Origin: Desulfuromonadaceae bacterium
Lineage (GTDB): Bacteria; Desulfobacterota; Desulfuromonadia; Geobacterales; Pseudopelobacteraceae
NCBI GenBank assembly: GCA_028712075.1
Contig: JAQTQX010000010.1
Coordinates: forward strand, 62,001-126,000
Direction: 5' to 3'
DNA length: 64,000 nt
Shown: piece after piece, positions 1-64,000 of the stretch
Layout: the number at the start of each line of letters is the position of its first letter
How positions within the stretch are numbered: position 1 is the stretch's first letter
Notes under the pieces: model-generated
What the model saw: the letters and a program-made list of their open reading frames with translations, nothing else
Told to the model about the DNA's origin: nothing
Databases searched by the model: none
Translations under genes and position numbers: made by a program

Positions 1-213
1 CAGATAATCGGCATGAAACTGGAAACTGTCATTCTCCGTAAAGGACCACGCTGCCGCAGCATCAACGGCACGGTCAGCACCAAGCCATTTCTTGACGCTG
101 ATACCAGTCGGTTCACCAAGAATAACTCCCAGACCAAAACCATCTTCAGCTTTCACGTTCGTACCCAGAATAAACACTGAGAGCAGTGCAACACTAAAAA
201 TCCTTATATTCAT
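1..213 (-). CDS. Exported protein, N-terminal fragment (runs off the window)
   Basis: This reading frame was read directly from the reverse complement and is absent from the ORF track because its stop lies outside the window. It starts at the ATG at 213, preceded by AAAGGGGA, and 71 codons are visible. The first 22 residues form a typical signal peptide (MNIRIF, a hydrophobic core, then a VKAED cleavage region). The mature part contains GFGLGVILGEPTG and FQFHADYL, a glycine- and aromatic-rich pattern common in outer-membrane beta-barrels. I infer a secreted or outer-membrane protein; the family cannot be assigned from this fragment. It lies downstream of the EAL/HDOD gene on the same strand, 75 bp away. 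Confidence 0.7.
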   Translation of the reverse strand, partial: MNIRIFSVALLSVFILGTNVKAEDGFGLGVILGEPTGISVKKWLGADRAVDAAAAWSFTENDSFQFHADYL

Positions 214-288
214 ACGTCATTGTTCCCCTTTGCCTCAAAGTACAGACCTCTGTTCACAGGGTGTCTGTTGTTGTAAATGCTGGTTGCA

Positions 289-1524
289 TCACGCAGCAAC
301 ACTGTCTCGCCAGGTAAAAGCATGTAGCTGTGCCTGCAGAAGATTTTCAATCGAGATACCTGACTCGGCCAATAACTCCTCTACCCCGCCAAAATTGGTG
401 ATTTCGAGAGTTTCCGCCAATGAGAGCAGCAAGCCAAGCTCGCCCTGACGATTTAACAGGGCGTCAGAAATCTCTTCTGAAAGACTCAAATTTGATACAA
501 TCACCTCCATTGACGTATCAAAGAGGACATCCAACAAGGAAAAGATACCGGTCATAAAAGCGGCATCAACCAGTTCGCTCCCCCGAAAAAGTTTATGGCG
601 CTGCATGATGAGATGTTCAATCAAACGCCCGCGAACAGCAGCCATCTCTAAAAGCGGATTATTGACACCGCGTTCATCGGCAGTCGCAAAAAGAGCCAAC
701 TGAACCCAGCGGCGCAATTTGTCAATACCCAGAATGGTGATGGCATGACGAAGCCCTTTGATCTTCTCTCGTAGACCAAGAGAAACTGAATTCACCAAGG
801 TAAGCAACTGAAATGACAATGCCGGACTTTGCCGAAATAACTCTTCTATTTCGCCAATATCGGCTTCGGTCATCAGTCGTCTCAGCAGTCGCATCATCTC
901 CATCTGTGATGAATCAAGGCTATTACGCTTAAGAACCTCCGGTCGTTCAAAAAAGTAGCCCTGAAACAGATTTAACCCCAACTGTTTACAGTCATTGAAC
1001 TGCCCGATCGTTTCAACTTTTTCAGCAACAAGTTGTATGGGGTAGTGGTTCAGAGCAGTGACAACAACAGGAATCAGTTCCGTGGGGATCTCTAAAATAT
1101 CAAGCTTGATGAAATCGACAATCTGGTAAATTTCATCATTCTCAGAATTGTAGACATGATCATCAAGTGACAGCCTGAACCCCATTTTTTTGAGTTCCAG
1201 GCAACGCTCTTTGGCATGGTCATCCAAATCAACAAACTCCAGCAGCTCAAGCACTGTCTGATTGACCGGGAGCACTTCGAGAAGCTCAGAGAAGAAAATT
1301 GACTGATTGACGTTGATGAAACCGAGCTTATCTCCCAGAATGCTGTGCAGCCCGAAACCGGCCAACGCACTGGCGATGACTGAGGCTGAGGCAACACTAT
1401 AATCAACAATAGTGGCATAATTACAGTCAGCGGCACGAAACAGCAGTTCATAACCAATAATCACTTGATCTACGTCCAGTACCGGCTGTCGACCCAGAAA
1501 ATACCGACTGTTTTCAGTAGTCAC
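289..1524 (-). CDS. EAL-HDOD signalling protein (YuxH type), probably non-catalytic EAL
   Basis: The protein has 411 residues. Residues 1-200 form an EAL-like domain (YELLFR at 25-30, NVNQS at 71-75, IKLD at 139-142, AEKVET at 167-172, QGYFFERP near 188). Residues from about 205 form an HDOD domain. In active c-di-GMP phosphodiesterases the metal-binding loop reads DDFGTG; here it is DDHVYN, so I infer that the EAL part binds a partner or nucleotide rather than hydrolysing c-di-GMP. The start is GTG, chosen because AAGGGG lies about 10 nt upstream. It is the last gene of the minus-strand sensory locus, after the MCP, which suggests a role in motility or surface behaviour. The domain call is firm; the function is inferred. 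Confidence 0.88.
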   Translation of the reverse strand: MTTENSRYFLGRQPVLDVDQVIIGYELLFRAADCNYATIVDYSVASASVIASALAGFGLHSILGDKLGFINVNQSIFFSELLEVLPVNQTVLELLEFVDLDDHAKERCLELKKMGFRLSLDDHVYNSENDEIYQIVDFIKLDILEIPTELIPVVVTALNHYPIQLVAEKVETIGQFNDCKQLGLNLFQGYFFERPEVLKRNSLDSSQMEMMRLLRRLMTEADIGEIEELFRQSPALSFQLLTLVNSVSLGLREKIKGLRHAITILGIDKLRRWVQLALFATADERGVNNPLLEMAAVRGRLIEHLIMQRHKLFRGSELVDAAFMTGIFSLLDVLFDTSMEVIVSNLSLSEEISDALLNRQGELGLLLSLAETLEITNFGGVEELLAESGISIENLLQAQLHAFTWRDSVAA

Positions 1525-1657
1525 TGCTACATGTCCCCTTCATGTAAATAACCAGTATTCCTTCCAGTCACCTTTATAATTGGCCCGGCATAGATGTCTT
1601 CAGGCCGACCCACTCTATAACAGACCATATCAGCTTAGCAAGATTCAAATGCTGGTT

Positions 1658-3373
1658 CTACATCCTGAACTGGGCTACAATTCGCTTAAGCTCTTCTGCC
1701 ATTGCAGCGAGCTCTTGAGCCGATCCGGCAGTGTCCTGCGAGCTGTGGGATGCCTCGCTGACGACTTCGGTAATCTGGTGCATGCTCTTGCTAATTTCAT
1801 TTGTGGTAGCAGTCTGTTGCTCGGCAGCTGTTGCTATCTGATTGATCTGGCTGGTCAGATCTCCAACCTGGTTGATAATTTCTTCAAGTGCCTGACCAGA
1901 TCGGGAAGCATCCTCAGTACCACGTTCAACCTCTTTAACGCCATCCTCCATCGCTTCAACAGCTGACTGAGTCTCCTTCTGGATGGCTTTTATCATCTCG
2001 CCGATTTCCCGCGTTGCCCTGGTTGTGCGCTCGGCAAGTGCCCGGACTTCGTCAGCGACAACCGCAAAGCCACGACCCTGCTCCCCGGCTCGGGCAGCTT
2101 CGATGGCAGCATTGAGTGCTAACAGGTTGGTCTGGTCTGCAATATCCTCAATCGTGCCAACGATGTTGCCGATTTGTTCAGAACGGGTGCCGAGCAATAC
2201 AACAGTTTTGGCACTTTGCTGAACTTTGTCGGCGATGCGCTGAATGCTTTGTACGGCATGGTTGACCACCTCAGATCCATTCAGTGCCGTCTGGGTGGCG
2301 CGATTGGAAATCTCCACCGTACGAATGCAGTTATTAGCGATATCTGCTGATGTTGCAGCCATTTCCTCACAAGCAATCGCTACAGAAGTAGATTGCGAAG
2401 CAGCTCGTTGTGTTCCGCTTGCAATGGTAGCTGACGTTCTGTTGAGATTATCTGCAGAGCCTGCAACATCGACAGCATTTTGACTGATACGAACGATTAT
2501 TTCTTTCATGTTATCAAGAAAAAGGTTAAATGAATGGGCAAGGGAGCCGGTTTCATCTTCACGCTCGATCTTGAGGCGACGCGTCAGGTCACCGCCGCCT
2601 TCGGACATCTCTTTCAGGCTTGAATCAACATAACCAAGCGTTCTCGTTATACCTTTGCTGATAAAATAACAGAGTACGAGCATGAATAAAGCAAAAACTA
2701 TGTTCAAAACCACTAATACCCATTTAACAGCCGCTATATCTTTTTTGACATCGTCGATATAGATGCCACTACCAAGTACCCAGCCCCATGGCTCATATTT
2801 TTGCACGTACGATAACTTGGTATATAACTCTGTTGTCGTTCCACCACCTGCCTTCGGCTTGGGCCACTCATAGTTTACAAAGCCGTTTCCAGATCGATCG
2901 ACGACCTCGGCAAAGGTTACAAACAAATTTTTCCTATCAATTTTCTGATTTTTTCCGTTAACTCCATCACTCATGGAAGTGGCTTTATTGAATTTTTGAT
3001 CGTCAAGAACTTTGCCATCCAATGCAGGAACAGTTGGATGCATTATCATTTTCGGTACAGGCTTACTTAAATCGTTGATCCAGACATACTCCACTTTTTC
3101 ATAACGCAGCTTTGAAATACGTGCAGCAGCTTCTTTCTGCGCCTGCTCGAGTGCTATCTTTCCACCTTTAACTTCGGCGTCATAGTACTCAACAATCCCC
3201 ATAGCCATTTCGACCACATGCCTGGTGGCATCTTTCTTCTCATTCATTATCCTCTTTTCGATCATCGGCAATAAATAGGCAAACATACCAAGCATCATAA
3301 CTATAACGCTTATGATCGAAATCGACATGATTTTGTACTGAATTCGCCAGCTTTTGAACAGAATGATTCCCAC
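1658..3373 (-). CDS. Methyl-accepting chemotaxis protein with single Cache sensor
   Basis: The 571-residue protein has a first membrane segment at about 15-37 and an extracytoplasmic region at 41-212. That region resembles single-Cache sensors ([37 protein letters not shown]). A second membrane segment lies at about 217-238, followed by HAMP (about 239-292) and a long coiled-coil signalling domain. The conserved hairpin tip is present ([20 protein letters not shown], with [12 protein letters not shown] after it). The C-terminus ends AQFRM and carries no CheR/CheB-binding pentapeptide. The start is GTG with AAGGAG upstream. Cache sensors of this kind usually bind small organic acids; the ligand here is unknown. 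It lies 33 bp downstream of the CheB-domain gene, which could act on its methylated glutamates. Confidence 0.95.
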
Positions 3374-3406
3374 TTTGAGCTCCTTCTTGATGTATTATGA
3401 ATCAAA

Positions 3407-3970
3407 TTACCCGAACATTTCTTTTATTTTGTCAGCAATACGGTCGGTCGAGAAAATATAATCTATGCATCCCGTTTCTGCAGCCGCTTTAGGCATGCCA
3501 TATATGATACTTGTTTTTTGATCTTGGGCAATCGTTGTCCCGCCAAGTTGTTTAATATGGATAATTCCGGCAGCGCCATCAGCTCCCATACCGGTTAGAA
3601 TGACACCGGCAATCTTGGCCCCAAACGGCGTGGAGAGAGATTTCATAGCCACATCAATCGATGGGCGAACTGAATTAACTTTCTCACTGTCATTCAAGTG
3701 AATCACCCTGTTTCTCACCAGGGTCAAATGCCTCCCCCCCGGTGCCAGATAAACGCGCCCGGCCTGAATATTTGTTCCTTCCTGAGCAAGTGTGATCGGC
3801 ATCCTTGACACTCTGGCAAGTGATGTAACAAACGATTGATCAATCAAGGGAGTAATATGCTGAATTATGACTACTGCTGCATTCAGAACAGGAATACGGG
3901 GAAACAACTCTTCGAGGATTACCAATCCACCGGTGGAAGAGCCTATCATGACAAGATTGCAGGTCGGCAT
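3407..3970 (-). CDS. Stand-alone CheB-type protein-glutamate methylesterase domain
   Basis: At 187 residues this is about half the size of ordinary CheB and has only the catalytic domain. The triad is visible: Ser12 in GSSTGG, His38 in IIQHI and Asp131 in TGMGADG. CheB removes methyl groups from (and deamidates) MCP glutamates in the cytoplasm. Canonical CheB has an N-terminal receiver that blocks the active site until phosphorylated; here that receiver is missing, but a separate receiver gene ends three bases upstream on the same strand. No Shine-Dalgarno sequence precedes the ATG, which suggests translational coupling to the receiver gene. The MCP gene follows directly. The family call is firm; the link to the neighbouring receiver and MCP is inferred. 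Confidence 0.93.
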   Translation of the reverse strand: MPTCNLVMIGSSTGGLVILEELFPRIPVLNAAVVIIQHITPLIDQSFVTSLARVSRMPITLAQEGTNIQAGRVYLAPGGRHLTLVRNRVIHLNDSEKVNSVRPSIDVAMKSLSTPFGAKIAGVILTGMGADGAAGIIHIKQLGGTTIAQDQKTSIIYGMPKAAAETGCIDYIFSTDRIADKIKEMFG

Positions 3971-3973
3971 GTT

Positions 3974-4366
3974 TCAGTTTTTACCAGTCAACTGATCTAG
4001 AACAACCAGATATTTTCTGATTTTTTCAATAAAACTTTCCGGACTGAACGGTTTGGTTATATAGTCGACGATGGTTTCCTGCAAACCTTCCATTCGTTCA
4101 TCGGGTATATCCAGAGCGGTCAACATGGAGATAACATTTCCGGGCTGAAGACCCGCTTTCTGAATTTCACGAATAGTCTCCCAGCCATCCATTTCGGGCA
4201 TCATGACGTCCATCAGAATAACACCCCTGAACCCGTCCTTTAGCTGCTGCAGGCATGCACTGGCGCCGGCAACGGTTATAACATCAATTCCTTCGGATTC
4301 AAGTAGCATGGTAACAGTTTCACGTATACACTCTTCATCATCAACCAACATCACCTTGGCATCCAT
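3974..4366 (-). CDS. Single-domain response regulator (receiver only)
   Basis: This 130-residue protein is a receiver domain without an output domain. The acidic pocket (Asp9, Asp10), the phospho-acceptor Asp53 in MDVMMPEMDGW, the switch Thr83 in MLTAL and Lys105 in TKPF are all present. It sits between a histidine kinase gene (33 bp upstream) and the CheB catalytic-domain gene (3 bp downstream), so the two together reproduce the receiver-methylesterase order of canonical CheB. It could work as a CheY-like free regulator, as a phosphate sink for the two kinases, or as a control subunit acting in trans on the methylesterase. The sequence does not decide between these. Confidence 0.92.
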   Translation of the reverse strand: MDAKVMLVDDEECIRETVTMLLESEGIDVITVAGASACLQQLKDGFRGVILMDVMMPEMDGWETIREIQKAGLQPGNVISMLTALDIPDERMEGLQETIVDYITKPFSPESFIEKIRKYLVVLDQLTGKN

Positions 4367-4399
4367 TATGTTGTCCCTCCGTAACTGTTTAAATATCAG

Positions 4400-5926
4400 T
4401 CAGTAAGCTTCTTGGTTGATGGTGAATATGATCGCGGCCCCCTTACCAAGACCCTGACTTTCGGCCCATATCCGGCCGTGGTGGTTAAGAACAATGCGTT
4501 TGCAGATTGCCAAGCCGAGCCCTACAGCATCGAGATCATGGCGAGATTCATCTACTTTGAAAAAAGCGTCAAAAATGCAATCAAGATGTTCGGTTCTCAG
4601 ACCGACCCCCTCATCACGTACCGCCACGGTTACCGTGCCGTCCTGCTGCTCTGCAGTTACCCGGATAGTGGTATGCGGTGGAGAAGCGTCGACCGAATTG
4701 GTAATCAGGTTGGCAAAGAGAACCGTAAGCTGCTCCGAAACTGCAGGCACAATTACGTCAGGTCGTATATCATTTTGCCAGGTAACATGTTTCACTGCCA
4801 TCACGTCGGCATTCTCTGAATATGCGATGTCAGCCGTGAGCGAAAGTGATGTGTGTGCCAGACTATCTCTGGCTATTGGGATGCTGAGATTGGCAAGGGC
4901 CTGTGCCCGATCAATCAACTTAGTAATGTTCGTGGTGCTCCTGCGGCAGATGTCCAGCATCCTTTCCAGCTCGGGGTTATTTGTTACCCGTTCCTTGATA
5001 AGCGGCAAAAGAGCAGTCAGAGGTGTCAACGGAGTTCTCAGATCATGTCCCAACCGCATCATGAACGCCTCTATGATTTTTGCCTGCTGCAGTCCCGATT
5101 CCAACCGTATCCTCTCTTCCTCCGACCGCTTGTATGCAGTAATATCACGAATCGACTCGATACCGCCGGACGGATTTACCTCTTTGTCAAAAAGCGGCGT
5201 TGCAGTAGCCCAGAAAGTGCGATTGCCGCCATTGCGGAACGAGGGGATAAATATCTCTGCAAAGAGGGTATTACCATCCATATTGAAGTGGGTAAAGTGC
5301 TGGCGCATCAGATCCGGTTCCTGGCCGAGAAGATCAATCAACATCGGTCGCTCTTCACCATAGAATGCCAAAGAACACTTGTGGCTGGGCTTTCCCAACA
5401 TTTCATCCTTCCCGATGCCGCTCATCTTTTCAATTGCCCGGTTCCAGGCAATTATTTTATTACTCCTGTCCACAACGAGGGTGGCGTCAGGCAGAAATTC
5501 CACGATGTCAACTAACTGCTGATAAGCGCTTTTGGTTTCATCCTCTGCTTGTTTTGCCCGGGAAATAGCAGCTGTGAGCGAATCTGCTTCCAGATTGATT
5601 AACTCACCCATTTTGGCAACGATTTCACTTCCGGAATTCACTGCAGCGCGAGCGGAAAAATCTCCCTGGGAAATACGGTTGAGAATTTCATAATGCTCGC
5701 AAAGCCCCATCGCCATTTCCTGGGCAACGCTGTTTGTATCCTCGATGTAGGCGCCCAGGTCGTTGACAAGTTTCTTTACTGTTCGAAAATGGTCATGTTC
5801 GGCAATTTCCTGAAAACGGGCAGCAGTATCACCACTACATATCCTGGTGAGAATATCAGTTAACTCGGGAAGGGGCAATATCATACCATCCTGTCCCGAA
5901 ATATGATTTGCTTCCTGTTTACGCAT
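4400..5926 (-). CDS. Soluble PAS-domain sensor histidine kinase
   Basis: The protein has 508 residues and no membrane segment. A HAMP-like helical stretch lies at about 70-120 (ILNRISQGDFSAR), a PAS domain at about 137-270 (LPDATLVVDRSNKIIAWN), and the HisKA phospho-acceptor is His294 in GHDLRTPLTPL. The ATPase domain follows, with an N-box at Asn410 (LITNSVDA), DEGVG at 438-442 and GLGLAICK. It overlaps the end of the hybrid kinase gene by 8 bp and is followed by the receiver gene. The likely partner is that receiver; cross-phosphorylation with the hybrid kinase is also possible. The signal sensed is unknown. A PAS-kinase identity is secure. Confidence 0.93.
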   Translation of the reverse strand: MRKQEANHISGQDGMILPLPELTDILTRICSGDTAARFQEIAEHDHFRTVKKLVNDLGAYIEDTNSVAQEMAMGLCEHYEILNRISQGDFSARAAVNSGSEIVAKMGELINLEADSLTAAISRAKQAEDETKSAYQQLVDIVEFLPDATLVVDRSNKIIAWNRAIEKMSGIGKDEMLGKPSHKCSLAFYGEERPMLIDLLGQEPDLMRQHFTHFNMDGNTLFAEIFIPSFRNGGNRTFWATATPLFDKEVNPSGGIESIRDITAYKRSEEERIRLESGLQQAKIIEAFMMRLGHDLRTPLTPLTALLPLIKERVTNNPELERMLDICRRSTTNITKLIDRAQALANLSIPIARDSLAHTSLSLTADIAYSENADVMAVKHVTWQNDIRPDVIVPAVSEQLTVLFANLITNSVDASPPHTTIRVTAEQQDGTVTVAVRDEGVGLRTEHLDCIFDAFFKVDESRHDLDAVGLGLAICKRIVLNHHGRIWAESQGLGKGAAIIFTINQEAY

Positions 5927-8900
5927 GAAGACCTACCACTTGTGTGACTCTCTCAATGAGTTGCTCTGCGGTAAATGGTTTTTTCAGGAAATTGACCGAT
6001 TCTTCGAGGGTTCCATCATGAATGACCATGTCACTGGTATATCCGGAAATATAGAGCACCGCCATAGCAGGGCGTCTATGCCGCAGAATCTCAAATAATT
6101 CCATGCCGTTCATATCGGGCATAATGACATCGGTCAGCAACAGATCTATGTTCCCTCCAAATGAGTGCTCAATCGCCTGAGCGTCTTGAGGTGATGCAGC
6201 TGCAAGCACATTGAAACCAGCCGATTCGAGCAAGTCAACGGCCATTTCCCGTACCATGATATTATCTTCCGTCAGTAAGATTGTAGTAGAAACAGCATGA
6301 TCAGTGTCGTTCTCAACGCTGATTGATTTCATGCCGCTCTGAATTAGTCCTTCTGTTGTAGTCGGCAGATATATGAGAAACGTAGTCCCTTTTCCAACAT
6401 GACTTCGTGCCTCAATGTATCCTTCATGTTGTTTTACTATGCCATAAACCGTTGCCAGACCTAGACCGGTACCATGACCAACCGGTTTGGTCGTGAAAAA
6501 TGGTTCGTAAATATGATGCAGCGTATTGTCGTCCATTCCACAACCGGTATCCATGAAGCCAAGTAAAATGTAAGAACCTGGCAGCATACCATGATGCTGA
6601 CGAGCGTATTCATCGTCCAGCAACACATGACCGGTGTTCACGGATATGGTACCGACTCCGGAAATTGCGTCCTGAGCGTTCACCGTCAGGTTCAGGAGTA
6701 CCTGCTCAAGTTGGCTGCGGTCGGCCTTGAGAATTACTCCGCCAGGTGCGAGTTTTACATCTATTGATATATTTTCACGAATGGTTCGCCGCAGAATGTC
6801 TTGAAAGGATTCAATAACCTCATTTAAGTCTATAATTTCCATATTGAGCATCTGTTTGCGCCCAAATGACAGCAATTTCTGGGTAAGATCCTTGGCTTTA
6901 TTGGCTGCGGAAATAATACCGTCAATCCTCCGATTCAGTGGGTCTTCCGCAGGCAGACCTTTTTTTGCCATTTCGGCATAGACAAGAATCGGTGTCAGCA
7001 GATTGTTGAAATCATGTGCAATTCCGCCAGCCAATTGACCTATTGCCTCTATTTTTTGAATATGAAGCAACTGTTCTTCAAGTTTTTGACGCAGCTCCTC
7101 CTCACGTACCTTCCCGATGGCAATGCTGGCGAGATTTGCTGCCGCTTCAATAAACAGGATTTCTTCGTGTTGAGGAGTACGGGGCTCACGGTAATACATG
7201 GCAAATGTACCCAAAATAGTCCCATTCGAAGAGAGCACCGGTTCGGACCAGCATGCATGCAATCCGGCTTCCTGTGCCGGTTTAAAACCTTTCCAGAACG
7301 GATGCCCATCAATCTCTTCGACAATCACGCGAGTCTTCAGAAAGGCCGCCGTGCCGCAGGATCCCATCCCCTGAGCGATACGGAGTCCGTTCACAGCTGC
7401 ATTATATTGATCAGGCAGGCTGGGCGCGGCACCATGTTTCAAGTGTGTACCATTTTCATTGGCCAGAAGCACCGAACAGAGTGATCCAGGGTTCTCCTGC
7501 TCAACAAAACGGACAATCATCTCCAGCAGTTCGGGCAACAAACTGCCGGTGGCCATGCGTTCCAGTATTCTGAGGCGAGTTTCATCACGAACAGCATCTT
7601 TTTTGCGTTGGGAAATATCCCGTACGATACTGAGTATATAGGGCTGGTCGTCACTGATCATGATTCGGGCGTGGCCTTCAATCGGCAGAGTAGTTCCGTC
7701 CTTGCAAATAAACGCCGATTCAAAGGTCATTTGGCCATTTCGCTGTAACAGCTGGATATTAGAGCTTATGTTATCTGAAAATTCAGGCGGTTCGATATCG
7801 TGCAGGCGAATACCGCTTAACTCTTCACTACTGTAACCGGTCATCGCACAAAGTGCCTGGTTAAATTGAAGCAGGCTGCCATGTTCATCCAATTGCAGTA
7901 TGGCATCACTTGCCGCATCAATCTGGGCTGCTTTAATTTGGAGTTTTCTTTCCTGCTCGTTAATTTCGGTTCTACTGCCGTGCAGGCTGTCCATCTGGCG
8001 AAACAGGATTTTCGATAGAATAATTATTACGAGGCACAATCCGATTGTCATGATGGACTGAAACAGCGCTTTGCTCATCAGTGGGGCAAGAACGTCCCCC
8101 TTGTGCAGGGCGACAACGGCGATGACAGGAAACCGCTTGAGACGCTGATAGGAGATGATGCGGGGTTCATTATCAACAGTGCTGTGAGCTATCTGATAAT
8201 AACCTGAGGGAGCTGCGGGGAGTTTTGTTGTGAATAACAGAGTGGAACTGAGGCTGGATTCATATGACTTGTCAGTGCCTGGCTCAAACACCAGCGGCAT
8301 GCCGTCATCCCTGACCAGCACTATCCTGCCGCGAGGACCAAGGCTGGTTGCACCGAGAAAATCTTTAAAATAAGATACTTCAAACGCAGCCGCGATTATA
8401 CCGCTAAAACCGCTATCCGTTTGATGAAGCGGACGCATCAGGTTGAACCGCCACCGGTTGACCAACCTGCTGATGACAGGTTGGCCGATGGTAAGGCCTG
8501 CCCCTGGAGTGTTAAGATAGTGTTTAAAGTAGTCCCGATCAGCGACATTGATCGGTTTTTGGGGGAACTGATTGGTATTGACGAGCATGTTACCGGCGTT
8601 GTCGACGACAAAGAGGGCGCCAACCTGGGGAGCACCTTCCGATTGTTTAAGAAGAAGATCGTACAGGGCGTGCCGTTCAAATTGTTCAGCTCCGCCTTCC
8701 CGTTCCAGTTCATGAACAGTGTCCCGTAAAATGCGGTCAGCTTCTGCAAAGGCACTTTCACTATGTTCAGCAAGTGCCCGGACATAGCCTGCAGCCTGTC
8801 TTTCGGCAGAGGTTATGGCATTATCGTACTGAACATACATGCTCCATACCGAAATGCAGACAACTATTGCCACTATTCCGACAAGGTAGCGCATAATCTG

Positions 8901-8963
8901 TTTTTTTATGTGCGGAATTGTTTTTAACTCGGAAGAGTTCTTAACCCCGTATTCTGTTGACAT
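5919..8963 (-). CDS. Membrane hybrid histidine kinase (Cache-PAS-GAF-HisKA-HATPase-receiver)
   Basis: This is a 1014-residue kinase. Membrane segments lie at about 26-46 and 302-322, flanking a double-Cache-like periplasmic sensor (ADRDYFKHYL near 141-150). A PAS domain follows at about 345-455 and a GAF domain at about 470-620. The phospho-acceptor is His650 in GGIAHDFNNLL. The N-box is Asn762, the G-boxes are DTGCGM and GTGLGLATVYG, and the C-terminal receiver (about 894-1010) has Asp945 in LLLTDVIMPDMNG. The domain order fits a kinase that integrates an outside ligand with cytoplasmic input. It is the first gene of the minus-strand sensory locus. GGGGAAAAGG lies directly before the start. 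The periplasmic ligand cannot be read from the sequence. Confidence 0.93.
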   Translation of the reverse strand: MSTEYGVKNSSELKTIPHIKKQIMRYLVGIVAIVVCISVWSMYVQYDNAITSAERQAAGYVRALAEHSESAFAEADRILRDTVHELEREGGAEQFERHALYDLLLKQSEGAPQVGALFVVDNAGNMLVNTNQFPQKPINVADRDYFKHYLNTPGAGLTIGQPVISRLVNRWRFNLMRPLHQTDSGFSGIIAAAFEVSYFKDFLGATSLGPRGRIVLVRDDGMPLVFEPGTDKSYESSLSSTLLFTTKLPAAPSGYYQIAHSTVDNEPRIISYQRLKRFPVIAVVALHKGDVLAPLMSKALFQSIMTIGLCLVIIILSKILFRQMDSLHGSRTEINEQERKLQIKAAQIDAASDAILQLDEHGSLLQFNQALCAMTGYSSEELSGIRLHDIEPPEFSDNISSNIQLLQRNGQMTFESAFICKDGTTLPIEGHARIMISDDQPYILSIVRDISQRKKDAVRDETRLRILERMATGSLLPELLEMIVRFVEQENPGSLCSVLLANENGTHLKHGAAPSLPDQYNAAVNGLRIAQGMGSCGTAAFLKTRVIVEEIDGHPFWKGFKPAQEAGLHACWSEPVLSSNGTILGTFAMYYREPRTPQHEEILFIEAAANLASIAIGKVREEELRQKLEEQLLHIQKIEAIGQLAGGIAHDFNNLLTPILVYAEMAKKGLPAEDPLNRRIDGIISAANKAKDLTQKLLSFGRKQMLNMEIIDLNEVIESFQDILRRTIRENISIDVKLAPGGVILKADRSQLEQVLLNLTVNAQDAISGVGTISVNTGHVLLDDEYARQHHGMLPGSYILLGFMDTGCGMDDNTLHHIYEPFFTTKPVGHGTGLGLATVYGIVKQHEGYIEARSHVGKGTTFLIYLPTTTEGLIQSGMKSISVENDTDHAVSTTILLTEDNIMVREMAVDLLESAGFNVLAAASPQDAQAIEHSFGGNIDLLLTDVIMPDMNGMELFEILRHRRPAMAVLYISGYTSDMVIHDGTLEESVNFLKKPFTAEQLIERVTQVVGLHA

Positions 8964-9044
8964 CCTTTTCCCCGGATACCTGCAGGTTTGATTGCTGACG
9001 CGTTATACAACGGAATTCAGCCATTCCCGTATAACTTGATATCA

Positions 9045-9060
9045 TTGCCACTGTTGGCAA
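9045..9060. promoter_or_regulatory. Perfect 6-4-6 palindrome, possible operator
   Basis: TTGCCA, four bases, then TGGCAA form a perfect inverted repeat 82 bp upstream of the hybrid kinase start. The size and symmetry fit a dimeric regulator site. No matching regulator is recognisable in the window, and chance occurrence of such a short palindrome is not excluded. Confidence 0.3.
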
Positions 9061-9356
9061 AACTACCCATAATGACTCTGTAAGTATTTTTAGCATGATG
9101 TTCTAAATATCTCCACCTTAATCTCCAGACACTGCTTGGCACCGAAATATCCCCTCTCCTCATCAATATTTGCGGTAATTGAAAATATTATATTTGCGTG
9201 AAGAAATGTACCCCCCAAAATCACCCGCCATATATTGAAGTTCCACAACATATTGAGGCCAGGTAATTCATTACGCACTTACCAGGTACCCTCCTCAGAC
9301 TGTTTAACTCCCTGATACTATGTGATTAAACCGATGGCCGGAATCTCTCTGATTAA

Positions 9357-9372
9357 TGGCATACCAATTGCG
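9357..9372 (+). promoter_or_regulatory. Sigma-54 (RpoN) promoter upstream of the BON lipoprotein gene
   Basis: TGGCAT, five bases, TTGCG matches the -24/-12 consensus (TGGCAC-N5-TTGCA), with both the invariant GG and GC at the right spacing. Transcription would start about 12 bp downstream, leaving a leader of roughly 95 nt before the ATG at 9477. No sigma-70 pair of similar quality is visible in the region. Activation would need an enhancer-binding protein; one such regulator is encoded at 34751-36130, but no link is shown. Confidence 0.65.
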
Positions 9373-9476
9373 TAGCTATACAAATAGCCATAATGGCACC
9401 GTCATTTACTGTGAATGACTGAACAGAGAGGGATGTAGATATTGTACTTAAATGCATCACCAAAGGAGAGAACATC

Positions 9477-9791
9477 ATGAGAAAACTGAATCGCAGCATG
9501 CAATTATTGGTCTGTTTCGGGTTAATCGCATCATTTATGGGGTGCGCAACCACTCAGAAACACGAAAGCACCGGCCAGTATGTCGATGACTCCGTAATTA
9601 CCACGAAGGTAAAAACGGCCATCTTCAACGAATCAACACTGAAAACGCTTCAGATCAACGTCAAGACGTACAAAGCGGTAGTTCAGCTAAGCGGTTTTGT
9701 TGATTCGGCCAAGAGCGTTGCAACAGCAGAAGAAGTTGCCAAAGGTGTTGAGGGTGTAGTGTCGGTTGATAACGCCCTGATTGTAAAATAA
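9477..9791 (+). CDS. BON-domain lipoprotein (OsmY-like)
   Basis: The 104-residue protein has a lipoprotein signal peptide with lipobox ASFMGC (Cys23), then one BON domain at about 37-104 (DDSVITTKVKTAIF, VQLSGFVDSAKS, VEGVVSVDNALIV). BON domains bind phospholipid and occur in envelope-stress proteins such as OsmY and DolP. An outer-membrane lipoprotein in the periplasm is the likely location. AAAGGAGAG precedes the ATG by about six bases. A sigma-54 site lies 105 bp upstream and a strong terminator follows the stop, so it can be transcribed alone. The downstream genes are also envelope-related, which supports an envelope-stress role by inference. Confidence 0.9.
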   Translation: MRKLNRSMQLLVCFGLIASFMGCATTQKHESTGQYVDDSVITTKVKTAIFNESTLKTLQINVKTYKAVVQLSGFVDSAKSVATAEEVAKGVEGVVSVDNALIVK

Positions 9792-9815
9792 TTGCGGAAT
9801 TCCGCGTGTACATGA

Positions 9816-9838
9816 AGACCCGCTCCGGCGGGTTTTTT
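9816..9838 (+). terminator. Intrinsic terminator after the BON gene
   Basis: ACCCGC, loop TCCG, GCGGGT is followed directly by a run of T (T6 counting the last base of the stem). It ends the BON transcript 27 bp after the stop codon; any transcription of the next genes from the BON promoter would need read-through. Confidence 0.85.
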
Positions 9839-9871
9839 GATTCTGTAGAAAATCAACATGAGGAGGATGGT

Positions 9872-10021
9872 ATGTTGTGGACAATCTGCATGGTCCTGAT
9901 AGTGCTCTGGCTGTTGGGAATGGTATCGTCATATACAATGGGCGGTCTGATTCATATTTTGCTCGTGATTGCTATTATCGTACTGTTGGTCCGCATAATT
10001 CAAGGGCGGAGAGTACTGTAA
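9872..10021 (+). CDS. Small membrane protein, DUF5670 / Lmo0937 type
   Basis: This 49-residue protein consists almost wholly of two membrane segments (WTICMVLIVLWLLGMV and IHILLVIAIIVLLVRII) and ends in the basic tail QGRRVL. The track's start at 9806 falls before the upstream terminator; I chose the ATG at 9872 because AGGAGG lies just upstream. The pattern, with a glycine in the short turn and the charged end, matches the DUF5670 (Lmo0937) family of tiny membrane proteins of unknown function, often found beside stress genes. It sits between the BON lipoprotein and the PAP2 gene. The family call is from pattern memory only. Confidence 0.75.
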   Translation: MLWTICMVLIVLWLLGMVSSYTMGGLIHILLVIAIIVLLVRIIQGRRVL

Positions 10022-10057
10022 ATTTATATGACAGCGGTAACAAGGACGAGGTGTTAC

Positions 10058-10618
10058 ATGAGACTTTCTATGAACAGATACCTGTTTGCATTTTTGATGA
10101 TTGCTGTGCTTGGCGTACCGCCTGCAACTGCTATGGCAGGCAACGGAGCAGACGTTTTGACTTCTGATATCTTGGCGGGCGTCGTACCACTTTCAGCTCT
10201 TGCCGTCGCCTTTTTTAAAGACGATACCGAAGGGGAGAAACAGTGGCTGCGCAACATCGCAGTGAATCAGATTCTTACGTCGGCCCTCCGAATCGGATTC
10301 AATGAAACAGGTCTGGGTGAACGTCCAAACGGCGGAAGCTATGGCTTCCCCTCCGGTCACACGGCAGTAGTAGCGTCAGGGGCAACCTTCCTGGGACAGC
10401 GCTACGGCTGGAAGTGGGGCACCCCGGCGTATCTGGCGACCGCAGCTGTTGCATTTATTCGAGTCAATGAAGACAAGCATCACTGGCGCGATGTTATCGC
10501 CGCCGGCACATTGTCGTACGGCGTGGCTTTGCTTACGGTCACTCCGGAACATGCGACGAGCCTGGCACCGATTATCGGACCCGATTTTCTTGGTCTGCGC
10601 TGGCAGCGCTCCTTCTGA
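10058..10618 (+). CDS. PAP2-family phosphatase with signal peptide
   Basis: From the ATG at 10058 the protein has 186 residues; this start gives a clean signal peptide (MRLSMNRYLFAFLMIA, then PPATAMAG) and has AGGACGAGG just upstream, unlike the track start at 10028. The three acid-phosphatase motifs are visible: a motif-1 remnant ending in ERPNG, then FPSGHTA, and then RVNEDKHHWRDVIAAG with the catalytic His and the Asp. PAP2 enzymes remove phosphate from lipid phosphates or related substrates at the membrane surface. Here the protein would act in the periplasm or at the outer membrane. The neighbours are a small membrane protein and a DUF3943 protein. The substrate is unknown. Confidence 0.88.
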   Translation: MRLSMNRYLFAFLMIAVLGVPPATAMAGNGADVLTSDILAGVVPLSALAVAFFKDDTEGEKQWLRNIAVNQILTSALRIGFNETGLGERPNGGSYGFPSGHTAVVASGATFLGQRYGWKWGTPAYLATAAVAFIRVNEDKHHWRDVIAAGTLSYGVALLTVTPEHATSLAPIIGPDFLGLRWQRSF

Positions 10619-10690
10619 CAGTCCCACTCATCAGGATTTCGGAATCGTTCGACGTAACAAACATTGATTCAGGAGCTTTCACACGAACGC

Positions 10691-10706
10691 TGGCATACAC
10701 TTTGGA
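10691..10706 (+). promoter_or_regulatory. Sigma-54-like site before the DUF3943 gene
   Basis: TGGCAT, five bases, TTGGA resembles the BON promoter in its -24 half, with correct spacing. The -12 half reads TTGGA rather than TTGCA, so the critical GC is lost. It lies 34 bp before the start codon. I give it low confidence; it may be a weak or decayed sigma-54 promoter. Confidence 0.35.
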
Positions 10707-10739
10707 GCGGGTACTGAAGAATAAAAAAGGGGTAGCACT

Positions 10740-12311
10740 ATGTATTCAAAAACCATTATTCCATTCGTATGTTATTCACTGTTTTTTGTTGTACCGGTGT
10801 ATGCAAACCCGGATAGCGTTATGGTACAAGGTGAACAGGGAACCCCGGGAACTGCCTTCACTGCTTTGAATCCAAGTGCTGCGGAAACCAACGTCATTTT
10901 ATCCGAACACCCTGCCGATCCACCAAAACAGGCTGCCATTGCTCCGGAAAAGGTCGTCCCTTGGGAACATATGCCACAAAAAAGCTATCTCATTCCCGCC
11001 CTCGAGATTACGGGGTTTCTCGGCCTGCTCAACGTCTATGACCGGCTTGCCTACCCCAACCAGATGCAGGACGGAAAAAAGGTGTACAGTTCGACCCCCA
11101 CCAGCACCTGGGACCACCTGAGAAAACAAAACTGGGTATTCGACCAGGATCCTTTTAACATCAATCAGTTTGCACACCCCTATCAGGGAGCGACCATGTA
11201 CGGATTGGCGCGCTCTTCCGGCCTCGGTTTCTGGGAGTCGCTCGCTTACAGCAATGCAGGGAGCTTCATGTGGAAGATGGCTGGCGAGACCGATCCACCT
11301 TCCATAAATGACCAGATCACGACCGGCAATGCGGGAAGCCTTTTTGGCGAGGCGCTATTCAGGATGGCAGAGCTGGTACTCAAAGATGGCGGTTCCACTC
11401 CTGATGGCTGGCACGAAGCCGGCGCAGCAATAATATCTCCACCCACCGCTTTTAACCGTACGGCATTCGGTGACCGGTACAAGAGAATTTACCCAAGCCT
11501 CAACCCGGCTATCTTCTGGGATTTCCAACTCGGCTCCATCGTGAGTTCCAATACTCGGACGGGAGCAACCATGAACTTTGCCATGGCCTACGGTTTGCCC
11601 GGGAAACCTGGCTATACTTACACGCGCCCGCTGGACTACTTTGATTTTGAAATAAGCAGCCAGGCCAAATCGAGCAACCCCGTTAACAACGTCTTGCTGC
11701 GCGGCCTCCTATACGGCAAGGATTATCATGTCGGTAATGACTACCGGGGAATATGGGGGCTCTACGGAAGTTATGACTACCTTTCGCCGCCGGTCTTTCG
11801 CGTCTCTAACACGGCCCTCTCTCTTGGCACGACCGGGCAGTACTGGGTATGGCCGGGAATTGCGCTGCAGGGGTCTCTCCTTGGAGGTGTCGGCTTTGGA
11901 GCTGCCGGGACGACCCCAACCTCCGAAGGTGATCGGGATTACCATTACGGCGTTGCCCCGCAGGGGCTTCTCGCCCTTCGTCTGCTCTTCGGCGATAGAG
12001 CCGCACTCGAATTGGACGCGCGCGGCTATTATGTCACCGGTTCGGGTCAATTCAACAGTCTCAGCACCAGCAGCAATCCTGTCGATAGCGCAGGCGGCTC
12101 GGAGAAAATTGTCCGTATCAAGACAGGATTCAATTTTAGGGTTTACGGTCGCCATGGTCTCGGGCTCCAATACGTAGAATCGAGCCGCAATTCTCAATAT
12201 GGTGGTCAGCCCAGCAGGAATCAACGCGACGAAACCATAAGCATCGTCTATACGTTTGTAGGCAGATCGCATTTTGGAGCTGTTGAATGGCGCGACAACG
12301 TCAACCTGTGA
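10740..12311 (+). CDS. DUF3943-family outer-membrane protein
   Basis: The 523-residue protein starts with a signal peptide (residues 1-22, ending VYANP). A Pro/Ala-rich linker follows, then a DUF3943-like core around 135-230: FNINQFAHPYQGATMYGLAR, GLGFWESLAYS, and DPPSINDQITT with GNAGSLFGEALFR. The C-terminal half is made of alternating amphipathic strands and ends near GAVEWRDNVNL, as expected of a beta-barrel. AAGGGG precedes the start. DUF3943 proteins are of unknown function and predicted to sit in the outer membrane. The gene follows PAP2 by 121 bp with a sigma-54-like site between them. The family call is good; no function is claimed. Confidence 0.8.
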   Translation: MYSKTIIPFVCYSLFFVVPVYANPDSVMVQGEQGTPGTAFTALNPSAAETNVILSEHPADPPKQAAIAPEKVVPWEHMPQKSYLIPALEITGFLGLLNVYDRLAYPNQMQDGKKVYSSTPTSTWDHLRKQNWVFDQDPFNINQFAHPYQGATMYGLARSSGLGFWESLAYSNAGSFMWKMAGETDPPSINDQITTGNAGSLFGEALFRMAELVLKDGGSTPDGWHEAGAAIISPPTAFNRTAFGDRYKRIYPSLNPAIFWDFQLGSIVSSNTRTGATMNFAMAYGLPGKPGYTYTRPLDYFDFEISSQAKSSNPVNNVLLRGLLYGKDYHVGNDYRGIWGLYGSYDYLSPPVFRVSNTALSLGTTGQYWVWPGIALQGSLLGGVGFGAAGTTPTSEGDRDYHYGVAPQGLLALRLLFGDRAALELDARGYYVTGSGQFNSLSTSSNPVDSAGGSEKIVRIKTGFNFRVYGRHGLGLQYVESSRNSQYGGQPSRNQRDETISIVYTFVGRSHFGAVEWRDNVNL

Positions 12312-12582
12312 TTGAGGGTAGCTCTCTCATATACATGCTCGAATACCACCAAACACTTCTTGATACGGCTCCGGTGAATATATATTTCCATGTCCACACA
12401 GGAAGAAAGTGCAAACATTACTATCTGAAGGGACTCATGCTTTTCAATTGTTAAAGAACAAAGTCGCGCATTGATTACTGTGACGAACCTGAAAACATAT
12501 AATCTCAACTTGTATCGCTGCATGGGGCGATCTATCCATGCAACTACTTTGCACCGATTTGTGTGAGTAACCTAATATTATT

Positions 12583-14043
12583 TCAGACTTTTTCCAACCT
12601 GGCTACACTCTCCACATGCACCGTTTGCGGAAACATGTCAACCGGCTGAATTTCCCGGCAGTAATACCCCTGCTTACGAAGTATTTCGAGATCCCGCGCC
12701 AGACTCTGCGGGGAACACGATACATAGATAATTGACCTCGGCCCAAGTGCCGTAAGACGTTCCAGCACTTTTTGATCGCACCCCTTCCGGGGCGGATTAA
12801 GCACTGCAACATCAACGTGTTGCTTCTCCTCAGCCATTTCGTCAAGCAGATCAGCAACGTCGCCCGCCTCAAAACAGCAGTTCCTGATACTATTGATCCG
12901 GGCATTCATGGTAGCATCAGCAACCGCTTCCTCAACAACCTCGACACCGATTATCTCTTTGGCTGATTTTGCCAGAAACAGCGAAATCCCACCAATGCCG
13001 CAATACAGATCCAGCACGGTTTCAGAACCGGTAAGTCCACTCCATTCGTGCACCTTGCGGTAAATCAGATGTGCGCCACTGTTATTCACCTGAAAGAAGG
13101 AGCGGGGCGAAATCCTGAAGGAGACATCACCAATCCGTTCCGTCAACTGCAGTTTCTTCGTCAGGAAAAAATCTTTCTGCCCCATGATCACGTTACCTTC
13201 GGATGCGTTGACATTCTGGGAAATGACTTCAACCTCCGGCACCAGATCCTGAACAAAACGGCTCAAGTGATGAATCTCATTGTATGAGCGTTGTGCCGTA
13301 ACAAAGACAACCATAGCTTTTTTCTCGGATGTCGAAACACGGACAACCAGGTAGCGCAATAATCCCATTTTGCTCTGCGGGTTGTACACCGGTACTTTTC
13401 CCTTTTTAATGCCCTTCCTGACCGCCTCAACAACCTTATTAATCAATGGGTGATGGATCGGACAGTTATCAAGATCATAGACATCATGGCTCGCGCGACG
13501 GTAAATGCCGATAAACGGTTCCGAGTGTTTGCCCGCTACGGTCAATTTTGCCGTGGTACGATAATGGATCAGATTTTCCGGCGAAAGCAACGGATGGACA
13601 ACAGCATCCGCCAAACCGGGATATTTCGCCAGTTCAGCCAGAATCATGCCGCGCTTCCAGTTCTTCTGTTCAGTATATTTCATGGCAATCAGCGGACAGC
13701 CGAAACAGTCAGCACTCTCATCACACGGAGGATTTTTGCTCCGTAACAGAGAGGAGTTCAGCAGCTTTTTGACGTGACAAAAGGCGGTACCGCCGGCGAC
13801 ATGATCAATGCCTGCCAAAAGGGCATCTCCCGGCAGAGCTCCGGCAACCCTGAACGTCATGCCGTCTTCGTTGCGGGCAGTCCCATAGCCATCCTCATCA
13901 AGAGAGGTGATGCGCAGTTCCGGTACATTTTTGCGGGTCAACTGCACGAACTGCTTTTCAGGAACAACCTTATCAGCAGATTTCGGCTGTGCTCCACGTG
14001 CCACATGTGGCTGTTTGTATTCTGGTTTACCCTGTTTCTTCAA
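12583..14043 (-). CDS. RlmD/TrmA-family RNA m5U methyltransferase (paralogue 1)
   Basis: The protein has 486 residues. An N-terminal basic tail precedes a TRAM-like domain at about 42-95 (LRITSLDEDGYGTARNEDG). Cysteines that would hold a 4Fe-4S cluster are at 107, 113 and 116 (PPCDESADCFGC), with the fourth in DNCPIHHP. The SAM site is LDLYCGIGGISLFLA. The catalytic region has LNPPRKGCD and then YVSCSPQSLARD. Such enzymes methylate C5 of a specific uridine in 23S rRNA or tRNA. It is the last gene of the long minus-strand run, 25 bp after rdgB. A second member of this family is at 50404. Which RNA each modifies cannot be told. Confidence 0.9.
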   Translation of the reverse strand: MKKQGKPEYKQPHVARGAQPKSADKVVPEKQFVQLTRKNVPELRITSLDEDGYGTARNEDGMTFRVAGALPGDALLAGIDHVAGGTAFCHVKKLLNSSLLRSKNPPCDESADCFGCPLIAMKYTEQKNWKRGMILAELAKYPGLADAVVHPLLSPENLIHYRTTAKLTVAGKHSEPFIGIYRRASHDVYDLDNCPIHHPLINKVVEAVRKGIKKGKVPVYNPQSKMGLLRYLVVRVSTSEKKAMVVFVTAQRSYNEIHHLSRFVQDLVPEVEVISQNVNASEGNVIMGQKDFFLTKKLQLTERIGDVSFRISPRSFFQVNNSGAHLIYRKVHEWSGLTGSETVLDLYCGIGGISLFLAKSAKEIIGVEVVEEAVADATMNARINSIRNCCFEAGDVADLLDEMAEEKQHVDVAVLNPPRKGCDQKVLERLTALGPRSIIYVSCSPQSLARDLEILRKQGYYCREIQPVDMFPQTVHVESVARLEKV

Positions 14044-14068
14044 GAATATTTCCTCTATAAGCTACCTG

Positions 14069-14671
14069 TTAGCGACCGGGTTTCACCATCTCAAGATATT
14101 CACGAAACTGTCTGAACGCCTGGGCACGATGACTGACACTGTTCTTTTCCTCCAGAGTCAACTCGGCCATGCTCCGGTCAAAACCATCCACCAGAAAGAG
14201 AGGATCATAACCAAAGCCTCCCTCCCCTCTCGCAGCAGAAAGAATCCGGCCGGAAACTTTCCCCGTAAACAACCGTTCAGTCCCTTCAGGAGTGAGAAAC
14301 GCCAGTACACAGACAAATGCCGCGTGGCGTAGTTCGCCAGGGATATTTTGACATTCATTCAGCAATAGCTCGTTATTGGTGGCATCAGTTGCCCCTTCAC
14401 CGGCAAAGCGCGCAGAGTAGACGCCGGGGCGGCCGGCCAGGGCATCAACTACGAGGCCGGAATCGTCCGCCAATGCCGGTAATCCGGTAAAGTGAACCGC
14501 TTCACGGGCTTTTTTCAAGGCATTATCCGCAAATGTAACACCATCCTCCACTGTATCGGGAAAATATTCAAAATCAGTAGCGCAGCGAATCCGATCAACC
14601 AGGCCGGCCAACAATGCGTTAATTTCGATAATTTTGCCGCGATTACGGGTTGCAACAACAAGCTCCTTCAT
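14069..14671 (-). CDS. rdgB: Non-canonical purine NTP pyrophosphatase (RdgB/HAM1)
   Basis: From the ATG at 14671 the enzyme has 200 residues, the usual length. I chose this start because it overlaps the rph stop codon in an ATGA junction and begins with the family's [14 protein letters not shown]; the track start adds ten unrelated residues. Other motifs are [20 protein letters not shown] and [10 protein letters not shown]. The enzyme hydrolyses ITP, XTP and dITP to monophosphates and so keeps deaminated purines out of DNA and RNA. It is translationally coupled to rph, a widespread pairing. Confidence 0.96.
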
Positions 14672-15384
14672 CCAGCCAGTGCCTCTCGCTGACGCGCACA
14701 AAGCTGCTGCACACCGTACACGGCAAGGTCACGCATGCTATCCATTTCAGCAGATGTAAATGGCTCCGCTTCGGCAGTTCCCTGTACTTCGACAAAACGC
14801 CCGCTGGAAGTGATGACAAAATTCATGTCTACTTCTGCGGATGAATCCTCAAGATAATTCAAATCCAGCAGAGCCTCGCCACCGACAATACCGACACTGA
14901 CTGCCGCTACCGCTTCCTTGAGAGGTATTTCTGCCAACAGCCCTTTGCTCTTTAGGGTGGTCAGCGCATCGACAAGGGCAACGTACGCACCGGTAATTGA
15001 TGCAGTGCGGGTGCCGCCATCGGCCTGAAGAACATCACAGTCAATATATATCGAACGTTCGCCAAGCCGATCCAGGTCGGTAACCGCACGCAGTGAACGA
15101 CCGATCAGACGCTGGATTTCAAGGGTCCGGCCGGTCTGCTTCCCTTTTGCCGCCTCACGGGGTGAGCGGATATGTGTGGCACGAGGCAGCATGGCATACT
15201 CAGCTGTTACCCAGCCGGTTCCTTTTCCTCTAAGAAACGGAGGAACAGATTCCTCCACGGAAGCGGTACAAAGAACCTTGGTATCGCCAAACTCGATCAA
15301 TACGGAGCCTTCGGCATGTTTGGTAAAATTGCGGGTTATGGTAATCGGGCGCAACGAGGTAGCAGATCGACCATCATTTCTCAT
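14668..15384 (-). CDS. rph: Ribonuclease PH
   Basis: The 238-residue protein shows the RNase PH pattern: [14 protein letters not shown] at the start, then [32 protein letters not shown], and [19 protein letters not shown]. It trims the 3' end of tRNA precursors by phosphorolysis, using inorganic phosphate to release nucleoside diphosphates. The length matches the family. It lies between truB (45 bp upstream) and rdgB (overlapping by four bases). In many relatives truB is followed by rpsO and pnp; here rph takes that place. Confidence 0.96.
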
Positions 15385-15429
15385 ATATACCAGCTCCTTG
15401 ACTACGTTAAATTAAACCTGTTGTTTATG

Positions 15430-16344
15430 TTATTTTACAAACACCCGCTTCAGTGCTATTGCAGAATCGCCCCCGCTACTGGCCACCAAAGTTGCGACCG
15501 CCGTAAGAGTGCCGCCATAGGTAAGACGTACGACTGTCCCCATAGGGACGTTAAGGGGAATTTTTTTTACCGTCGCCTGCCAGGACGGGGGCTTGCCGAA
15601 TGCGAGGCCAGCCATTCCTTCAGCTGTCAGTTCGATTTCAGACAAGTGATCCAGTGCCGATAACGGCGAGAGACAGAGCGATGCCACACACTCTTCACCA
15701 GCGGCAGTTGCCAGTTCATCCAGAGTAATCGCTTGCTCTATATGGAACGGACCGCTGGCAGTGCGGCGTAAATTCCGCAGGGCAGCACCCAATCCGCATG
15801 TCCGGCCGATATCATCCGCCAGACTTCGGATATATGTGCCCCGGGAACAGTGAACCCGGATAGATGCATATGGCAGATTGAATGAGAGCAGTTCAAGGGA
15901 GTGTATTGTAACTTCTCGCGCTTTGCGCTCAACTTCCACACCCTGCCGGGCAAGTTTATAAAGCGGTTGGCCATCTTGCTTGATTGCCGAATACATGGGT
16001 GGAGTCTGTTGTATGGTGCCGGTAAAACCGGCAAGAACTGCATTGAGCTGATCACGTGTTAATAGAGATGGGTCGGACTCGGAAAGAACGGTACCTGTCA
16101 TGTCGAGTGTATCGGTTGTTACTCCAAGACGCATCTCCGCTTCGTACACTTTTGTTCCTTCGTCGAGGAACGGAATGACCTTGGTGCCGTCGTTCACTGC
16201 AACAGGAAGAACACCGGTGGCAAAAGGATCAAGGGTGCCGGTATGGCCAACCTTTTTAGTGCCGAGAATGCGGCGGACTCGACTCACAACATCATGGGAC
16301 GTAATGCCGGCAGGTTTGTCAATAATGATAAAGCCGTTGATCAA
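15430..16344 (-). CDS. truB: tRNA pseudouridine-55 synthase
   Basis: The protein has 304 residues and begins with the TruB signature MINGFIIIDKPAGITSHDVV. The catalytic aspartate is Asp39 in GHTGTLDPFATGVLP. PMYSAIKQDGQPLYKLARQG and CSRGTYIRSLADDIG are further conserved blocks. The C-terminal part (from about 240) is a PUA-like domain. TruB makes pseudouridine at position 55 in the T-loop of tRNAs. Its ATG overlaps the nrnA stop by four bases, showing translational coupling. The reading is secure. Confidence 0.97.
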   Translation of the reverse strand: MINGFIIIDKPAGITSHDVVSRVRRILGTKKVGHTGTLDPFATGVLPVAVNDGTKVIPFLDEGTKVYEAEMRLGVTTDTLDMTGTVLSESDPSLLTRDQLNAVLAGFTGTIQQTPPMYSAIKQDGQPLYKLARQGVEVERKAREVTIHSLELLSFNLPYASIRVHCSRGTYIRSLADDIGRTCGLGAALRNLRRTASGPFHIEQAITLDELATAAGEECVASLCLSPLSALDHLSEIELTAEGMAGLAFGKPPSWQATVKKIPLNVPMGTVVRLTYGGTLTAVATLVASSGGDSAIALKRVFVK

Positions 16345-17300
16345 AGAGACGCTTCCACAATTTTGTAGACTGCAGCCTTGACATCACCAAGTCCTCCATC
16401 AACAGTACACCCGGCGGCATTATGGTGGCCACCCCCGCCGAGCGCCGCAGAGAAGGCGGCAACGTTCACTTTTCCTTTGGAACGGAAACCGACCTTGTAT
16501 CTGTTCTCTGCCAACTGGCGGAAAAATATGGCTACTTCAACACCACGAATTGAGCGGGGATAATTGACAAAACCATCTGTCAATTCGGCATCAGCACCGG
16601 TAGCAGCGTACATGTCAAGTGTTACCGTTACCGAGGCGGCCAGGCCGTTTTTAAATACTTCAAGTGTGGGCAGGCACTTAGCCAACAGTTTAAGCCGTTT
16701 TTGCGGCTGATTTTCATACAGTTTTTCGGCTACATCCCACGCATTGACACCACAATCTATCATTTCCCCCGCAACGGTAAATGCTTCACGGTTGGCGTTT
16801 GAATAACGAAAAGAACCGGTGTCGGTAATTGTGGCTACATAAATACAGAGCGCCGTATCCCGGTCAAAGCTGTAACCGAACGCACTAGCAATTCGGTACA
16901 CCAGAACACCGGTTGCCGCAGCAGTGGAGTCAATGAGGTTATGGTCGGCGAAATTTTCACAGGCGAGGTGGTGATCGAGATTTATGGTCGTTCCAACACG
17001 GTAAAAACTGCAGAACTCGCTGCCGGCACGTTTCCGTTCACCTATATCAAGAACAAACGAAACGTCAAAGCGTTTATCCGGTATGTGAGCACAAACAGAA
17101 TCTACCCCCGGAAGAAATGCGTACAAGTCAGGAACTGGATCCTTGTAATGAACAGTGACATCCTTGCCAATCTTACGCAGAAATGATGCCAAAGCCAGCG
17201 ATGACCCAATAGCATCGCCATCGGGACCTTCGTGGGTAGTAAGTAAAAACGAGCTGTTGGAACGAATTACTTCAATTATCTGTTGAACTATTTCCGTCAT
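16341..17300 (-). CDS. nrnA: DHH-family oligoribonuclease / pAp phosphatase
   Basis: The 319-residue protein has the DHH and DHHA1 domains. Metal-binding motifs are THEGPDGDAIGSSLAL, FVLDIGE, NLDHHLACENF and the C-terminal GGGGHHNAAGC. NrnA degrades short RNA oligonucleotides and dephosphorylates 3'-phosphoadenosine-5'-phosphate. It lies in the rbfA-nrnA-truB order that is common in Geobacter-like genomes and Gram-positives. Its start overlaps the rbfA end by 29 bp. The track start fits the family's N-terminus (MTEIVQQIIEVIRSNSSFLL). Confidence 0.93.
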   Translation of the reverse strand: MTEIVQQIIEVIRSNSSFLLTTHEGPDGDAIGSSLALASFLRKIGKDVTVHYKDPVPDLYAFLPGVDSVCAHIPDKRFDVSFVLDIGERKRAGSEFCSFYRVGTTINLDHHLACENFADHNLIDSTAAATGVLVYRIASAFGYSFDRDTALCIYVATITDTGSFRYSNANREAFTVAGEMIDCGVNAWDVAEKLYENQPQKRLKLLAKCLPTLEVFKNGLAASVTVTLDMYAATGADAELTDGFVNYPRSIRGVEVAIFFRQLAENRYKVGFRSKGKVNVAAFSAALGGGGHHNAAGCTVDGGLGDVKAAVYKIVEASL

Positions 17301-17643
17301 GTTCAGTATGTATTTCCTTGAGGAGAGATTCTATCCGACTGCCGTAATCAAGAGAATGGTCATATTTGAAGACAAGTTCAGGGGTATGGCGGATCGTAAG
17401 TTTTTTGCCGATATCGCGCCGAATAAAACCTTTGGCGCTGTTCAGCCCGGCTTCAGTATCTTTTTTTACTTTTTCATCGCCAATAACAGTAAAGAAAATC
17501 CGCGCAAGACTCAGATCATCGGTAACTTCAACTCCGGTTATTGTGACAAAACCGATGCGTGGATCATTGAGTCCCCTGGAAAGAATGGAGCAGATAATTT
17601 CATGGATGGTTTCAGCAACTTTTTCAGACCGTTTGTGCTGCAT
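17272..17643 (-). CDS. rbfA: Ribosome-binding factor A
   Basis: The 123-residue protein is typical RbfA: KRSEKVAETIHEIICSILSR at the N-terminus, then GFVTITGVEVTDDLSLARIF, and the KH-like RHTPELVFKYDHSLDYGSRI. RbfA binds the 30S subunit and assists 16S rRNA maturation, especially in the cold. It lies between infB and nrnA, its usual place. A 91-bp gap with an imperfect inverted repeat separates it from infB. Confidence 0.96.
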   Translation of the reverse strand: MQHKRSEKVAETIHEIICSILSRGLNDPRIGFVTITGVEVTDDLSLARIFFTVIGDEKVKKDTEAGLNSAKGFIRRDIGKKLTIRHTPELVFKYDHSLDYGSRIESLLKEIHTEHDGNSSTDN

Positions 17644-17670
17644 GGGAGAACCTCAAAAAACAACGTTGGG

Positions 17671-17731
17671 GAATGAGGGGGTGAGAGATGAGAAAACTGC
17701 CCAGCTCACCTTTCTACCCTCATCCCTCATC
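17671..17731. repeat. Imperfect inverted repeat built from ATGAGGG-like units
   Basis: Between infB and rbfA the plus strand reads ATGAGGGGGTGAGAGATGAG and then, after about 20 bases, CCCTCATCCCTCATC, roughly its complement. The arms could fold in the operon transcript. There is no T-run, so it does not look like a terminator. It may be a small intergenic repeat or a processing hairpin. Confidence 0.4.
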
Positions 17732-17734
17732 AGG

Positions 17735-20452
17735 TTATAGTTTAGATGCTATTTTTTCCATCTCGAACGCTTCAATAACATCGCCGACCTTGATGTCGTT
17801 ATAATTTTCGAGACCAATACCGCACTCGTAGCCGGATGCGACTTCCTTGACATCATCCTTGAAACGGCGCAGTGACGACATTTTGCCCTCGTATACGACG
17901 ACGTTATCACGCAGCAGACGAACCTGGGCATTACGAACCATCTTGCCGTCAAGGACATAGCAACCGGCAACATTACCGAATTTCGGCACGGAAAACACGT
18001 CACGTATTTCAACTCGACCAAGGGATTTCTCCTTGAAGGTCGGATCAAGCAGCCCTTCCATAGCCTTTTTAACATCTTCAACCGCATCGTAAATAATGCT
18101 GTAGAGTCGAATGTCGACGCCTTCACGTTCTGCATGGCCTTGGGCTTTCACTTCCGGGCGGACATTGAAGCCGATAATTATCGCGTTTGAAGCGGCAGCA
18201 AGGTTGACGTCAGTTTCAGTTACTGCACCAACAGCAGAGTGAATAACGTTGAGGCGAACCGCATCGGTTGAAAGTTTGCGCAGTGAGTCACTGACAGCCT
18301 CGACTGAACCTTGCACATCGCCTTTGACAACAACATTGAGATCCTTGACTTCACCACTCTGAATCCGCTTGTACAAATCCTCAAGCGACAGCTTGGTATG
18401 TTTGGCAAACTCAAGCTCACGCTGTTTAATCTGACGGAGAGTGGCTATTTCCTTGGCCTGCTTTTCATCTTTCATGGCAACGAAAATATCGCCCGCATCC
18501 GGGACACCGGATAAACCAACCAGTTCAACCGGCATGGAGGGGCCCGCTTCAAGAACTTTTTCACCACGATCATTCTGCATTGCCCTGACACGACCGGAGT
18601 GGACTCCAACGACACAATAATCACCCGTCTTGAGCGTACCTTCCTGTACCAGAACGGTGGCAACCGGACCGCGTCCCTTGTCGAGTTTCCCCTCGACAAT
18701 GGTACCTTTTGCCAGTTTATGCGGATTGGCCGTCAGCTCCATCAAGTCAGCCTGAAGCAGGATCATTTCAAGAAGACCGTCCAGGTTGAGGCGCTGTTTG
18801 GCTGAAACCTCAACCATTGTTACATCGCCACCCCAGTCAGAGGAGACAAGTCCCTGATCCGTCAACTCCTGCTTAACCCGATCCGGCTTGGCGCCCGGCT
18901 TGTCAATTTTATTGATAGCCACGATAATCGGCACGCCAGCAGCCTTGGAGTGGTTGATGGCTTCTTTTGTCTGCGGCATGACCCCGTCATCTGCAGCCAC
19001 AACAAGGATTACAATATCGGTAACTTTGGCACCGCGGGCACGCATTGCGGTGAACGCTTCATGGCCGGGTGTATCAAGGAACGTTATCTTTCGACCGTTC
19101 AATTCAACATCATATGCGCCAATGTGCTGGGTAATTCCACCCGCCTCGCCGGCGATAACGTTGGCTTCACGAATCGCATCAAGCAAAGAGGTTTTACCAT
19201 GATCAACATGACCCATGATGGTCACAACGGGTGAACGCTTTTCAAGAGTCTCAGGTGCATCAACCGTTGATTCAAGAATTTCATCAAGGTCAACAGCGAC
19301 GTTTTCAACTTCGTAATCGTACTCTGAGGCCAGAATCACGGCCGTATCATAATCAAGCTGATGGTTGATGGTAACCATCATGCCCATTTTCATGAGGGAT
19401 TTAATAAGATCATTGGCCTTGATGCCAAGACGTTTGGCTAGCTCGCCAACCGAAATGCTTTCCGAAATTTTAATAATTCGCTTGATAGCCTTCGGCACAG
19501 TAATTTCGGTTTTTCTCGTTTCAGCTACCCGCTCTTTGCCGCCACGTTTTTTTGACCCCTTATAGACCGGATCAAAAGCACGTTCCCGTTTTTCAATGAT
19601 TTCATTTTTGCGCGGCTGCTCTTTCTTTTTAGCCGGTGCACCCTTCTTAGCGCCTTTACCAGCGTCACCGTAGCCGGGACCGTCTTTTTTACCGCCACGG
19701 CGGTTGTCACCACCAGGGGGTGCAGCAGGTGCAAGCTGCACCTGTTTCATGCGTGATCGATCCAGCTCGGTTGCCGGTGCAGAAGGCGTTGTTGATACGG
19801 GACGTTTCTGCTCGTATCCCGGTGAAGGACGGCGCGTATCACCTCCTGGTGCCGGCTTTCTCTGATCTTGTTGCGTGGCAGGAGCCGGCCGCCGCTGAGA
19901 CGCGGCATCCTGGGCGGAGCGCACAGGAGCTGTTCTCGGAGTAGCGGGGGCGTCCTTGGTGACTACCCGCGTCGGGCGATTGGTAACCCCGGGAATTTCT
20001 ATCATGCCAAGAATTCTGGCCTGGTTTGGCCCGGCTTTTACCGGTTCAGCCGGTTTTTCAGCGACGACAGGGCTACTTGCTGCTTCAACAGGTTTTTGCT
20101 CGCTTTCACTGATTGCTGCAGCGGCAACAGCCGACGCTACAGATGGAGCTTCAACGGAAGCCGAAGGAGCTTCCGGAGCTTTTGCCGGTTCCACCTCTTC
20201 AACAACAGTTTTTTCACTCTCCTCAATAGCAGGAACCGCCTTTGCCCGGCGTCGGATGATATTCGATGCGACCCTTACCTCATTCGTACCGGTGTCTTTT
20301 GGCTGGGGGGGGGTCAAACGATCAACGACTCCCTCATCAACCTGTGATGTGGCCGTTTTCGCGTCGACACCAATTTCCTTAAGCCTGGCAATAGCTTCTT
20401 TAGGCTCAATGCCTAATGTTTTCGCCAAACTGCCTACACTGATTTTACCCAT
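17735..20452 (-). CDS. infB: Translation initiation factor IF-2
   Basis: The protein has 905 residues. The first 52 form an IF2 N-terminal domain ([21 protein letters not shown]). A long low-complexity Ala/Pro/Glu/Lys-rich linker follows, then a second N-terminal module ([21 protein letters not shown]). The GTPase domain begins near residue 405 with [20 protein letters not shown] and NKIDKPGA. The last third holds domains II to IV. IF-2 places initiator tRNA on the ribosome using GTP. It follows the YlxR-L7Ae gene with five bases between them and precedes rbfA. Length variation in the linker is normal. Confidence 0.98.
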
Positions 20453-20457
20453 ATTCT

Positions 20458-21060
20458 CTATACCTCCCCCAGGAAGTTTCTGTATCTGTCAATAGCCTTT
20501 ACCAGTTGCGCTACAAATCCGCCAGCTGCCACGGCTAATGCGCTTCTGGGAGCTTTGCCTAAAATTGCCCCGAAATCATCTTTTGTTGCAACTGATCGAT
20601 ACGGTACATGATGAGCGTCCGCAGCGTACATGATCTTTTCACCAATTGCCGGTGAAACATCAGTTGCAACAACAGCAAGCCCCGGCTTCGCCTTGCTCCT
20701 GAACGAATCACACACCATGGAACTGCCCGAAGTTACCACGCCGGCTTTATTGGCCAGGCCGATCAAGCCAATAATTCGCTCATGCAGCAATCGGCCAATA
20801 TGCTCTATCAACTGTTCTGCCGGCATTACAGAAACATCCTGTTTGAATGCCCGCTTAAACTGACGCTTCTCTACCGCAACAGCCAGACACGATTTGTTGA
20901 TGCACGTGTATGCGCCCCTGCCGGGAAGCCTGTTTTCCAGGTCTGGCAGCACCTCCCTTTCGGGAGACAGTACAAAACGGATCAGCAGCGTTTTGTCTTT
21001 ACTGGTCCTGCAGCCGAGACAGCTGCGCTGTGGCACCTCGGTGCATCCTTTACCGGACAT
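20458..21060 (-). CDS. YlxR (DUF448) domain fused to an L7Ae-type RNA-binding domain
   Basis: The 200-residue protein joins two proteins that are separate in Bacillus. Residues 1-90 are YlxR/DUF448 ([20 protein letters not shown], then [13 protein letters not shown]). Residues from about 95 are L7Ae/YlxQ-like ([29 protein letters not shown]). Both parts bind RNA or nucleic acid, and in Bacillus ylxR and ylxQ lie between nusA and infB, exactly as here. The gene starts 8 bp after nusA and ends 5 bp before infB. The molecular role is not settled; an RNA-binding job in transcription-translation coupling is an inference. Confidence 0.9.
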
Positions 21061-21068
21061 GTTTCGTA

Positions 21069-22223
21069 TTACTCTTCAACCGTTGCTGTGACGTTATCAG
21101 CCACTGCCCCGGCATATTCTTCCTGAACGGGCAACTCGTCAGCTTCAGTGCCATCAAACGATGAAAACTCCTGAATTTCTGGCTCGGCAACCTTCGACTC
21201 GCTCTTGATATCAATACGGCACCCGGTCAACCTGGCTGCAAGACTAACGTTCTGGCCGCGCTTGCCAATGGCGAGCGAAAGCTGATCGTCTGCCACGATG
21301 ATCTCAAGTGCACGTTTTTCCTCATCCACATACACTTTGGAAACCTGCGCCGGTGACAGGGCGTTGCAGGCAAAACGTGCGATATCCTCCGACCAGGGAA
21401 TAATGTCAATTTTCTCCCCGCGAAGTTCGGAAACCACATTCTGAACCCTGGCTCCCCTCATGCCGACACAGGCGCCAACCGGATCAACATCACGATCATT
21501 GGATGATACAGCAATCTTGGCACGGCTGCCAGCATCGCGGACAATAGCATTGATTTCAACAATTCCTTCAGCGATTTCGGGTACTTCAGCCTCAAACAAC
21601 TTGGCAAGCATGCTCGGATGGGTGCGGGAGAGCATTATCTGCGGGCCCTTGGTAGTCAGGCGGATATCGGTAATAATCGCACGGATACGATCTCCAGGAC
21701 GGTATACTTCTCGCGGCATCTGCTCCTTGGCCGGCAATACCGCCTCTGCACGCCCCAGATCTATCAGCAGCTCACCTTTTTCAAAACGCCGTACCATACC
21801 GGTAATAACTTCCCAGACCCGGTCACTATATTCGTTGTAGATCGTTTCACGCTCAGCATCGCGCACTTTCTGGATGATAACCTGCTTGGCCGTCTGAGCC
21901 GCTATACGGCTGAATCCGCTTGCATCGAGCTTTTCACCGAGCGAATCACCGATTTCTGCTTCCGGGTCAACCTCATGAGCTTCTTCAAGGCTGATTTCCT
22001 TATAGGAATCCTCCACCTCTTCTACAACCGTGACAAACTCGAAAAGCTCTACTTCACCAGTTTCGTGGTTGTAATGAGCTTCAAGATCACGGGTATTACG
22101 GTATTTTTTATTCGCAGCCGTCAACACCGCCTGCTCCATAGCCTCAAGAACAACCTGACGGTCAATGCCCTTCTCTTTAACAAGTTGGTCGATAGCATGC
22201 TTAAGATTAATTATTGTATCCAC
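21069..22223 (-). CDS. nusA: Transcription termination/antitermination factor NusA
   Basis: The 384-residue protein has the NusA N-terminal domain (about 1-125), an S1 domain (about 130-200; [19 protein letters not shown]) and two KH domains ([21 protein letters not shown] and [18 protein letters not shown]). It lacks the acidic repeats that E. coli NusA has at its C-terminus, as is usual outside gamma-proteobacteria. A short acidic tail is present. NusA binds RNA polymerase and affects pausing, intrinsic termination and antitermination. It follows rimP by 40 bp. A promoter with an immediate terminator precedes rimP, giving NusA a possible route to control its own operon. Confidence 0.97.
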
Positions 22224-22263
22224 GATTACTTCTCCTTACTGTGCATATATAGAGTACTTCGGA

Positions 22264-22749
22264 TTATAATTCAAATTCAAGATTGGCCTTGGCAACCTGC
22301 TCAAGGGGAATGGAAGCTGTCTGCCCCTCGGTAAGAGTAATTTTAACGGCACCGTCGACAAGTCCATCCAGTTTTCCCAAAAATGTCTTGCGCTTATTGC
22401 CGCTATCATCAAGGAACGGCTGATAGGTCCTGACTTTAATGAGGCGACCGACAAAACGATCATAATCGGCAGGTTTTTTCAGCGGACGGTCAAGCCCGGG
22501 TGAAGAAACTTCCAGTGTATAGTTGCAGGCTATGGCATCTTCAACATCCAGCACCATTGATAATTCACGACTGAATTCGGCACAATCGTCAAGCATGACG
22601 CCGCCCTCTTTATCGATAAAAAGACGCAACACGGCATCACGACCGACTCTGCCGTATTCGATATCAACCAATTCAAACCCCATCGATGCGAGTATCGGCT
22701 GGGCAAATCCACTGACCACGGTGCAGGTATCTTCTTTTTGTGTCGCCAT
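22264..22749 (-). CDS. rimP: Ribosome maturation factor RimP
   Basis: From the ATG at 22749 the protein has 161 residues, the usual size. The track start at 22851 is rejected because it would translate through the terminator hairpin at 22767-22793; GGGG lies just before the chosen ATG. Conserved blocks are GFELVDIEYGRVGRDAVLRLFID, the SRELSMVLDVED region and LEVSSPGLDRPLKK. RimP is needed for late assembly of the 30S subunit. It is the first gene of the rimP-nusA-infB cluster, although brkB and others are upstream on the same strand. Confidence 0.95.
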   Translation of the reverse strand: MATQKEDTCTVVSGFAQPILASMGFELVDIEYGRVGRDAVLRLFIDKEGGVMLDDCAEFSRELSMVLDVEDAIACNYTLEVSSPGLDRPLKKPADYDRFVGRLIKVRTYQPFLDDSGNKRKTFLGKLDGLVDGAVKITLTEGQTASIPLEQVAKANLEFEL

Positions 22750-22766
22750 GCCAACCCCGTTTGGAC

Positions 22767-22793
22767 AAAAAAAAGTGAGCCTTGCGAGCTCAC
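22767..22793 (-). terminator. Intrinsic terminator / attenuator in front of rimP
   Basis: On the minus strand GTGAGC, a seven-base loop and GCTCAC are followed by T8, ending 17 bases before the rimP ATG. It may end transcription arriving from brkB, attenuate the rimP operon, or both. NusA, encoded next, strengthens termination at such sites, so feedback control is plausible. Confidence 0.75.
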
Positions 22794-22812
22794 GTACTGA
22801 GTGAACGTAATA

Positions 22813-22818
22813 ATTGTA
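22813..22818 (-). promoter_or_regulatory. Possible -10 element of the rimP promoter
   Basis: The minus strand reads TACAAT here, a good -10 hexamer, about 20 bases before the terminator hairpin. No convincing -35 hexamer lies 17 bp upstream (TTCCTC), so either the promoter is activator-dependent or the match is chance. Confidence 0.35.
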
Positions 22819-22975
22819 CCTCTTGCTACCATGCTGAGGAAAGAAATGCAAGCGAATTATTGCGTGAAACGGTTATACATAAAGACTTACACGCTGAATA
22901 AATACCACGGATGTCACCTGCCTTCACCCCATGTTGGCAATGCCCCCCGAAAATGACCGTCAGTCGCGCGGCAGT

Positions 22976-24268
22976 TTATTTTTCCGCCTTCATCAATACA
23001 TCACGCACCGTAACCTTTTCAAGGCCGGCCCTCCCCTCATTCCATCCCTGTCGTAACAGCTCTCCGGCACTCAGCAGAGCCAGAGGTGCTTGCCTCTGAA
23101 GCGAGACTCCACGAAGCGCCTCGATTAACTCGCTGATCCTGATTTCAGTCGGATCACGCGCAGGCAACCATCCCGGCTCACTTCCTGAGGCAACAAGCAG
23201 ATATCGCAACTGCTGTAACTCGTCAAGAACTGGCTCAAGCAGCAACAGCGGCACGTTCAGCTCATCAGTCAGACGCTGGGCAGACGGCGGGACGTCCCCT
23301 TTCTGGAAATGGCCACTTACCTGCACCAACAGTGCAATAGCCAACTCCTCCCGGGCAGCTGTTGTCAAATGAAGGAGGCTGTTTCCTGAGAGGTAGTGTG
23401 CGCGGTGCTGATGAGCAAAAACTATTTCAAGCCCACACAGCACAATCAGCCAACTTGTATAGATCCAGACCAGAAAGACCGGAACTGCCGCCAGGGTTCC
23501 ATAAATGGCATTGTAATTGGCCACCCCGACCTGAAAATGAAAATATCCCCACTGCGCCAGTTCCCAAGCGGTACCGGCCATAATCCCCCCGGTGACCGCT
23601 GATGCAAAACGGATGCGAGTATTCGGGATAAAGACATACAGGCAGGTCATGGCAGTCCAGACACTCAGGTATGGCAGAAAACGAAACAACAGTAACATTG
23701 CATCGCCAAAATACGTGTTCTGGATCAACCACTGCACCATCCACTGGCTCTGCAGCGATGAGGTCATACTCGTTGCAGCAAGCAGTAAAATCGGCCCGAC
23801 CACAATAACAGTCAGATAATCACTAATACGTCGACGCACTGAACGGGTTTCATGAACTTCCCACACGGCATTAAACGCTTGATCAATGCTCCCCATAAGG
23901 GAGACAACCGTAACAATAAGCATCACCAGGCCGATTGCCCCCAGTGACTTCATATTTGTATTGTTTACGTAGGTAATCAAGCGAGAGACTGTATCTCCGG
24001 AGTCACCGGCGACTTGTTGCAGGAGTGGTTCCAACGCATTTTGCACACCAAAGCCCTTAAGCACCGCAAAGGCAAGTGCAAGGAACGGCACCAGAGAAAG
24101 AATGGTGGTATAGGTAAGAGCTGCAGCACGAAGCGGACCCTGATGTGAACCGAAGTTAGCGGCAATAGTATATCCCAGCTGGAGCAAAGAAAATAGATGG
24201 CCCTTTAGCCCGTTCCAGTCGCCGGGGGAATTAGTAAGCAGCAAATCGGGAATTTTCGGATGGTGCAC
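22976..24268 (-). CDS. YihY/BrkB-family membrane protein with C-terminal winged-helix extension
   Basis: The 430-residue protein has about six membrane segments in residues 30-280, with family features AALTYTTILSLVPFLALAFA, SLMGSIDQAFNAVWEV and YGTLAAVPVFLVWIYTSWLI. These proteins were once called RNase BN, which is now known to be wrong; their role is still unclear. Residues from about 300 form a soluble helical part (AREELAIALLVQVSGHF, DELNVPLLLLEPVLDEL) that resembles a winged-helix fold. This extension also occurs in some relatives. It lies 32 bp after a small membrane protein gene in the long operon-like run. Confidence 0.88.
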   Translation of the reverse strand: MHHPKIPDLLLTNSPGDWNGLKGHLFSLLQLGYTIAANFGSHQGPLRAAALTYTTILSLVPFLALAFAVLKGFGVQNALEPLLQQVAGDSGDTVSRLITYVNNTNMKSLGAIGLVMLIVTVVSLMGSIDQAFNAVWEVHETRSVRRRISDYLTVIVVGPILLLAATSMTSSLQSQWMVQWLIQNTYFGDAMLLLFRFLPYLSVWTAMTCLYVFIPNTRIRFASAVTGGIMAGTAWELAQWGYFHFQVGVANYNAIYGTLAAVPVFLVWIYTSWLIVLCGLEIVFAHQHRAHYLSGNSLLHLTTAAREELAIALLVQVSGHFQKGDVPPSAQRLTDELNVPLLLLEPVLDELQQLRYLLVASGSEPGWLPARDPTEIRISELIEALRGVSLQRQAPLALLSAGELLRQGWNEGRAGLEKVTVRDVLMKAEK

Positions 24269-24300
24269 AGGTACCCCTCATGTCACAATACTGGTGAAAT

Positions 24301-24666
24301 TCAGATGGTAATTGTCTCTCCGGGGAGCAAGCGCCGCTGTTCATCCCTGACCGGAGCATCAAATGAAGAAGAGAGCAGATAAAAAAAGAAAAAAATCATG
24401 GCGCATATTCCGAAAAAGAGCGGTAACAGCCGGATTGTTGCATCGCCTTTGGCCGGAGAACGCACAAAACCGAGAACCATCACCATAACACCATAGCCGC
24501 CGATAGCAGCAGCCCAGAAAATTCCAATCCGGTATATCCTGCTCTCTGCCTCTTGAGACAGCGCAAAAAGATCAGACATCTGTACATGATAAAAACTTGC
24601 AATGATTATCAGAATCAGAGCGGTCATGATCAGACGCATACCATTTCTGACGCTGCGTTTACGCAC
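24301..24666 (-). CDS. Small membrane protein of unknown function
   Basis: The protein has 121 residues with three likely membrane segments: about 12-28 (LIMTALILIIIASFY), 47-66 (IGIFWAAAIGGYGVMVMVLGF) and 80-99 (LLPLFFGICAMIFFFFYLL). The tail is charged (DAPVRDEQRRLLPGETITI). The start is GTG with GGGGG about four bases upstream; an internal ATG at codon 10 is an alternative. I do not recognise the family. It lies between tsaC (12 bp upstream) and brkB (32 bp downstream), so it is probably co-transcribed with them. Confidence 0.75.
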   Translation of the reverse strand: MRKRSVRNGMRLIMTALILIIIASFYHVQMSDLFALSQEAESRIYRIGIFWAAAIGGYGVMVMVLGFVRSPAKGDATIRLLPLFFGICAMIFFFFYLLSSSFDAPVRDEQRRLLPGETITI

Positions 24667-24678
24667 TATTCCCCCCTG

Positions 24679-25287
24679 TCAACCACACCATGAAACATCT
24701 CCGAGACCAACTCGCAGCACCTCAGGAATCGAATGGATAAGGCTCACAACAGAGCTGACATCTGTTGTCAAAATGCCACCGTCTACAACAAAATCAAGCT
24801 GATTGCCAAAAGTTTCGGCAATTGTATGCGGGTCCCCCTCCGGCTCCTCACCGGACAAATTAGCGCTTGTCGTAATGATCGGGTTGCCGAGTGCAGCCAC
24901 TAGATCGATGCATATCCTGTTGTCGGGAATGCGGATGCCGACTGTTTTCTGGCGGGTCAGCAACAAATCCGGAACTTCGCGGGTTGCCTCAAAAACGAAC
25001 GTATACGGCCCCGGCAGATATCGCTTAATTATTTTAAATGCCGAATTACTGACCCGTGCATAGTGAGATATTTCCGATAACGACGAGCAGATAACTGAAA
25101 ACGGCTTACGGCGATCACGCTGTTTCATTTGGTAGATTCGTTCGATACTCTTTTTACAGAAAATCGAACAGCCGATACCATAGGTCGTATCAGTCGGATA
25201 AGCGATAACGCCACCATCTTTCAGGCTGGCAACGACTCGTGAAAGCTGGTGCGGCTGCGGATATTCGGGGTTTATTTCAAGAATCAT
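24679..25287 (-). CDS. tsaC: L-threonylcarbamoyladenylate synthase (TsaC/Sua5 family)
   Basis: The 202-residue protein has the YrdC/Sua5 core: GVIAYPTDTTYGIGCSIF, KRDRR-type basic cluster (QMKQRDRRKPFSVIC), YLPGPYTFVFEA, and PIITTSANLSGEEPEGDP. It makes threonylcarbamoyl-AMP from threonine, bicarbonate and ATP, the first step of the t6A37 tRNA modification. It lacks the extra C-terminal Sua5 domain. Its start overlaps the rsmA stop in an ATGA junction, and tsaD, which works later in the same pathway, is two genes upstream, supporting the assignment. Confidence 0.94.
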   Translation of the reverse strand: MILEINPEYPQPHQLSRVVASLKDGGVIAYPTDTTYGIGCSIFCKKSIERIYQMKQRDRRKPFSVICSSLSEISHYARVSNSAFKIIKRYLPGPYTFVFEATREVPDLLLTRQKTVGIRIPDNRICIDLVAALGNPIITTSANLSGEEPEGDPHTIAETFGNQLDFVVDGGILTTDVSSVVSLIHSIPEVLRVGLGDVSWCG

Positions 25288-26141
25288 AACACACCTTGCG
25301 GCTCGCCTTTTTGCCTGACAGCATCTGTGTGTACTGCATCCGCCGCATGTCGTGACAGCAGTGCAAATTCCTCAAGAGAAAGCGTTTCCCCTCTGCGGCG
25401 ACCATCAATAGCACATACCTCAAGCAGCGCCATCCAATCAACGGTTTTGGCAAGCTCAGTTGATTTGAGGCAGTTTGCCAAGGTTTTACGGCGCATAGCA
25501 AAGGCACTTTTCACGACAGTCCGGAACACATCCTCATCCCCGACCTCGGCTCGCGGTTCTGGCCGAGGAATGAAATTCAGGACTACAGAATCGACTTTGG
25601 GGCTCGGGTGAAAAGATCCGGGGTGTACGATAAAAACACGGCTGATATCAAACCAGAGTCCAAGCAGCACGGTTGTCACACCATAGGCAGAACAGTCAGG
25701 CGGAGCAGCCAAACGGTCACCAACCTCCTTTTGCAGCATGAGAGTCATGCGTGCCAAACGGTTATGCACCGCGTATAACCGGAACAGGACCTCGGTCGAA
25801 ATATTGTAGGGAAGATTGGCAACCACGTTCCATTTTGCTGAAGTTTCTGAGAGAAGCGTATCAAGATCAACCTTCAATACATCCGCATCAATCACTGTCA
25901 CCAATGAATTATCTTTGTGCTGATCACGGTAAAAGGCCGCCAGTGCATGATCAAATTCAACCAGCACAAGTCGCCCGCCACGCTTGGCAAGATGCTTGGT
26001 CAGAGCGCCACGCCCCGGTCCGATTTCAAGCACTGGCTGGTCTGGCTGGATATGTGCTGCCTGAATAATTTTATCGATAACATTCTGATCTACCAGAAAG
26101 TTCTGGCCAAGAGATTTTAAAGGGCGGCGGGCGGCACACAT
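25284..26141 (-). CDS. rsmA: 16S rRNA A1518/A1519 N6-dimethyltransferase
   Basis: The protein has 285 residues. SAM-binding motifs are QPVLEIGPGRGALTKHLA and LVLVEFDHALAAFY. The catalytic NLPYN motif is in NVVANLPYNISTEVLF. LGQNFLVDQNVIDKI at the N-terminus is typical. KsgA/RsmA adds four methyl groups to two adjacent adenosines near the 3' end of 16S rRNA. Its ATG directly abuts the tsaD stop codon, and it overlaps tsaC by four bases, so the three genes are a coupled unit. Confidence 0.97.
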   Translation of the reverse strand: MCAARRPLKSLGQNFLVDQNVIDKIIQAAHIQPDQPVLEIGPGRGALTKHLAKRGGRLVLVEFDHALAAFYRDQHKDNSLVTVIDADVLKVDLDTLLSETSAKWNVVANLPYNISTEVLFRLYAVHNRLARMTLMLQKEVGDRLAAPPDCSAYGVTTVLLGLWFDISRVFIVHPGSFHPSPKVDSVVLNFIPRPEPRAEVGDEDVFRTVVKSAFAMRRKTLANCLKSTELAKTVDWMALLEVCAIDGRRRGETLSLEEFALLSRHAADAVHTDAVRQKGEPQGVL

Positions 26142-27161
26142 TTATATTGATTCCTTGATACTATCCATATCCCAGGTCGCAGTAACATCGAGCGACAGAG
26201 GGGAGAGCAGGTTATGGGAGAGATAATAGTGGCCGGGAACCGCCAACATAGCAGCATTATCGCCACACAGCAACGGATGCGGTATGGTAAGCTCAACACC
26301 CAGCTGCGTGCACAGTATCGACATCCGCCGGCGCAAACCGTTATTGCAGGCGACACCACCGGCAACTACCAGACGCACAGCGCTGCTCTGTTTAATTGCC
26401 GCAGCGGTCTTCACCGCAAGAACATCACAGACCGCCTCCTGAAATGAGGCACACAGGTCGTTGGCCTCGTCACCGGGAATGGTAACCGGGTACTTGGCCA
26501 TATGTTGCAAAACGGCTGTTTTCAAACCGCTGAAGCTGAAGTTAAGCGTACCGTCATGGAGCAGTGGGCGCGGCAGTCGAACCGCACCAGGATTGCCGCC
26601 CTGCGCCATTTTGTCGATCAACGCTCCGCCCGGATAGGGCATCCCCATGATTTTAGCGCATTTATCATACGCCTCACCGGCGGCATCGTCGATAGTTCTG
26701 CCCAGAGTTGTGTAATGCCCGAAACCTTCAACATGATAGAGATGGGTATGCCCACCTGAGACGACCAGCGCCAAAAAAGGAAAATCAACCGGCTTTTCCA
26801 GAAAGGGGGCAAACAGATGCCCCTCAATGTGGTGCACACCGGCAAAAGGGATCCCCCGCGCAGCCGCAATCGCCTTGGCAGCAGAAAAACCGACCAGCAA
26901 CGCCCCGGACAAACCGGGTCCACGGGTGACGGCAACCCCCTCAAGTGAATCCATGCCAACACCGGCATCCCGGAGCGCCTGGCTGATAACCGGAGCTATT
27001 GATTCCAGATGTTTTCGAGACGCAATTTCCGGAACAACCCCCCCGTACAGAGCATGGGTGGCAATCTGGGAGGAGACCACGGAGGAGAGGACTTCACGGC
27101 CGTCGCGGACGACAGCAGCGGCAGTTTCATCACAGGATGTCTCAATTGCAAGTATGATCAT
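26142..27161 (-). CDS. tsaD: tRNA threonylcarbamoyladenosine transferase subunit TsaD
   Basis: The 339-residue protein belongs to the Kae1/Gcp/TsaD family. It has the N-terminal ILAIETSCDETAAAVV, the metal-binding HHIEGHLFAP, and FLALVVSGGHTHLY, as well as VAGGVACNNGLRRRM and PLLCGDNAAML. It transfers the threonylcarbamoyl group to A37 of ANN-decoding tRNAs, together with TsaB and TsaE, which are not in the window. The start overlaps the PhoH stop by one base (TAATG). The neighbouring tsaC supplies its substrate. Confidence 0.97.
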   Translation of the reverse strand: MIILAIETSCDETAAAVVRDGREVLSSVVSSQIATHALYGGVVPEIASRKHLESIAPVISQALRDAGVGMDSLEGVAVTRGPGLSGALLVGFSAAKAIAAARGIPFAGVHHIEGHLFAPFLEKPVDFPFLALVVSGGHTHLYHVEGFGHYTTLGRTIDDAAGEAYDKCAKIMGMPYPGGALIDKMAQGGNPGAVRLPRPLLHDGTLNFSFSGLKTAVLQHMAKYPVTIPGDEANDLCASFQEAVCDVLAVKTAAAIKQSSAVRLVVAGGVACNNGLRRRMSILCTQLGVELTIPHPLLCGDNAAMLAVPGHYYLSHNLLSPLSLDVTATWDMDSIKESI

Positions 27162-28477
27162 TACAGCAGGTTCGCCGCCAACTCCGCCAGTTCGGAACGT
27201 TCACCTTTGGTCAGCGTCACATGGGCGGCAATGCGTTGCCCCTTGAACTTCTCCACCAGATAGGTCAAGCCGTTACTGGAGGAATCAACATACGGATTAT
27301 CAATTTGGTACGGGTCACCGGTCAGAACAATCTTTGTCCCTTCGCCAACCCTAGTCACAATCGTTTTGATTTCGTGCGGCGTCAAGTTCTGGGCTTCATC
27401 AACGATCAGATACTGATTTGGAATTGAGCGGCCACGGATGTAAGTCAGCGGTTCAATATCCAGAAGCCCCATTGCCATCAACTCCTTATACCCCTTGCTG
27501 TGCCGTTTCTCCGACTCATGCCCTGAAATCAGCAGTTCAACATTGTCAAAGATGGGTTGCATCCAGGGAGTCAGCTTTTCCTCTATATCACCCGGCAGGA
27601 AGCCGAGATCCTTTCCCATTGGAAACACAGGGCGAGATACCAGCAACCGGTTATATACGTTTTCCTCCGCAGTTTTGTGCAGACCGGCTGCGATGGCGAG
27701 CAGTGTTTTGCCGGTACCGGCTTTGCCTACCAGGGTCACAAGCTTGATACTGTCGTCCATGAGCACATCCAGCGCAAATGACTGCTCGCGATTGCGCGGG
27801 AAAAGGCTCCAGATTCCTTCCTTGGGAACCTTGCGCACAGGTACTATACGGGAGTTGGCAGGATCATTGCGGCAGATGGCGGTATGATTCTGATTGGCGC
27901 TGTCAACTATTGTGATAAACTCGTTGGGTGTCAGTTCAAGCGGAGATTCCAGCCACCCCTGACCGTAGAAGCGATCAACAGCATCCGGCGGTACCTCAAT
28001 CGTTCGGGTTCCGGAATACAGATCCTGTATGTCAACCTTGTCCGATTCATAATCTTCCGCTATCAGTCCGATGGCATCGGCCTTGATCCGCAGGTTGGAA
28101 TCCTTGGTAACAAAAATGGTGACGGCATCGGGAAAGCGATCATGAATATCCTGGGCAACGGCGATGATACGGTTGTCGCCATTGTCCACCCTCAGATCAA
28201 TCGGCAGATTTTTAAAATATTTCTCGGCAAACATCTCTACCCGCAGCGTTCCGCCGCCCGGCATGGAAATACCGGCCGCAAGCGAACCCTTTTCACGCAT
28301 TGAGTCCAGGATTCTTGATACCATCCGGGCATTCCTGCCGGTTTCATTCATATCTTTTTTGAAGCGATCAACCTCTTCAATTACAGTAATGGGAATGATG
28401 ATGTTGTTATCCTGAAACTTGAACAGCGACTGGGGATCATGCAGCAATACGTTGGTATCAAGGATGAAGTTTTTCAT
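27161..28477 (-). CDS. PIN-PhoH fusion protein (PhoH2 type ATPase)
   Basis: From the ATG at 28477 the protein has 438 residues; AAAGGGA precedes this start, and it places the PIN motif FILDTNVLLHDP at the very N-terminus, unlike the longer track start. A PIN nuclease-like domain spans about 1-140. The C-terminal PhoH ATPase has Walker A (LVGKAGTGKTLLAIAAG) and Walker B (YLIVDEAQNLTPHEIK) with TGDPYQIDNPY. PhoH2 proteins of other bacteria are RNA helicase-nucleases; that activity is inferred here. The start lies inside the end of the cysteine desulfurase gene (20-bp overlap). Confidence 0.93.
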   Translation of the reverse strand: MKNFILDTNVLLHDPQSLFKFQDNNIIIPITVIEEVDRFKKDMNETGRNARMVSRILDSMREKGSLAAGISMPGGGTLRVEMFAEKYFKNLPIDLRVDNGDNRIIAVAQDIHDRFPDAVTIFVTKDSNLRIKADAIGLIAEDYESDKVDIQDLYSGTRTIEVPPDAVDRFYGQGWLESPLELTPNEFITIVDSANQNHTAICRNDPANSRIVPVRKVPKEGIWSLFPRNREQSFALDVLMDDSIKLVTLVGKAGTGKTLLAIAAGLHKTAEENVYNRLLVSRPVFPMGKDLGFLPGDIEEKLTPWMQPIFDNVELLISGHESEKRHSKGYKELMAMGLLDIEPLTYIRGRSIPNQYLIVDEAQNLTPHEIKTIVTRVGEGTKIVLTGDPYQIDNPYVDSSSNGLTYLVEKFKGQRIAAHVTLTKGERSELAELAANLL

Positions 28478-29633
28478 GAGTCCCTTTCTGGCTACGAATT
28501 TTATGGATGCATTGTACAACGGCATCAGAAAAGAATGCAATATCTTCGCGTGTGTTGAACCAGCCGGGACTCACACGCAGCGAGCCTTCCGGTAATGTTC
28601 CCAGTGTCCGGTGCGCAAGAGGTGCACAGTGCAGTCCGGCCCTGACGGCGATATCAAAAGAATGGTCAAGCTCTGCAGCCAACTGCGCCACATCAACATC
28701 AGACACGGTAAATGAGAGTACTGCACAGCGATCAGTTGACTTTTCCGGTCCCAGAATCTCCACCCCGGAAATACCTCGTAATGCCTGCTCTGCCTGATCA
28801 AGCAGATCACACTGGAGACGATGCAAAGCAGCAAGCCCGACACCCTTGATAAATTCGACGCCAGCCTGCATTCCGGCAATACCGGAAAGATTAAGGGTAC
28901 CGGCCTCAAAGCCATCCGGCATGGTCAGCGGCTGCTTTACAGCAGTTGAATTAGTACCGGTACCACCCTGCATAACGGGTATCAGTTCAACATGCGGCGC
29001 AACATAGAGCAAGCCGGTTCCGCTCGGCCCAAGCAACCCTTTGTGGCCGGGAACGGCCAACAGGTCAATATGATGATGGTCAACATCCAGCGGGATATGC
29101 CCGGCAGACTGCGACGCATCAACGAGAAAAAGCGCACCCGCAACGCTGCAGACCTCCGACAACTCCCGGATCGGCTGAATAGCTCCACAGACATTGGATA
29201 TATGGCTGACAGCAATCATACGGGTATTTGCCCTGACTGCACGGCGAATGTCATCAACAAGAACGATTCCGTCAGAACCGGCCGGCACGATGGTGACTTC
29301 CACTCCTTTGCCCTCCAGCGCATACAGCGGCCGCAACAGGGAGTTGTGTTCCATGGTTGTCGTGACAACATGATCGCCGGTGGTTAATATACCGTACAAC
29401 GCAAGGTTGAGAGCAGCGGTTGCATTGTGGGTAAATATAATTCTGCTTGAATCAGCGATCGAGAAGAAACCTGCAATACACTCACGCGCCTGGAAGACAA
29501 TTCGACCAGCCTCCAGAGCAGAGCGATAACCGCCCCGACCGGGAGAAGCCCCGACCTCGCGTAATGCACGAAGCACCGCTTCATACACTGATTCTGGCTT
29601 GGGAAATGATGTTGCTGCATTATCGAGATACAC
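28458..29633 (-). CDS. Cysteine desulfurase family protein (class V aminotransferase)
   Basis: The 391-residue protein begins MYLDNAATSFPKPESV, the start typical of the desulfurase subfamily. The PLP lysine lies in AVPGHKGLLGPSGTGLLYV, and the sulfur-accepting cysteine is probably in VRAGLHCAPLAHRTLG. It would remove sulfur from cysteine to form a protein persulfide for Fe-S clusters, thiolated tRNA or selenium metabolism. No scaffold gene such as iscU is adjacent. It lies 14 bp after the beta-helix protein gene and overlaps PIN-PhoH by 20 bp. The physiological acceptor is unknown. Confidence 0.92.
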   Translation of the reverse strand: MYLDNAATSFPKPESVYEAVLRALREVGASPGRGGYRSALEAGRIVFQARECIAGFFSIADSSRIIFTHNATAALNLALYGILTTGDHVVTTTMEHNSLLRPLYALEGKGVEVTIVPAGSDGIVLVDDIRRAVRANTRMIAVSHISNVCGAIQPIRELSEVCSVAGALFLVDASQSAGHIPLDVDHHHIDLLAVPGHKGLLGPSGTGLLYVAPHVELIPVMQGGTGTNSTAVKQPLTMPDGFEAGTLNLSGIAGMQAGVEFIKGVGLAALHRLQCDLLDQAEQALRGISGVEILGPEKSTDRCAVLSFTVSDVDVAQLAAELDHSFDIAVRAGLHCAPLAHRTLGTLPEGSLRVSPGWFNTREDIAFFSDAVVQCIHKIRSQKGTHEKLHP

Positions 29634-29647
29634 GGGAAAGTTCCTGT

Positions 29648-30727
29648 TTACGGCATGAGCTGCGGCATTTCAGTTAACCAGGGAAACACCAGAACGGCAC
29701 CGGCATTACCATCTCGAGCCGTATCATAAATCTTTTGCGCGATCTGCTGCTGGTTTGCGGACCCCCACCAGTTTTGTCGAGCGGCCACAACTTCATGACC
29801 GGCGTTGTAGATATTAAAGCCACCGTTAGAGCTGAAAGCATTATTCTGAAATAATGGCCGCCCACCCTCTGTTTTTATTGCATCCTGTTCATTTTCCACA
29901 AACAGGCAGCGCTGAATCTTGATTCGTGAGCCAGATAGAGACAGAGCCGTCTGCCCGTTTTTCAGAAAGCGGGACATGAAAATTTGCCCTTCTCCGCCTG
30001 TAATTCGAGCACCGGTTGCATTACCGGAAAACCCGCCACCGGTAATTTTGATCCTGCACTCATCAGCCTCAAAACCTGTATGCCGGTTATTGATAATTTT
30101 GGATGATGTCAAAGCAACCGCCGATTTGCTGAGCAGATAACCGCGCTGACAGGAGGCAACCGTTGTCTCCCGTGCATCGAGTTCACTGTTATGCATCTCA
30201 ATTCCGGTTTCCGCATCGGTCACAGTGCCACCAGACATCTGCACTACGCTATCATGCGCCATAAGAGCAGTTCTGGTCTGTACAATGGAAACTCCTTGCA
30301 GAGTTAGGGTGGAAAACTGAAGATCGATGCCGGTTTCAGCATACTCGATTCGACACTGTTCCAACAGATTGCGTTTTTCAGTAGAGAGAAAAACCAGGCC
30401 GCCCCAGGAACCACGGCCTGCTTTAGAACGATCTGAAGTCAATATGATAGGGTGTTCAGCGGTTCCCGCAGCATGAATGCGGCCCTGCACGATAAGACTG
30501 GGCAGTTGCCGTGATGAGTCAGAAGCAAAATGTATCACTGTTCCCGGGTCAATACGCAGGGTCGTCTGCGGTGCCACAACGACAAACCCTCTAACTATAA
30601 CGTATCCCCGCCAGGTACTATCTTCGTTAAGCACCACTCCATCATATTCAACCGCTTTCTGTTCAGCAGCAGATGCCACGGAAGACAGACAAATCATGAT
30701 GATGCAGGCGGTAAAAAATGCTTTCAC
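29648..30727 (-). CDS. Exported right-handed beta-helix protein
   Basis: The protein has 359 residues with a signal peptide (MKAFFTACIIMICLSSVASA). The rest is made of repeating short strands typical of a parallel beta-helix (for example RIDPGTVIHFASDSSRQLPS, GGFSGNATGARITGG, RCLFVENEQDAIKTEGG). Aligned rungs recur about every 20-25 residues. Such folds serve as surface or periplasmic scaffolds and polysaccharide enzymes; no catalytic residues are recognisable. It is the first gene of the minus-strand run leading to rimP, and is divergent from nrdJ. Its link to the RNA genes is unclear. Confidence 0.85.
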   Translation of the reverse strand: MKAFFTACIIMICLSSVASAAEQKAVEYDGVVLNEDSTWRGYVIVRGFVVVAPQTTLRIDPGTVIHFASDSSRQLPSLIVQGRIHAAGTAEHPIILTSDRSKAGRGSWGGLVFLSTEKRNLLEQCRIEYAETGIDLQFSTLTLQGVSIVQTRTALMAHDSVVQMSGGTVTDAETGIEMHNSELDARETTVASCQRGYLLSKSAVALTSSKIINNRHTGFEADECRIKITGGGFSGNATGARITGGEGQIFMSRFLKNGQTALSLSGSRIKIQRCLFVENEQDAIKTEGGRPLFQNNAFSSNGGFNIYNAGHEVVAARQNWWGSANQQQIAQKIYDTARDGNAGAVLVFPWLTEMPQLMP

Positions 30728-30878
30728 TCACTTATGCTCCTTTAATGGATTCCAGAAATCATTACCATGATTCATCCTGACTGTAAATTTAATGTTGTGC
30801 CCGACACTGAGGCAATTATGGATGATGTAAACGCTTTTCCTGTTCTTTCAAGAGGTTATATTTCTAACAACAAAACTG

Positions 30879-30907
30879 TTGACACCGCATAGATGTTGTG
30901 GTTATTT
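30879..30907 (+). promoter_or_regulatory. Sigma-70-type promoter of nrdJ
   Basis: TTGACA at 30879-30884, a 17-bp spacer and TTATTT at 30902-30907 form a good -35/-10 pair on the plus strand, about 100 bp before the nrdJ start. A NrdR-type palindrome begins ten bases after the -10 hexamer, a position suited to repression. Confidence 0.6.
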
Positions 30908-30916
30908 TCTCCGGCG

Positions 30917-30932
30917 CCACAAAATATTGTGG
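30917..30932 (+). promoter_or_regulatory. NrdR-box-like palindrome before nrdJ
   Basis: CCACAAAATATTGTGG resembles the NrdR consensus ACACWATATMTWGTGT (13 of the 14 inner positions). NrdR represses ribonucleotide reductase genes when nucleotide pools are high. NrdR normally uses two boxes; a weaker second one may lie upstream around 30882-30897, but the match is poor. nrdR itself is not in the window. Confidence 0.6.
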
Positions 30933-31003
30933 TCACCTACTCGTCAGACCATATTTTTAGATATATTGTTTTTACCAAATTTCCGAGCAGACAAGGAGAG
31001 CTT

Positions 31004-33244
31004 ATGAAGAAAAGTACTGCCAGCAGCAGCACCATCACCGGTTTGTCGAAAAATGCACTGACCGTACTGGAAAAACGTTATCTGCGCCGCAATGAAGTGG
31101 GCAAAGTCCTTGAGACCCCTGCCGACATGTTTCGGCGGGTCGCTGATACGATTGCCGCCGCTGACAGGAAGTTCGACAAAAAAGCTGATATCACGTCACT
31201 GTCCGAAATATTTTTCCGCATGATGACCCGCTTTGAGTTTCTTCCCAACTCACCAACACTTATGAATGCCGGGCGTCCGCTTGGCCAGCTTTCAGCCTGC
31301 TTTGTGCTTCCGGTCGGTGACTCCATGGAAGAAATATTCGACGCTGTAAAGTATACCGCCCTGATCCACAAATCAGGCGGCGGTACCGGTTTTTCCTTTT
31401 CCCGTTTGAGACCGGCGAATGACGTCGTCAGCACCACCACGGGTATCTCCAGCGGCCCGCTTTCATTTATGCGGGTATTCGATGTTGCCACGGAAACCAT
31501 CAAGCAGGGAGGCACCAGACGCGGCGCAAACATGGCGATACTCAGGGTCGATCACCCTAATGTCATGGATTTTATCATGTGCAAGGCCGATCAGAAACAG
31601 CTCAACAATTTCAATATCTCGGTCGGACTGACGGAAAAGTTCATGCTGGCCGTTGAGCGCGACGAGGAGTACAGCCTTATCAACCCGCGTGACAAAAAAG
31701 TCTGCGGCAGCCTGAATGCCCGCAAGGTGTTTCAGCGGATTGTCAAGCAAGCTTGGGAAAACGGCGAGCCCGGCATCATTTTTCTTGATCGGCTGAACCG
31801 CAACAATCCGACGCCGCTTGTGGGAGAGATTGAGTCTACCAACCCCTGCGGAGAGCAACCGCTCCTGCCGTACGAATCATGCAACCTCGGTTCGCTAAAT
31901 CTTGGCGTTTTTGTGGCTGACGGCTCGGTTGACTGGAAAAGTCTCCGTGAGACCATCCAAAATGCCATACACTTTCTCGACAATGTCATTGAGGCGAACA
32001 ACTATCCGTTGCAGCAGATCCACGACATGACCCATGCAAACCGCAAAATTGGTTTGGGAGTGATGGGGTGGGCCGATATGCTGATTCTGCTGGGAATTCC
32101 CTACTGTTCTGAGGAAGCGGTAAAACTCGGCAAGAAAGTGATGAAATTCATTAATGATGAAGGGCATCTGGCATCACAGGAACTGGGCAAAAAACGCGGC
32201 TCGTTCGCCAATTTCAAAGGATCTATTTTTGACAAGAAGGGTGCACCGCCACAGAGAAACGCAACAGTGACGACCATCGCTCCGACCGGCACCATTTCAA
32301 TCATTGCCAACGCATCTTCAGGTGTTGAACCGCTTTTTGCAGTTTCCTATATCAGAACCGTCATGGATAAAAATGTTCTGGTAGAGGTCAACCCAATCTT
32401 TGAAAAAATTGCCAGAGAGCGCGGCTTTTATTCTGAAGCACTCATGCAGCGGATAGCTGAGCATGGCACCGTTGCGGATATTGCCGAAATACCCGCCGAT
32501 ATCCGTAACGTGTTTGTTACATCCCATGAAATATCACCGGAATATCACATCCAGATGCAGGCAGCCTTCCAGCAGTACACCGACAATGCCGTCTCGAAAA
32601 CAGTCAATTTTTCCAACTCCGCCACGATTGAAGATGTAGAGAAGGTCTACATGCTTGCCTACGAAACCGGCTGCAAGGGCGTCACAATCTATCGGGACGG
32701 CTCACGGGACGAGCAAGTTCTCTCGACAGGTAAAAAGGAAGAGCATGCAGCAGTGGCCGCGACGCCGGTTGAAGAGGAGAAGAAAGCTGTCAAGCGTGAA
32801 CGTCCGAAAGCGCTTAAGGGATGTACTCACCAGATGCAGACCGGCTGCGGTCCACTCTATATTACGATTAATGAAGATAAAAACGGCTTGTTTGAGCTGT
32901 TCACGACCATGGGCAAAGCAGGTGGCTGTGCGGCTTCACAGAGTGAGGCGATCGGCCGCATGGTGTCGCTTGCATGGCGTAGCGGCGTTCAGGCCCGCCA
33001 GGTTGTTAAGCAATTGCAGGGGATTTCCTGCCACTGCCCGTCCGGTTTCGGCGACAACCGTGTTCTTTCCTGCGCCGATGCCGTTGCCAAAGCGATTCAG
33101 AACCACCTGGTAGACAACGGTTATGACATTGAAGAGAACGTTACCGGTCATGAACGTGGCGCCTGCCCGGAATGTGGCGGAATAGTTGAACATGAGGGGG
33201 GTTGTTCGGTCTGCCATGTTTGCGGATACTCTGAATGTGCATAA
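31004..33244 (+). CDS. nrdJ: Adenosylcobalamin-dependent ribonucleotide reductase (class II)
   Basis: I start at the ATG at 31004, with AAGGAGAG upstream; the track's earlier start overlaps the NrdR box. The protein then has 746 residues. Blocks seen are PNSPTLMNAGRPLGQLSACF, FSRLRPANDVVST, the active-site STNPCGEQPLLPYESCNLGS and TIAPTGTISIIANASSGVEP. The C-terminus holds a zinc-ribbon-like Cys cluster (CPECGGIVEHEGGC then CHVCGYSEC). The enzyme makes deoxyribonucleotides using vitamin B12, works without oxygen, and suits an anaerobe. Location is cytoplasmic. tRNA-Asp follows about 85 bp downstream. Confidence 0.96.
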   Translation: MKKSTASSSTITGLSKNALTVLEKRYLRRNEVGKVLETPADMFRRVADTIAAADRKFDKKADITSLSEIFFRMMTRFEFLPNSPTLMNAGRPLGQLSACFVLPVGDSMEEIFDAVKYTALIHKSGGGTGFSFSRLRPANDVVSTTTGISSGPLSFMRVFDVATETIKQGGTRRGANMAILRVDHPNVMDFIMCKADQKQLNNFNISVGLTEKFMLAVERDEEYSLINPRDKKVCGSLNARKVFQRIVKQAWENGEPGIIFLDRLNRNNPTPLVGEIESTNPCGEQPLLPYESCNLGSLNLGVFVADGSVDWKSLRETIQNAIHFLDNVIEANNYPLQQIHDMTHANRKIGLGVMGWADMLILLGIPYCSEEAVKLGKKVMKFINDEGHLASQELGKKRGSFANFKGSIFDKKGAPPQRNATVTTIAPTGTISIIANASSGVEPLFAVSYIRTVMDKNVLVEVNPIFEKIARERGFYSEALMQRIAEHGTVADIAEIPADIRNVFVTSHEISPEYHIQMQAAFQQYTDNAVSKTVNFSNSATIEDVEKVYMLAYETGCKGVTIYRDGSRDEQVLSTGKKEEHAAVAATPVEEEKKAVKRERPKALKGCTHQMQTGCGPLYITINEDKNGLFELFTTMGKAGGCAASQSEAIGRMVSLAWRSGVQARQVVKQLQGISCHCPSGFGDNRVLSCADAVAKAIQNHLVDNGYDIEENVTGHERGACPECGGIVEHEGGCSVCHVCGYSECA

Positions 33245-33270
33245 AAAATTCGACCAATGTCATAAACTGT

Positions 33271-33299
33271 TTGACAGATGATCATAAAATATGAAATAA
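33271..33299 (+). promoter_or_regulatory. Possible promoter of tRNA-Asp
   Basis: TTGACA at 33271-33276 lies about 58 bp before the tRNA. A 17-bp spacer gives AAATAA as the -10 hexamer, which is only fair. The A+T-rich region between nrdJ and the tRNA supports a promoter, but the exact -10 is uncertain. Confidence 0.4.
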
Positions 33300-33328
33300 G
33301 TAACGGCTCGAAATGATCTGCTTATTTC

Positions 33329-33405
33329 GGGGTTGTAGCTCAGCTGGTTAGAGTGCCAGCCTGTCACGCTGGAAGTCGCGGGTTCGAGCCCCGTCAACCC
33401 CGCCA
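33329..33405 (+). tRNA. tRNA-Asp (anticodon GTC)
   Basis: The 77-nt gene folds into a cloverleaf: acceptor arms GGGGTTG and CAACCCC, D-arm region AGCTCAGCTGGTTAGAG, anticodon stem CCAGC/GCTGG around loop CTGTCAC (anticodon GTC), T-arm with GGTTCGAGCC, discriminator G and an encoded CCA. The terminator follows within 13 bp. No integrase or attachment-site duplication is seen beside it. Confidence 0.97.
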
Positions 33406-33410
33406 GATAC

Positions 33411-33442
33411 GAAAAAAGGCGCCCTATAAAGGCGCCTTTTTT
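33411..33442. terminator. Bidirectional intrinsic terminator after tRNA-Asp
   Basis: AAAAAAGGCGCC, a seven-base loop and GGCGCCTTTTTT form a symmetrical hairpin with an A-run on one side and a T-run on the other. It can end both the tRNA transcript (plus) and the kinase transcript (minus, gene end at 33471). Confidence 0.9.
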
Positions 33443-33470
33443 CGTGAGTGAAAGAACAATACCCGGCTAA

Positions 33471-34619
33471 TTAAGGCTCGACCGCATCAAGTGACAGCGG
33501 TATAGTTATGTGGAAACAGGTGCTACCATTACCGCTACTGAAACCAACCTCACCCTTAATATACTTTTCACCGAAAAGTTTCATGCTATAGGTGCCTATT
33601 CCCCGGCCTTCGCTTCCTTTGGTACTGAATGATCGCTTGAACAGTTGCAGTTGGACTGACTCAGGAATCTCACCAGGATTGGTTACCTCAATACGGACAT
33701 TTTGTGGGGTGCAGGTAGCACTGATGGTAATTTTACCACCAATGGGGGTCGCTTCAAGTGCATTAAGCGTCATATTTCCCACCACCCGGCGCAGCAGGGC
33801 ACGATCAGTTGTAACGGCGCACGTATCAACATTGGCCACAACTACGGTGCGTTCCGGTGTGCGGACATGATTTTCGTACAGGCGCCTGATATCCTCCAGA
33901 AGTTCACCGACATCGATTAATTCCAGTATAGACACATACTCACCCCGCTCGACAGCCAGCAGTCGCCGCTGATGGGTAATGTCATCAACCAGATTGTCCG
34001 CAAGTGAAACCAGCCACTGTTTGTACTCTTGTTCCGCTGCTGGTGAGACCCCCTCGGCAAGAAGTGCGGCCACTCCGCTCAAGCCGCCAGCAGTGTTAAG
34101 TACATCATGGAAAAATACCCGTTCCAGAACATTACGCCGCTTTTCCGAACTAATATCTCTCATGGCACAAATGGTAAACGGAATAGTGTCAATTACGAGC
34201 GGTGATGCAATCACTTCCAGATCAAGAGAGGTCAGGTTGCCATCCTGAAGTGTTACCCGGCATTCTCCCGTTGTCTGCTGGTTGGTTGTCTGGCTTGCAA
34301 GAATGGTAAGCACCGCGCCGCAAACAGAACAATTCTTGGAAGTACCGCAACCGCCGGGTCCCTCGGTTAAGTGGATACAGTTGAGAACATCACCTGATCG
34401 CATACCCATTAATTGGTCGGAATATGTAAAGCCGAAGGTCTCCATCATGCGTTTGTTGATGGCGACAATCTGGCGGTATTTATTCAAAATAACCACAAAA
34501 TCCAACATCGCATCGATGATAGGTTTCAGCAGGGAAGAATTGGCTATCGCTTCTTGATCGGCTTGCAATTCGGAAACTTCTGCACGCTCAGCCGGGGCAA
34601 AAAAGGATGATAACATCAT
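33471..34619 (-). CDS. Soluble PAS sensor histidine kinase with Cys-rich loop
   Basis: The protein has 382 residues and no membrane segment. A PAS domain spans about 33-155, and within it lies a cysteine cluster (Cys81, 91, 97, 100; GPGGCGTSKNCSVCG) typical of Geobacter sensor kinases and able to hold a metal or to react to redox state. The likely phospho-acceptor is His171 in FFHDVLNTAGGLSG, followed by an ATPase domain (NMTLNALEAT, GRGIGTYSMKLFG). The H-box is unlike that of classical HisKA kinases. It lies 131 bp downstream of a sigma-54 response regulator gene on the same strand, its probable partner. The signal is unknown. Confidence 0.88.
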   Translation of the reverse strand: MMLSSFFAPAERAEVSELQADQEAIANSSLLKPIIDAMLDFVVILNKYRQIVAINKRMMETFGFTYSDQLMGMRSGDVLNCIHLTEGPGGCGTSKNCSVCGAVLTILASQTTNQQTTGECRVTLQDGNLTSLDLEVIASPLVIDTIPFTICAMRDISSEKRRNVLERVFFHDVLNTAGGLSGVAALLAEGVSPAAEQEYKQWLVSLADNLVDDITHQRRLLAVERGEYVSILELIDVGELLEDIRRLYENHVRTPERTVVVANVDTCAVTTDRALLRRVVGNMTLNALEATPIGGKITISATCTPQNVRIEVTNPGEIPESVQLQLFKRSFSTKGSEGRGIGTYSMKLFGEKYIKGEVGFSSGNGSTCFHITIPLSLDAVEP

Positions 34620-34750
34620 GGCAAAACTCCGATAGTAAGCATTAGATCGTTATAGTAAAACTAAAGTAATGCGTGTATATGTTTCATGCCAATTTACAGT
34701 AATATTATTGTTTTATAGTATGATTAGCTCTGCGGATACTCAGATTGCCG

Positions 34751-36130
34751 TCACTCTTCCATTTTCAGCCGCTTAATTTTTTCAACCAGAGTTGTCCGAT
34801 TTATCCCCAACAATACTGCTGCTTTTGCCTTGACCCCCCCTGCTGAGTGGAGCGCCTGCACTATCAGGTTCTGTTCAATACGCGACAGCGTTGCGATCAG
34901 GTCAATCCCGTCACTCGTCATTTTCACACACAATTCATCTTTAGAGGGTTTTTCTCCCAGTATTTTTGTTGGAATATCGTCAACAGTAAGCTGGGTAGAG
35001 TCCGTTAACGCCACCATTCTTTCAACCAGATTCTCCAGCTCACGTACATTGCCGGGCCAGACATATCGCTCTAATACCTCGAGTGCCTGTTTGGTGATGC
35101 TGCAGAGTGGACGTCCCATAAGACGGCACTGCTTTTCCAGAAAAAAAGCGGTCAGGTGCAGAATATCCTCCTGGCGCTCACGCAGCGGCGGCAGGTGCAG
35201 CGGAATTACGTTCAAGCGATAATAAAGATCCTCCCGAAACAAGCCCTGTTTCACCAAAGTTTCAAGATCTGCGTTAGTCGCAGAAATGATTCTGACATGG
35301 AGCTTTACCGGTTTATTTGAGCCAACCCTTTCCACTTCATGTTCCTGCAACACCCGCAGCAATTTTGCCTGAAGGTGATGAGGCATGGTACCTATTTCGT
35401 CCAGAAAAATAGTTCCGTGGTTGGCCGACTCGAATTTTCCCGGTTTATCTTTTATTGCACCGGTAAAGGCACCCTTGACATGACCAAAAAGCTCACTTTC
35501 AAGAAGTGATTCCGGAATGGCACCGCAGTTCACGGCCACAAACGGGCGCTCGGTGCGCGCACCGTTAAAATGCAGTGCCCGGCTAACAAGTTCCTTCCCG
35601 GTTCCTGATTCACCCGTAATGAGCACTGACGAGTCTGTTTTGACGATACGGCTCATTCGCTCAAAAACACGATTCATCGCCGGAGAACTGCCGATGATAT
35701 TACTGAATTCAAAGCGTCCTTGAAGTTGTCGACGTAGATAAATATTTTCAGACTTCAACTTCTGTTGCTGCAAGGCCTTTGTCACGACAATCTTCAGCTC
35801 ATCGAAATCGATCGGCTTGGTGATATAGTCGAACGCCCCCTCTTTCATGGCCCGTACTGCAGATTGGGCCGAAGCATGGCCGGTGACGACAATCACTTCC
35901 GTGGCAGGAGCAACCTTTTGCACATTCTGCATGATATCGAAGCCGCTTTTATTGGGCAGGAACAGATCGGATACAACGACATGATACTGCTCGCGATCAA
36001 TAAGATCGATGGCAATCTCTCCCGTTGCCGCAGAAGTGACTGTGTATCCGAGAGATCGCAGCAGCATGGTCAAAGCGTCACGACCGGAATCATCGTCATC
36101 CACCACCAGTATTTTGATCGCATCACTCAT
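34751..36130 (-). CDS. Sigma-54-dependent response regulator (NtrC type)
   Basis: The 459-residue protein has a receiver (1-120; phospho-acceptor Asp55 in VVSDLFLPNKSGFD), an AAA+ domain with Walker A GESGTGKELVSRALH, the sigma-54-contacting loop GAFTGA, and Walker B GTIFLDEIG. A Fis-type helix-turn-helix closes the C-terminus (AAVLLGINRTTLVEKIKRL). It activates RpoN promoters from distant sites when phosphorylated. It follows bioA by 18 bp and precedes the Cys-rich PAS kinase, which likely phosphorylates it. Its targets are not evident, though sigma-54 sites occur at 9357 and possibly 10691. Confidence 0.95.
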   Translation of the reverse strand: MSDAIKILVVDDDDSGRDALTMLLRSLGYTVTSAATGEIAIDLIDREQYHVVVSDLFLPNKSGFDIMQNVQKVAPATEVIVVTGHASAQSAVRAMKEGAFDYITKPIDFDELKIVVTKALQQQKLKSENIYLRRQLQGRFEFSNIIGSSPAMNRVFERMSRIVKTDSSVLITGESGTGKELVSRALHFNGARTERPFVAVNCGAIPESLLESELFGHVKGAFTGAIKDKPGKFESANHGTIFLDEIGTMPHHLQAKLLRVLQEHEVERVGSNKPVKLHVRIISATNADLETLVKQGLFREDLYYRLNVIPLHLPPLRERQEDILHLTAFFLEKQCRLMGRPLCSITKQALEVLERYVWPGNVRELENLVERMVALTDSTQLTVDDIPTKILGEKPSKDELCVKMTSDGIDLIATLSRIEQNLIVQALHSAGGVKAKAAVLLGINRTTLVEKIKRLKMEE

Positions 36131-36148
36131 ATCAACACCCTGAAATCA

Positions 36149-37516
36149 TTATTTTTCAGTCACAGCCCGTATTGATTCCTGCAGAACACCTACCAGCAGA
36201 TCAAGTTCATCGTGTGAAATAACCAACGGTGGAAAAATTACGATGGTATTGCCAAGCGGGCGGGAAAAAACCCCTAGTTTACGCGCCTCAAGGCAGACCC
36301 GAATTCCGACCCGCTCTTCCCACGGATACGGTGTACCGGTTTCACGATTTTCAACCAACTCGATGCCGGCTGCCAAACCACACTGACGAATATCGCCAAC
36401 ATGCGGCATCACTGTAAACTCTTCAAGTCTCTGTTTCAACAATGATATCTTCGATTGGAGTTCTGAAAGCAGATTATCCGACTGAAAGAGTTGCAGACTA
36501 CGAAGAGCCACAGCACACGCTAGCGGATTTCCGGTAAAGGTATGGCCATGAAAAAACGTCTTAAGTTCTGCATAATCGCCCAGAAATGCCGCATAGACCA
36601 TATCGCTGGTAACTGTTACCGCCAGTGGAAGGTACCCCGCTGCAATCCCCTTGGAAAGAGCCATGATATCTGGCACAACATCTTCATGATTACAGGCGAA
36701 CATCGCGCCGGTTCTGCCGAATCCGGTTGCGACCTCATCGACGATCATCAGAATATCATAGCGGGAGCACAATTCCCGCACCCGCTTCAGAAAGCCGGCC
36801 GGCTGCACTATCATTCCGCCAGCTCCCTGCAACAGCGGTTCAATAACGAGTCCAGCTGTAGAAGCGGCGTTGTTTTTCATCAGTTCCTCGAGCGAATCAA
36901 GACACTCCATGCCGCACGACTCTTTTTTCAGACCACATTCGCAGCGATAACAATACGGTGCCGGCGCCTGATATGTTTCGAACATTAATGGTTTAAAGGT
37001 TGTATGATAAATACCTATTCCGCCAACACTTACCGCACCGATAGTGTCACCATGATACGCGTTTCTAAACGTTATGAACCGGCTCCGTTCAGGCCTGCCA
37101 GAGTGCACCTGGTACTGGTAGGCCATCTTTACCGCAACCTCCATAGCGGTGGATCCGTTGTCGGAATAGAAAAATCGATCCAGTCCTTCAGGAGTTATTT
37201 CTGCCAACCGCGCCGCCAGAATAATGCTCTGCTCACTCCCCAGCCCAAGCAAAGTAGAATGCTCAAGGAAATCAACCTGTTCTTTTAAAGCATCATTCAA
37301 CTCTTTACGGCAGTGACCATGTACATTCGTCCACATTGAGGCAACACCGTCCAGGTAGCGATTACCGTCAGTGTCAATTAGCCAGCAACCCTCCCCTTTG
37401 GCAATTATTATCTGTTCGTCACGCTGCCAGTCCTGCATCTGGGTAAACGGGTGCCACACGTAACGCTTGTCCCACTGGCGAAGTTGTTCGGTAGTTATGC
37501 TGTCTTGTTTTTGCAT
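36149..37516 (-). CDS. bioA: Adenosylmethionine-8-amino-7-oxononanoate aminotransferase
   Basis: From the ATG at 37516 the protein has 455 residues; GAGGAAC lies upstream of this start, while the track start at 37552 lies inside the glyA terminator. Blocks include WHPFTQMQDW near the N-terminus, YSDNGSTAMEVAVKMAYQ, YHGDTIGAVSVGG and the PLP lysine in MALSKGIAAGYLPLAV. BioA makes 7,8-diaminopelargonate in biotin synthesis, using S-adenosylmethionine as amino donor. No other bio gene is adjacent. It is followed closely by a response regulator, perhaps co-transcribed. Confidence 0.95.
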   Translation of the reverse strand: MQKQDSITTEQLRQWDKRYVWHPFTQMQDWQRDEQIIIAKGEGCWLIDTDGNRYLDGVASMWTNVHGHCRKELNDALKEQVDFLEHSTLLGLGSEQSIILAARLAEITPEGLDRFFYSDNGSTAMEVAVKMAYQYQVHSGRPERSRFITFRNAYHGDTIGAVSVGGIGIYHTTFKPLMFETYQAPAPYCYRCECGLKKESCGMECLDSLEELMKNNAASTAGLVIEPLLQGAGGMIVQPAGFLKRVRELCSRYDILMIVDEVATGFGRTGAMFACNHEDVVPDIMALSKGIAAGYLPLAVTVTSDMVYAAFLGDYAELKTFFHGHTFTGNPLACAVALRSLQLFQSDNLLSELQSKISLLKQRLEEFTVMPHVGDIRQCGLAAGIELVENRETGTPYPWEERVGIRVCLEARKLGVFSRPLGNTIVIFPPLVISHDELDLLVGVLQESIRAVTEK

Positions 37517-37540
37517 AAAGAAGTTCCTCGTTTGTCCTAC

Positions 37541-37571
37541 AAAAAAACCCACCAGAAATTTTCCAGTGGGT
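37541..37571 (-). terminator. Intrinsic terminator after glyA
   Basis: On the minus strand ACCCAC and GTGGGT bound a 13-base loop and are followed by T7. It lies 26 bp after the glyA stop and 25 bp before the chosen bioA start, so glyA and bioA are probably separate transcripts or linked only by read-through. Confidence 0.8.
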
Positions 37572-37596
37572 CATGTAACTACCGTATATTTGCCAT

Positions 37597-38844
37597 TTAC
37601 ACAAGTCTGTCAGCGTATAGTGGAAATTTCTTCATCATTGCATTGACCTGAACCCTGATCGCAGCCAGTTTTTCATCATTGCCGATGTTCTCAACGGCAG
37701 CAGCAATAAATCCGGCTACTGAGTCCATTTCGGTTTCTTTCAGACCATGGGACGTACACGCTGGTGTACCAACCCGAATGCCTGAAGTGACAAATGGCGA
37801 ACGGGTTTCAAACGGTACGGTGTTCTTGTTAACAGTAATGCCTGCCTTATCAAGCGCCTCCTCGGCAGCTTTTCCGGTAATTTCCGTCCCGGAAAAATTG
37901 ATCAGCATGAGGTGGTTGTCGGTACCACCGCTTGTCAGTTTGAATCCCCGCTTGACAAGAGCTTCAGAAAGCGCCTTGGCATTCTTGGCGATCTGCTGCT
38001 GATATGTTTTGAATTCCGGTTGTAGAGCCTCCTTGAAAGCCACCGCCTTGGCGGCAATTACATGCATGAGCGGCCCACCTTGGATACCAGGGAAAATCTG
38101 GGAATTGATCGCTTTGGCAAACTCTTCACGGCAGAGAATCATCCCGCCGCGAGGGCCGCGCAGCGTCTTATGCGTTGTGGTGGTTACAAATTCAGCGTAC
38201 GGAACCGGGCTCGGGTGGACGTCTGCGGCAACCAGACCGGCAATATGCGCCATATCAACCATAACCTGCGCCCCGACTTTATCGGCAATTGCGCGGAATG
38301 CCGGAAAATCGATGATGCGGGGATACGCACTGGCACCAACCACAATAAGTTTCGGTTTGTGTTCGTGCGCAAGGCGCTCAACCTCGGCATAATCAATTGT
38401 TTCAGTTTCCGGCGACACACCATACGGAACAACTTTGTAAAATCGACCGGAAAAATTAACCGGGCTGCCATGAGTGAGATGTCCGCCATGCGACAGGTTC
38501 ATGCCGAGAATCGTGTCCCCCGGCTTGCAGGCTGCGAAGTAGACCGCCATATTTGCCTGGGAACCGGAGTGAGGCTGAACATTAGCATGATCGGCACCGA
38601 ACAGTTCCTTGGCTCGGTCGATTGCAAGCTGTTCGACAATATCAACATGCTCGCAGCCGCCATAATAGCGTTTCCCAGGGTATCCCTCGGCGTACTTGTT
38701 GGTCATGACTGAGCCCTGGGCTTCCAGTACCGCTTCCGATACAAAATTCTCAGAAGCTATCAGTTCCAGATTGTACTCCTGCCGTTCCGTTTCGTGGCGA
38801 ATGGCTTCCGATACCTGGGGATCAAATGATGTAAGGACTGACAT
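37597..38844 (-). CDS. glyA: Serine hydroxymethyltransferase
   Basis: The 415-residue protein has the SHMT signatures [38 protein letters not shown] and the PLP lysine in [17 protein letters not shown]. It interconverts serine and glycine while charging tetrahydrofolate with a one-carbon unit, feeding purine, thymidylate and methionine synthesis. CAAGGAGAAC precedes the ATG. It lies downstream of rpiB, separated by 106 bp that hold the rpiB terminator, as expected from the cluster order in relatives. Confidence 0.97.
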
Positions 38845-38884
38845 GGGTTCTCCTTGTAAAAGTTCTGTTATCTACAGCGGTTTG

Positions 38885-38921
38885 CAAACAACAAACGGGA
38901 CACGTGCCGCAGCAGGTCCCG
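38885..38921 (-). terminator. Terminator-like hairpin after rpiB
   Basis: On the minus strand CGGGAC and GTCCCG enclose a 14-base loop and are followed by TTTGTTGTTTG. The hairpin lies between rpiB and glyA and probably ends the fab-rpiB transcript. Confidence 0.7.
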
Positions 38922-38950
38922 CTTTGATATATCTTAAATTGTCCGCCGAT

Positions 38951-39400
38951 CTATGGTGAAGAATACTTCTGTTCAAGCGCTGTTATCTTATCCAGCCTGG
39001 CTTGGTGGCGTCCCCCCTCAAAAGTGGCATCCAGCCAGGCGCCAACAAGGTCGCATGCCTTCTGCTCATCGAGGACGCGCCCTCCGAGAACCAGAATATT
39101 GGCATTATTATGTTCTTTGGCCATACGCGCCATAAATACGTCCGTCACCAGAGCAGCACGAATACCGGGAATTTTGTTGGCGGCAATTGACATGCCGATA
39201 CCGGTTCCGCAGATCAGTATCCCCAGTTCAGCAGTACCGGAAACAACAGCTTCGGCAACCTTCTGACCAAAATCCGGATAATCAACAGACGCATCATTGT
39301 CTGTTCCAGCATCGGTGACTCCACAGTCCCGCCGCCGCAAATAACTGTGCAGCGTTTTTTTTAGTGCTAACCCGCCATGGTCACTGCCAATAATAATCAC
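38951..39400 (-). CDS. rpiB: Ribose-5-phosphate isomerase B
   Basis: The 149-residue protein shows the RpiB/LacA signature: IGSDHGGLALKKTLHSYL, TDNDASVDYPDFGQKVAEAV, and the catalytic cysteine in GILICGTGIGMSIAANK. It interconverts ribulose 5-phosphate and ribose 5-phosphate. It sits 14 bp after fabF, a placement conserved in Geobacter-type genomes even though the pathway is unrelated to fatty acids. A terminator follows it. Confidence 0.96.
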   Translation of the reverse strand: MIIIGSDHGGLALKKTLHSYLRRRDCGVTDAGTDNDASVDYPDFGQKVAEAVVSGTAELGILICGTGIGMSIAANKIPGIRAALVTDVFMARMAKEHNNANILVLGGRVLDEQKACDLVGAWLDATFEGGRHQARLDKITALEQKYSSP

Positions 39401-39414
39401 GTTGTCGCTACCGC

Positions 39415-40650
39415 CTATACTTTTTTGAACAGCAGAGTCGCATTGGTGCCGCCAAAACCGAGTGAATTGCTCATCGCATATTCAATCTTTGCGTCACGGG
39501 CAGTGTTCGGCACATAATCCAGATCACATTCCGGGTCCGTAGTTTCATAGTTAATCGTCGGCGGGACAACACCCTTTTCCATCGCCATACAGGTAAAGGC
39601 TGCTTCAACTCCACCGGCAGCACCGAGAAGATGACCTGTCATCGACTTTGTTGATGAGACCATCAGTTTGGAAGCGTGAGCGCCAAAAACAGATTTTATT
39701 GCCAGTGACTCATTCAGGTCGTTAAACGGCGTTGATGTGCCATGTGCATTAATATAGGTCACCTGATCCGGAGCAACGCCGGCATTTTTCAACGCCATTT
39801 TCATACAGCGTGCAGCGCCCTCTCCTCCTGAGGCAGGAGCGGTCATATGGTAAGCATCACCGGTAAGACCGTAGCCGACAACTTCTGCATAGATTTTTGC
39901 GCCGCGCTTTTTGGCCGCTTCGTACTCTTCCAAAACAACTATGCCGGCTCCTTCAGCAAGAACAAATCCGTCCCGTCCCATGTCAAACGGCCGGGAAGCT
40001 TTCTCAGGAGATGAATTATTGCTGTCCGACAGCGCCTTCATTGCCGCAAAACCACCGATACCAAGCGGAGTCACCGTTGATTCAGTGCCTCCGGCGATCA
40101 TCGCATCGGCATCACCACGGGCAATAATGTGATAGGCATCACCAATTGAATGAGTACCGGTTGCGCATGCAGAAACCGACGAGAGATTCGGACCCTTTGC
40201 CCCGTACCTGATGGAAATGTGACCGGGAGCAAGGTTGATGATCAGCATCGGGATAAAAAATGGAGAGATTTTCTTAGGACCGCCCTCACCCAGCAAAGTA
40301 TGGTACCGTTCAATTGACGGTAAACCGCCCAGGCCAGCGCCGACAAGGACACCTACCCGCTCTGCGTTTTCATCATCAATTACCAGGCCCGAGTCTTCCA
40401 TGGCATAATGAGCGGCAGCAAGAGCATACTGAATAAAGAGATCCATTTTTTTGATCTCTTTTTTGTCAATGTACTCCTCTGCATTAAAATCTGACACTTC
40501 ACCGGCAATTTTTACCGGCATGTCGCTCGCGTCAAAGCGGGTGATCAGCCCTACTCCGGATTTTCCTGCAACAAGTGAATCCCAGTTTTTTGCGTTGCCG
40601 CAGCCGAGCGGAGAAACAGCCCCAACCCCGGTTATTACAACTCTTCTCAT
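39415..40650 (-). CDS. fabF: 3-oxoacyl-ACP synthase II
   Basis: From the ATG at 40650 the protein has 411 residues, the usual length; the track start at 40713 adds 21 unrelated residues. [18 protein letters not shown] is the family's start. The catalytic triad is visible: Cys in [16 protein letters not shown], His in [14 protein letters not shown] and His in [15 protein letters not shown]. FabF extends acyl-ACP by two carbons, including C16:1 to C18:1. It follows acpP by 81 bp and precedes rpiB. Confidence 0.97.
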
Positions 40651-40731
40651 AATATGTGGCTCCGTAAACCAATGGCTTCTGTTTATTGCATTAAGAAAAA
40701 GAGGGGCTTTCACCCCCCCGGCTTTAATGTA

Positions 40732-40965
40732 TCAGCTATGCTCGGTAATATACTCAATCGCATCGTTGACAGTCTGGATTTTTTCTGCATCTTCATCCGG
40801 AATTTCAATATCGAACTCTTCTTCGAGAGCCATGACCAACTCAACAGTGTCAAGCGAATCAGCACCGAGATCATCCATAAATGAAGATTCATTTGAAACC
40901 TGAGCTTCTTCCACCCCAAGCTGTTCCGCAACTATTTCTTTTACCCGCTTAGCAATATCCGACAT
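40732..40965 (-). CDS. acpP: Acyl carrier protein
   Basis: The 77-residue acidic protein has the phosphopantetheine serine in [20 protein letters not shown] and ends ITEHS. GGAGGTGAGAA lies just before the ATG. ACP carries the growing acyl chain to the Fab enzymes and then to PlsX. It has its own strong promoter (41023-41051) and a stable hairpin upstream, which fits the high level of expression that ACP needs compared with its neighbours. Confidence 0.98.
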
Positions 40966-40999
40966 TTCTCACCTCCGTTTGATTTTAAACCTTTGCAGG

Positions 41000-41017
41000 T
41001 TCCGTTGTATAACGCGT
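41000..41017. repeat. 18-bp word shared with the region before the hybrid kinase
   Basis: TTCCGTTGTATAACGCGT here is identical to the reverse complement of 8998-9015. It contains the small palindrome CGTTGTATAACG. In the acpP leader it lies just downstream of the -10 hexamer. It could be an operator or a short dispersed repeat; two copies in one window are not proof of either. Confidence 0.4.
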
Positions 41018-41022
41018 GTGCC

Positions 41023-41051
41023 TAAATAAGCATGAAATCTTCAAAAGTCAA
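41023..41051 (-). promoter_or_regulatory. Sigma-70-type promoter of acpP
   Basis: On the minus strand TTGACT, a 17-bp spacer and TATTTA form a good promoter starting about 50-60 bp before the acpP ATG. It gives acpP and fabF expression independent of the upstream fab genes. Confidence 0.7.
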
Positions 41052-41060
41052 TCATATTTT

Positions 41061-41084
41061 GCCACATCACCGCCGTGATGTGGC
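41061..41084. other. Strong 10-bp hairpin between fabG and acpP
   Basis: GCCACATCAC, a four-base loop and GTGATGTGGC form a perfect 10-bp stem. On the minus strand it is followed by AAAATATG, so it is not a clear intrinsic terminator. It may stabilise the 3' end of the fabG message or mark a processing point upstream of the acpP promoter. Confidence 0.65.
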
Positions 41085-41111
41085 ACTGTCATACATCTGA
41101 ACAGCGCGCGG

Positions 41112-41849
41112 CTACATGTACATTCCGCCATTAACAGAAAGAACATGCCCGGTTATGTACCCGGATGCCTCAGCTGCCAAAAATGCGACCGCATTGGCGA
41201 TATCGTCAGCACTTCCAAGCCGTTCCAGAGGTATCTGGGCAGTCAGTTCGGCACGCACCTTGTCGGAAAGTGCATCGGTCATGGCAGTGGCAATAAAGCC
41301 AGGCGCAACGGCATTGACCGTGATATTCCGTTTTGCCATTTCCCTGGCGTTCGACTTTGTGAGTCCGATGAGGCCGGCCTTGCTGGCACAATAGTTGGCC
41401 TGGCCAGCATTGCCCATCTGCCCGACAACGGAAGCGATGTTTATGATACGACCATAGCGCTGCTTGCTCATAACCTTGAAAGCGGCTCGGGTACAGACGA
41501 AAGCACCTTTCAGGTTGACGTTCAGTACGGCGTCCCAATCTTCATCCTTCATACGCATCAGCAGACCGTCACGGGTAATCCCGGCATTGTTGACCAGAAT
41601 ATCAACCCGTCCAAAAGCCTCGGTCGCCGCCTCAATCATCCGTTCTGCATCGGCTGTAACAGTTACGTTGCCAACCACTGCGAGTGCCTTTCCACCGGCT
41701 GCCTGCAACTCGGCAACCACCGCATCGGTGGACGTCTGATCCATATCAACAGCAACGATAGTCGTTCCTCGGGCGGACAGTGACAAGGCAATACTTCTTC
41801 CAATTCCTCGTGACGCACCGGTTATAACGGCAACTTTTTCTTTAGGCAT
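41112..41849 (-). CDS. fabG: 3-oxoacyl-ACP reductase
   Basis: The 245-residue protein is a short-chain dehydrogenase with the NADPH motif GASRGIGRSIA, the NNAG block (DILVNNAGITRDGLLMRM) and the catalytic Ser, Tyr and Lys in NIASVVGQMG and QANYCASKAGLIG. It reduces 3-oxoacyl-ACP in each elongation round. It ends GHVLSVNGGMYM, typical of FabG. It lies 24 bp after fabZ. Confidence 0.97.
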   Translation of the reverse strand: MPKEKVAVITGASRGIGRSIALSLSARGTTIVAVDMDQTSTDAVVAELQAAGGKALAVVGNVTVTADAERMIEAATEAFGRVDILVNNAGITRDGLLMRMKDEDWDAVLNVNLKGAFVCTRAAFKVMSKQRYGRIINIASVVGQMGNAGQANYCASKAGLIGLTKSNAREMAKRNITVNAVAPGFIATAMTDALSDKVRAELTAQIPLERLGSADDIANAVAFLAAEASGYITGHVLSVNGGMYM

Positions 41850-41873
41850 AACAACCCCTTTCTTAATACAGTT

Positions 41874-42311
41874 TTAACTGTGCTTATCGGCGAAAGTCGC
41901 CTTTAAATCGGCTTCAGTGACAAGCTTCCCGTCAACAAACGCCTTGGCGCTAAAAAACCAGATTCCCCGTTTGCAGCCGGCCGCTTCGATTTCGAAGCGC
42001 AGTTGATCACCCGGCATGACCGGCTTGCGGAAGCGGGCATTGTCAATACCGGTAAAATAGGTAACTTTAGAACGGACACTCTCATCGGACGAGTAAGCAA
42101 GAATTGCCGCAATCTGGGCCATTGCTTCGATAACGAGAACACCCGGCATAACGGGATGACCGGGGAAATGACCGGGGAAGAATGGTTCATTGATGCTCAC
42201 ATTTTTGATGCCGACAATGCTTTTACCAACTTCCATCTCGATAATTCTGTCAACGAGCAAGAATGGATGCCGATGAGGTAATATATTCATTATTTCATTG
42301 ATGTCGAGCAT
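41874..42311 (-). CDS. fabZ: 3-hydroxyacyl-ACP dehydratase
   Basis: The 145-residue hot-dog protein has [17 protein letters not shown] with the catalytic His, and [20 protein letters not shown] with the acidic partner. It removes water from 3-hydroxyacyl-ACP to give trans-2-enoyl-ACP. In many Geobacter-like genomes fabZ lies in the lipid A cluster beside lpxA; here it sits between fabD and fabG. Whether another copy exists elsewhere cannot be told. Confidence 0.96.
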
Positions 42312-42354
42312 TGCATGTATCTCCCTGTTTTGATGGGGTTGTAAAACCTGATAT

Positions 42355-43281
42355 TCAGGCTGTCAGCAGCTTCAAGGTGGCAATATTTTCAACATTGATC
42401 GGTGTAATTTCCTTGGTAATGCGCTTTACCAGCCCGGACAGAACTTTTCCGGGGCCGATTTCAACAGTTCTGGCCACGCCATGAGCCGCTAATACTACAA
42501 CAGACTGTTCCCACAGCACCGGCGCACAAACCTGGGCCACCAAAAGGTCACGCACCCTCTCCTTATCTCTGTTGGCAGTTGCCTCAACATTACTGACAAC
42601 CGGAATGGAGATATCTCTGACGGATATAGCATCCAGCTCAACGGCAAGACGGTCGGCCGCCGGCTTCATCAGGGCACAATGAAATGGGGCACTGACCGGC
42701 AACAGCATCGCCTTTTTGAAACCGCGGGTCTTGGCAATATCAATGGCACGCGCAACAGCAGCTGTTGACCCGGCGATAACTATCTGTCCAGGTGAATTAA
42801 AATTGGCGGGAGCAACTATGTCTCCTTCTGCCGCTTCACAGCATATCTCTTCAAGCATGTCACGTTCAATACCAAGCATGGCAGCCATTGCTCCCGTTCC
42901 AACCGGAACCGCTTCCTGCATAAACGTTCCACGTGCACGTACAGTGCGCACCGCATCCGCAAACGAAAGCGCTCCCGAGCAAACTAATGCAGAGAACTCA
43001 CCAAGCGAATGCCCGGCGACATAATCGGCTTTCAGCCCTGTTTCCTGTTGAACAACCCGTAATACCGCAATGCTTGTTGCAAGTATCGCCGGTTGTGTAT
43101 TGGCGGTTAACTTCAAATCGTCGTCGCTGCCTGCGAAACAGAGTTCGGATAATTTAAAGCCGAGCACATCGTCGGCTTCTTCAAAAAGGTGCCGGGCCAC
43201 TGTAAATGTGTCGGCAAATTCTTTGCCCATACCGGAATACTGGGATCCCTGACCGGGAAAGATTAAAGCGGTTTTAGACAT
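42355..43281 (-). CDS. fabD: Malonyl-CoA:ACP acyltransferase
   Basis: From the ATG at 43281 the protein has 308 residues; AAGGATAACGG lies upstream, and the family's [19 protein letters not shown] then begins it. The nucleophilic serine is in [16 protein letters not shown] and the catalytic His in [15 protein letters not shown]. It loads malonyl groups onto ACP. The track start at 43302 adds seven residues. It is placed between fabH (33 bp upstream) and fabZ. Confidence 0.97.
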
Positions 43282-43314
43282 ATCCGTTATCCTTGCATTC
43301 AAAAGTGCAAAACG

Positions 43315-44298
43315 TTACCAGTGAATCAACGCAGAACCGTATGCAAAGCCACCGCCAAAAGCCACCAGCAGCAATTTACTGTCCGGTGCAAGAAGCCTCT
43401 GACGGTTGGCCTCATCAAGAGCAATAGGAATAGATGCAGATGAGGTATTGCCGTACCGGTGCAGATTTGTGAACAGACGATCACCCTCAATTCCAAGCCG
43501 CTTGGCAGTTGCGTCTATAATGCGACGGTTGGCCTGGTGAGGAATCAGCAGCGCGATATCGGATGAGGTCAGGCCGTTGGCATCAAGAGCCTTGACTGCC
43601 GCCTCCTCCATAGCCCGAACCGCATGCTTGAACACTTCATTTCCTTCCATGTTCACATAGAGCAACCGTTCATCTATCGTGCGACTTTCAGAGGCCGGAT
43701 TACGACTGCCGCTTCCCGACTGGTAGAGAAGTTTCCAGAATGATCCGTTACTGAACGTATGTGTTGAAAGGAGAGCGTGATCTTCACTCTCTGATGCCTC
43801 CAGAATTGCCGCACCTGAGCCGTCCCCAAACAAGACACAGGTGTTGCGATCCCGCCAGTCGACGATGCGCGATAACACTTCGGCACCAATGACAAGAATC
43901 TTTCGGGCGGCTCCTGAGCGGATATACTTCTCCGCAATGGACAATCCGAAAATAAAGCCTGAACAGGCTGCCGAAAGATCGAATGCAGTTGCATTCGTGG
44001 CGCCGAGGATATCCTGCACAATGCAGGCGGTGGAAGGAAAGGGGAAATCCGGAGTAACAGTGCCAACGATGATCAAATCAAGCTCTTCAGGCTGGATACC
44101 GGCCATCGCCATCGCACTGCGCGCAGCTTGTGCAGCAAAGGTTGAAGTGTATTCACCTTCCGAAGCGATGCGGCGCTCCTTGATGCCGGTTCGTAACGTA
44201 ATCCATTCGTCACTGGTATCAACCAATTGTTCTAATTCTGCGTTGGTAAGTATCTTATCAGGTAGTGCAGAGCCGGTTCCGGTAATTCTGATATTCAC
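43315..44298 (-). CDS. fabH: 3-oxoacyl-ACP synthase III
   Basis: The 327-residue protein has the catalytic Cys in DLSAACSGFIFGLSIAEKY, the His in IPHQANRRIIDATAKRLG and the Asn in GNTSSASIPIALDE. It condenses acetyl-CoA with malonyl-ACP to start fatty-acid synthesis. The N-terminal TGTGSALPDKILTNAELEQ is typical. It follows plsX by 13 bp, and fabD follows it, the standard arrangement. Confidence 0.97.
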   Translation of the reverse strand: MNIRITGTGSALPDKILTNAELEQLVDTSDEWITLRTGIKERRIASEGEYTSTFAAQAARSAMAMAGIQPEELDLIIVGTVTPDFPFPSTACIVQDILGATNATAFDLSAACSGFIFGLSIAEKYIRSGAARKILVIGAEVLSRIVDWRDRNTCVLFGDGSGAAILEASESEDHALLSTHTFSNGSFWKLLYQSGSGSRNPASESRTIDERLLYVNMEGNEVFKHAVRAMEEAAVKALDANGLTSSDIALLIPHQANRRIIDATAKRLGIEGDRLFTNLHRYGNTSSASIPIALDEANRQRLLAPDSKLLLVAFGGGFAYGSALIHW

Positions 44299-44311
44299 GC
44301 TTGAATCTCCA

Positions 44312-45367
44312 TTACTCTGCAGCTGCGGAAAGCTGGTTGTCCATTCGCATTGATACAGAATGATTTTCAGTCAGCTTTTCGGCCACGTGTTCCGATACCC
44401 CGCTTTTTGCGTACTCGTGTGCAAACCGGATCGCATTCTTGATCGCCTTGACGTTGGAACCACCATGGCAGATCATACCGACGCCGTTGATACCAAGCAG
44501 TGGAGCCCCTCCGTATTCGGCATAATCAACCAGTTTCTTGAAGCGGTCAAACGCACCGCGCACAAACAGATAGCCGATCTTAGACACCCAACTTTTGACT
44601 ATCTCCCGTTTCAGCATTTTACCGGCAGCATCCGCGAGCCCTTCTGAAAGCTTAAGTACGATATTTCCGACGAAGCCGTCACACACAACGACATCGACAG
44701 CGCCGGCAAAGATATCTCTTCCCTCAATGTACCCGCAATAGTTCAATGACGTTTTGCGCAGTATCGAATTCGATTCCCGGGTCAGCTCGTTTCCTTTTGA
44801 CTCTTCTTCACCGTTGGAGAGCAAACCGACTTTGGGCGAAGGCACTCCCATTGCGTAGCGGGCATAGACCTCACCCATGATGGCAAACTGCACGAGATGC
44901 AGCGGCTTGCAATCAACATTTCCGCCAATATCCAGAACCAGTGTCTGCCCTTTGAGAGTCGGAAACAACTGGGCAATTGCCGGACGTTCAATCCCTTTGA
45001 TACGCTTCAGGACGAACATGCCGGCCGCCATAGTGGCACCGGAATTCCCGGCACTTACCGCTGCACACGCTTTGCCGTCCTTGACTAGTTCAAACGCCTG
45101 GCGCACAGATGAATCACGCTTTTTGCGCACAGCATCCGAAGCGGAATCGTGCATACCGACCACTTCGCTCGCATGAAAAATATCAATGTCCAACCCGCCA
45201 GTTGAGTGTTTTGCCAGTTCAGCCTCAAGACGCGCACGATCACCTACAAGGGTAACCGACAACCCGAATTCCCGGCACGCCGCAACAGCGCCCTCGACTT
45301 CAACAACAGGCGCATTGTCGCCTCCCATTGCATCGACGGCGACTTTCATCTGCTTCGGATATGACAC
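44312..45367 (-). CDS. plsX: Phosphate acyltransferase PlsX
   Basis: The 351-residue protein begins with the PlsX signature [20 protein letters not shown]. Further blocks are [52 protein letters not shown] and [16 protein letters not shown]. PlsX makes acyl-phosphate from acyl-ACP, the first step of the PlsX/PlsY route to phospholipids. It lies between rpmF (8 bp upstream) and fabH. Confidence 0.97.
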
Positions 45368-45375
45368 GGCACGCT

Positions 45376-45564
45376 CTACGCTTGAGCAGCGGAAAGATCA
45401 ATAACCTCTTTACCCTTGTACGTACCACAGGTTGGGCAGGCACGATGCGGCAGTTTTGCTGCCTTGCATTGAGGGCATACCGACAACGATGGCGTTGTCA
45501 GAAAGTCATGCGCCCTGCGCATATTCTTACGTGATTTGGATGTTTTTTTCTTGGGTACTGCCAT
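45376..45564 (-). CDS. rpmF: 50S ribosomal protein L32
   Basis: The 62-residue protein starts [20 protein letters not shown] and has four cysteines in [18 protein letters not shown], the zinc-binding form of L32. GGAGAAAC lies before the ATG. It is the usual link between the DUF177 gene and plsX, and often shares their transcript. Presence of all four cysteines indicates that this is the zinc-containing version. Confidence 0.98.
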
Positions 45565-45609
45565 GATGTTTCTCCTTTTTCCGGTGCTGCACGTGTTCGT
45601 GCCACCGCC

Positions 45610-46155
45610 CTATTTTTCGGCTATTTTAAAATTCTTCAGCGCCCCGAAGGCCAGGCTTGTCGGTTGTTCCCCACAGGCACAGCTGGAGGAATTCAAGTCA
45701 ATGCCACAGACATGGCAGAGCCCCTTACAGGATTCACTACAGAGCGGCTTTAACGGGATTTCCATTGCAATCTGTTCTTCAACTTCGTGGGTCAGGTCAA
45801 TTTCATCACCGGAGTACACGGATGAAATCAGATCCATTTCACCAAGTTCAATTTCATCTTCATCACAGGAAACTCCAGTCGTTTCCTTGCGAAAAAAAAT
45901 GGTAAAGCTCGTATCTATACTGGACACGTACTCGGCCAGACAGCGTGAACAGGAAAGCTCCAGCGGAGCAACCAGCCTGCCGGCGACGCGTATCGTATTG
46001 AATTCACGGGTAGCAAAAATGTCGCCGGTAATCCTGCCGGTGATACAACAACCGTTATCGTTCTGCATCCCGGCAAGCAGTGGAAATGAATCCACAGCTT
46101 CATCCAAATGAAGCACGAACGGTGTATCCTTGATATGCTCAACAGTAACTTTCAC
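45610..46155 (-). CDS. YceD/DUF177 family protein
   Basis: I start at the GTG at 46155 (181 residues), with GGGATGG upstream; the track start at 46185 uses TTG and has no ribosome binding site. Cysteine pairs lie in SCSRCLAEYVS and, near the C-terminus, in CSESCKGLCHVCGIDLNSSSCAC. The C-terminal motif is the conserved hallmark of DUF177. In bacteria and plastids the family is linked to 23S rRNA accumulation, and it usually stands upstream of rpmF, as here. Confidence 0.92.
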   Translation of the reverse strand: MKVTVEHIKDTPFVLHLDEAVDSFPLLAGMQNDNGCCITGRITGDIFATREFNTIRVAGRLVAPLELSCSRCLAEYVSSIDTSFTIFFRKETTGVSCDEDEIELGEMDLISSVYSGDEIDLTHEVEEQIAMEIPLKPLCSESCKGLCHVCGIDLNSSSCACGEQPTSLAFGALKNFKIAEK

Positions 46156-46243
46156 GTATAGCCATCCCGGATAAACGAACCACAAATTTAAAGCAAATCA
46201 GTATAGTGAATAGAGCTGAATTGTCAAGAAATTAACGCGACGT

Positions 46244-47740
46244 CTATTTGTTCCGCTGATTGCATCTGCCATAGCACTCAACCTGTTCACGAATATGGCG
46301 GGGCATTTTCGGTTCAACCATATCCCAGACAAATCGCCACCCCCAATTGCCGAAGGCGGTACCAGGAATATTCATACGGGCTTCACTACCCAGATGAAGC
46401 AGATCTTGCAAGGGCAGAATTGTCGTATCCGCAACAGACATCAGAGCGGCGCGTATCAAACCGTCAACAGAGCGTCGGCACTCGCAGCCAATATAATTGG
46501 CTATACGCTTCTGCAGTGCATCTGAGATGGAGGCATGCCAACCGGCTGTTGTATCGTTATCATGGGTTCCGGTGTAGACAACTGAATTTTTCTGGTGATT
46601 GTGCGGGAGATACGCATTCTCAGCATCGGAATCGAAAGCAAACTGCAGAATCTTCATGCCGGGAAAACCATAGCGATCGCGCAGAGCAACGACCTCCGGG
46701 GTAATAATGCCAAGATCTTCGGCAATAATGGAAACATTACCAAGAGAAGCAAAAACAGCATCAAACAGGTCTGCTCCGGGGGCGTTGACCCACTCGCCCC
46801 GCACGGCAGTTTTTTCTCCGGCAGGAACATTCCAGGCCGCATCAAAGCCCCTGAAATGGTCAACGCGTACAATATCGAACAGCTCGAACATTGATTTGAA
46901 ACGTTCTATCCACCACGCAAAACCGTGTTGCTTCAAAACATCCCAGTTGTACAGCGGGTTACCCCACAATTGACCCGTTGCGCTGAAATAATCGGGGGGC
47001 ACACCGGCAACGGCTGTCGGCTTACCCTTCTGGTCTAGCAGAAAGATATCCCGCTGGCTCCAGACATCAACAGAATCGTAGCCGACAAAAATCGGTATAT
47101 CCCCTATAAGCGCGATTCCATTATCTGTTGCGTACGAACGCAGTGCTCGCCACTGCCTGAAAAAGCGCCATTGTATATATTTTTGGATCCCGATTTCAGG
47201 GCCAAGTTCAGTGGAAAATTTTTCATAATTTTCCGGTGTCAGGAGCGCCACACCAACCGGCCATTTGTGCCATGGTTTGCCAGCATAGCGTTGCTGCAGA
47301 GCCATAAACAGCGCATAATAATGAAGCCACGATGTTGAATTGCAAAAATGCCAGAAATCCTGTTTATGAGGTGCTGAATCGTTTGCGAGAAAGCGGCTCG
47401 CCGCTTCTCGAAGCAGTGTTATTTTGACTGCGGCTACCGTCTCGAAATCAACACTCGCGTCATTTGTTTCGGCATCACAATGTGCAGTGGGAAGATCTCC
47501 GTCTTCAACAAGTTGCTCAAGATCAATCAGAAGCGGATTTCCTGCAAATGCCGAAAACGATGAATAAGGGGAATTTCCGCAGGCAGGGGGAGTAAGCGGC
47601 AATACCTGCCAATATGACATCCCCATCGACGCAAGCAGATCAATAAATCTGCGGGCATCCTTTCCCAGCGATCCTATACCACCCGGTCCCGGCAGTGACG
47701 TCGGGTGCAACAGTACCCCACAACCCCGTTCAGTAATCAT
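46244..47740 (-). CDS. malQ: 4-alpha-glucanotransferase (amylomaltase, GH77)
   Basis: From the ATG at 47740 the protein has 498 residues; GGGAGGG lies upstream. GH77 blocks are RGCGVLLHPTSLPGPGGIGSLG, YWQVLPLTPP, FDIVRVDHFRGFDAAWNVP (with the catalytic Asp), IIAEDLGIITPEV and the TGTHDNDTT region. The enzyme rearranges alpha-1,4-glucans and works in glycogen or maltodextrin use. It follows the Ppx gene on the same strand with a 65-bp gap. No other glycogen gene is adjacent. Confidence 0.96.
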   Translation of the reverse strand: MITERGCGVLLHPTSLPGPGGIGSLGKDARRFIDLLASMGMSYWQVLPLTPPACGNSPYSSFSAFAGNPLLIDLEQLVEDGDLPTAHCDAETNDASVDFETVAAVKITLLREAASRFLANDSAPHKQDFWHFCNSTSWLHYYALFMALQQRYAGKPWHKWPVGVALLTPENYEKFSTELGPEIGIQKYIQWRFFRQWRALRSYATDNGIALIGDIPIFVGYDSVDVWSQRDIFLLDQKGKPTAVAGVPPDYFSATGQLWGNPLYNWDVLKQHGFAWWIERFKSMFELFDIVRVDHFRGFDAAWNVPAGEKTAVRGEWVNAPGADLFDAVFASLGNVSIIAEDLGIITPEVVALRDRYGFPGMKILQFAFDSDAENAYLPHNHQKNSVVYTGTHDNDTTAGWHASISDALQKRIANYIGCECRRSVDGLIRAALMSVADTTILPLQDLLHLGSEARMNIPGTAFGNWGWRFVWDMVEPKMPRHIREQVECYGRCNQRNK

Positions 47741-47805
47741 CCACCCTCCCGTACACACTTGCTATTTATTTAACCGCCGGCACGATACGGTATCCACTAC
47801 TGGCA

Positions 47806-48729
47806 CTACCTTCCGGGTTCAGTGATTGATAGTGCCAATCCCTCCAGCAAGCCAAAATCACTGACCTTCATACATCTGAAACCAAACCTCTCCATAACGG
47901 CGGTAATGATCAGCATACCCGCAATAATCAGGTCCTCACGCCCTTTTTCAAGTCCCTTGACGGAGAGACGCTCAGACGGTGACAATTTCGACAACAGTGC
48001 AAAGATTTCATTAATGGTTTGCTTTTGCACAACAAAATTATTTACCTTGCGATAATCATAGTCCTCCATCTCAAGCTGGATTGCGGCAATAGTTGTCGCA
48101 GTGCCGGCTGTCCCCACAAAATCTGCGTTATCGAGAATGGTCATCTCCTCACGGAACAGATCTTGTTCCAGTTGATCAAGGGCAGAGCGGATGCGCTCAA
48201 CCATATTTTCAGATGTAACAAAACCCTCGGCAAGGCGTACGACACCGATCGGCATGCTGCGTATGAAAACCGGCATGCCGCCGCGTGACACGGTGAACTC
48301 GGTACTCCCGCCTCCGACATCAAGTATCACAAGAGAATCACCGGCAGTATCAAGACCGGACAGAACGCCGGAGAGCGTCAAACGCGCCTCATCATCACCC
48401 GTAATGACAACCAGCCGTATCCCGGTTTCCTGAAAAACGCTTTCAACAAAGGCACCGCCATTTACCGCGTCACGCACCGCGCTCGTGGCAGTCGCTACGA
48501 CCTGAGTCACCCCGTGGTCAGCAATTATTTTCGAAAAACGGCGCAGACAGGACAAACCTCGCTCCTGCGCATCAACAGACAACCCACATTCGTCAGTGAA
48601 ACCGCCGCCAAGACGTACGACTACCCGTTCAACGCAAACGTGCCGAATCCCGCCAGCGGTATGCTCGGCAATCAGAAGGCGGGCAGTATTTGTTCCGAAA
48701 TCGATAGCGGCGCAGTTAGCACTCATCAA
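47806..48729 (-). CDS. Ppx/GppA family phosphatase
   Basis: The 307-residue protein has only the two-lobed ASKHA core: AAIDFGTNTARLLIAE, VATATSAVRDAVNG, and VILDVGGGSTEFTVSRGG. E. coli Ppx is about 500 residues; the C-terminal HD-like domain is absent here, as in short Ppx/GppA proteins. It would hydrolyse polyphosphate or pppGpp; which one cannot be decided. It precedes malQ on the same strand. The gap upstream of it is about 300 bp. Confidence 0.9.
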   Translation of the reverse strand: MMSANCAAIDFGTNTARLLIAEHTAGGIRHVCVERVVVRLGGGFTDECGLSVDAQERGLSCLRRFSKIIADHGVTQVVATATSAVRDAVNGGAFVESVFQETGIRLVVITGDDEARLTLSGVLSGLDTAGDSLVILDVGGGSTEFTVSRGGMPVFIRSMPIGVVRLAEGFVTSENMVERIRSALDQLEQDLFREEMTILDNADFVGTAGTATTIAAIQLEMEDYDYRKVNNFVVQKQTINEIFALLSKLSPSERLSVKGLEKGREDLIIAGMLIITAVMERFGFRCMKVSDFGLLEGLALSITEPGR

Positions 48730-49027
48730 AAAATCCTTTGTATCCTTAGCTAAGCGGCTATGGATCTTTCAGCATATGCGGGATAATTATCGCACAATAC
48801 TCGGCATCGGGCATCACGGCACAGCCGGCAACATTAAAAGGAATAAATGAAGAAGATAATTAGAAAAATCAGGGGATGACTTATTTGGGTTCAGACAGCA
48901 TAAACACAGGCTCTTTTCTCGTCCACGGTCACCATTGTGCAGACAGGAACAAACGCAACAACACGTGCAGTTGCGCATAATCCAGGCAAACAGCTTGTCA
49001 TGTCTACACAGCAAACGGTGAAGAGAT
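48730..49027. other. Intergenic region between the HU/IHF gene and the Ppx gene
   Basis: The 298-bp stretch has no convincing gene; the ORF at 48814-49014 has no ribosome binding site and reads as non-coding. It contains a six-base inverted repeat (CGCAAC, ten bases, GTTGCG) at 48954-48975 without a T-run. I recognise no RNA family. Confidence 0.5.
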
Positions 49028-49306
49028 TTACTCTCCGAGCACCATTTCTTTCAGTTCTTTGCCGACTTTAAAAAACGGCAACTTTTTGGGACTGACTTTG
49101 ATCGGTTCACCTGTCTTGGGGTTTCGCCCGGTATACGTCCCATACTCCTTGATAATAAAACTGCCCAGACCGCGAATTTCAATGCGCTCACCCTGAACCA
49201 TCGCATCGCCCATGGATGAGAAAATAAGATTGACCAGCTCTTCAGCCCGCTTGACCGGTAAATCTTTTTTAACCGCCAATTGTTCAATAAGTTCCGATTT
49301 GTTCAT
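49028..49306 (-). CDS. Integration host factor / HU family DNA-binding protein
   Basis: From the ATG at 49306 the protein has 92 residues, the family's standard length; GGAGG lies seven bases upstream. It has MNKSELIEQLA, the IEIRGLGSFIIKEY turn and the DNA-intercalating arm GRNPKTGEPIKV. It bends DNA and assists sigma-54 promoters, replication and recombination. Its overall pattern is close to the IHF beta subunit, though separation from HU by eye is not safe. It follows the TPR gene by 53 bp. Confidence 0.93.
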   Translation of the reverse strand: MNKSELIEQLAVKKDLPVKRAEELVNLIFSSMGDAMVQGERIEIRGLGSFIIKEYGTYTGRNPKTGEPIKVSPKKLPFFKVGKELKEMVLGE

Positions 49307-49359
49307 AGAAAACCTCCGTAGACGTTGCCGTGACGGCAGATAATAAATCAAGGTTCATC

Positions 49360-50391
49360 TTAATGACAGGATTTTTTCATATATTTTTTAAAAATAACGG
49401 CGGCATCGCCTTCACGGCCCATTTCCATCAGAATTACACAGAGTTTTTCGGCAGCCGCCGAAGCCCATGGTGTCTGCAATAACTCAACATACTGATTCAC
49501 AGCAGCGTCATGTTCTCCGGTCGCCACCAATATGTCGGCACGCAGCAGCAGTGCCTCCTCGGGCATGATACCATTTGTGATCATCGTTTCTATAACACTC
49601 AGGGTCTCTTGAAAACGATTCCCTTCACGAAGGACGAGCGCCAGATTTATCCAGGCAAGCGAGTGATTGGCATTATGTTGAACTGCTTGGCGAAGGTATT
49701 GTTCTGATTCTCGATCATTGCCCATCCGATGCAGTATTTTTCCTTTTTCATAGCAAAAAATATCCAGCGGCAATGTTGAAGAGCATCGCTCAAAAGCGGC
49801 CAACGCCTCCTGGTGCTGATCCTGGCTGGCAGCAACGTACGCGTGCGCAAATTCTTCACCCAGCAAACTGTAGCGCTGCTGCTGATCAGCGGGAAGCTGG
49901 TGGATCAATAACTCGTAATATTCCATCAATGTTAAGGTTTCAGAAGGGTTTACCGCCTCAGGACTCTCATGCGTTGAGGAGCCTGAACAGGAAGCACATG
50001 ACGAAGAAGTGGACGGTTTTGCCGCCGGGATCTGTGGCTGCACCTGCGGTTGTTCGTACCTGAGCAACAACGCATCGGCCTGTTTCCGGACATCCAAATC
50101 ATCAGTCAAGGTTTTTGCCAGTTCAAGATGATCGATCGCCTTGTCAACATCCCCCCGTGCGTGCGCATGCTCGGCTTCTTGCAGATTGAGCCCGGCCAGC
50201 TTGCGATTGGCAACAGCGATCCGCTCGAAAAAAACATCCTTCTGGGCAGAATCATCGCAATCAGAGAGGAGTTCTACTCCATCCTGATAACATGTTCGGG
50301 CATCAAAGAACCTGTCAGATTCCATATATTTGTCCCCTTTTGCCAATAAATCGACTGGAGACTTGGAAAAAAAACGACTAAAGAAACTCAC
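49360..50391 (-). CDS. Tetratricopeptide-repeat protein
   Basis: The 343-residue protein has no signal peptide. TPR-like helix pairs lie at about 10-110 and 165-340 (for example GKILHRMGNDRESEQYLRQA and LAWINLALVLREGNRFQETL). A Ser/Cys/Pro-rich linker (TSSSCASCSGSSTHESPEA) separates the two repeat regions. TPRs are protein-binding; no partner can be named. It lies 12 bp after the RNA methyltransferase gene and before the HU/IHF gene, all on the minus strand. Confidence 0.88.
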   Translation of the reverse strand: MSFFSRFFSKSPVDLLAKGDKYMESDRFFDARTCYQDGVELLSDCDDSAQKDVFFERIAVANRKLAGLNLQEAEHAHARGDVDKAIDHLELAKTLTDDLDVRKQADALLLRYEQPQVQPQIPAAKPSTSSSCASCSGSSTHESPEAVNPSETLTLMEYYELLIHQLPADQQQRYSLLGEEFAHAYVAASQDQHQEALAAFERCSSTLPLDIFCYEKGKILHRMGNDRESEQYLRQAVQHNANHSLAWINLALVLREGNRFQETLSVIETMITNGIMPEEALLLRADILVATGEHDAAVNQYVELLQTPWASAAAEKLCVILMEMGREGDAAVIFKKYMKKSCH

Positions 50392-50403
50392 AAAATCACC
50401 TTT

Positions 50404-51741
50404 CTATAACTTACTGAGCAACGTGACACTTTCAATATGGTAGGTCTGGGGAAACATGTCGACCGGGATCGACGTAACAACAGTGTAGCCATTCTCCGCA
50501 AACATTCCGCAATCACGTGCGAGCGTTGCAGGATCACAGGAGACATAAATACACCTGTTCGGCTTCAATCGGGCAATATCAGCAACGACATCACCGGCGC
50601 CGGCGCGGGGGGGGTCAAGCAGCACCGTGTCGAACACCCGCCCCTCGGCAACAAACCGACGCACGCCGTGCGCAACATCATCACAAAAAAACCGGGCGTT
50701 GGTACACGTGTTAAATAAGCTGTTCAATTCTGCTGAGCGGATGGACTCCGCATTCCCCTCAATCCCGGTTACCGAGGCAACTTCCGCAGCGAGTGGCAGC
50801 GAAAAATTGCCGTTTCCGCAATACAGATCGAGAAGACGCTCATGCTCCGAAAATTGTCCGAGGCGTCTGACAGCAGCCAGCAGGGCCTGATTCTGCGACT
50901 GGTTTACCTGGGCAAAGCATCCAGGGAGGTAGGAAAGCTGCACTGGCTTACGCTGTGAATCTGCTGAATCCATAGCATAAAAGAGTTCTGGGCTGCCAAA
51001 TATTTTTTCAAACTGCCGGGTCGTTTCCGAGACAAGGAACAGTCCACTGCAGGAAGAAATTTCTCCCGAGCGCTCTGCAAAGTAATCTTTGTCCTGCGCC
51101 GTCACAGCTCCGCTCTGGTAGATAATGACAATCGTGCCATTATCTCCGGCATCAATGCTCAGCTGTGAAACTGACTCCACTTCCGGATAGGCCACAAGCA
51201 GCTTTCTGAAGCAGCCAAGCAGCTGGTTAATAACAGGGACTGCAACAGGACAGCCATCAGCAGCATCTTCCACCTGATGGGTCCCCTGCCGAAAAAAACC
51301 GAGCCGAAGTCCGCCACTGCAAGCAAGCACTTTAAACTGAAGACGGCTGCGGTAGCCATACGGGAGCGGTGCAGCAGTTACATTCTCAATTAGATTCGCC
51401 GGAACCCGCCCGCCCCGCCAGAGCGTCTCGGCAAAAATGGCCCTCTTCTGTTCAAGCTGCGCGCCATAGTCAATATGCTGCCAGTTACAACCGCCGCAGG
51501 TGCCAAAAAGGTTACAGCGCGGAATTGTTCTCAATGGAGACGGTGTTATAACCTCAGATATTGAAGCAATGCAATACGATTTTTTTTGAGCCGTTATTCG
51601 AAGAGAAAGCTCATCCCCCGGGCAGCTGAACGGAACGAAACAGACCTTCCCGTTTATTCGGCACACACCATTGCCACCAAAAGCCAGTTTTTCAATTGTC
51701 ACAACCGAAAGTGTCTCAGTGCGCACGTATAGCCAGCCCAC
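50404..51741 (-). CDS. RlmD/TrmA-family RNA m5U methyltransferase (paralogue 2)
   Basis: The 445-residue protein has a TRAM-like N-terminus (VTIEKLAFGGNGVCRINGK), Fe-S cysteines in RCNLFGTCGGCNWQHI with the fourth in DGCPVAVP, the SAM motif LLDLYCGNGNFSLPLA and the catalytic YVSCDPATLARDCGMF. It is a second enzyme of the type found at 12583. The start is uncertain: the track uses a GTG at 51741 that overlaps the previous gene by 26 bp. GTG codons at 51726 and 51702 are alternatives, and none has a strong ribosome binding site. Confidence 0.9.
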   Translation of the reverse strand: MGWLYVRTETLSVVTIEKLAFGGNGVCRINGKVCFVPFSCPGDELSLRITAQKKSYCIASISEVITPSPLRTIPRCNLFGTCGGCNWQHIDYGAQLEQKRAIFAETLWRGGRVPANLIENVTAAPLPYGYRSRLQFKVLACSGGLRLGFFRQGTHQVEDAADGCPVAVPVINQLLGCFRKLLVAYPEVESVSQLSIDAGDNGTIVIIYQSGAVTAQDKDYFAERSGEISSCSGLFLVSETTRQFEKIFGSPELFYAMDSADSQRKPVQLSYLPGCFAQVNQSQNQALLAAVRRLGQFSEHERLLDLYCGNGNFSLPLAAEVASVTGIEGNAESIRSAELNSLFNTCTNARFFCDDVAHGVRRFVAEGRVFDTVLLDPPRAGAGDVVADIARLKPNRCIYVSCDPATLARDCGMFAENGYTVVTSIPVDMFPQTYHIESVTLLSKL

Positions 51742-52093
51742 CGTATTTTTTCACACTCTTCTGGTACTCGCTTCTGACAAAACGGGCATCAAAATCGGGA
51801 GCAGACAGATACACTCCGGTCGAATCAAAAAAATCCTTTGTCAGTTGACTGCACACCGACTCTATTTCAGATTGCGGAACCGCCATTTTTTCGAGAACCC
51901 GTTCGAATCGGACCAATGTTCCTAGCATTCCAGTAGCATCCTGATATTCTGCATCTGTTGCAAAGAAATCCCGCTGCAGCGAAATATCACGGTAGGCGTG
52001 AATTTTTACATGAAAATAGCCGCCGAAGTAATGCCTGGTCTGATCCAGCAGAGTAATACCCGACGCACCCCCGAGAGATTCTGATTCACTCAT
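51716..52093 (-). CDS. Conserved-looking hypothetical protein
   Basis: The 125-residue protein has no membrane segment or signal peptide. It begins MSESESLGGASGITLLDQTRHYFGG and carries FHVKIHAYRDISL and PDFDARFVRSEYQKSV. I do not recognise the family. The start overlaps the queE stop by one base (TGATG), and its end overlaps the second RNA methyltransferase by 26 bp. This tight packing indicates co-expression with queuosine genes and the methyltransferase; a role in tRNA or rRNA modification is only a guess. Confidence 0.7.
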   Translation of the reverse strand: MSESESLGGASGITLLDQTRHYFGGYFHVKIHAYRDISLQRDFFATDAEYQDATGMLGTLVRFERVLEKMAVPQSEIESVCSQLTKDFFDSTGVYLSAPDFDARFVRSEYQKSVKKYGGLAIRAH

Positions 52094-52842
52094 CAGAGCG
52101 CCCCAAGCAGCTTGTGCATCTGTGGAATTACCCGGACATCCGGCAGACGGGCCGACGCAACTCCCTGAAGATGCAGGACGTGTGAGGCAGGGATACCTAT
52201 TGTACCGTCCGGCAAAGACAACGGCTGCAGAAAAAGCGGTACTGTTGCATCAACCGCAGCGATCAGTTCACATACCTGCCTGATTTCGTTGTCAGGAGTC
52301 GTCTCACCGATCACAACTTTAACCGAAACATGTTTCCCCTGCGCACCCTGTAGAAAGCGGGCATGGTCGCCCCACAACGATTCGGAGCAGGCGGCAGTGG
52401 ATGGCAGCTTCATATCCATGCTGATATAGTCCAGATATCGATTCACGAGCTTTAGCGCATCTGACAGCGTTCCGTTCGTTTCAAGGTGGATCGGAAGAAT
52501 TTTTCTGAAGTCAGGCAACCATTGAACAAGAGTGTCGGCATGAATGAGCGGTTCTCCACCTGTAATGCTCACGGAATGGTGCGCGCCCGGCAGTTGCAAG
52601 CACCACTCTTCAATAAGAGCTGAGACGTTGTGCAGCGAAAGGGGAGGCGGATGATTGATAAATATTCCTGAACCGGGCGCTGATTCCACGTGACAGATGG
52701 CTGATGGTTCAAAATCGGTGTCACAATAGCGGCAACCAAGGTTGCATCCTGTCAGACGCACAAAAATCTGTCTGCACCCCGCAAGCATTCCTTCGCCCTG
52801 TATGGACGAAAATATTTCACGGATATGAAGCAGATCACTCAT
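52093..52842 (-). CDS. queE: 7-carboxy-7-deazaguanine synthase
   Basis: The 249-residue radical-SAM protein has the motif CNLGCRYCDTDFEP, with the CX3CX2C spacing needed for its 4Fe-4S cluster. SSIQGEGMLAGCRQIFVRLTG and VSITGGEPLIHAD are typical. QueE rearranges 6-carboxy-tetrahydropterin to 7-carboxy-7-deazaguanine on the route to queuosine. Its start overlaps the queD stop by 8 bp, and QueD supplies its substrate. No queC or queF is in the window. Confidence 0.95.
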   Translation of the reverse strand: MSDLLHIREIFSSIQGEGMLAGCRQIFVRLTGCNLGCRYCDTDFEPSAICHVESAPGSGIFINHPPPLSLHNVSALIEEWCLQLPGAHHSVSITGGEPLIHADTLVQWLPDFRKILPIHLETNGTLSDALKLVNRYLDYISMDMKLPSTAACSESLWGDHARFLQGAQGKHVSVKVVIGETTPDNEIRQVCELIAAVDATVPLFLQPLSLPDGTIGIPASHVLHLQGVASARLPDVRVIPQMHKLLGAL

Positions 52843-53203
52843 AGTAGCGGGCGGATGCGTTATCAGACTCCCAGACAGTTATTGAATCAACCTTGATATT
52901 GTCGTTATTCAGGCGCTCGGAGATTCGATGATACAGATATTTTGCAATGTGTTCCGATGAAGGGGAAATATCACGAAAAAACGGATTGTCGTTCAGATAC
53001 TTATGATCAAGCTCGTTAATTATGCCACCTGCTTCTCGTTTAAGCACCTTGAAATCAATGCCGAGGCCGGCCTTGTCAAGTTCCTTGGCAATGACCGTCA
53101 CCTCGACTTTCCAGTTATGGCCATGTAAATTTTCACAGTCACCCTGATAATTCACCAGATTATGCGCAGCAGCAAAACTGGTACGGATCGTCAGCATATA
53201 CAT
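52835..53203 (-). CDS. queD: 6-carboxy-tetrahydropterin synthase
   Basis: From the ATG at 53203 the protein has 122 residues; AAGGAG lies eight bases upstream. The longer track start would run through the metY terminator region. The zinc-binding histidines are in TSFAAAHNL and CENLHGHNWKVEV, and the catalytic set includes WESDNASARYYE at the C-terminus. QueD makes 6-carboxy-tetrahydropterin from dihydroneopterin triphosphate. It overlaps queE and follows metY after a hairpin. Confidence 0.95.
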   Translation of the reverse strand: MYMLTIRTSFAAAHNLVNYQGDCENLHGHNWKVEVTVIAKELDKAGLGIDFKVLKREAGGIINELDHKYLNDNPFFRDISPSSEHIAKYLYHRISERLNNDNIKVDSITVWESDNASARYYE

Positions 53204-53270
53204 GTTGGTAACTCCTTGGGGTAATAGTAAGGTACAGGCCTCTGAATTTTCGGGAGATACTACACAAATA

Positions 53271-53297
53271 GATGGGCAACCACAAGAGTTGCCCATC
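53271..53297 (-). terminator. Hairpin terminator after metY
   Basis: GATGGGCAAC and GTTGCCCATC form a perfect 10-bp stem around a seven-base loop. On the minus strand it is followed by TATTTGTG, a weak T-rich tail. It lies between metY and queD and probably ends the metY transcript in part. Its core GATGGGCA also occurs in the YceI terminator at 55936. Confidence 0.7.
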
Positions 53298-53322
53298 GAA
53301 AAACGCAAAAATTCAGGCAATA

Positions 53323-54609
53323 TCAGCGTTGAGATGCCTCCAGCGCCTGTTTGATATCGGCAATGATGTCGTCTACCCCTTCGATACCGACCGAAAGTCG
53401 AATGAAATCGGCGGTTACTCCAGTGGCCACCTGCTCGTCTGCAGACAACTGCTGATGGGTTGTCGAAGCAGGGTGGATCACCAGCGATTTTGCATCGCCG
53501 ATATTTGCCAGATGGGACAACAGCTTGACGTTATCGATAAATTTCTTGCCGGCTTCCATGCCACCTTTGATGCCGAAACCGATAATGGCCCCCTCCCCTT
53601 TCGGAAGATATTTAAGCGCCCGGGCGTTGTCCTTGTGACTGGAAAGTCCCGGATAATTAACCCAATTCACATCCGGATGGGCGTCAAGGAAACGGGCAAC
53701 GGTTCTGGCATTTTCTACATGACGTGCCATTCTGACGTGCAATGTCTCCAGGCCCAGTATGATTTGATGCGAGTTAAACGGTGAAATACAGGCCCCCATG
53801 TCGCGCAGCAGCGACACCCTCATCTTGATGATGTATGAAATGTTCCCGAGCACTTCCCAGAACCTGAGGCCATGATACGAGGGATCCGGCTCAGTCATTT
53901 CCGGGAACCGGCCGTTGTTCCAAGGGAATTTTCCGCCATCGACAACCGCGCCGCCAATGCTGGTACCATGTCCGCCAATAAATTTTGTCAGCGAATACAC
54001 GACAATATCAGCGCCATGGTCAAGCGGTTTGAACAGAAACGGCGTGGTAACCGTGTTGTCAACAACATACGGCAGACCGGCCTGATGGGCAACCGCCGCA
54101 ATCGCCTCAAAATCATCGACGTTATTTTTCGGGTTGCCGACCGACTCGCTGTAGACCATCCGGGTGTTGTTGTCGATAGCTTTCCTCACATTTTCGGGAT
54201 CCGATGTATCAACAAACTTTACCGTGATTCCAAGCCGTGGCAGCGTATAGTGGAACAGGTTGTAAGTGCCCCCGTACAGGTAGTTGGTAGAGACGATATT
54301 ATCACCAACCTTGGCTATGTTGAGAACTGCATATGTGATAGCCGCCTGCCCGGATGCAACTGCTAATGCAGCAACACCACCATCCAGGGCAGCAAGGCGT
54401 TGCTCAAGAACATCCGTTGTCGGATTCATGAGACGGGTATAGATGTTGCCAAATTCCTTGAGCGCAAAGAGATTGGCGGCGTGTTCAGAATTTTTGAAAC
54501 AGTAGGAAGCGGTTTGGTACAGTGGAACCGCACGCGACAGGGTTGTCGGATCGGGTGTCTGGCCAGCGTGAAGGGTAAGAGTCTCAAGAGACAAGTTGTT
54601 ATCCGACAT
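53323..54609 (-). CDS. metY: O-acetylhomoserine sulfhydrylase
   Basis: From the ATG at 54609 the protein has 428 residues; GGAGG lies just upstream. It begins [20 protein letters not shown] and has the PLP lysine in [18 protein letters not shown] and the family's [16 protein letters not shown] block. It makes homocysteine from O-acetylhomoserine and sulfide, and in some organisms also cysteine. No S-box or other riboswitch is apparent before it. It is divergent from the MarR gene. Confidence 0.95.
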
Positions 54610-54724
54610 AAAACCTCCATGGAGCAATCCGTATATTTTTTAAATTTATCAGACTCTACATCGGCTACCAGATAATCGTCAAGAGGAGACATTGTTTATC
54701 TTTACAAAAACAGTCAAATAACCA

Positions 54725-54753
54725 TTGACACATAATTTAATATAGTTTAGTTT
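54725..54753 (+). promoter_or_regulatory. Promoter of the MarR gene
   Basis: TTGACA at 54725, a 17-bp spacer and TAGTTT at 54748 give a plausible sigma-70 promoter with a leader of about 20 nt. The A+T-rich span TTAAT...ATTAA around 54737-54761 contains a partial inverted repeat where the MarR protein could bind and control its own gene. Confidence 0.5.
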
Positions 54754-54782
54754 AACATTAAGATATATGACATTGATCTTTA

Positions 54783-55247
54783 ATGGATACAACGATGACA
54801 TCTGAGCAAACATCATATCTCGCGCTTAACACGTACACAAAGCTGATGCGGGCGGCCGAGACAGTTACAAACCGGGTAAGCCGCACCATGGCAGAAGCAG
54901 GGCTTACCATCAGCCAGTTTGGCGTACTGGAAGCGCTGCATCACAAAGGGCCGCTCTGTCAGCGCGATGTCGCGGCAAAAATCCTTAAAAGCACCGGCAA
55001 CATTACCATGGTCATTGATAATCTGGAAAAACGGGAACTTGTCACACGGGAACGAGCCAGCGAGGATCGCCGTTATCTTACCGTCAACCTAACCGAAAAG
55101 GGCAGGGAACTCATTAGCACCGTATTTGGCAACGTTGAAGCTGCAATTATGAACGAAGTGTGCGTCCTGACACCAGTGGAACAGAAAACGCTTGGGGGGT
55201 TGTGCAAAACGCTCGGCCTTCGGAATGCGGGTAACAGGCAAGAATAG
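54783..55247 (+). CDS. MarR-family transcriptional regulator
   Basis: The 154-residue protein has the winged-helix core of MarR: LTISQFGVLEALHHKGPLC, then QRDVAAKILKSTGNITMVIDNLEKRELVTRE, and EDRRYLTVNLTEKGREL, the wing. It probably binds as a dimer to palindromic sites and responds to a small ligand. No Shine-Dalgarno precedes the ATG at 54783 or the alternative at 54795, which is odd. It stands 75 bp before the YceI gene on the same strand, its likely target along with itself. Confidence 0.92.
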   Translation: MDTTMTSEQTSYLALNTYTKLMRAAETVTNRVSRTMAEAGLTISQFGVLEALHHKGPLCQRDVAAKILKSTGNITMVIDNLEKRELVTRERASEDRRYLTVNLTEKGRELISTVFGNVEAAIMNEVCVLTPVEQKTLGGLCKTLGLRNAGNRQE

Positions 55248-55321
55248 AATATGTGTCAGGAATTTCAGTGAATACGATTACAGCAATGACTTTGTTCAAA
55301 CAATCAAAGGAGAAAATACCC

Positions 55322-55915
55322 ATGAAACGTATATTTGCATCAGCAGCAACCATTATTGCTCTGCTACTGCCGGTATTTGCCGGTGCAGCAACCTACAACA
55401 TCGATCCTGACCACACGAATGTCGGTTTCAAGGTTCGTCATCTGATGGTCTCCAATGTAAAAGGAAGTTTTGAGAAATTTACCGGCACTGTGGATATAAA
55501 CGACAAGGACATCACCAAATCAAAAGTAAACGTCACTATTGACACAGCATCAATCAACACAAACGTCAAAAAGCGAGACGACCATCTACGTAGCCCAGAC
55601 TTTTTTGATGTCGCCAAATACCCGACCATGACCTTCACTTCTAAAAAAATAACCGCTGTCGACACGGGGAAACTTATTGTCACCGGAAACCTGACCCTGC
55701 ATGGTATCACCAAAGAAGTTGCCCTTGATGTTGAGGGACCGTCAGCAGAAAGCAAAGATCCATGGGGGAATATGAGAAGCGGCGCTACGGCCACCACAAA
55801 GATAAACCGCAAGGATTTTGGGCTGCTCTGGAACGCAGCACTTGAAACGGGAGGCGTTGTTGTGGGGGATGAGGTTCAGATAATACTGGAAATAGAAATG
55901 ATCAGGGCAAAATAG
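55322..55915 (+). CDS. YceI-family periplasmic protein
   Basis: From the ATG at 55322 the protein has 197 residues; AAAGGAGA lies upstream, and the start gives a clear signal peptide (MKRIFASAATIIALLLPVFA, then GAATYNID). The YceI lipocalin-like fold is shown by YNIDPDHTNVGFKVRHLMVS, VKKRDDHLRSPDFFDVAKYP and VTGNLTLHGITKEVALDVEG. YceI proteins bind isoprenoid-like lipids such as ubiquinone precursors; the ligand here is unknown. It follows the MarR gene and ends in a strong terminator. Confidence 0.94.
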   Translation: MKRIFASAATIIALLLPVFAGAATYNIDPDHTNVGFKVRHLMVSNVKGSFEKFTGTVDINDKDITKSKVNVTIDTASINTNVKKRDDHLRSPDFFDVAKYPTMTFTSKKITAVDTGKLIVTGNLTLHGITKEVALDVEGPSAESKDPWGNMRSGATATTKINRKDFGLLWNAALETGGVVVGDEVQIILEIEMIRAK

Positions 55916-55935
55916 AGGGGCTGATGCATCTGATG

Positions 55936-55976
55936 ACAAGCCTGCCCATCTATCGATGGGCAGGCTTGTTGGTTTT
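55936..55976. terminator. Strong terminator between the YceI and YjbQ genes
   Basis: ACAAGCCTGCCCATC, a four-base loop and GATGGGCAGGCTTGT give a perfect 15-bp stem, followed on the plus strand by TGGTTTTAA. It lies 20 bp after the YceI stop and between convergent genes, so it may serve both. Confidence 0.85.
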
Positions 55977-56001
55977 AACCATCTGCTCCGGTTCTATGAC
56001 A

Positions 56002-56418
56002 CTACTCACCGATAATTTTTACCAGCACCCGTTTCCGCCGTTTACCATCAAACTCCCCATAGAATATCTGCTCCCACGGTCCAAGATCGAGCCTTCCCTG
56101 TGTCACGGCCACGACGACTTCTCGCCCCATGATCGTCCGCTTCAGATGGGCATCGGCATTGTCTTCGTAGCCGTTGTGATTGTAGCGTGAGTGCGGCTGT
56201 TCTGGCGCCAGTCCCTCCAGCCACGTTTCAAAATCTTGATGCAAACCCGATTCGTCGTCATTTATGAAAACGCTGGCCGTTATGTGCATGGCATTGCAGA
56301 GCAGCAGTCCATCAGTTATGCCGCTCTCTTTGAGACAGCCGGAAATTTGCGGTGTAATGTTGACCAGCTCACGGCGATGCCTGGTTTCAAACCAGAGTTC
56401 CTTGCGAAATGATTTCAT
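56002..56418 (-). CDS. YjbQ/UPF0047 family protein (secondary thiamine-phosphate synthase)
   Basis: The 138-residue protein has the UPF0047 blocks [38 protein letters not shown] and [18 protein letters not shown] with the metal-binding His residues, ending [19 protein letters not shown]. Members can replace thiamine-phosphate synthase weakly in E. coli; the true reaction is unclear. It lies two bases after pepN on the same strand. Confidence 0.93.
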
Positions 56419-56420
56419 GT

Positions 56421-59072
56421 TTACGACTCCTTCAAGCTTTTCCCTACTACTTCATAGACGTCTCGCGGCAGACCGTCAACCGCCTGTATCCTCAGCAGCT
56501 GTTCTCTCATCAGGGCGCTCCGCCCCGCTTCAAACCTCTGCCAAGTAGTTAACGGACCCAGCATACGAGCTGTCACTTGTGGATTAACCGGAATCAGCCG
56601 AAGCAGTTGATCGGTTAAAAAACGATACCCGGCACCGGTCGGATCGTGAAAATGCACTTGATTCCGTTGACTGAATGCGCCAACCAGCGAACGAAACCGA
56701 TTCGGATTACTCAATTCAAACGCGGGATGATCGAGCAGCGCATGCACCTCTCGTAAAGTTCCCGGCAGTATGGAGGTGGCTTGCAGTGAAAACCATTTAT
56801 CCACCACCAGTCGGTCCCCCTGCCAACGACGATAAAAGTCATCGAGAAGCTCACAACGCTCCGGGCAATCACATGAAACAAGTGACGAGAGAGCAGCCAT
56901 GGCGTCGGTCATATTATCGGAGCTACGGTACTGATCGAAGCAACGATCAATATTTTCCTGGCCGCCGCTGCTCATCAGGTACGCCAGACAGAGGTTGGCC
57001 AGACGGCGCTCCCCGGAACGTCCGTCATCGGGAGAGTATGGCACCACCTTCCGAACGCTGCTGCGCAGCTCAATGAATTCATTCCTGCAGCAATCTGCAA
57101 GTGTGCGGATCACAAACTGGCGCGCAGCATGAATTGCCGCCGGATCGATCTCCTGGACAAGTTCGGCAAGATATTTTTCTGAAGGCAACGTCAATGTTTC
57201 GGCCAGAAAAGCATAATCGGCAACCTCACTTAGAAGATTGGCACGGAACGCTTCAGTAAACTGCAGGTCCAGAGACAGTTCCCGGCCATTCTTATAGTTA
57301 TCTACCATACCGAGAATCAGCCCTATCGCCATCTGCTGACCTGCCTCCCAACGGCAGAAAGGATCAGGTTCATGCGCCATCAGCAGGGCAAGTTGGTCAT
57401 ATCGGTACGGGTAGTCAAGTTTGACCGGCGCGGAAAATCCGCGCAACAGCGCCGGAACCGGCTCCTTGGTCAGGCCGGTGAAGCGGAAGGTTTCCACGGC
57501 CGCATGGAGATGCAGGATTCGCGACGTCCCCGTGCCGGGCGCCTCGCCGGCCAGGGTCACCGGCAATTCCGCGCCGTCCTGCCCGAGCAGTCCGAGCGCC
57601 AGCGGAATATGCAATGGCTGTTTGTCCGGCTGACCGGGTGTCGCCGGACAGTTCTGCCTGACCGTCAGGATAAACGTGTTATCCGCAGCGTTATACGATC
57701 CGCTTGCGGACAATTCGGGCGTACCCGCCTGACTGTACCAGAGCAGAAACTGCTCCAGATCAATGCCGCCCGCTTCGGCCATAGTCTGCACAAAATCATC
57801 TACGGTCACCGCCTGCCCGTCAAAACGGGCAAAATAGAGATCCATTGCCGTACGAAACCGTTCGGAACCAAGCAGTGTACGCTGCATTCGGACCAGTTCG
57901 GCCCCCTTGCTATAGACGGTGGCGGTATAAAAGTTGTTGATTTCCATGTACGAGTCGGGACGAACCGGGTGAGCCAGCGGGCCGCCGTCTTCAGGGAATT
58001 GGGAGGTACGAAGGTTACGGACATCCACTATGCGCTTCACCCCGCGCGACTGCATGTCAGAGGAAAACTCCTGATCGCGGAAAACCGTCAAGCCCTCTTT
58101 CAGAGATAATTGAAACCAATCGCGGCACGTTACCCGATTACCGCTCCAGTTATGAAAATATTCATGTCCGATTACCTCTTCAATAGCGTGAAAATCATCA
58201 TCAGTGGCTGTTTCAGGGGTGGCAAGGACATAGCATGAATTGAAAATATTCAGCCCCTTGTTTTCCATTGCCCCCATGTTGAAATCGTCAACCGCAACGA
58301 TCATGTATCGGTCAAGATCATATTCCCTGTCGTAGACCTGCTCGTCCCAGCGCATCGCCTTCTTGAGGGAACGCATGGCATGTTCGCACTTACCCCGGTT
58401 CTGGTGGTGAACATAAATCTGGAGCGAAACGTCCCGTCCGGAACAGGTCGTAAAATTGTCCTCGATACAGACCAGATCCCCCGCTACCAAAGCAAACAGA
58501 TAGCTCGGCTTTTTGAACGGATCATGCCAGGTGGCAAAATGACGGCCATCCGGCAGTTCGCCCCGCTCGATGAGGTTGCCATTGGAGAGGAGCACCGGAC
58601 AACGCTCACGGTCGGCGATGATGGTCGTGGTAAACAGCGTCAGCAGGTCTGGACGATCCGGAAACCAGGTAATGGCGCGAAACCCCTCCGCCTCGCACTG
58701 GGTGCAAAACATTCCGGATGAGCGATAGAGCCCTTCAAGAGAGCTGTTATCCTGCGGGCAGAGTTCGTTTTTCACCTCCAGCGTAAACCGATCCGGGATG
58801 TCCCTGATCGTCAGCAGTTCATCAGTCATGCTGTAACGTTCAGGATGGAGCGGCACACCATCAAGCTCTAACCCCTGTAAGTTGAGATGTTTGCCGTTCA
58901 ACAGCAACGGCCGGACGCCGCCAGCGTCTTCATAGTTTCTGCGCAGTGCCAGACGAGAGGTCACGGATGTCGATTCATCACAAAGTTCGACACGAAGTTC
59001 GACTCTGTTAACAATATAATCAGGGGGTGTGTAGTCAGCACGGTACATGGTTCTATGGGCTGTTTCAGTCAT
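56421..59072 (-). CDS. pepN: Aminopeptidase N (M1 metallopeptidase)
   Basis: The 883-residue protein is of the PepN type seen in proteobacteria. The zinc site is [21 protein letters not shown] (HEXXH with the downstream Glu in [13 protein letters not shown]), and the substrate-binding GAMENKGLN is present. The N-terminal sheet domain has the motif [14 protein letters not shown]. It removes N-terminal residues from peptides in the cytoplasm. The length matches E. coli PepN (870). It leads the pepN-yjbQ pair; the plus-strand hypothetical gene is divergent. Confidence 0.97.
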
Positions 59073-59194
59073 TGAGCGTTCCGATCATTTTGTGGTACGT
59101 TGCTGCAGAACAGAGTAGGCAACTTTGATTCTGACTACATACCACACCATCCCCTGCATGTTGAAAATTTTATTGGTAAGCACGCCCCTATTCT

Positions 59195-59207
59195 GGTAAC
59201 AGTTACC
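59195..59207. promoter_or_regulatory. Short palindrome before the zinc-ribbon hypothetical gene
   Basis: GGTAAC, one base, GTTACC is a perfect inverted repeat about 32 bp before the start codon, close to the expected promoter. It could be an operator for a dimeric regulator, or chance. Confidence 0.3.
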
Positions 59208-59239
59208 GGCACGAAATAGCGGAAAGGGAGAATAGCACG

Positions 59240-59833
59240 ATGGAAGAACCACTTACATTCTGGCTTGACAACAAAATATGTTCCGGATTCAAGATCGCCG
59301 AAATCGGCACGCAGACTATGGTGTCATACCGCGACAAGTACTATATCGTTGTAAACGGCGCGGCCCTTATGAAAGGGGGCCGTCCGCTGCACTATTCAAA
59401 AACATCTCTACCGCTGCTCTGGAAAAAGGCCTTGAAAGGCATTTTCCCCGCGCCGACTGAACCCATTGAGCATGCTGATGACGAATTTCTTCCAGCAACA
59501 ACCTCGACTAAAAGGGAGCGAACTGCCATGAATAAAAGTACTGCCCCGCTTACTGAACTATCTGAGGATCGACCACAGACAGTTGTGACCCCGCTGACGA
59601 TCACAAAAAGATCCGTTACTGCAAAGAGCACTCTCGACGTAAAACCGGTCAAAATAATTCCGGCGGTCGTTGCCACAACGTGCCCCTACTGCAGCCACAA
59701 GCAGGAGATCCCTTTTGAAAAAGGGAAGAATGGTAAACCATTTTTTGCAACCTGCGTCAAGTGTTCAGTCGATTTTGCCGTACGCTTTGTGCCGGTCACT
59801 GTGTATCAGGCGCAGGTAGCAGCGTTCAAATAG
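59240..59833 (+). CDS. Hypothetical protein with C-terminal zinc-ribbon-like motif
   Basis: The 197-residue protein has AAGGGAG before the ATG. Residues 1-75 form a compact region (FWLDNKICSGFKIAEIG, YRDKYYIVVNGAALMKGG). A Thr/Ser/Lys-rich linker runs to about 145. The C-terminus has two CxxC pairs (TTCPYCSHKQEI and TCVKCSVDFAV), the pattern of a zinc ribbon. I do not recognise the N-terminal region. Its stop is 22 bp before the DUF1456 gene, so the two are probably one transcript. Confidence 0.75.
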   Translation: MEEPLTFWLDNKICSGFKIAEIGTQTMVSYRDKYYIVVNGAALMKGGRPLHYSKTSLPLLWKKALKGIFPAPTEPIEHADDEFLPATTSTKRERTAMNKSTAPLTELSEDRPQTVVTPLTITKRSVTAKSTLDVKPVKIIPAVVATTCPYCSHKQEIPFEKGKNGKPFFATCVKCSVDFAVRFVPVTVYQAQVAAFK

Positions 59834-59855
59834 CCTGATACAGGAGGATATAACG

Positions 59856-60350
59856 ATGAACAACAACGACATATTGCGTAGGGTGCGCTACGCCCTTGAT
59901 ATCAGTAATCTCACCATGATTGAGATGTTCAGTCTTTCTGGCTGTACTCTTGAGTTGCCCACGCTGCTTAAACTGTTAAAAAAGGAAGAGGAAGAGGAAT
60001 TCATTTCCTGCAGCAATCCCCTGCTCTCTTTTTTTCTTGACGGTCTGATCGTAAAAAGACGTGGCAGAAAGGACGGTGGTGACGGTCAGCCTCCCAAACC
60101 GGATGCCAGGCTCAACAACAACGCCATCCTGAAAAAGCTGCGCATTGCCCTTGACCTGAAGGAGGAGGATATGATCGCGGTCATGAAGCTGGCGGGTGTT
60201 ATTATTTCCAAATCAGAATTGAGCGCACTGTTCAGAAACAAGGGGCACAAACATTTCAAAGAATGCGGAGATCAGTTTTTGCGAAATTTTTTACAGGGGC
60301 TGACCATCAGGAATAGGGGTGTTTCCGCAGGAAAAAGTGAAAGCATATAA
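59856..60350 (+). CDS. DUF1456 (YehS-like) family protein
   Basis: The 164-residue protein has two copies of the same about 65-residue unit: [20 protein letters not shown] with [11 protein letters not shown], and [20 protein letters not shown] with [11 protein letters not shown]. This duplicated pattern is the DUF1456 family, represented by E. coli YehS, of unknown function. GGAGG lies upstream of the ATG. It follows the zinc-ribbon gene by 22 bp and is followed by a small hairpin (60350-60368) and the ilvD promoter. Confidence 0.9.
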
Positions 60351-60368
60351 TTTGGTGTGTAACCAAAT
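60350..60368 (+). other. Small hairpin after the DUF1456 gene
   Basis: ATTTGGT, a five-base loop and ACCAAAT form a seven-base stem directly at the DUF1456 stop. No T-run follows, so it is not a clear terminator. It might stabilise the message end. Confidence 0.4.
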
Positions 60369-60391
60369 CGAGTCCATTGTCGGCATTCCGA

Positions 60392-60420
60392 TTGACACAT
60401 AACTTTTTCTATATTATTCT
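60392..60420 (+). promoter_or_regulatory. Promoter of ilvD
   Basis: TTGACA at 60392, a 17-bp spacer and TATTCT at 60415 form a plausible sigma-70 promoter. The transcript would start near 60427, just before the 10-bp hairpin at 60430. Confidence 0.5.
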
Positions 60421-60429
60421 TCCCAACCC

Positions 60430-60458
60430 GATAAACCTTGGCCAATCAAAGGTTTATC
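60430..60458 (+). other. Leader hairpin of ilvD
   Basis: GATAAACCTT, a nine-base loop and AAGGTTTATC form a perfect 10-bp stem near the expected 5' end of the ilvD mRNA. No T-run follows and no leader peptide rich in branched-chain residues is visible, so classical attenuation is unlikely; a 5' stabilising stem or protein site is possible. Confidence 0.6.
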
Positions 60459-60490
60459 GACATCAAACAAACGAATCCAAGGACATTTAC

Positions 60491-62152
60491 ATGCGCAGCG
60501 ATATGATAAAAAAAGGGCTTGAGCGCACACCACACCGCGCCCTCCTCAAAGGAACCGGCGTCCCTCAGAATCAAATGGACAAGCCATTTATCGGCGTGGC
60601 AACCAGCTTTACCGATCTGATTCCTGGTCATGTCGGCATGCGTGACCTGGAGCGCTTCATTGAAAAAGGGGTGCACTCCGGCGGCGGCTACGCCTTCTTT
60701 TTTGGTATTCCGGGCGTCTGCGACGGCATGGCGATGGGGCACAAGGGAATGCATTATTCCCTGCCAACGCGTGAACTGATCGCAGACATGGTAGAGTCGG
60801 TTGCCGAAGCACACCGCCTCGACGGTCTGGTGCTGCTGACCAATTGTGACAAGATCACCCCGGGAATGCTGATGGCGGCTGCCCGTCTCGATATTCCCTG
60901 CATCGTCGTCACAGCCGGTCCAATGATGAGTGGACGCGGCCAGTCCGGACGCAAGTATTCGTTTGTCTCGGATACTTTTGAAGCGATGGCCCGCTACAAG
61001 GCCGGCGTTATCAACGACAAGGAACTGCAGGTCTGCGAGGACAATGCCTGCCCCGGTATGGGTTCCTGTCAGGGACTTTTTACCGCCAATACCATGGCGA
61101 TTCTGACCGAGACGATGGGGATGAGCTTGCCGCGTTGCGGCACTGCACTGGCGGTGTCCGCACTGAAGCGACGCATCGCTTTCGCTTCTGGCGAAAAAAT
61201 TATCGAACTGGTCCAGAACAATATTACTCCGCGCAGCATTCTGACCCGCAAAGCATTTGAAAACGCCATTCGTGTCGATCTGGCACTGGGCGGTTCCTCC
61301 AACACCGTGCTGCACCTCCTGGCAATTGCCCATGAGGCAGGCGTCGATCTGCCGCTCGAACTGTTTGACGAACTCTCAAAGGACACACCGCAGCTGGCAT
61401 CAATGAATCCGGCCGGTGAGCACTTCATGGAAGATCTGGATATCGCCGGCGGTGTTGCCGGTGTTCTGAAACAACTTGGCAGTAAAATTCACGACACCCC
61501 CACTCTGTTTGGACTAACCACGCATCAGCTGGCCGAGAGCATTCAGAATGTGGACGAGGAGGTTATCCGCCCGCTTGGGAACGCGATTAAGAAGGAGGGT
61601 GGCATTGCCATCCTGACCGGAAACATCGCTCCCAAAGGGGCGGTTGTCAAGCAGTCGGGTGTTTCCGCAACCATGATGAACTTTGAAGGCACGGCTCGCT
61701 GTTTCGACGCTGAAGAGTTCGCAATGGCTGCCATCATGGAGGGGAAAATAAAATCCGGCGATGTGGTCGTCATCCGCTACGAAGGGCCGAAAGGTGGCCC
61801 CGGGATGCGGGAAATGCTCGCCCCTACCGCCGCTATCATGGGAATGGGACTAGGTGATTGCGTGGCCTTGATCACCGATGGGCGTTTTTCGGGAGGCACG
61901 CGCGGCCCCTGTATCGGCCACATTTCCCCCGAAGCAGCCGAAGGGGGACCAATCGGCCTGGTGAAAGACGGAGACCGAATTCTGCTTGATATCCCCAATC
62001 GGAGTCTGGAACTGCTGGTTGATGAGGCGACCCTTGCGGCCCGCCGTTCAGAATGGACGGCACCGCAACCGAAGATCAAAGGGGGCTGGCTGGCCCGCTA
62101 CGCTAAAGTTGTTACATCAGCCCATACCGGGGCAGTGACAACTGCTGATTAA
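60491..62152 (+). CDS. ilvD: Dihydroxy-acid dehydratase
   Basis: From the ATG at 60491 the protein has 553 residues; AAGGAC lies upstream, and the track start at 60377 would read through the promoter and leader hairpin. It begins [20 protein letters not shown]. Fe-S cysteines lie in [17 protein letters not shown] and [39 protein letters not shown] is the C-terminal signature. It dehydrates dihydroxy acids in valine, leucine and isoleucine synthesis. ilvB follows after a repeat element. Confidence 0.97.
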
Positions 62153-62166
62153 CATGTAACGTCATA

Positions 62167-62270
62167 TGCAATAGAACGCGGATCGAATTTGATGTGGGCG
62201 GATTTACAAAAATTCAATCGAATAAAAGTGGTTGATTTACGTAAATCAGCTCAATCCGCGTTCCATTGCA
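62167..62270. repeat. 104-bp inverted-repeat element between ilvD and ilvB
   Basis: The ends are 17-bp inverted repeats with one mismatch: TGCAATAGAACGCGGAT at 62167 and ATCCGCGTTCCATTGCA at 62254. Inside, TGATTTACGTAAATCA (62233-62248) is a perfect palindrome. It encodes no ORF. The arrangement resembles a small palindromic intergenic element or MITE-like remnant; no target-site duplication is evident. A T6 run at 62283-62288 lies 12 bp downstream. Confidence 0.7.
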
Positions 62271-62324
62271 GTCCAGAGTCTGTTTTTTAACATTTTATCT
62301 TAACTTGAACACAAAGAGGTTTAT

Positions 62325-64000
62325 ATGAAAATGAACGGTGCACGAATAATATTGGAATGCTTGAAGAAAGAGGGGGTTGATACTGTGTTCGGTTATCCGG
62401 GCGGTACTGTTATCAACCTGTATGACGCCCTCTTCGATTTTAAGGAAATTCGCCACATTCTGCCGCGCCACGAACAGGCCGGTACCCATGCAGCTGACGG
62501 TTATGCCCGCGCTACCGGAAGGGTTGGGGTAGCTATTGCCACATCAGGCCCCGGCGCGACCAATACCGTGACCGGCATTGCAACAGCTTACATGGATTCA
62601 ATCCCGATGGTTATTATCACCGGACAGGTACCGACGGCACTGATCGGCAATGACGCTTTTCAGGAGGTCGATATCATCGGCATCACCCGCCCCTGCACGA
62701 AGCACAGCTTTCTGATCCGCAACGTCGACGATATCGCCATTACCATGAAAAAGGCATTTTACCTGGCTCGCAGCGGACGTCCTGGCCCGGTTCTGGTCGA
62801 CTTCCCGAAAGACATCCAAATGGCGCAGGGTGAATTCCATTACCCAGAAACGGTTGAAATTCGCGGTTACAAACCGAATCTTTCCGGTCACCCCCGGCAG
62901 GTTGAAAAAGCGGTCGACATGATTCTCCAGTCAAAACGGCCGGTCATGTATGTCGGCGGCGGCGCAGTTCTTGGTGATGCTGCAGATCCACTTACCCAAT
63001 TGGCCCGCAAGCTCGCCGTACCTGTAACGACAACTCTGATGGGACTTGGGGCATTCCCGGAAAGTGATCTGCTATCGCTTGGCATGCTCGGCATGCACGG
63101 TGCCTACTGCGCCAACATGGCGATGACCCACAGTGACCTGATCATTGCCATCGGCGCCCGTTTCGACGACCGGGTTACCGGAAAACTCTCGACCTTCGCC
63201 CCGCACGCGAAGATCATTCATATTGATGTCGATCCGACTTCGATAAAAAAGAATGTCCCGGTTGATCTGCCGATTGTTGGCGACGTCAAGGATGTGTTGA
63301 TCAAGATGATCAAGCAGGTAGACAAAAAAAAGAACACGGTTGCAGAATTTGTGGCTGCTCTGACACCCTGGCATACTGACATTTCCGGTTGGAAGGACAA
63401 ACATCCTATCGGCTACAAACAGAGCAACACTATCATCAAACCGCAGTTCGTCATTCAAAAACTGCGTGAACTGTCTGACGATGATGCCATCATCTCCACC
63501 GACGTCGGCCAGCATCAGATGTGGACCGCCCAGTTTTTCCAATTCAACAAACCACGTACGCTGCTCACTTCCGGTGGGCTCGGCACCATGGGTTTCGGGT
63601 TACCATCGGCAATGGGCGCTCAGGCAGCGTTTCCGAATCGCCAGGTCATCACCATCTGCGGCGACGGAGGCATTCAGATGAACATTCAGGAAATGGCAAC
63701 ACTGGTACAGAACAAGCTTCCTGTTAAAATTGTCATTCTGAACAATAATTTCCTCGGCATGGTGCGCCAATGGCAGGAACTGTTCTTCGACAAACGCTAC
63801 TCATCCACCTGTATGGAGCTGCCTATCGACTACATCAAACTGGCAGATGCTTACGGGGCTAAAGGATTCCTTGCGACGAAACCAAGTGACGTTGAATCGG
63901 TCATCAAGAAGGGGTTTAAGGAAAAAGGGCCGGTAATCATGGAGTTCAAGATTGCCCGTGAAGAAAAAGTACTGCCGATGGTTCCTGCCGGGGCATCACT
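62325..64000 (+). CDS. ilvB: Acetolactate synthase large subunit (runs off the window)
   Basis: The gene starts at the ATG at 62325 (AGAGGTTTAT upstream) and lacks its stop, so it is not in the ORF track; 558 codons are visible. It begins MKMNGARIILECLKKEGVDT and has GYPGGTVINLYDALF, RHEQAGTHAADGYARATG (with the catalytic Glu), SGPGATNTVTGIATAYMDS, and the thiamine-diphosphate site ICGDGGIQMNIQEM with NNNFLGMVRQWQELFF. It forms acetolactate from pyruvate with the IlvN regulatory subunit, which probably lies just beyond the edge. Confidence 0.97.
   Translation, partial: MKMNGARIILECLKKEGVDTVFGYPGGTVINLYDALFDFKEIRHILPRHEQAGTHAADGYARATGRVGVAIATSGPGATNTVTGIATAYMDSIPMVIITGQVPTALIGNDAFQEVDIIGITRPCTKHSFLIRNVDDIAITMKKAFYLARSGRPGPVLVDFPKDIQMAQGEFHYPETVEIRGYKPNLSGHPRQVEKAVDMILQSKRPVMYVGGGAVLGDAADPLTQLARKLAVPVTTTLMGLGAFPESDLLSLGMLGMHGAYCANMAMTHSDLIIAIGARFDDRVTGKLSTFAPHAKIIHIDVDPTSIKKNVPVDLPIVGDVKDVLIKMIKQVDKKKNTVAEFVAALTPWHTDISGWKDKHPIGYKQSNTIIKPQFVIQKLRELSDDDAIISTDVGQHQMWTAQFFQFNKPRTLLTSGGLGTMGFGLPSAMGAQAAFPNRQVITICGDGGIQMNIQEMATLVQNKLPVKIVILNNNFLGMVRQWQELFFDKRYSSTCMELPIDYIKLADAYGAKGFLATKPSDVESVIKKGFKEKGPVIMEFKIAREEKVLPMVPAGAS

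What the first reader, a model, noticed from the sequence alone, without database searches (positions are those of the whole stretch)
3407..4366. A CheB split into separate receiver and methylesterase genes
Seen: a 130-residue receiver gene and a 187-residue CheB catalytic-domain gene lie 3 bp apart, in the same order as the two halves of normal CheB. The second gene has no Shine-Dalgarno sequence, pointing to translational coupling. Known: in canonical CheB the receiver inhibits the esterase until phosphorylated. Inference: the receiver may control the esterase in trans, or the gene has been split by a stop and restart.
Basis: partly seen in the sequence, partly recalled or inferred. Interest (0 to 1): 0.6.

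Follow-up and report, generated by a model that had tools for sequence, protein, structure and literature searches.

The report
Separate receiver and CheB esterase genes
Two neighbouring genes make a signal-receiver protein and a receptor-adapting enzyme (the CheB esterase) that in most bacteria form one protein; here they have stayed two genes, side by side, across distant bacteria and methane-making archaea, which suggests that an ordinary sensor kinase may be wired into the machinery that tunes chemotaxis receptors.

Summary
A 130-aa receiver gene (4366..3974, -) is followed after 3 bp by a 187-aa CheB catalytic-domain gene (3970..3407, -) with no Shine-Dalgarno. It is not a recently broken CheB. 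The same two genes sit side by side in 101 places: 57 in the window's class and 44 in Methanomicrobiales archaea. They lie in all three relative reading frames and are never fused. An in-frame read-through would leave a 7-residue linker, against 27-57 in 30 fused CheB ORFs. The receiver forms its own clade, resembles PhoB-, OmpR- and CheY-type receivers more than CheB receivers, and has a different face where CheB's receiver docks. In a forced-fusion AlphaFold2 model it does not pack like CheB, while a same-genome fused CheB does. The pair is usually preceded by a histidine kinase. In the window's lineage it is followed by a chemoreceptor with a conserved methylation-like site. Best reading: an old kinase, receiver and free-esterase module in which the receiver tunes the esterase in trans; that contact is inferred, not shown. 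CheBs without a receiver are already known (Campylobacterota F3 class, Myxococcus CheBa). I found no description of this pairing in the open-access literature searched. New variant of a known kind, moderate interest.

The parts
3974..4366 (-). Single-domain response regulator (receiver), 130 aa; D9/D10, phospho-acceptor D53, T83, K105 present
   Evidence: D10, D53, T83, K105 invariant in the family; D9 nearly so
3971..3973 (-). 3-bp junction between receiver stop (TGA 3976-3974) and esterase ATG; in frame here, but in any of three frames in relatives
3407..3970 (-). Stand-alone CheB methylesterase catalytic domain, 187 aa; catalytic S12, H38, D131 invariant
4375..4380 (-). Shine-Dalgarno (ggaggg) of the receiver gene; none precedes the esterase gene
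4400..5926 (-). Soluble PAS histidine kinase, 508 aa (PAS, HisKA, HATPase_c), probable phosphodonor; kinase homologues precede the pair in most related loci
5919..8963 (-). Hybrid histidine kinase, 1014 aa (dCache, PAS, GAF, HisKA, HATPase, receiver), overlaps the kinase gene by 8 bp; homologues recur near the pair in several relatives
1658..3373 (-). Methyl-accepting chemotaxis protein, 571 aa (Cache, HAMP, MCPsignal), 33 bp after the esterase gene; likely substrate
1805..1834 (-). Methylation-like site [10 protein letters not shown] in the MCP (residues 514-523), EQQTAT core kept in all ten MCPs checked; no C-terminal pentapeptide
289..1524 (-). EAL-HDOD protein, 411 aa, same strand, 133 bp downstream of the MCP; possible last gene of the operon

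Best explanation
An ancient two-component module made of a histidine kinase, a single-domain receiver and a free CheB catalytic domain, translated from neighbouring and probably coupled genes. Most likely the kinase phosphorylates the receiver, and the receiver then modulates the free esterase/deamidase in trans (activity or recruitment to the receptor), so that a conventional sensor kinase can set the modification state of chemoreceptors beside or instead of CheA. In the window's lineage the target would be the MCP encoded next in the operon. Shown: gene structure, conserved catalytic and phospho-acceptor residues, co-conservation, kinase and MCP linkage, MCP methylation-like site. Inferred: phosphotransfer from this kinase, contact between receiver and esterase, the sign of regulation, and the substrate.
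For: 101 adjacent receiver-esterase pairs in two domains of life. Co-occurrence in 51 genomes with the esterase never found without the receiver subfamily (Fisher p about 3e-55, uncorrected for phylogeny). In the three class genomes where one esterase copy has no receiver next to it, a subfamily receiver lies elsewhere. Histidine-kinase sequence directly upstream in 19 of 20 archaeal loci, the other cut by a contig end, and in most bacterial ones. Catalytic triad and receiver active-site residues invariant. Type A loci are followed by a dedicated MCP with a conserved [10 protein letters not shown]-like site. Type B loci sit at the end of a cheA-cheW-mcp-cheR-cheD-cheB operon. Deleting the receiver of E. 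coli CheB activates it less well than phosphorylation does (PMC8609364), so a free esterase gains from an external regulator. A receiver supplied in trans restored regulation of the kinase RsbK (PMC4574943).
Against: No direct evidence of contact: the read-through model has confident domains (pLDDT 93.5) but an uncertain arrangement (pTM 0.66) and no CheB-like packing; the 7-residue linker makes this a weak test of an in-trans complex. Nine of 110 receivers lack an adjacent esterase; some sit in che operons next to a fused CheB. Three type A esterase-MCP pairs have lost the receiver. About half of type A loci have no kinase immediately upstream. Operon neighbours need not bind.
Confidence: 0.5

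Rival explanations
1. The receiver and the esterase are operon neighbours with separate outputs: the free esterase is constitutively active (as receiver-less CheBs may be), while the receiver reports the kinase's signal elsewhere, for example to the motor, to CheA or back to the kinase.
For: Receiver-less CheBs exist without such a partner (Campylobacterota F3 class, PMC9321776 and PMC9239204; M. xanthus CheBa, 185 aa, PMC3945109). Kinase-receiver pairs without the free esterase occur in che operons (G183, G207). Three esterase-MCP pairs have no receiver next to them. No docking in the model.
Against: Tight adjacency and co-occurrence across bacteria and archaea; every class genome with the esterase keeps the receiver subfamily.
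Confidence: 0.3
2. The pair is a canonical CheB cut by a stop codon and restart; the receiver is the old CheB receiver and inhibits by the same docking.
For: Same order as the two halves of CheB; in frame across one TGA in the window and in 15 other class pairs. An AU test does not reject a deep common clade of pair receivers and CheB receivers (p 0.534).
Against: All three relative frames (27/39/35 over 101 pairs). TGA, TAG and TAA all used at in-frame junctions. Linker of 7 residues against 27-57. The best CheB receiver of the same genome ranks 66th among 132 receiver hits. Separate clades, 98-99 support for pair receivers. Different alpha4-beta5-alpha5 face. Read-through TM 0.54 to 1a2o against 0.85 for the control. 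No fused member found.
Confidence: 0.06
3. The free esterase acts mainly on something other than chemoreceptors, such as its own histidine kinase or another coiled-coil protein.
For: Type B and archaeal loci have no MCP directly after the pair in most cases. Four of 32 archaeal genomes with this kind of esterase show neither CheR nor MCP. Methylation of a hybrid kinase by a CheR-type enzyme is documented (RsbM on RsbK, PMC4574943).
Against: Type A pairs are tied to a dedicated MCP and type B pairs to a che operon. 28 of 32 of those archaeal genomes have CheR and MCPs. The four without may be incomplete MAGs of 1.3-2.2 Mb.
Confidence: 0.12
4. Sequencing error, assembly artefact or decaying pseudogene.
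For: One stop codon separates two in-frame halves in the window.
Against: Independent genomes show the same two-gene layout with intact active sites.
Confidence: 0.01

Closest known systems
Canonical CheB (REC-CheB; Salmonella 1A2O, Pectobacterium 6YMZ)
   Same: Same catalytic fold and triad; receiver and esterase in the same order; probably the same chemistry on MCP glutamates and glutamines
   Different: Two proteins; no 27-57 residue linker; receiver of another type with a different docking face; usually served by a PAS histidine kinase
CheB lacking the receiver in chemosensory class F3 of Campylobacterota (PMC9321776, PMC9239204)
   Same: Stand-alone esterase
   Different: There the literature notes an extra receiver in CheA; here a separate single-domain receiver gene sits directly upstream, often with its own kinase
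Myxococcus xanthus CheBa (MXAN_0714, 185 aa; PMC3945109)
   Same: Same size and architecture of the esterase, not in a che operon
   Different: No linked receiver is reported there; orthology not tested here
3CG4, CheY-like receiver of Methanospirillum hungatei
   Same: Nearest solved structure to the receiver subfamily (160 bits against 85 for the next; TM 0.91 to the model)
   Different: Structural-genomics entry with no function assigned; whether its gene neighbours a CheB was not checked
RsbK/RsbM of Bacillus cereus (PMC4574943)
   Same: A receiver acting in trans within a methylation-linked signalling system
   Different: Methyltransferase on a kinase, engineered split, no CheB partner

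Membership tests
CheB methylesterase catalytic domain (PF01339) | Full-length domain match above the curated cut-off | tested here: met
   194.1 bits against cut-off 24, model positions 1-174/174
CheB methylesterase catalytic domain (PF01339) | Catalytic Ser-His-Asp | tested here: met
   S12, H38, D131 invariant in 16 sequences; correspondence to S164/H190/D286 of Salmonella CheB from established knowledge and the homology alignments
CheB methylesterase catalytic domain (PF01339) | Esterase/deamidase activity on MCPs | not testable with these tools
   Needs biochemistry
Canonical CheB response regulator (REC-linker-CheB) | Receiver and esterase in one polypeptide | tested here: not met
   Separate genes in 101 of 101 pairs, three relative frames
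Canonical CheB response regulator (REC-linker-CheB) | NCBIfam CheB subfamily models above cut-off | tested here: not met
   193.1 bits against cut-off 342 (NF009206) and 191.2 against 293 (NF001965) for the esterase; 52.9 against 293 for the receiver
Canonical CheB response regulator (REC-linker-CheB) | Receiver of the CheB type | tested here: not met
   Own-genome CheB receivers rank low among hits; separate clade; lacks the conserved ALExGA motif before beta5. A deep common origin is not excluded (AU p 0.534)
Canonical CheB response regulator (REC-linker-CheB) | Receiver packed on the esterase as in 1A2O | tested here: inconclusive
   Read-through model TM 0.54, rmsd 18.5 A against 0.85 for a fused control, but the short linker prevents a fair test of docking in trans
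Single-domain response regulator | Receiver with DD, D, T/S, K active-site residues and no output domain | tested here: met
   D9/D10, D53, T83, K105; 130 aa, only Response_reg found
Single-domain response regulator | Phosphorylated by a kinase | not testable with these tools
   Kinase adjacency only

The most novel reading that the evidence does not exclude
A conserved cross-domain signalling module in which an ordinary histidine kinase controls a free CheB esterase through a separate, non-CheB-type receiver, giving a CheA-independent input into receptor adaptation, and shared between Geobacterales bacteria and Methanomicrobiales archaea, possibly by gene transfer between syntrophic partners.
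Probability: 0.4. Interest if true: 0.65.

Novelty: new variant of a known kind. Interest (0 to 1): 0.45.

Why it matters
CheB is the textbook case of an enzyme held in check by a receiver in the same chain. A natural set of lineages that keeps the two as separate genes, with a different receiver type and an own kinase, would make it possible to ask how a receiver controls an esterase without a tether, and would show a route by which non-chemotaxis sensor kinases feed into receptor adaptation. It also warns that in-frame neighbouring domains separated by one stop need not be a broken gene.

Tried and rejected
Recent split, read-through or programmed suppression of the TGA: rejected by three relative frames and by three different stop codons at in-frame junctions. 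Fused members in archaea, suggested by 289-317 aa open frames: these are shadow frames over the receiver gene, not fusions. A tree proof that the receiver is unrelated to CheB receivers: not reached; 126 columns do not resolve it (AU p 0.534). TAL-effector hits in the PDB search with the esterase profile cover only about 27 residues, have no stretch that passes alone and are treated as chance. Djordjevic 1998, for the exact interface residues, is not held, so the docking face was named from established knowledge. A receiver search over the phylum found the subfamily only in the window's own family, but the sample was drawn evenly and thinned out the order.

Full report
Observation. Pfam finds one domain in each, complete. 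The receiver gene has a strong Shine-Dalgarno (GGAGG) and so has the MCP gene after the pair (AAGGAG); the esterase gene has none, which fits translational coupling here. Relatives differ at this spot, some with GGAG, some with an ATGA overlap, so the missing site is not a family rule.

Setting in the window. On the same strand lie, in order: a hybrid kinase (8963..5919), a PAS histidine kinase (5926..4400), the receiver, the esterase, an MCP with Cache and HAMP domains (3373..1658), and an EAL-HDOD protein (1524..289). The host genome has ten CheB domains (three of them stand-alone) and ten CheR above cut-off.

Conservation. Profiles of the two subfamilies were searched over 277 genomes of the class. 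There were 63 receivers, 60 esterases and 57 adjacent pairs; relative reading frames were 16/25/16 and no fusion was found. 51 genomes hold both, one the receiver only, none the esterase only. In 199 Methanomicrobiales genomes there were 47 receivers, 50 stand-alone esterases and 44 adjacent pairs, frames 11/14/19. Four of the six unpaired archaeal esterases score lowest (166-178 bits), and for the three of these whose genomes were searched for CheR, the esterase lies next to a CheR gene; they are probably another kind. Two Verrucomicrobia loci carry the same kinase-receiver-esterase order. In 19 of 20 archaeal loci a kinase homologous to the window's is directly upstream; the other is cut by a contig end. 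An evenly drawn sample of 395 genomes of the phylum found the receiver subfamily only in the window's own family, so the distribution is patchy.

Two bacterial layouts. Type A: (kinase)-receiver-esterase-MCP, as in the window; of the type A loci with enough flank about half have the kinase immediately upstream, and three esterase-MCP pairs have no receiver. Type B: the kinase-receiver-esterase set follows a che operon that already has a full CheB (cheA, cheW, mcp, cheR, cheD, cheB; Pfam-checked in L151). The type A MCPs keep an EQQTAT methylation-like site and have no C-terminal pentapeptide.

Is it a split CheB? Five lines say no, at least not recently. (1) Frames and stops as above; in-frame junctions use TGA, TAG and TAA. 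(2) In the read-through protein 7 residues separate the receiver and esterase models; in 30 fused CheB ORFs 27-57 do. (3) In the own genome the receiver's best hits are non-CheB receivers; the best fused-CheB receiver ranks 66th of 132. In NCBIfam the receiver scores 74.5 bits to PhoB against 52.9 to CheB, and the nearest solved structure is the archaeal CheY-like 3CG4. (4) Pair receivers form one clade (98-99 SH-aLRT) apart from CheB receivers, and the paired esterases form one group (89). An AU test cannot exclude that pair and CheB receivers are deep sisters (p 0.534), so ancient separation or fusion stays open. (5) The region before beta5, ALExGA in CheB receivers, reads GLQExVxDY here and is itself conserved. 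That the alpha4-beta5-alpha5 face docks on the esterase in 1A2O is established knowledge, not tested here.

Structure. AlphaFold2 of the TGA-read-through chain gives two confident domains (pLDDT 93.5) with an uncertain arrangement (pTM 0.66). Against the PDB each half fits on its own (3sft 0.90, 3cg4 0.91) but the whole does not fit 1A2O (TM 0.54, rmsd 18.5 A). A fused CheB of the same genome, with a shallower alignment and a disordered linker, gives pTM 0.78 and TM 0.85 to 1A2O. The control is helped by solved CheBs in the training data, and the short linker limits the test; docking in trans is not excluded.

Mechanism. The free esterase keeps its catalytic residues and the receiver its phosphorylation site. 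The E. coli catalytic fragment alone is activated relative to unphosphorylated CheB, but less than by phosphorylation (PMC8609364). The best-supported reading is kinase to receiver to free esterase to receptor. Everything after gene linkage is inference.

Known or new. Receiver-less CheBs are known, and 'CheB' and 'REC-CheB' architectures are both listed for archaea (PMC5847659). Seven searches of the open-access library and the papers read did not turn up this receiver-esterase pairing; subscription papers and supplementary tables were not seen. Hence a new variant of a known kind.

Noticed in passing
L152 5404-5964 (own genome C29:49436-49969): A second stand-alone CheB (186 aa) beside a CheR (276 aa) and a 753-aa GAF-containing protein, with no MCP gene found adjacent.
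   Followed up: partly
L153 5794-6390 (own genome C29:116838-117365): A third stand-alone CheB (198 aa), nearest to CheB-CheR fusion proteins in the tree, near a protein that looks KaiC-like by eye.
   Followed up: no
G277, G278, G420, G436 (Methanomicrobiales): Genomes that keep kinase-receiver-esterase but show neither CheR nor MCP; may be incomplete MAGs or the module working outside chemotaxis.
   Followed up: partly
G255 C8:73164 and C4:109372 (L022/L103, L149): In this genome (Pelotalea chapellei by record title) the type A esterase has lost its receiver and a type B receiver has lost its esterase, leaving one of each at distant places.
   Followed up: no
L151 6467-8254: After the type B esterase comes a 596-aa protein with a weak MCP signalling domain (48 bits), followed by a CheY-like receiver.
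   Followed up: no
Distribution of the pair: Patchy presence in Geobacterales and Methanomicrobiales, groups that include known syntrophic partners, would fit gene transfer between them.
   Followed up: no
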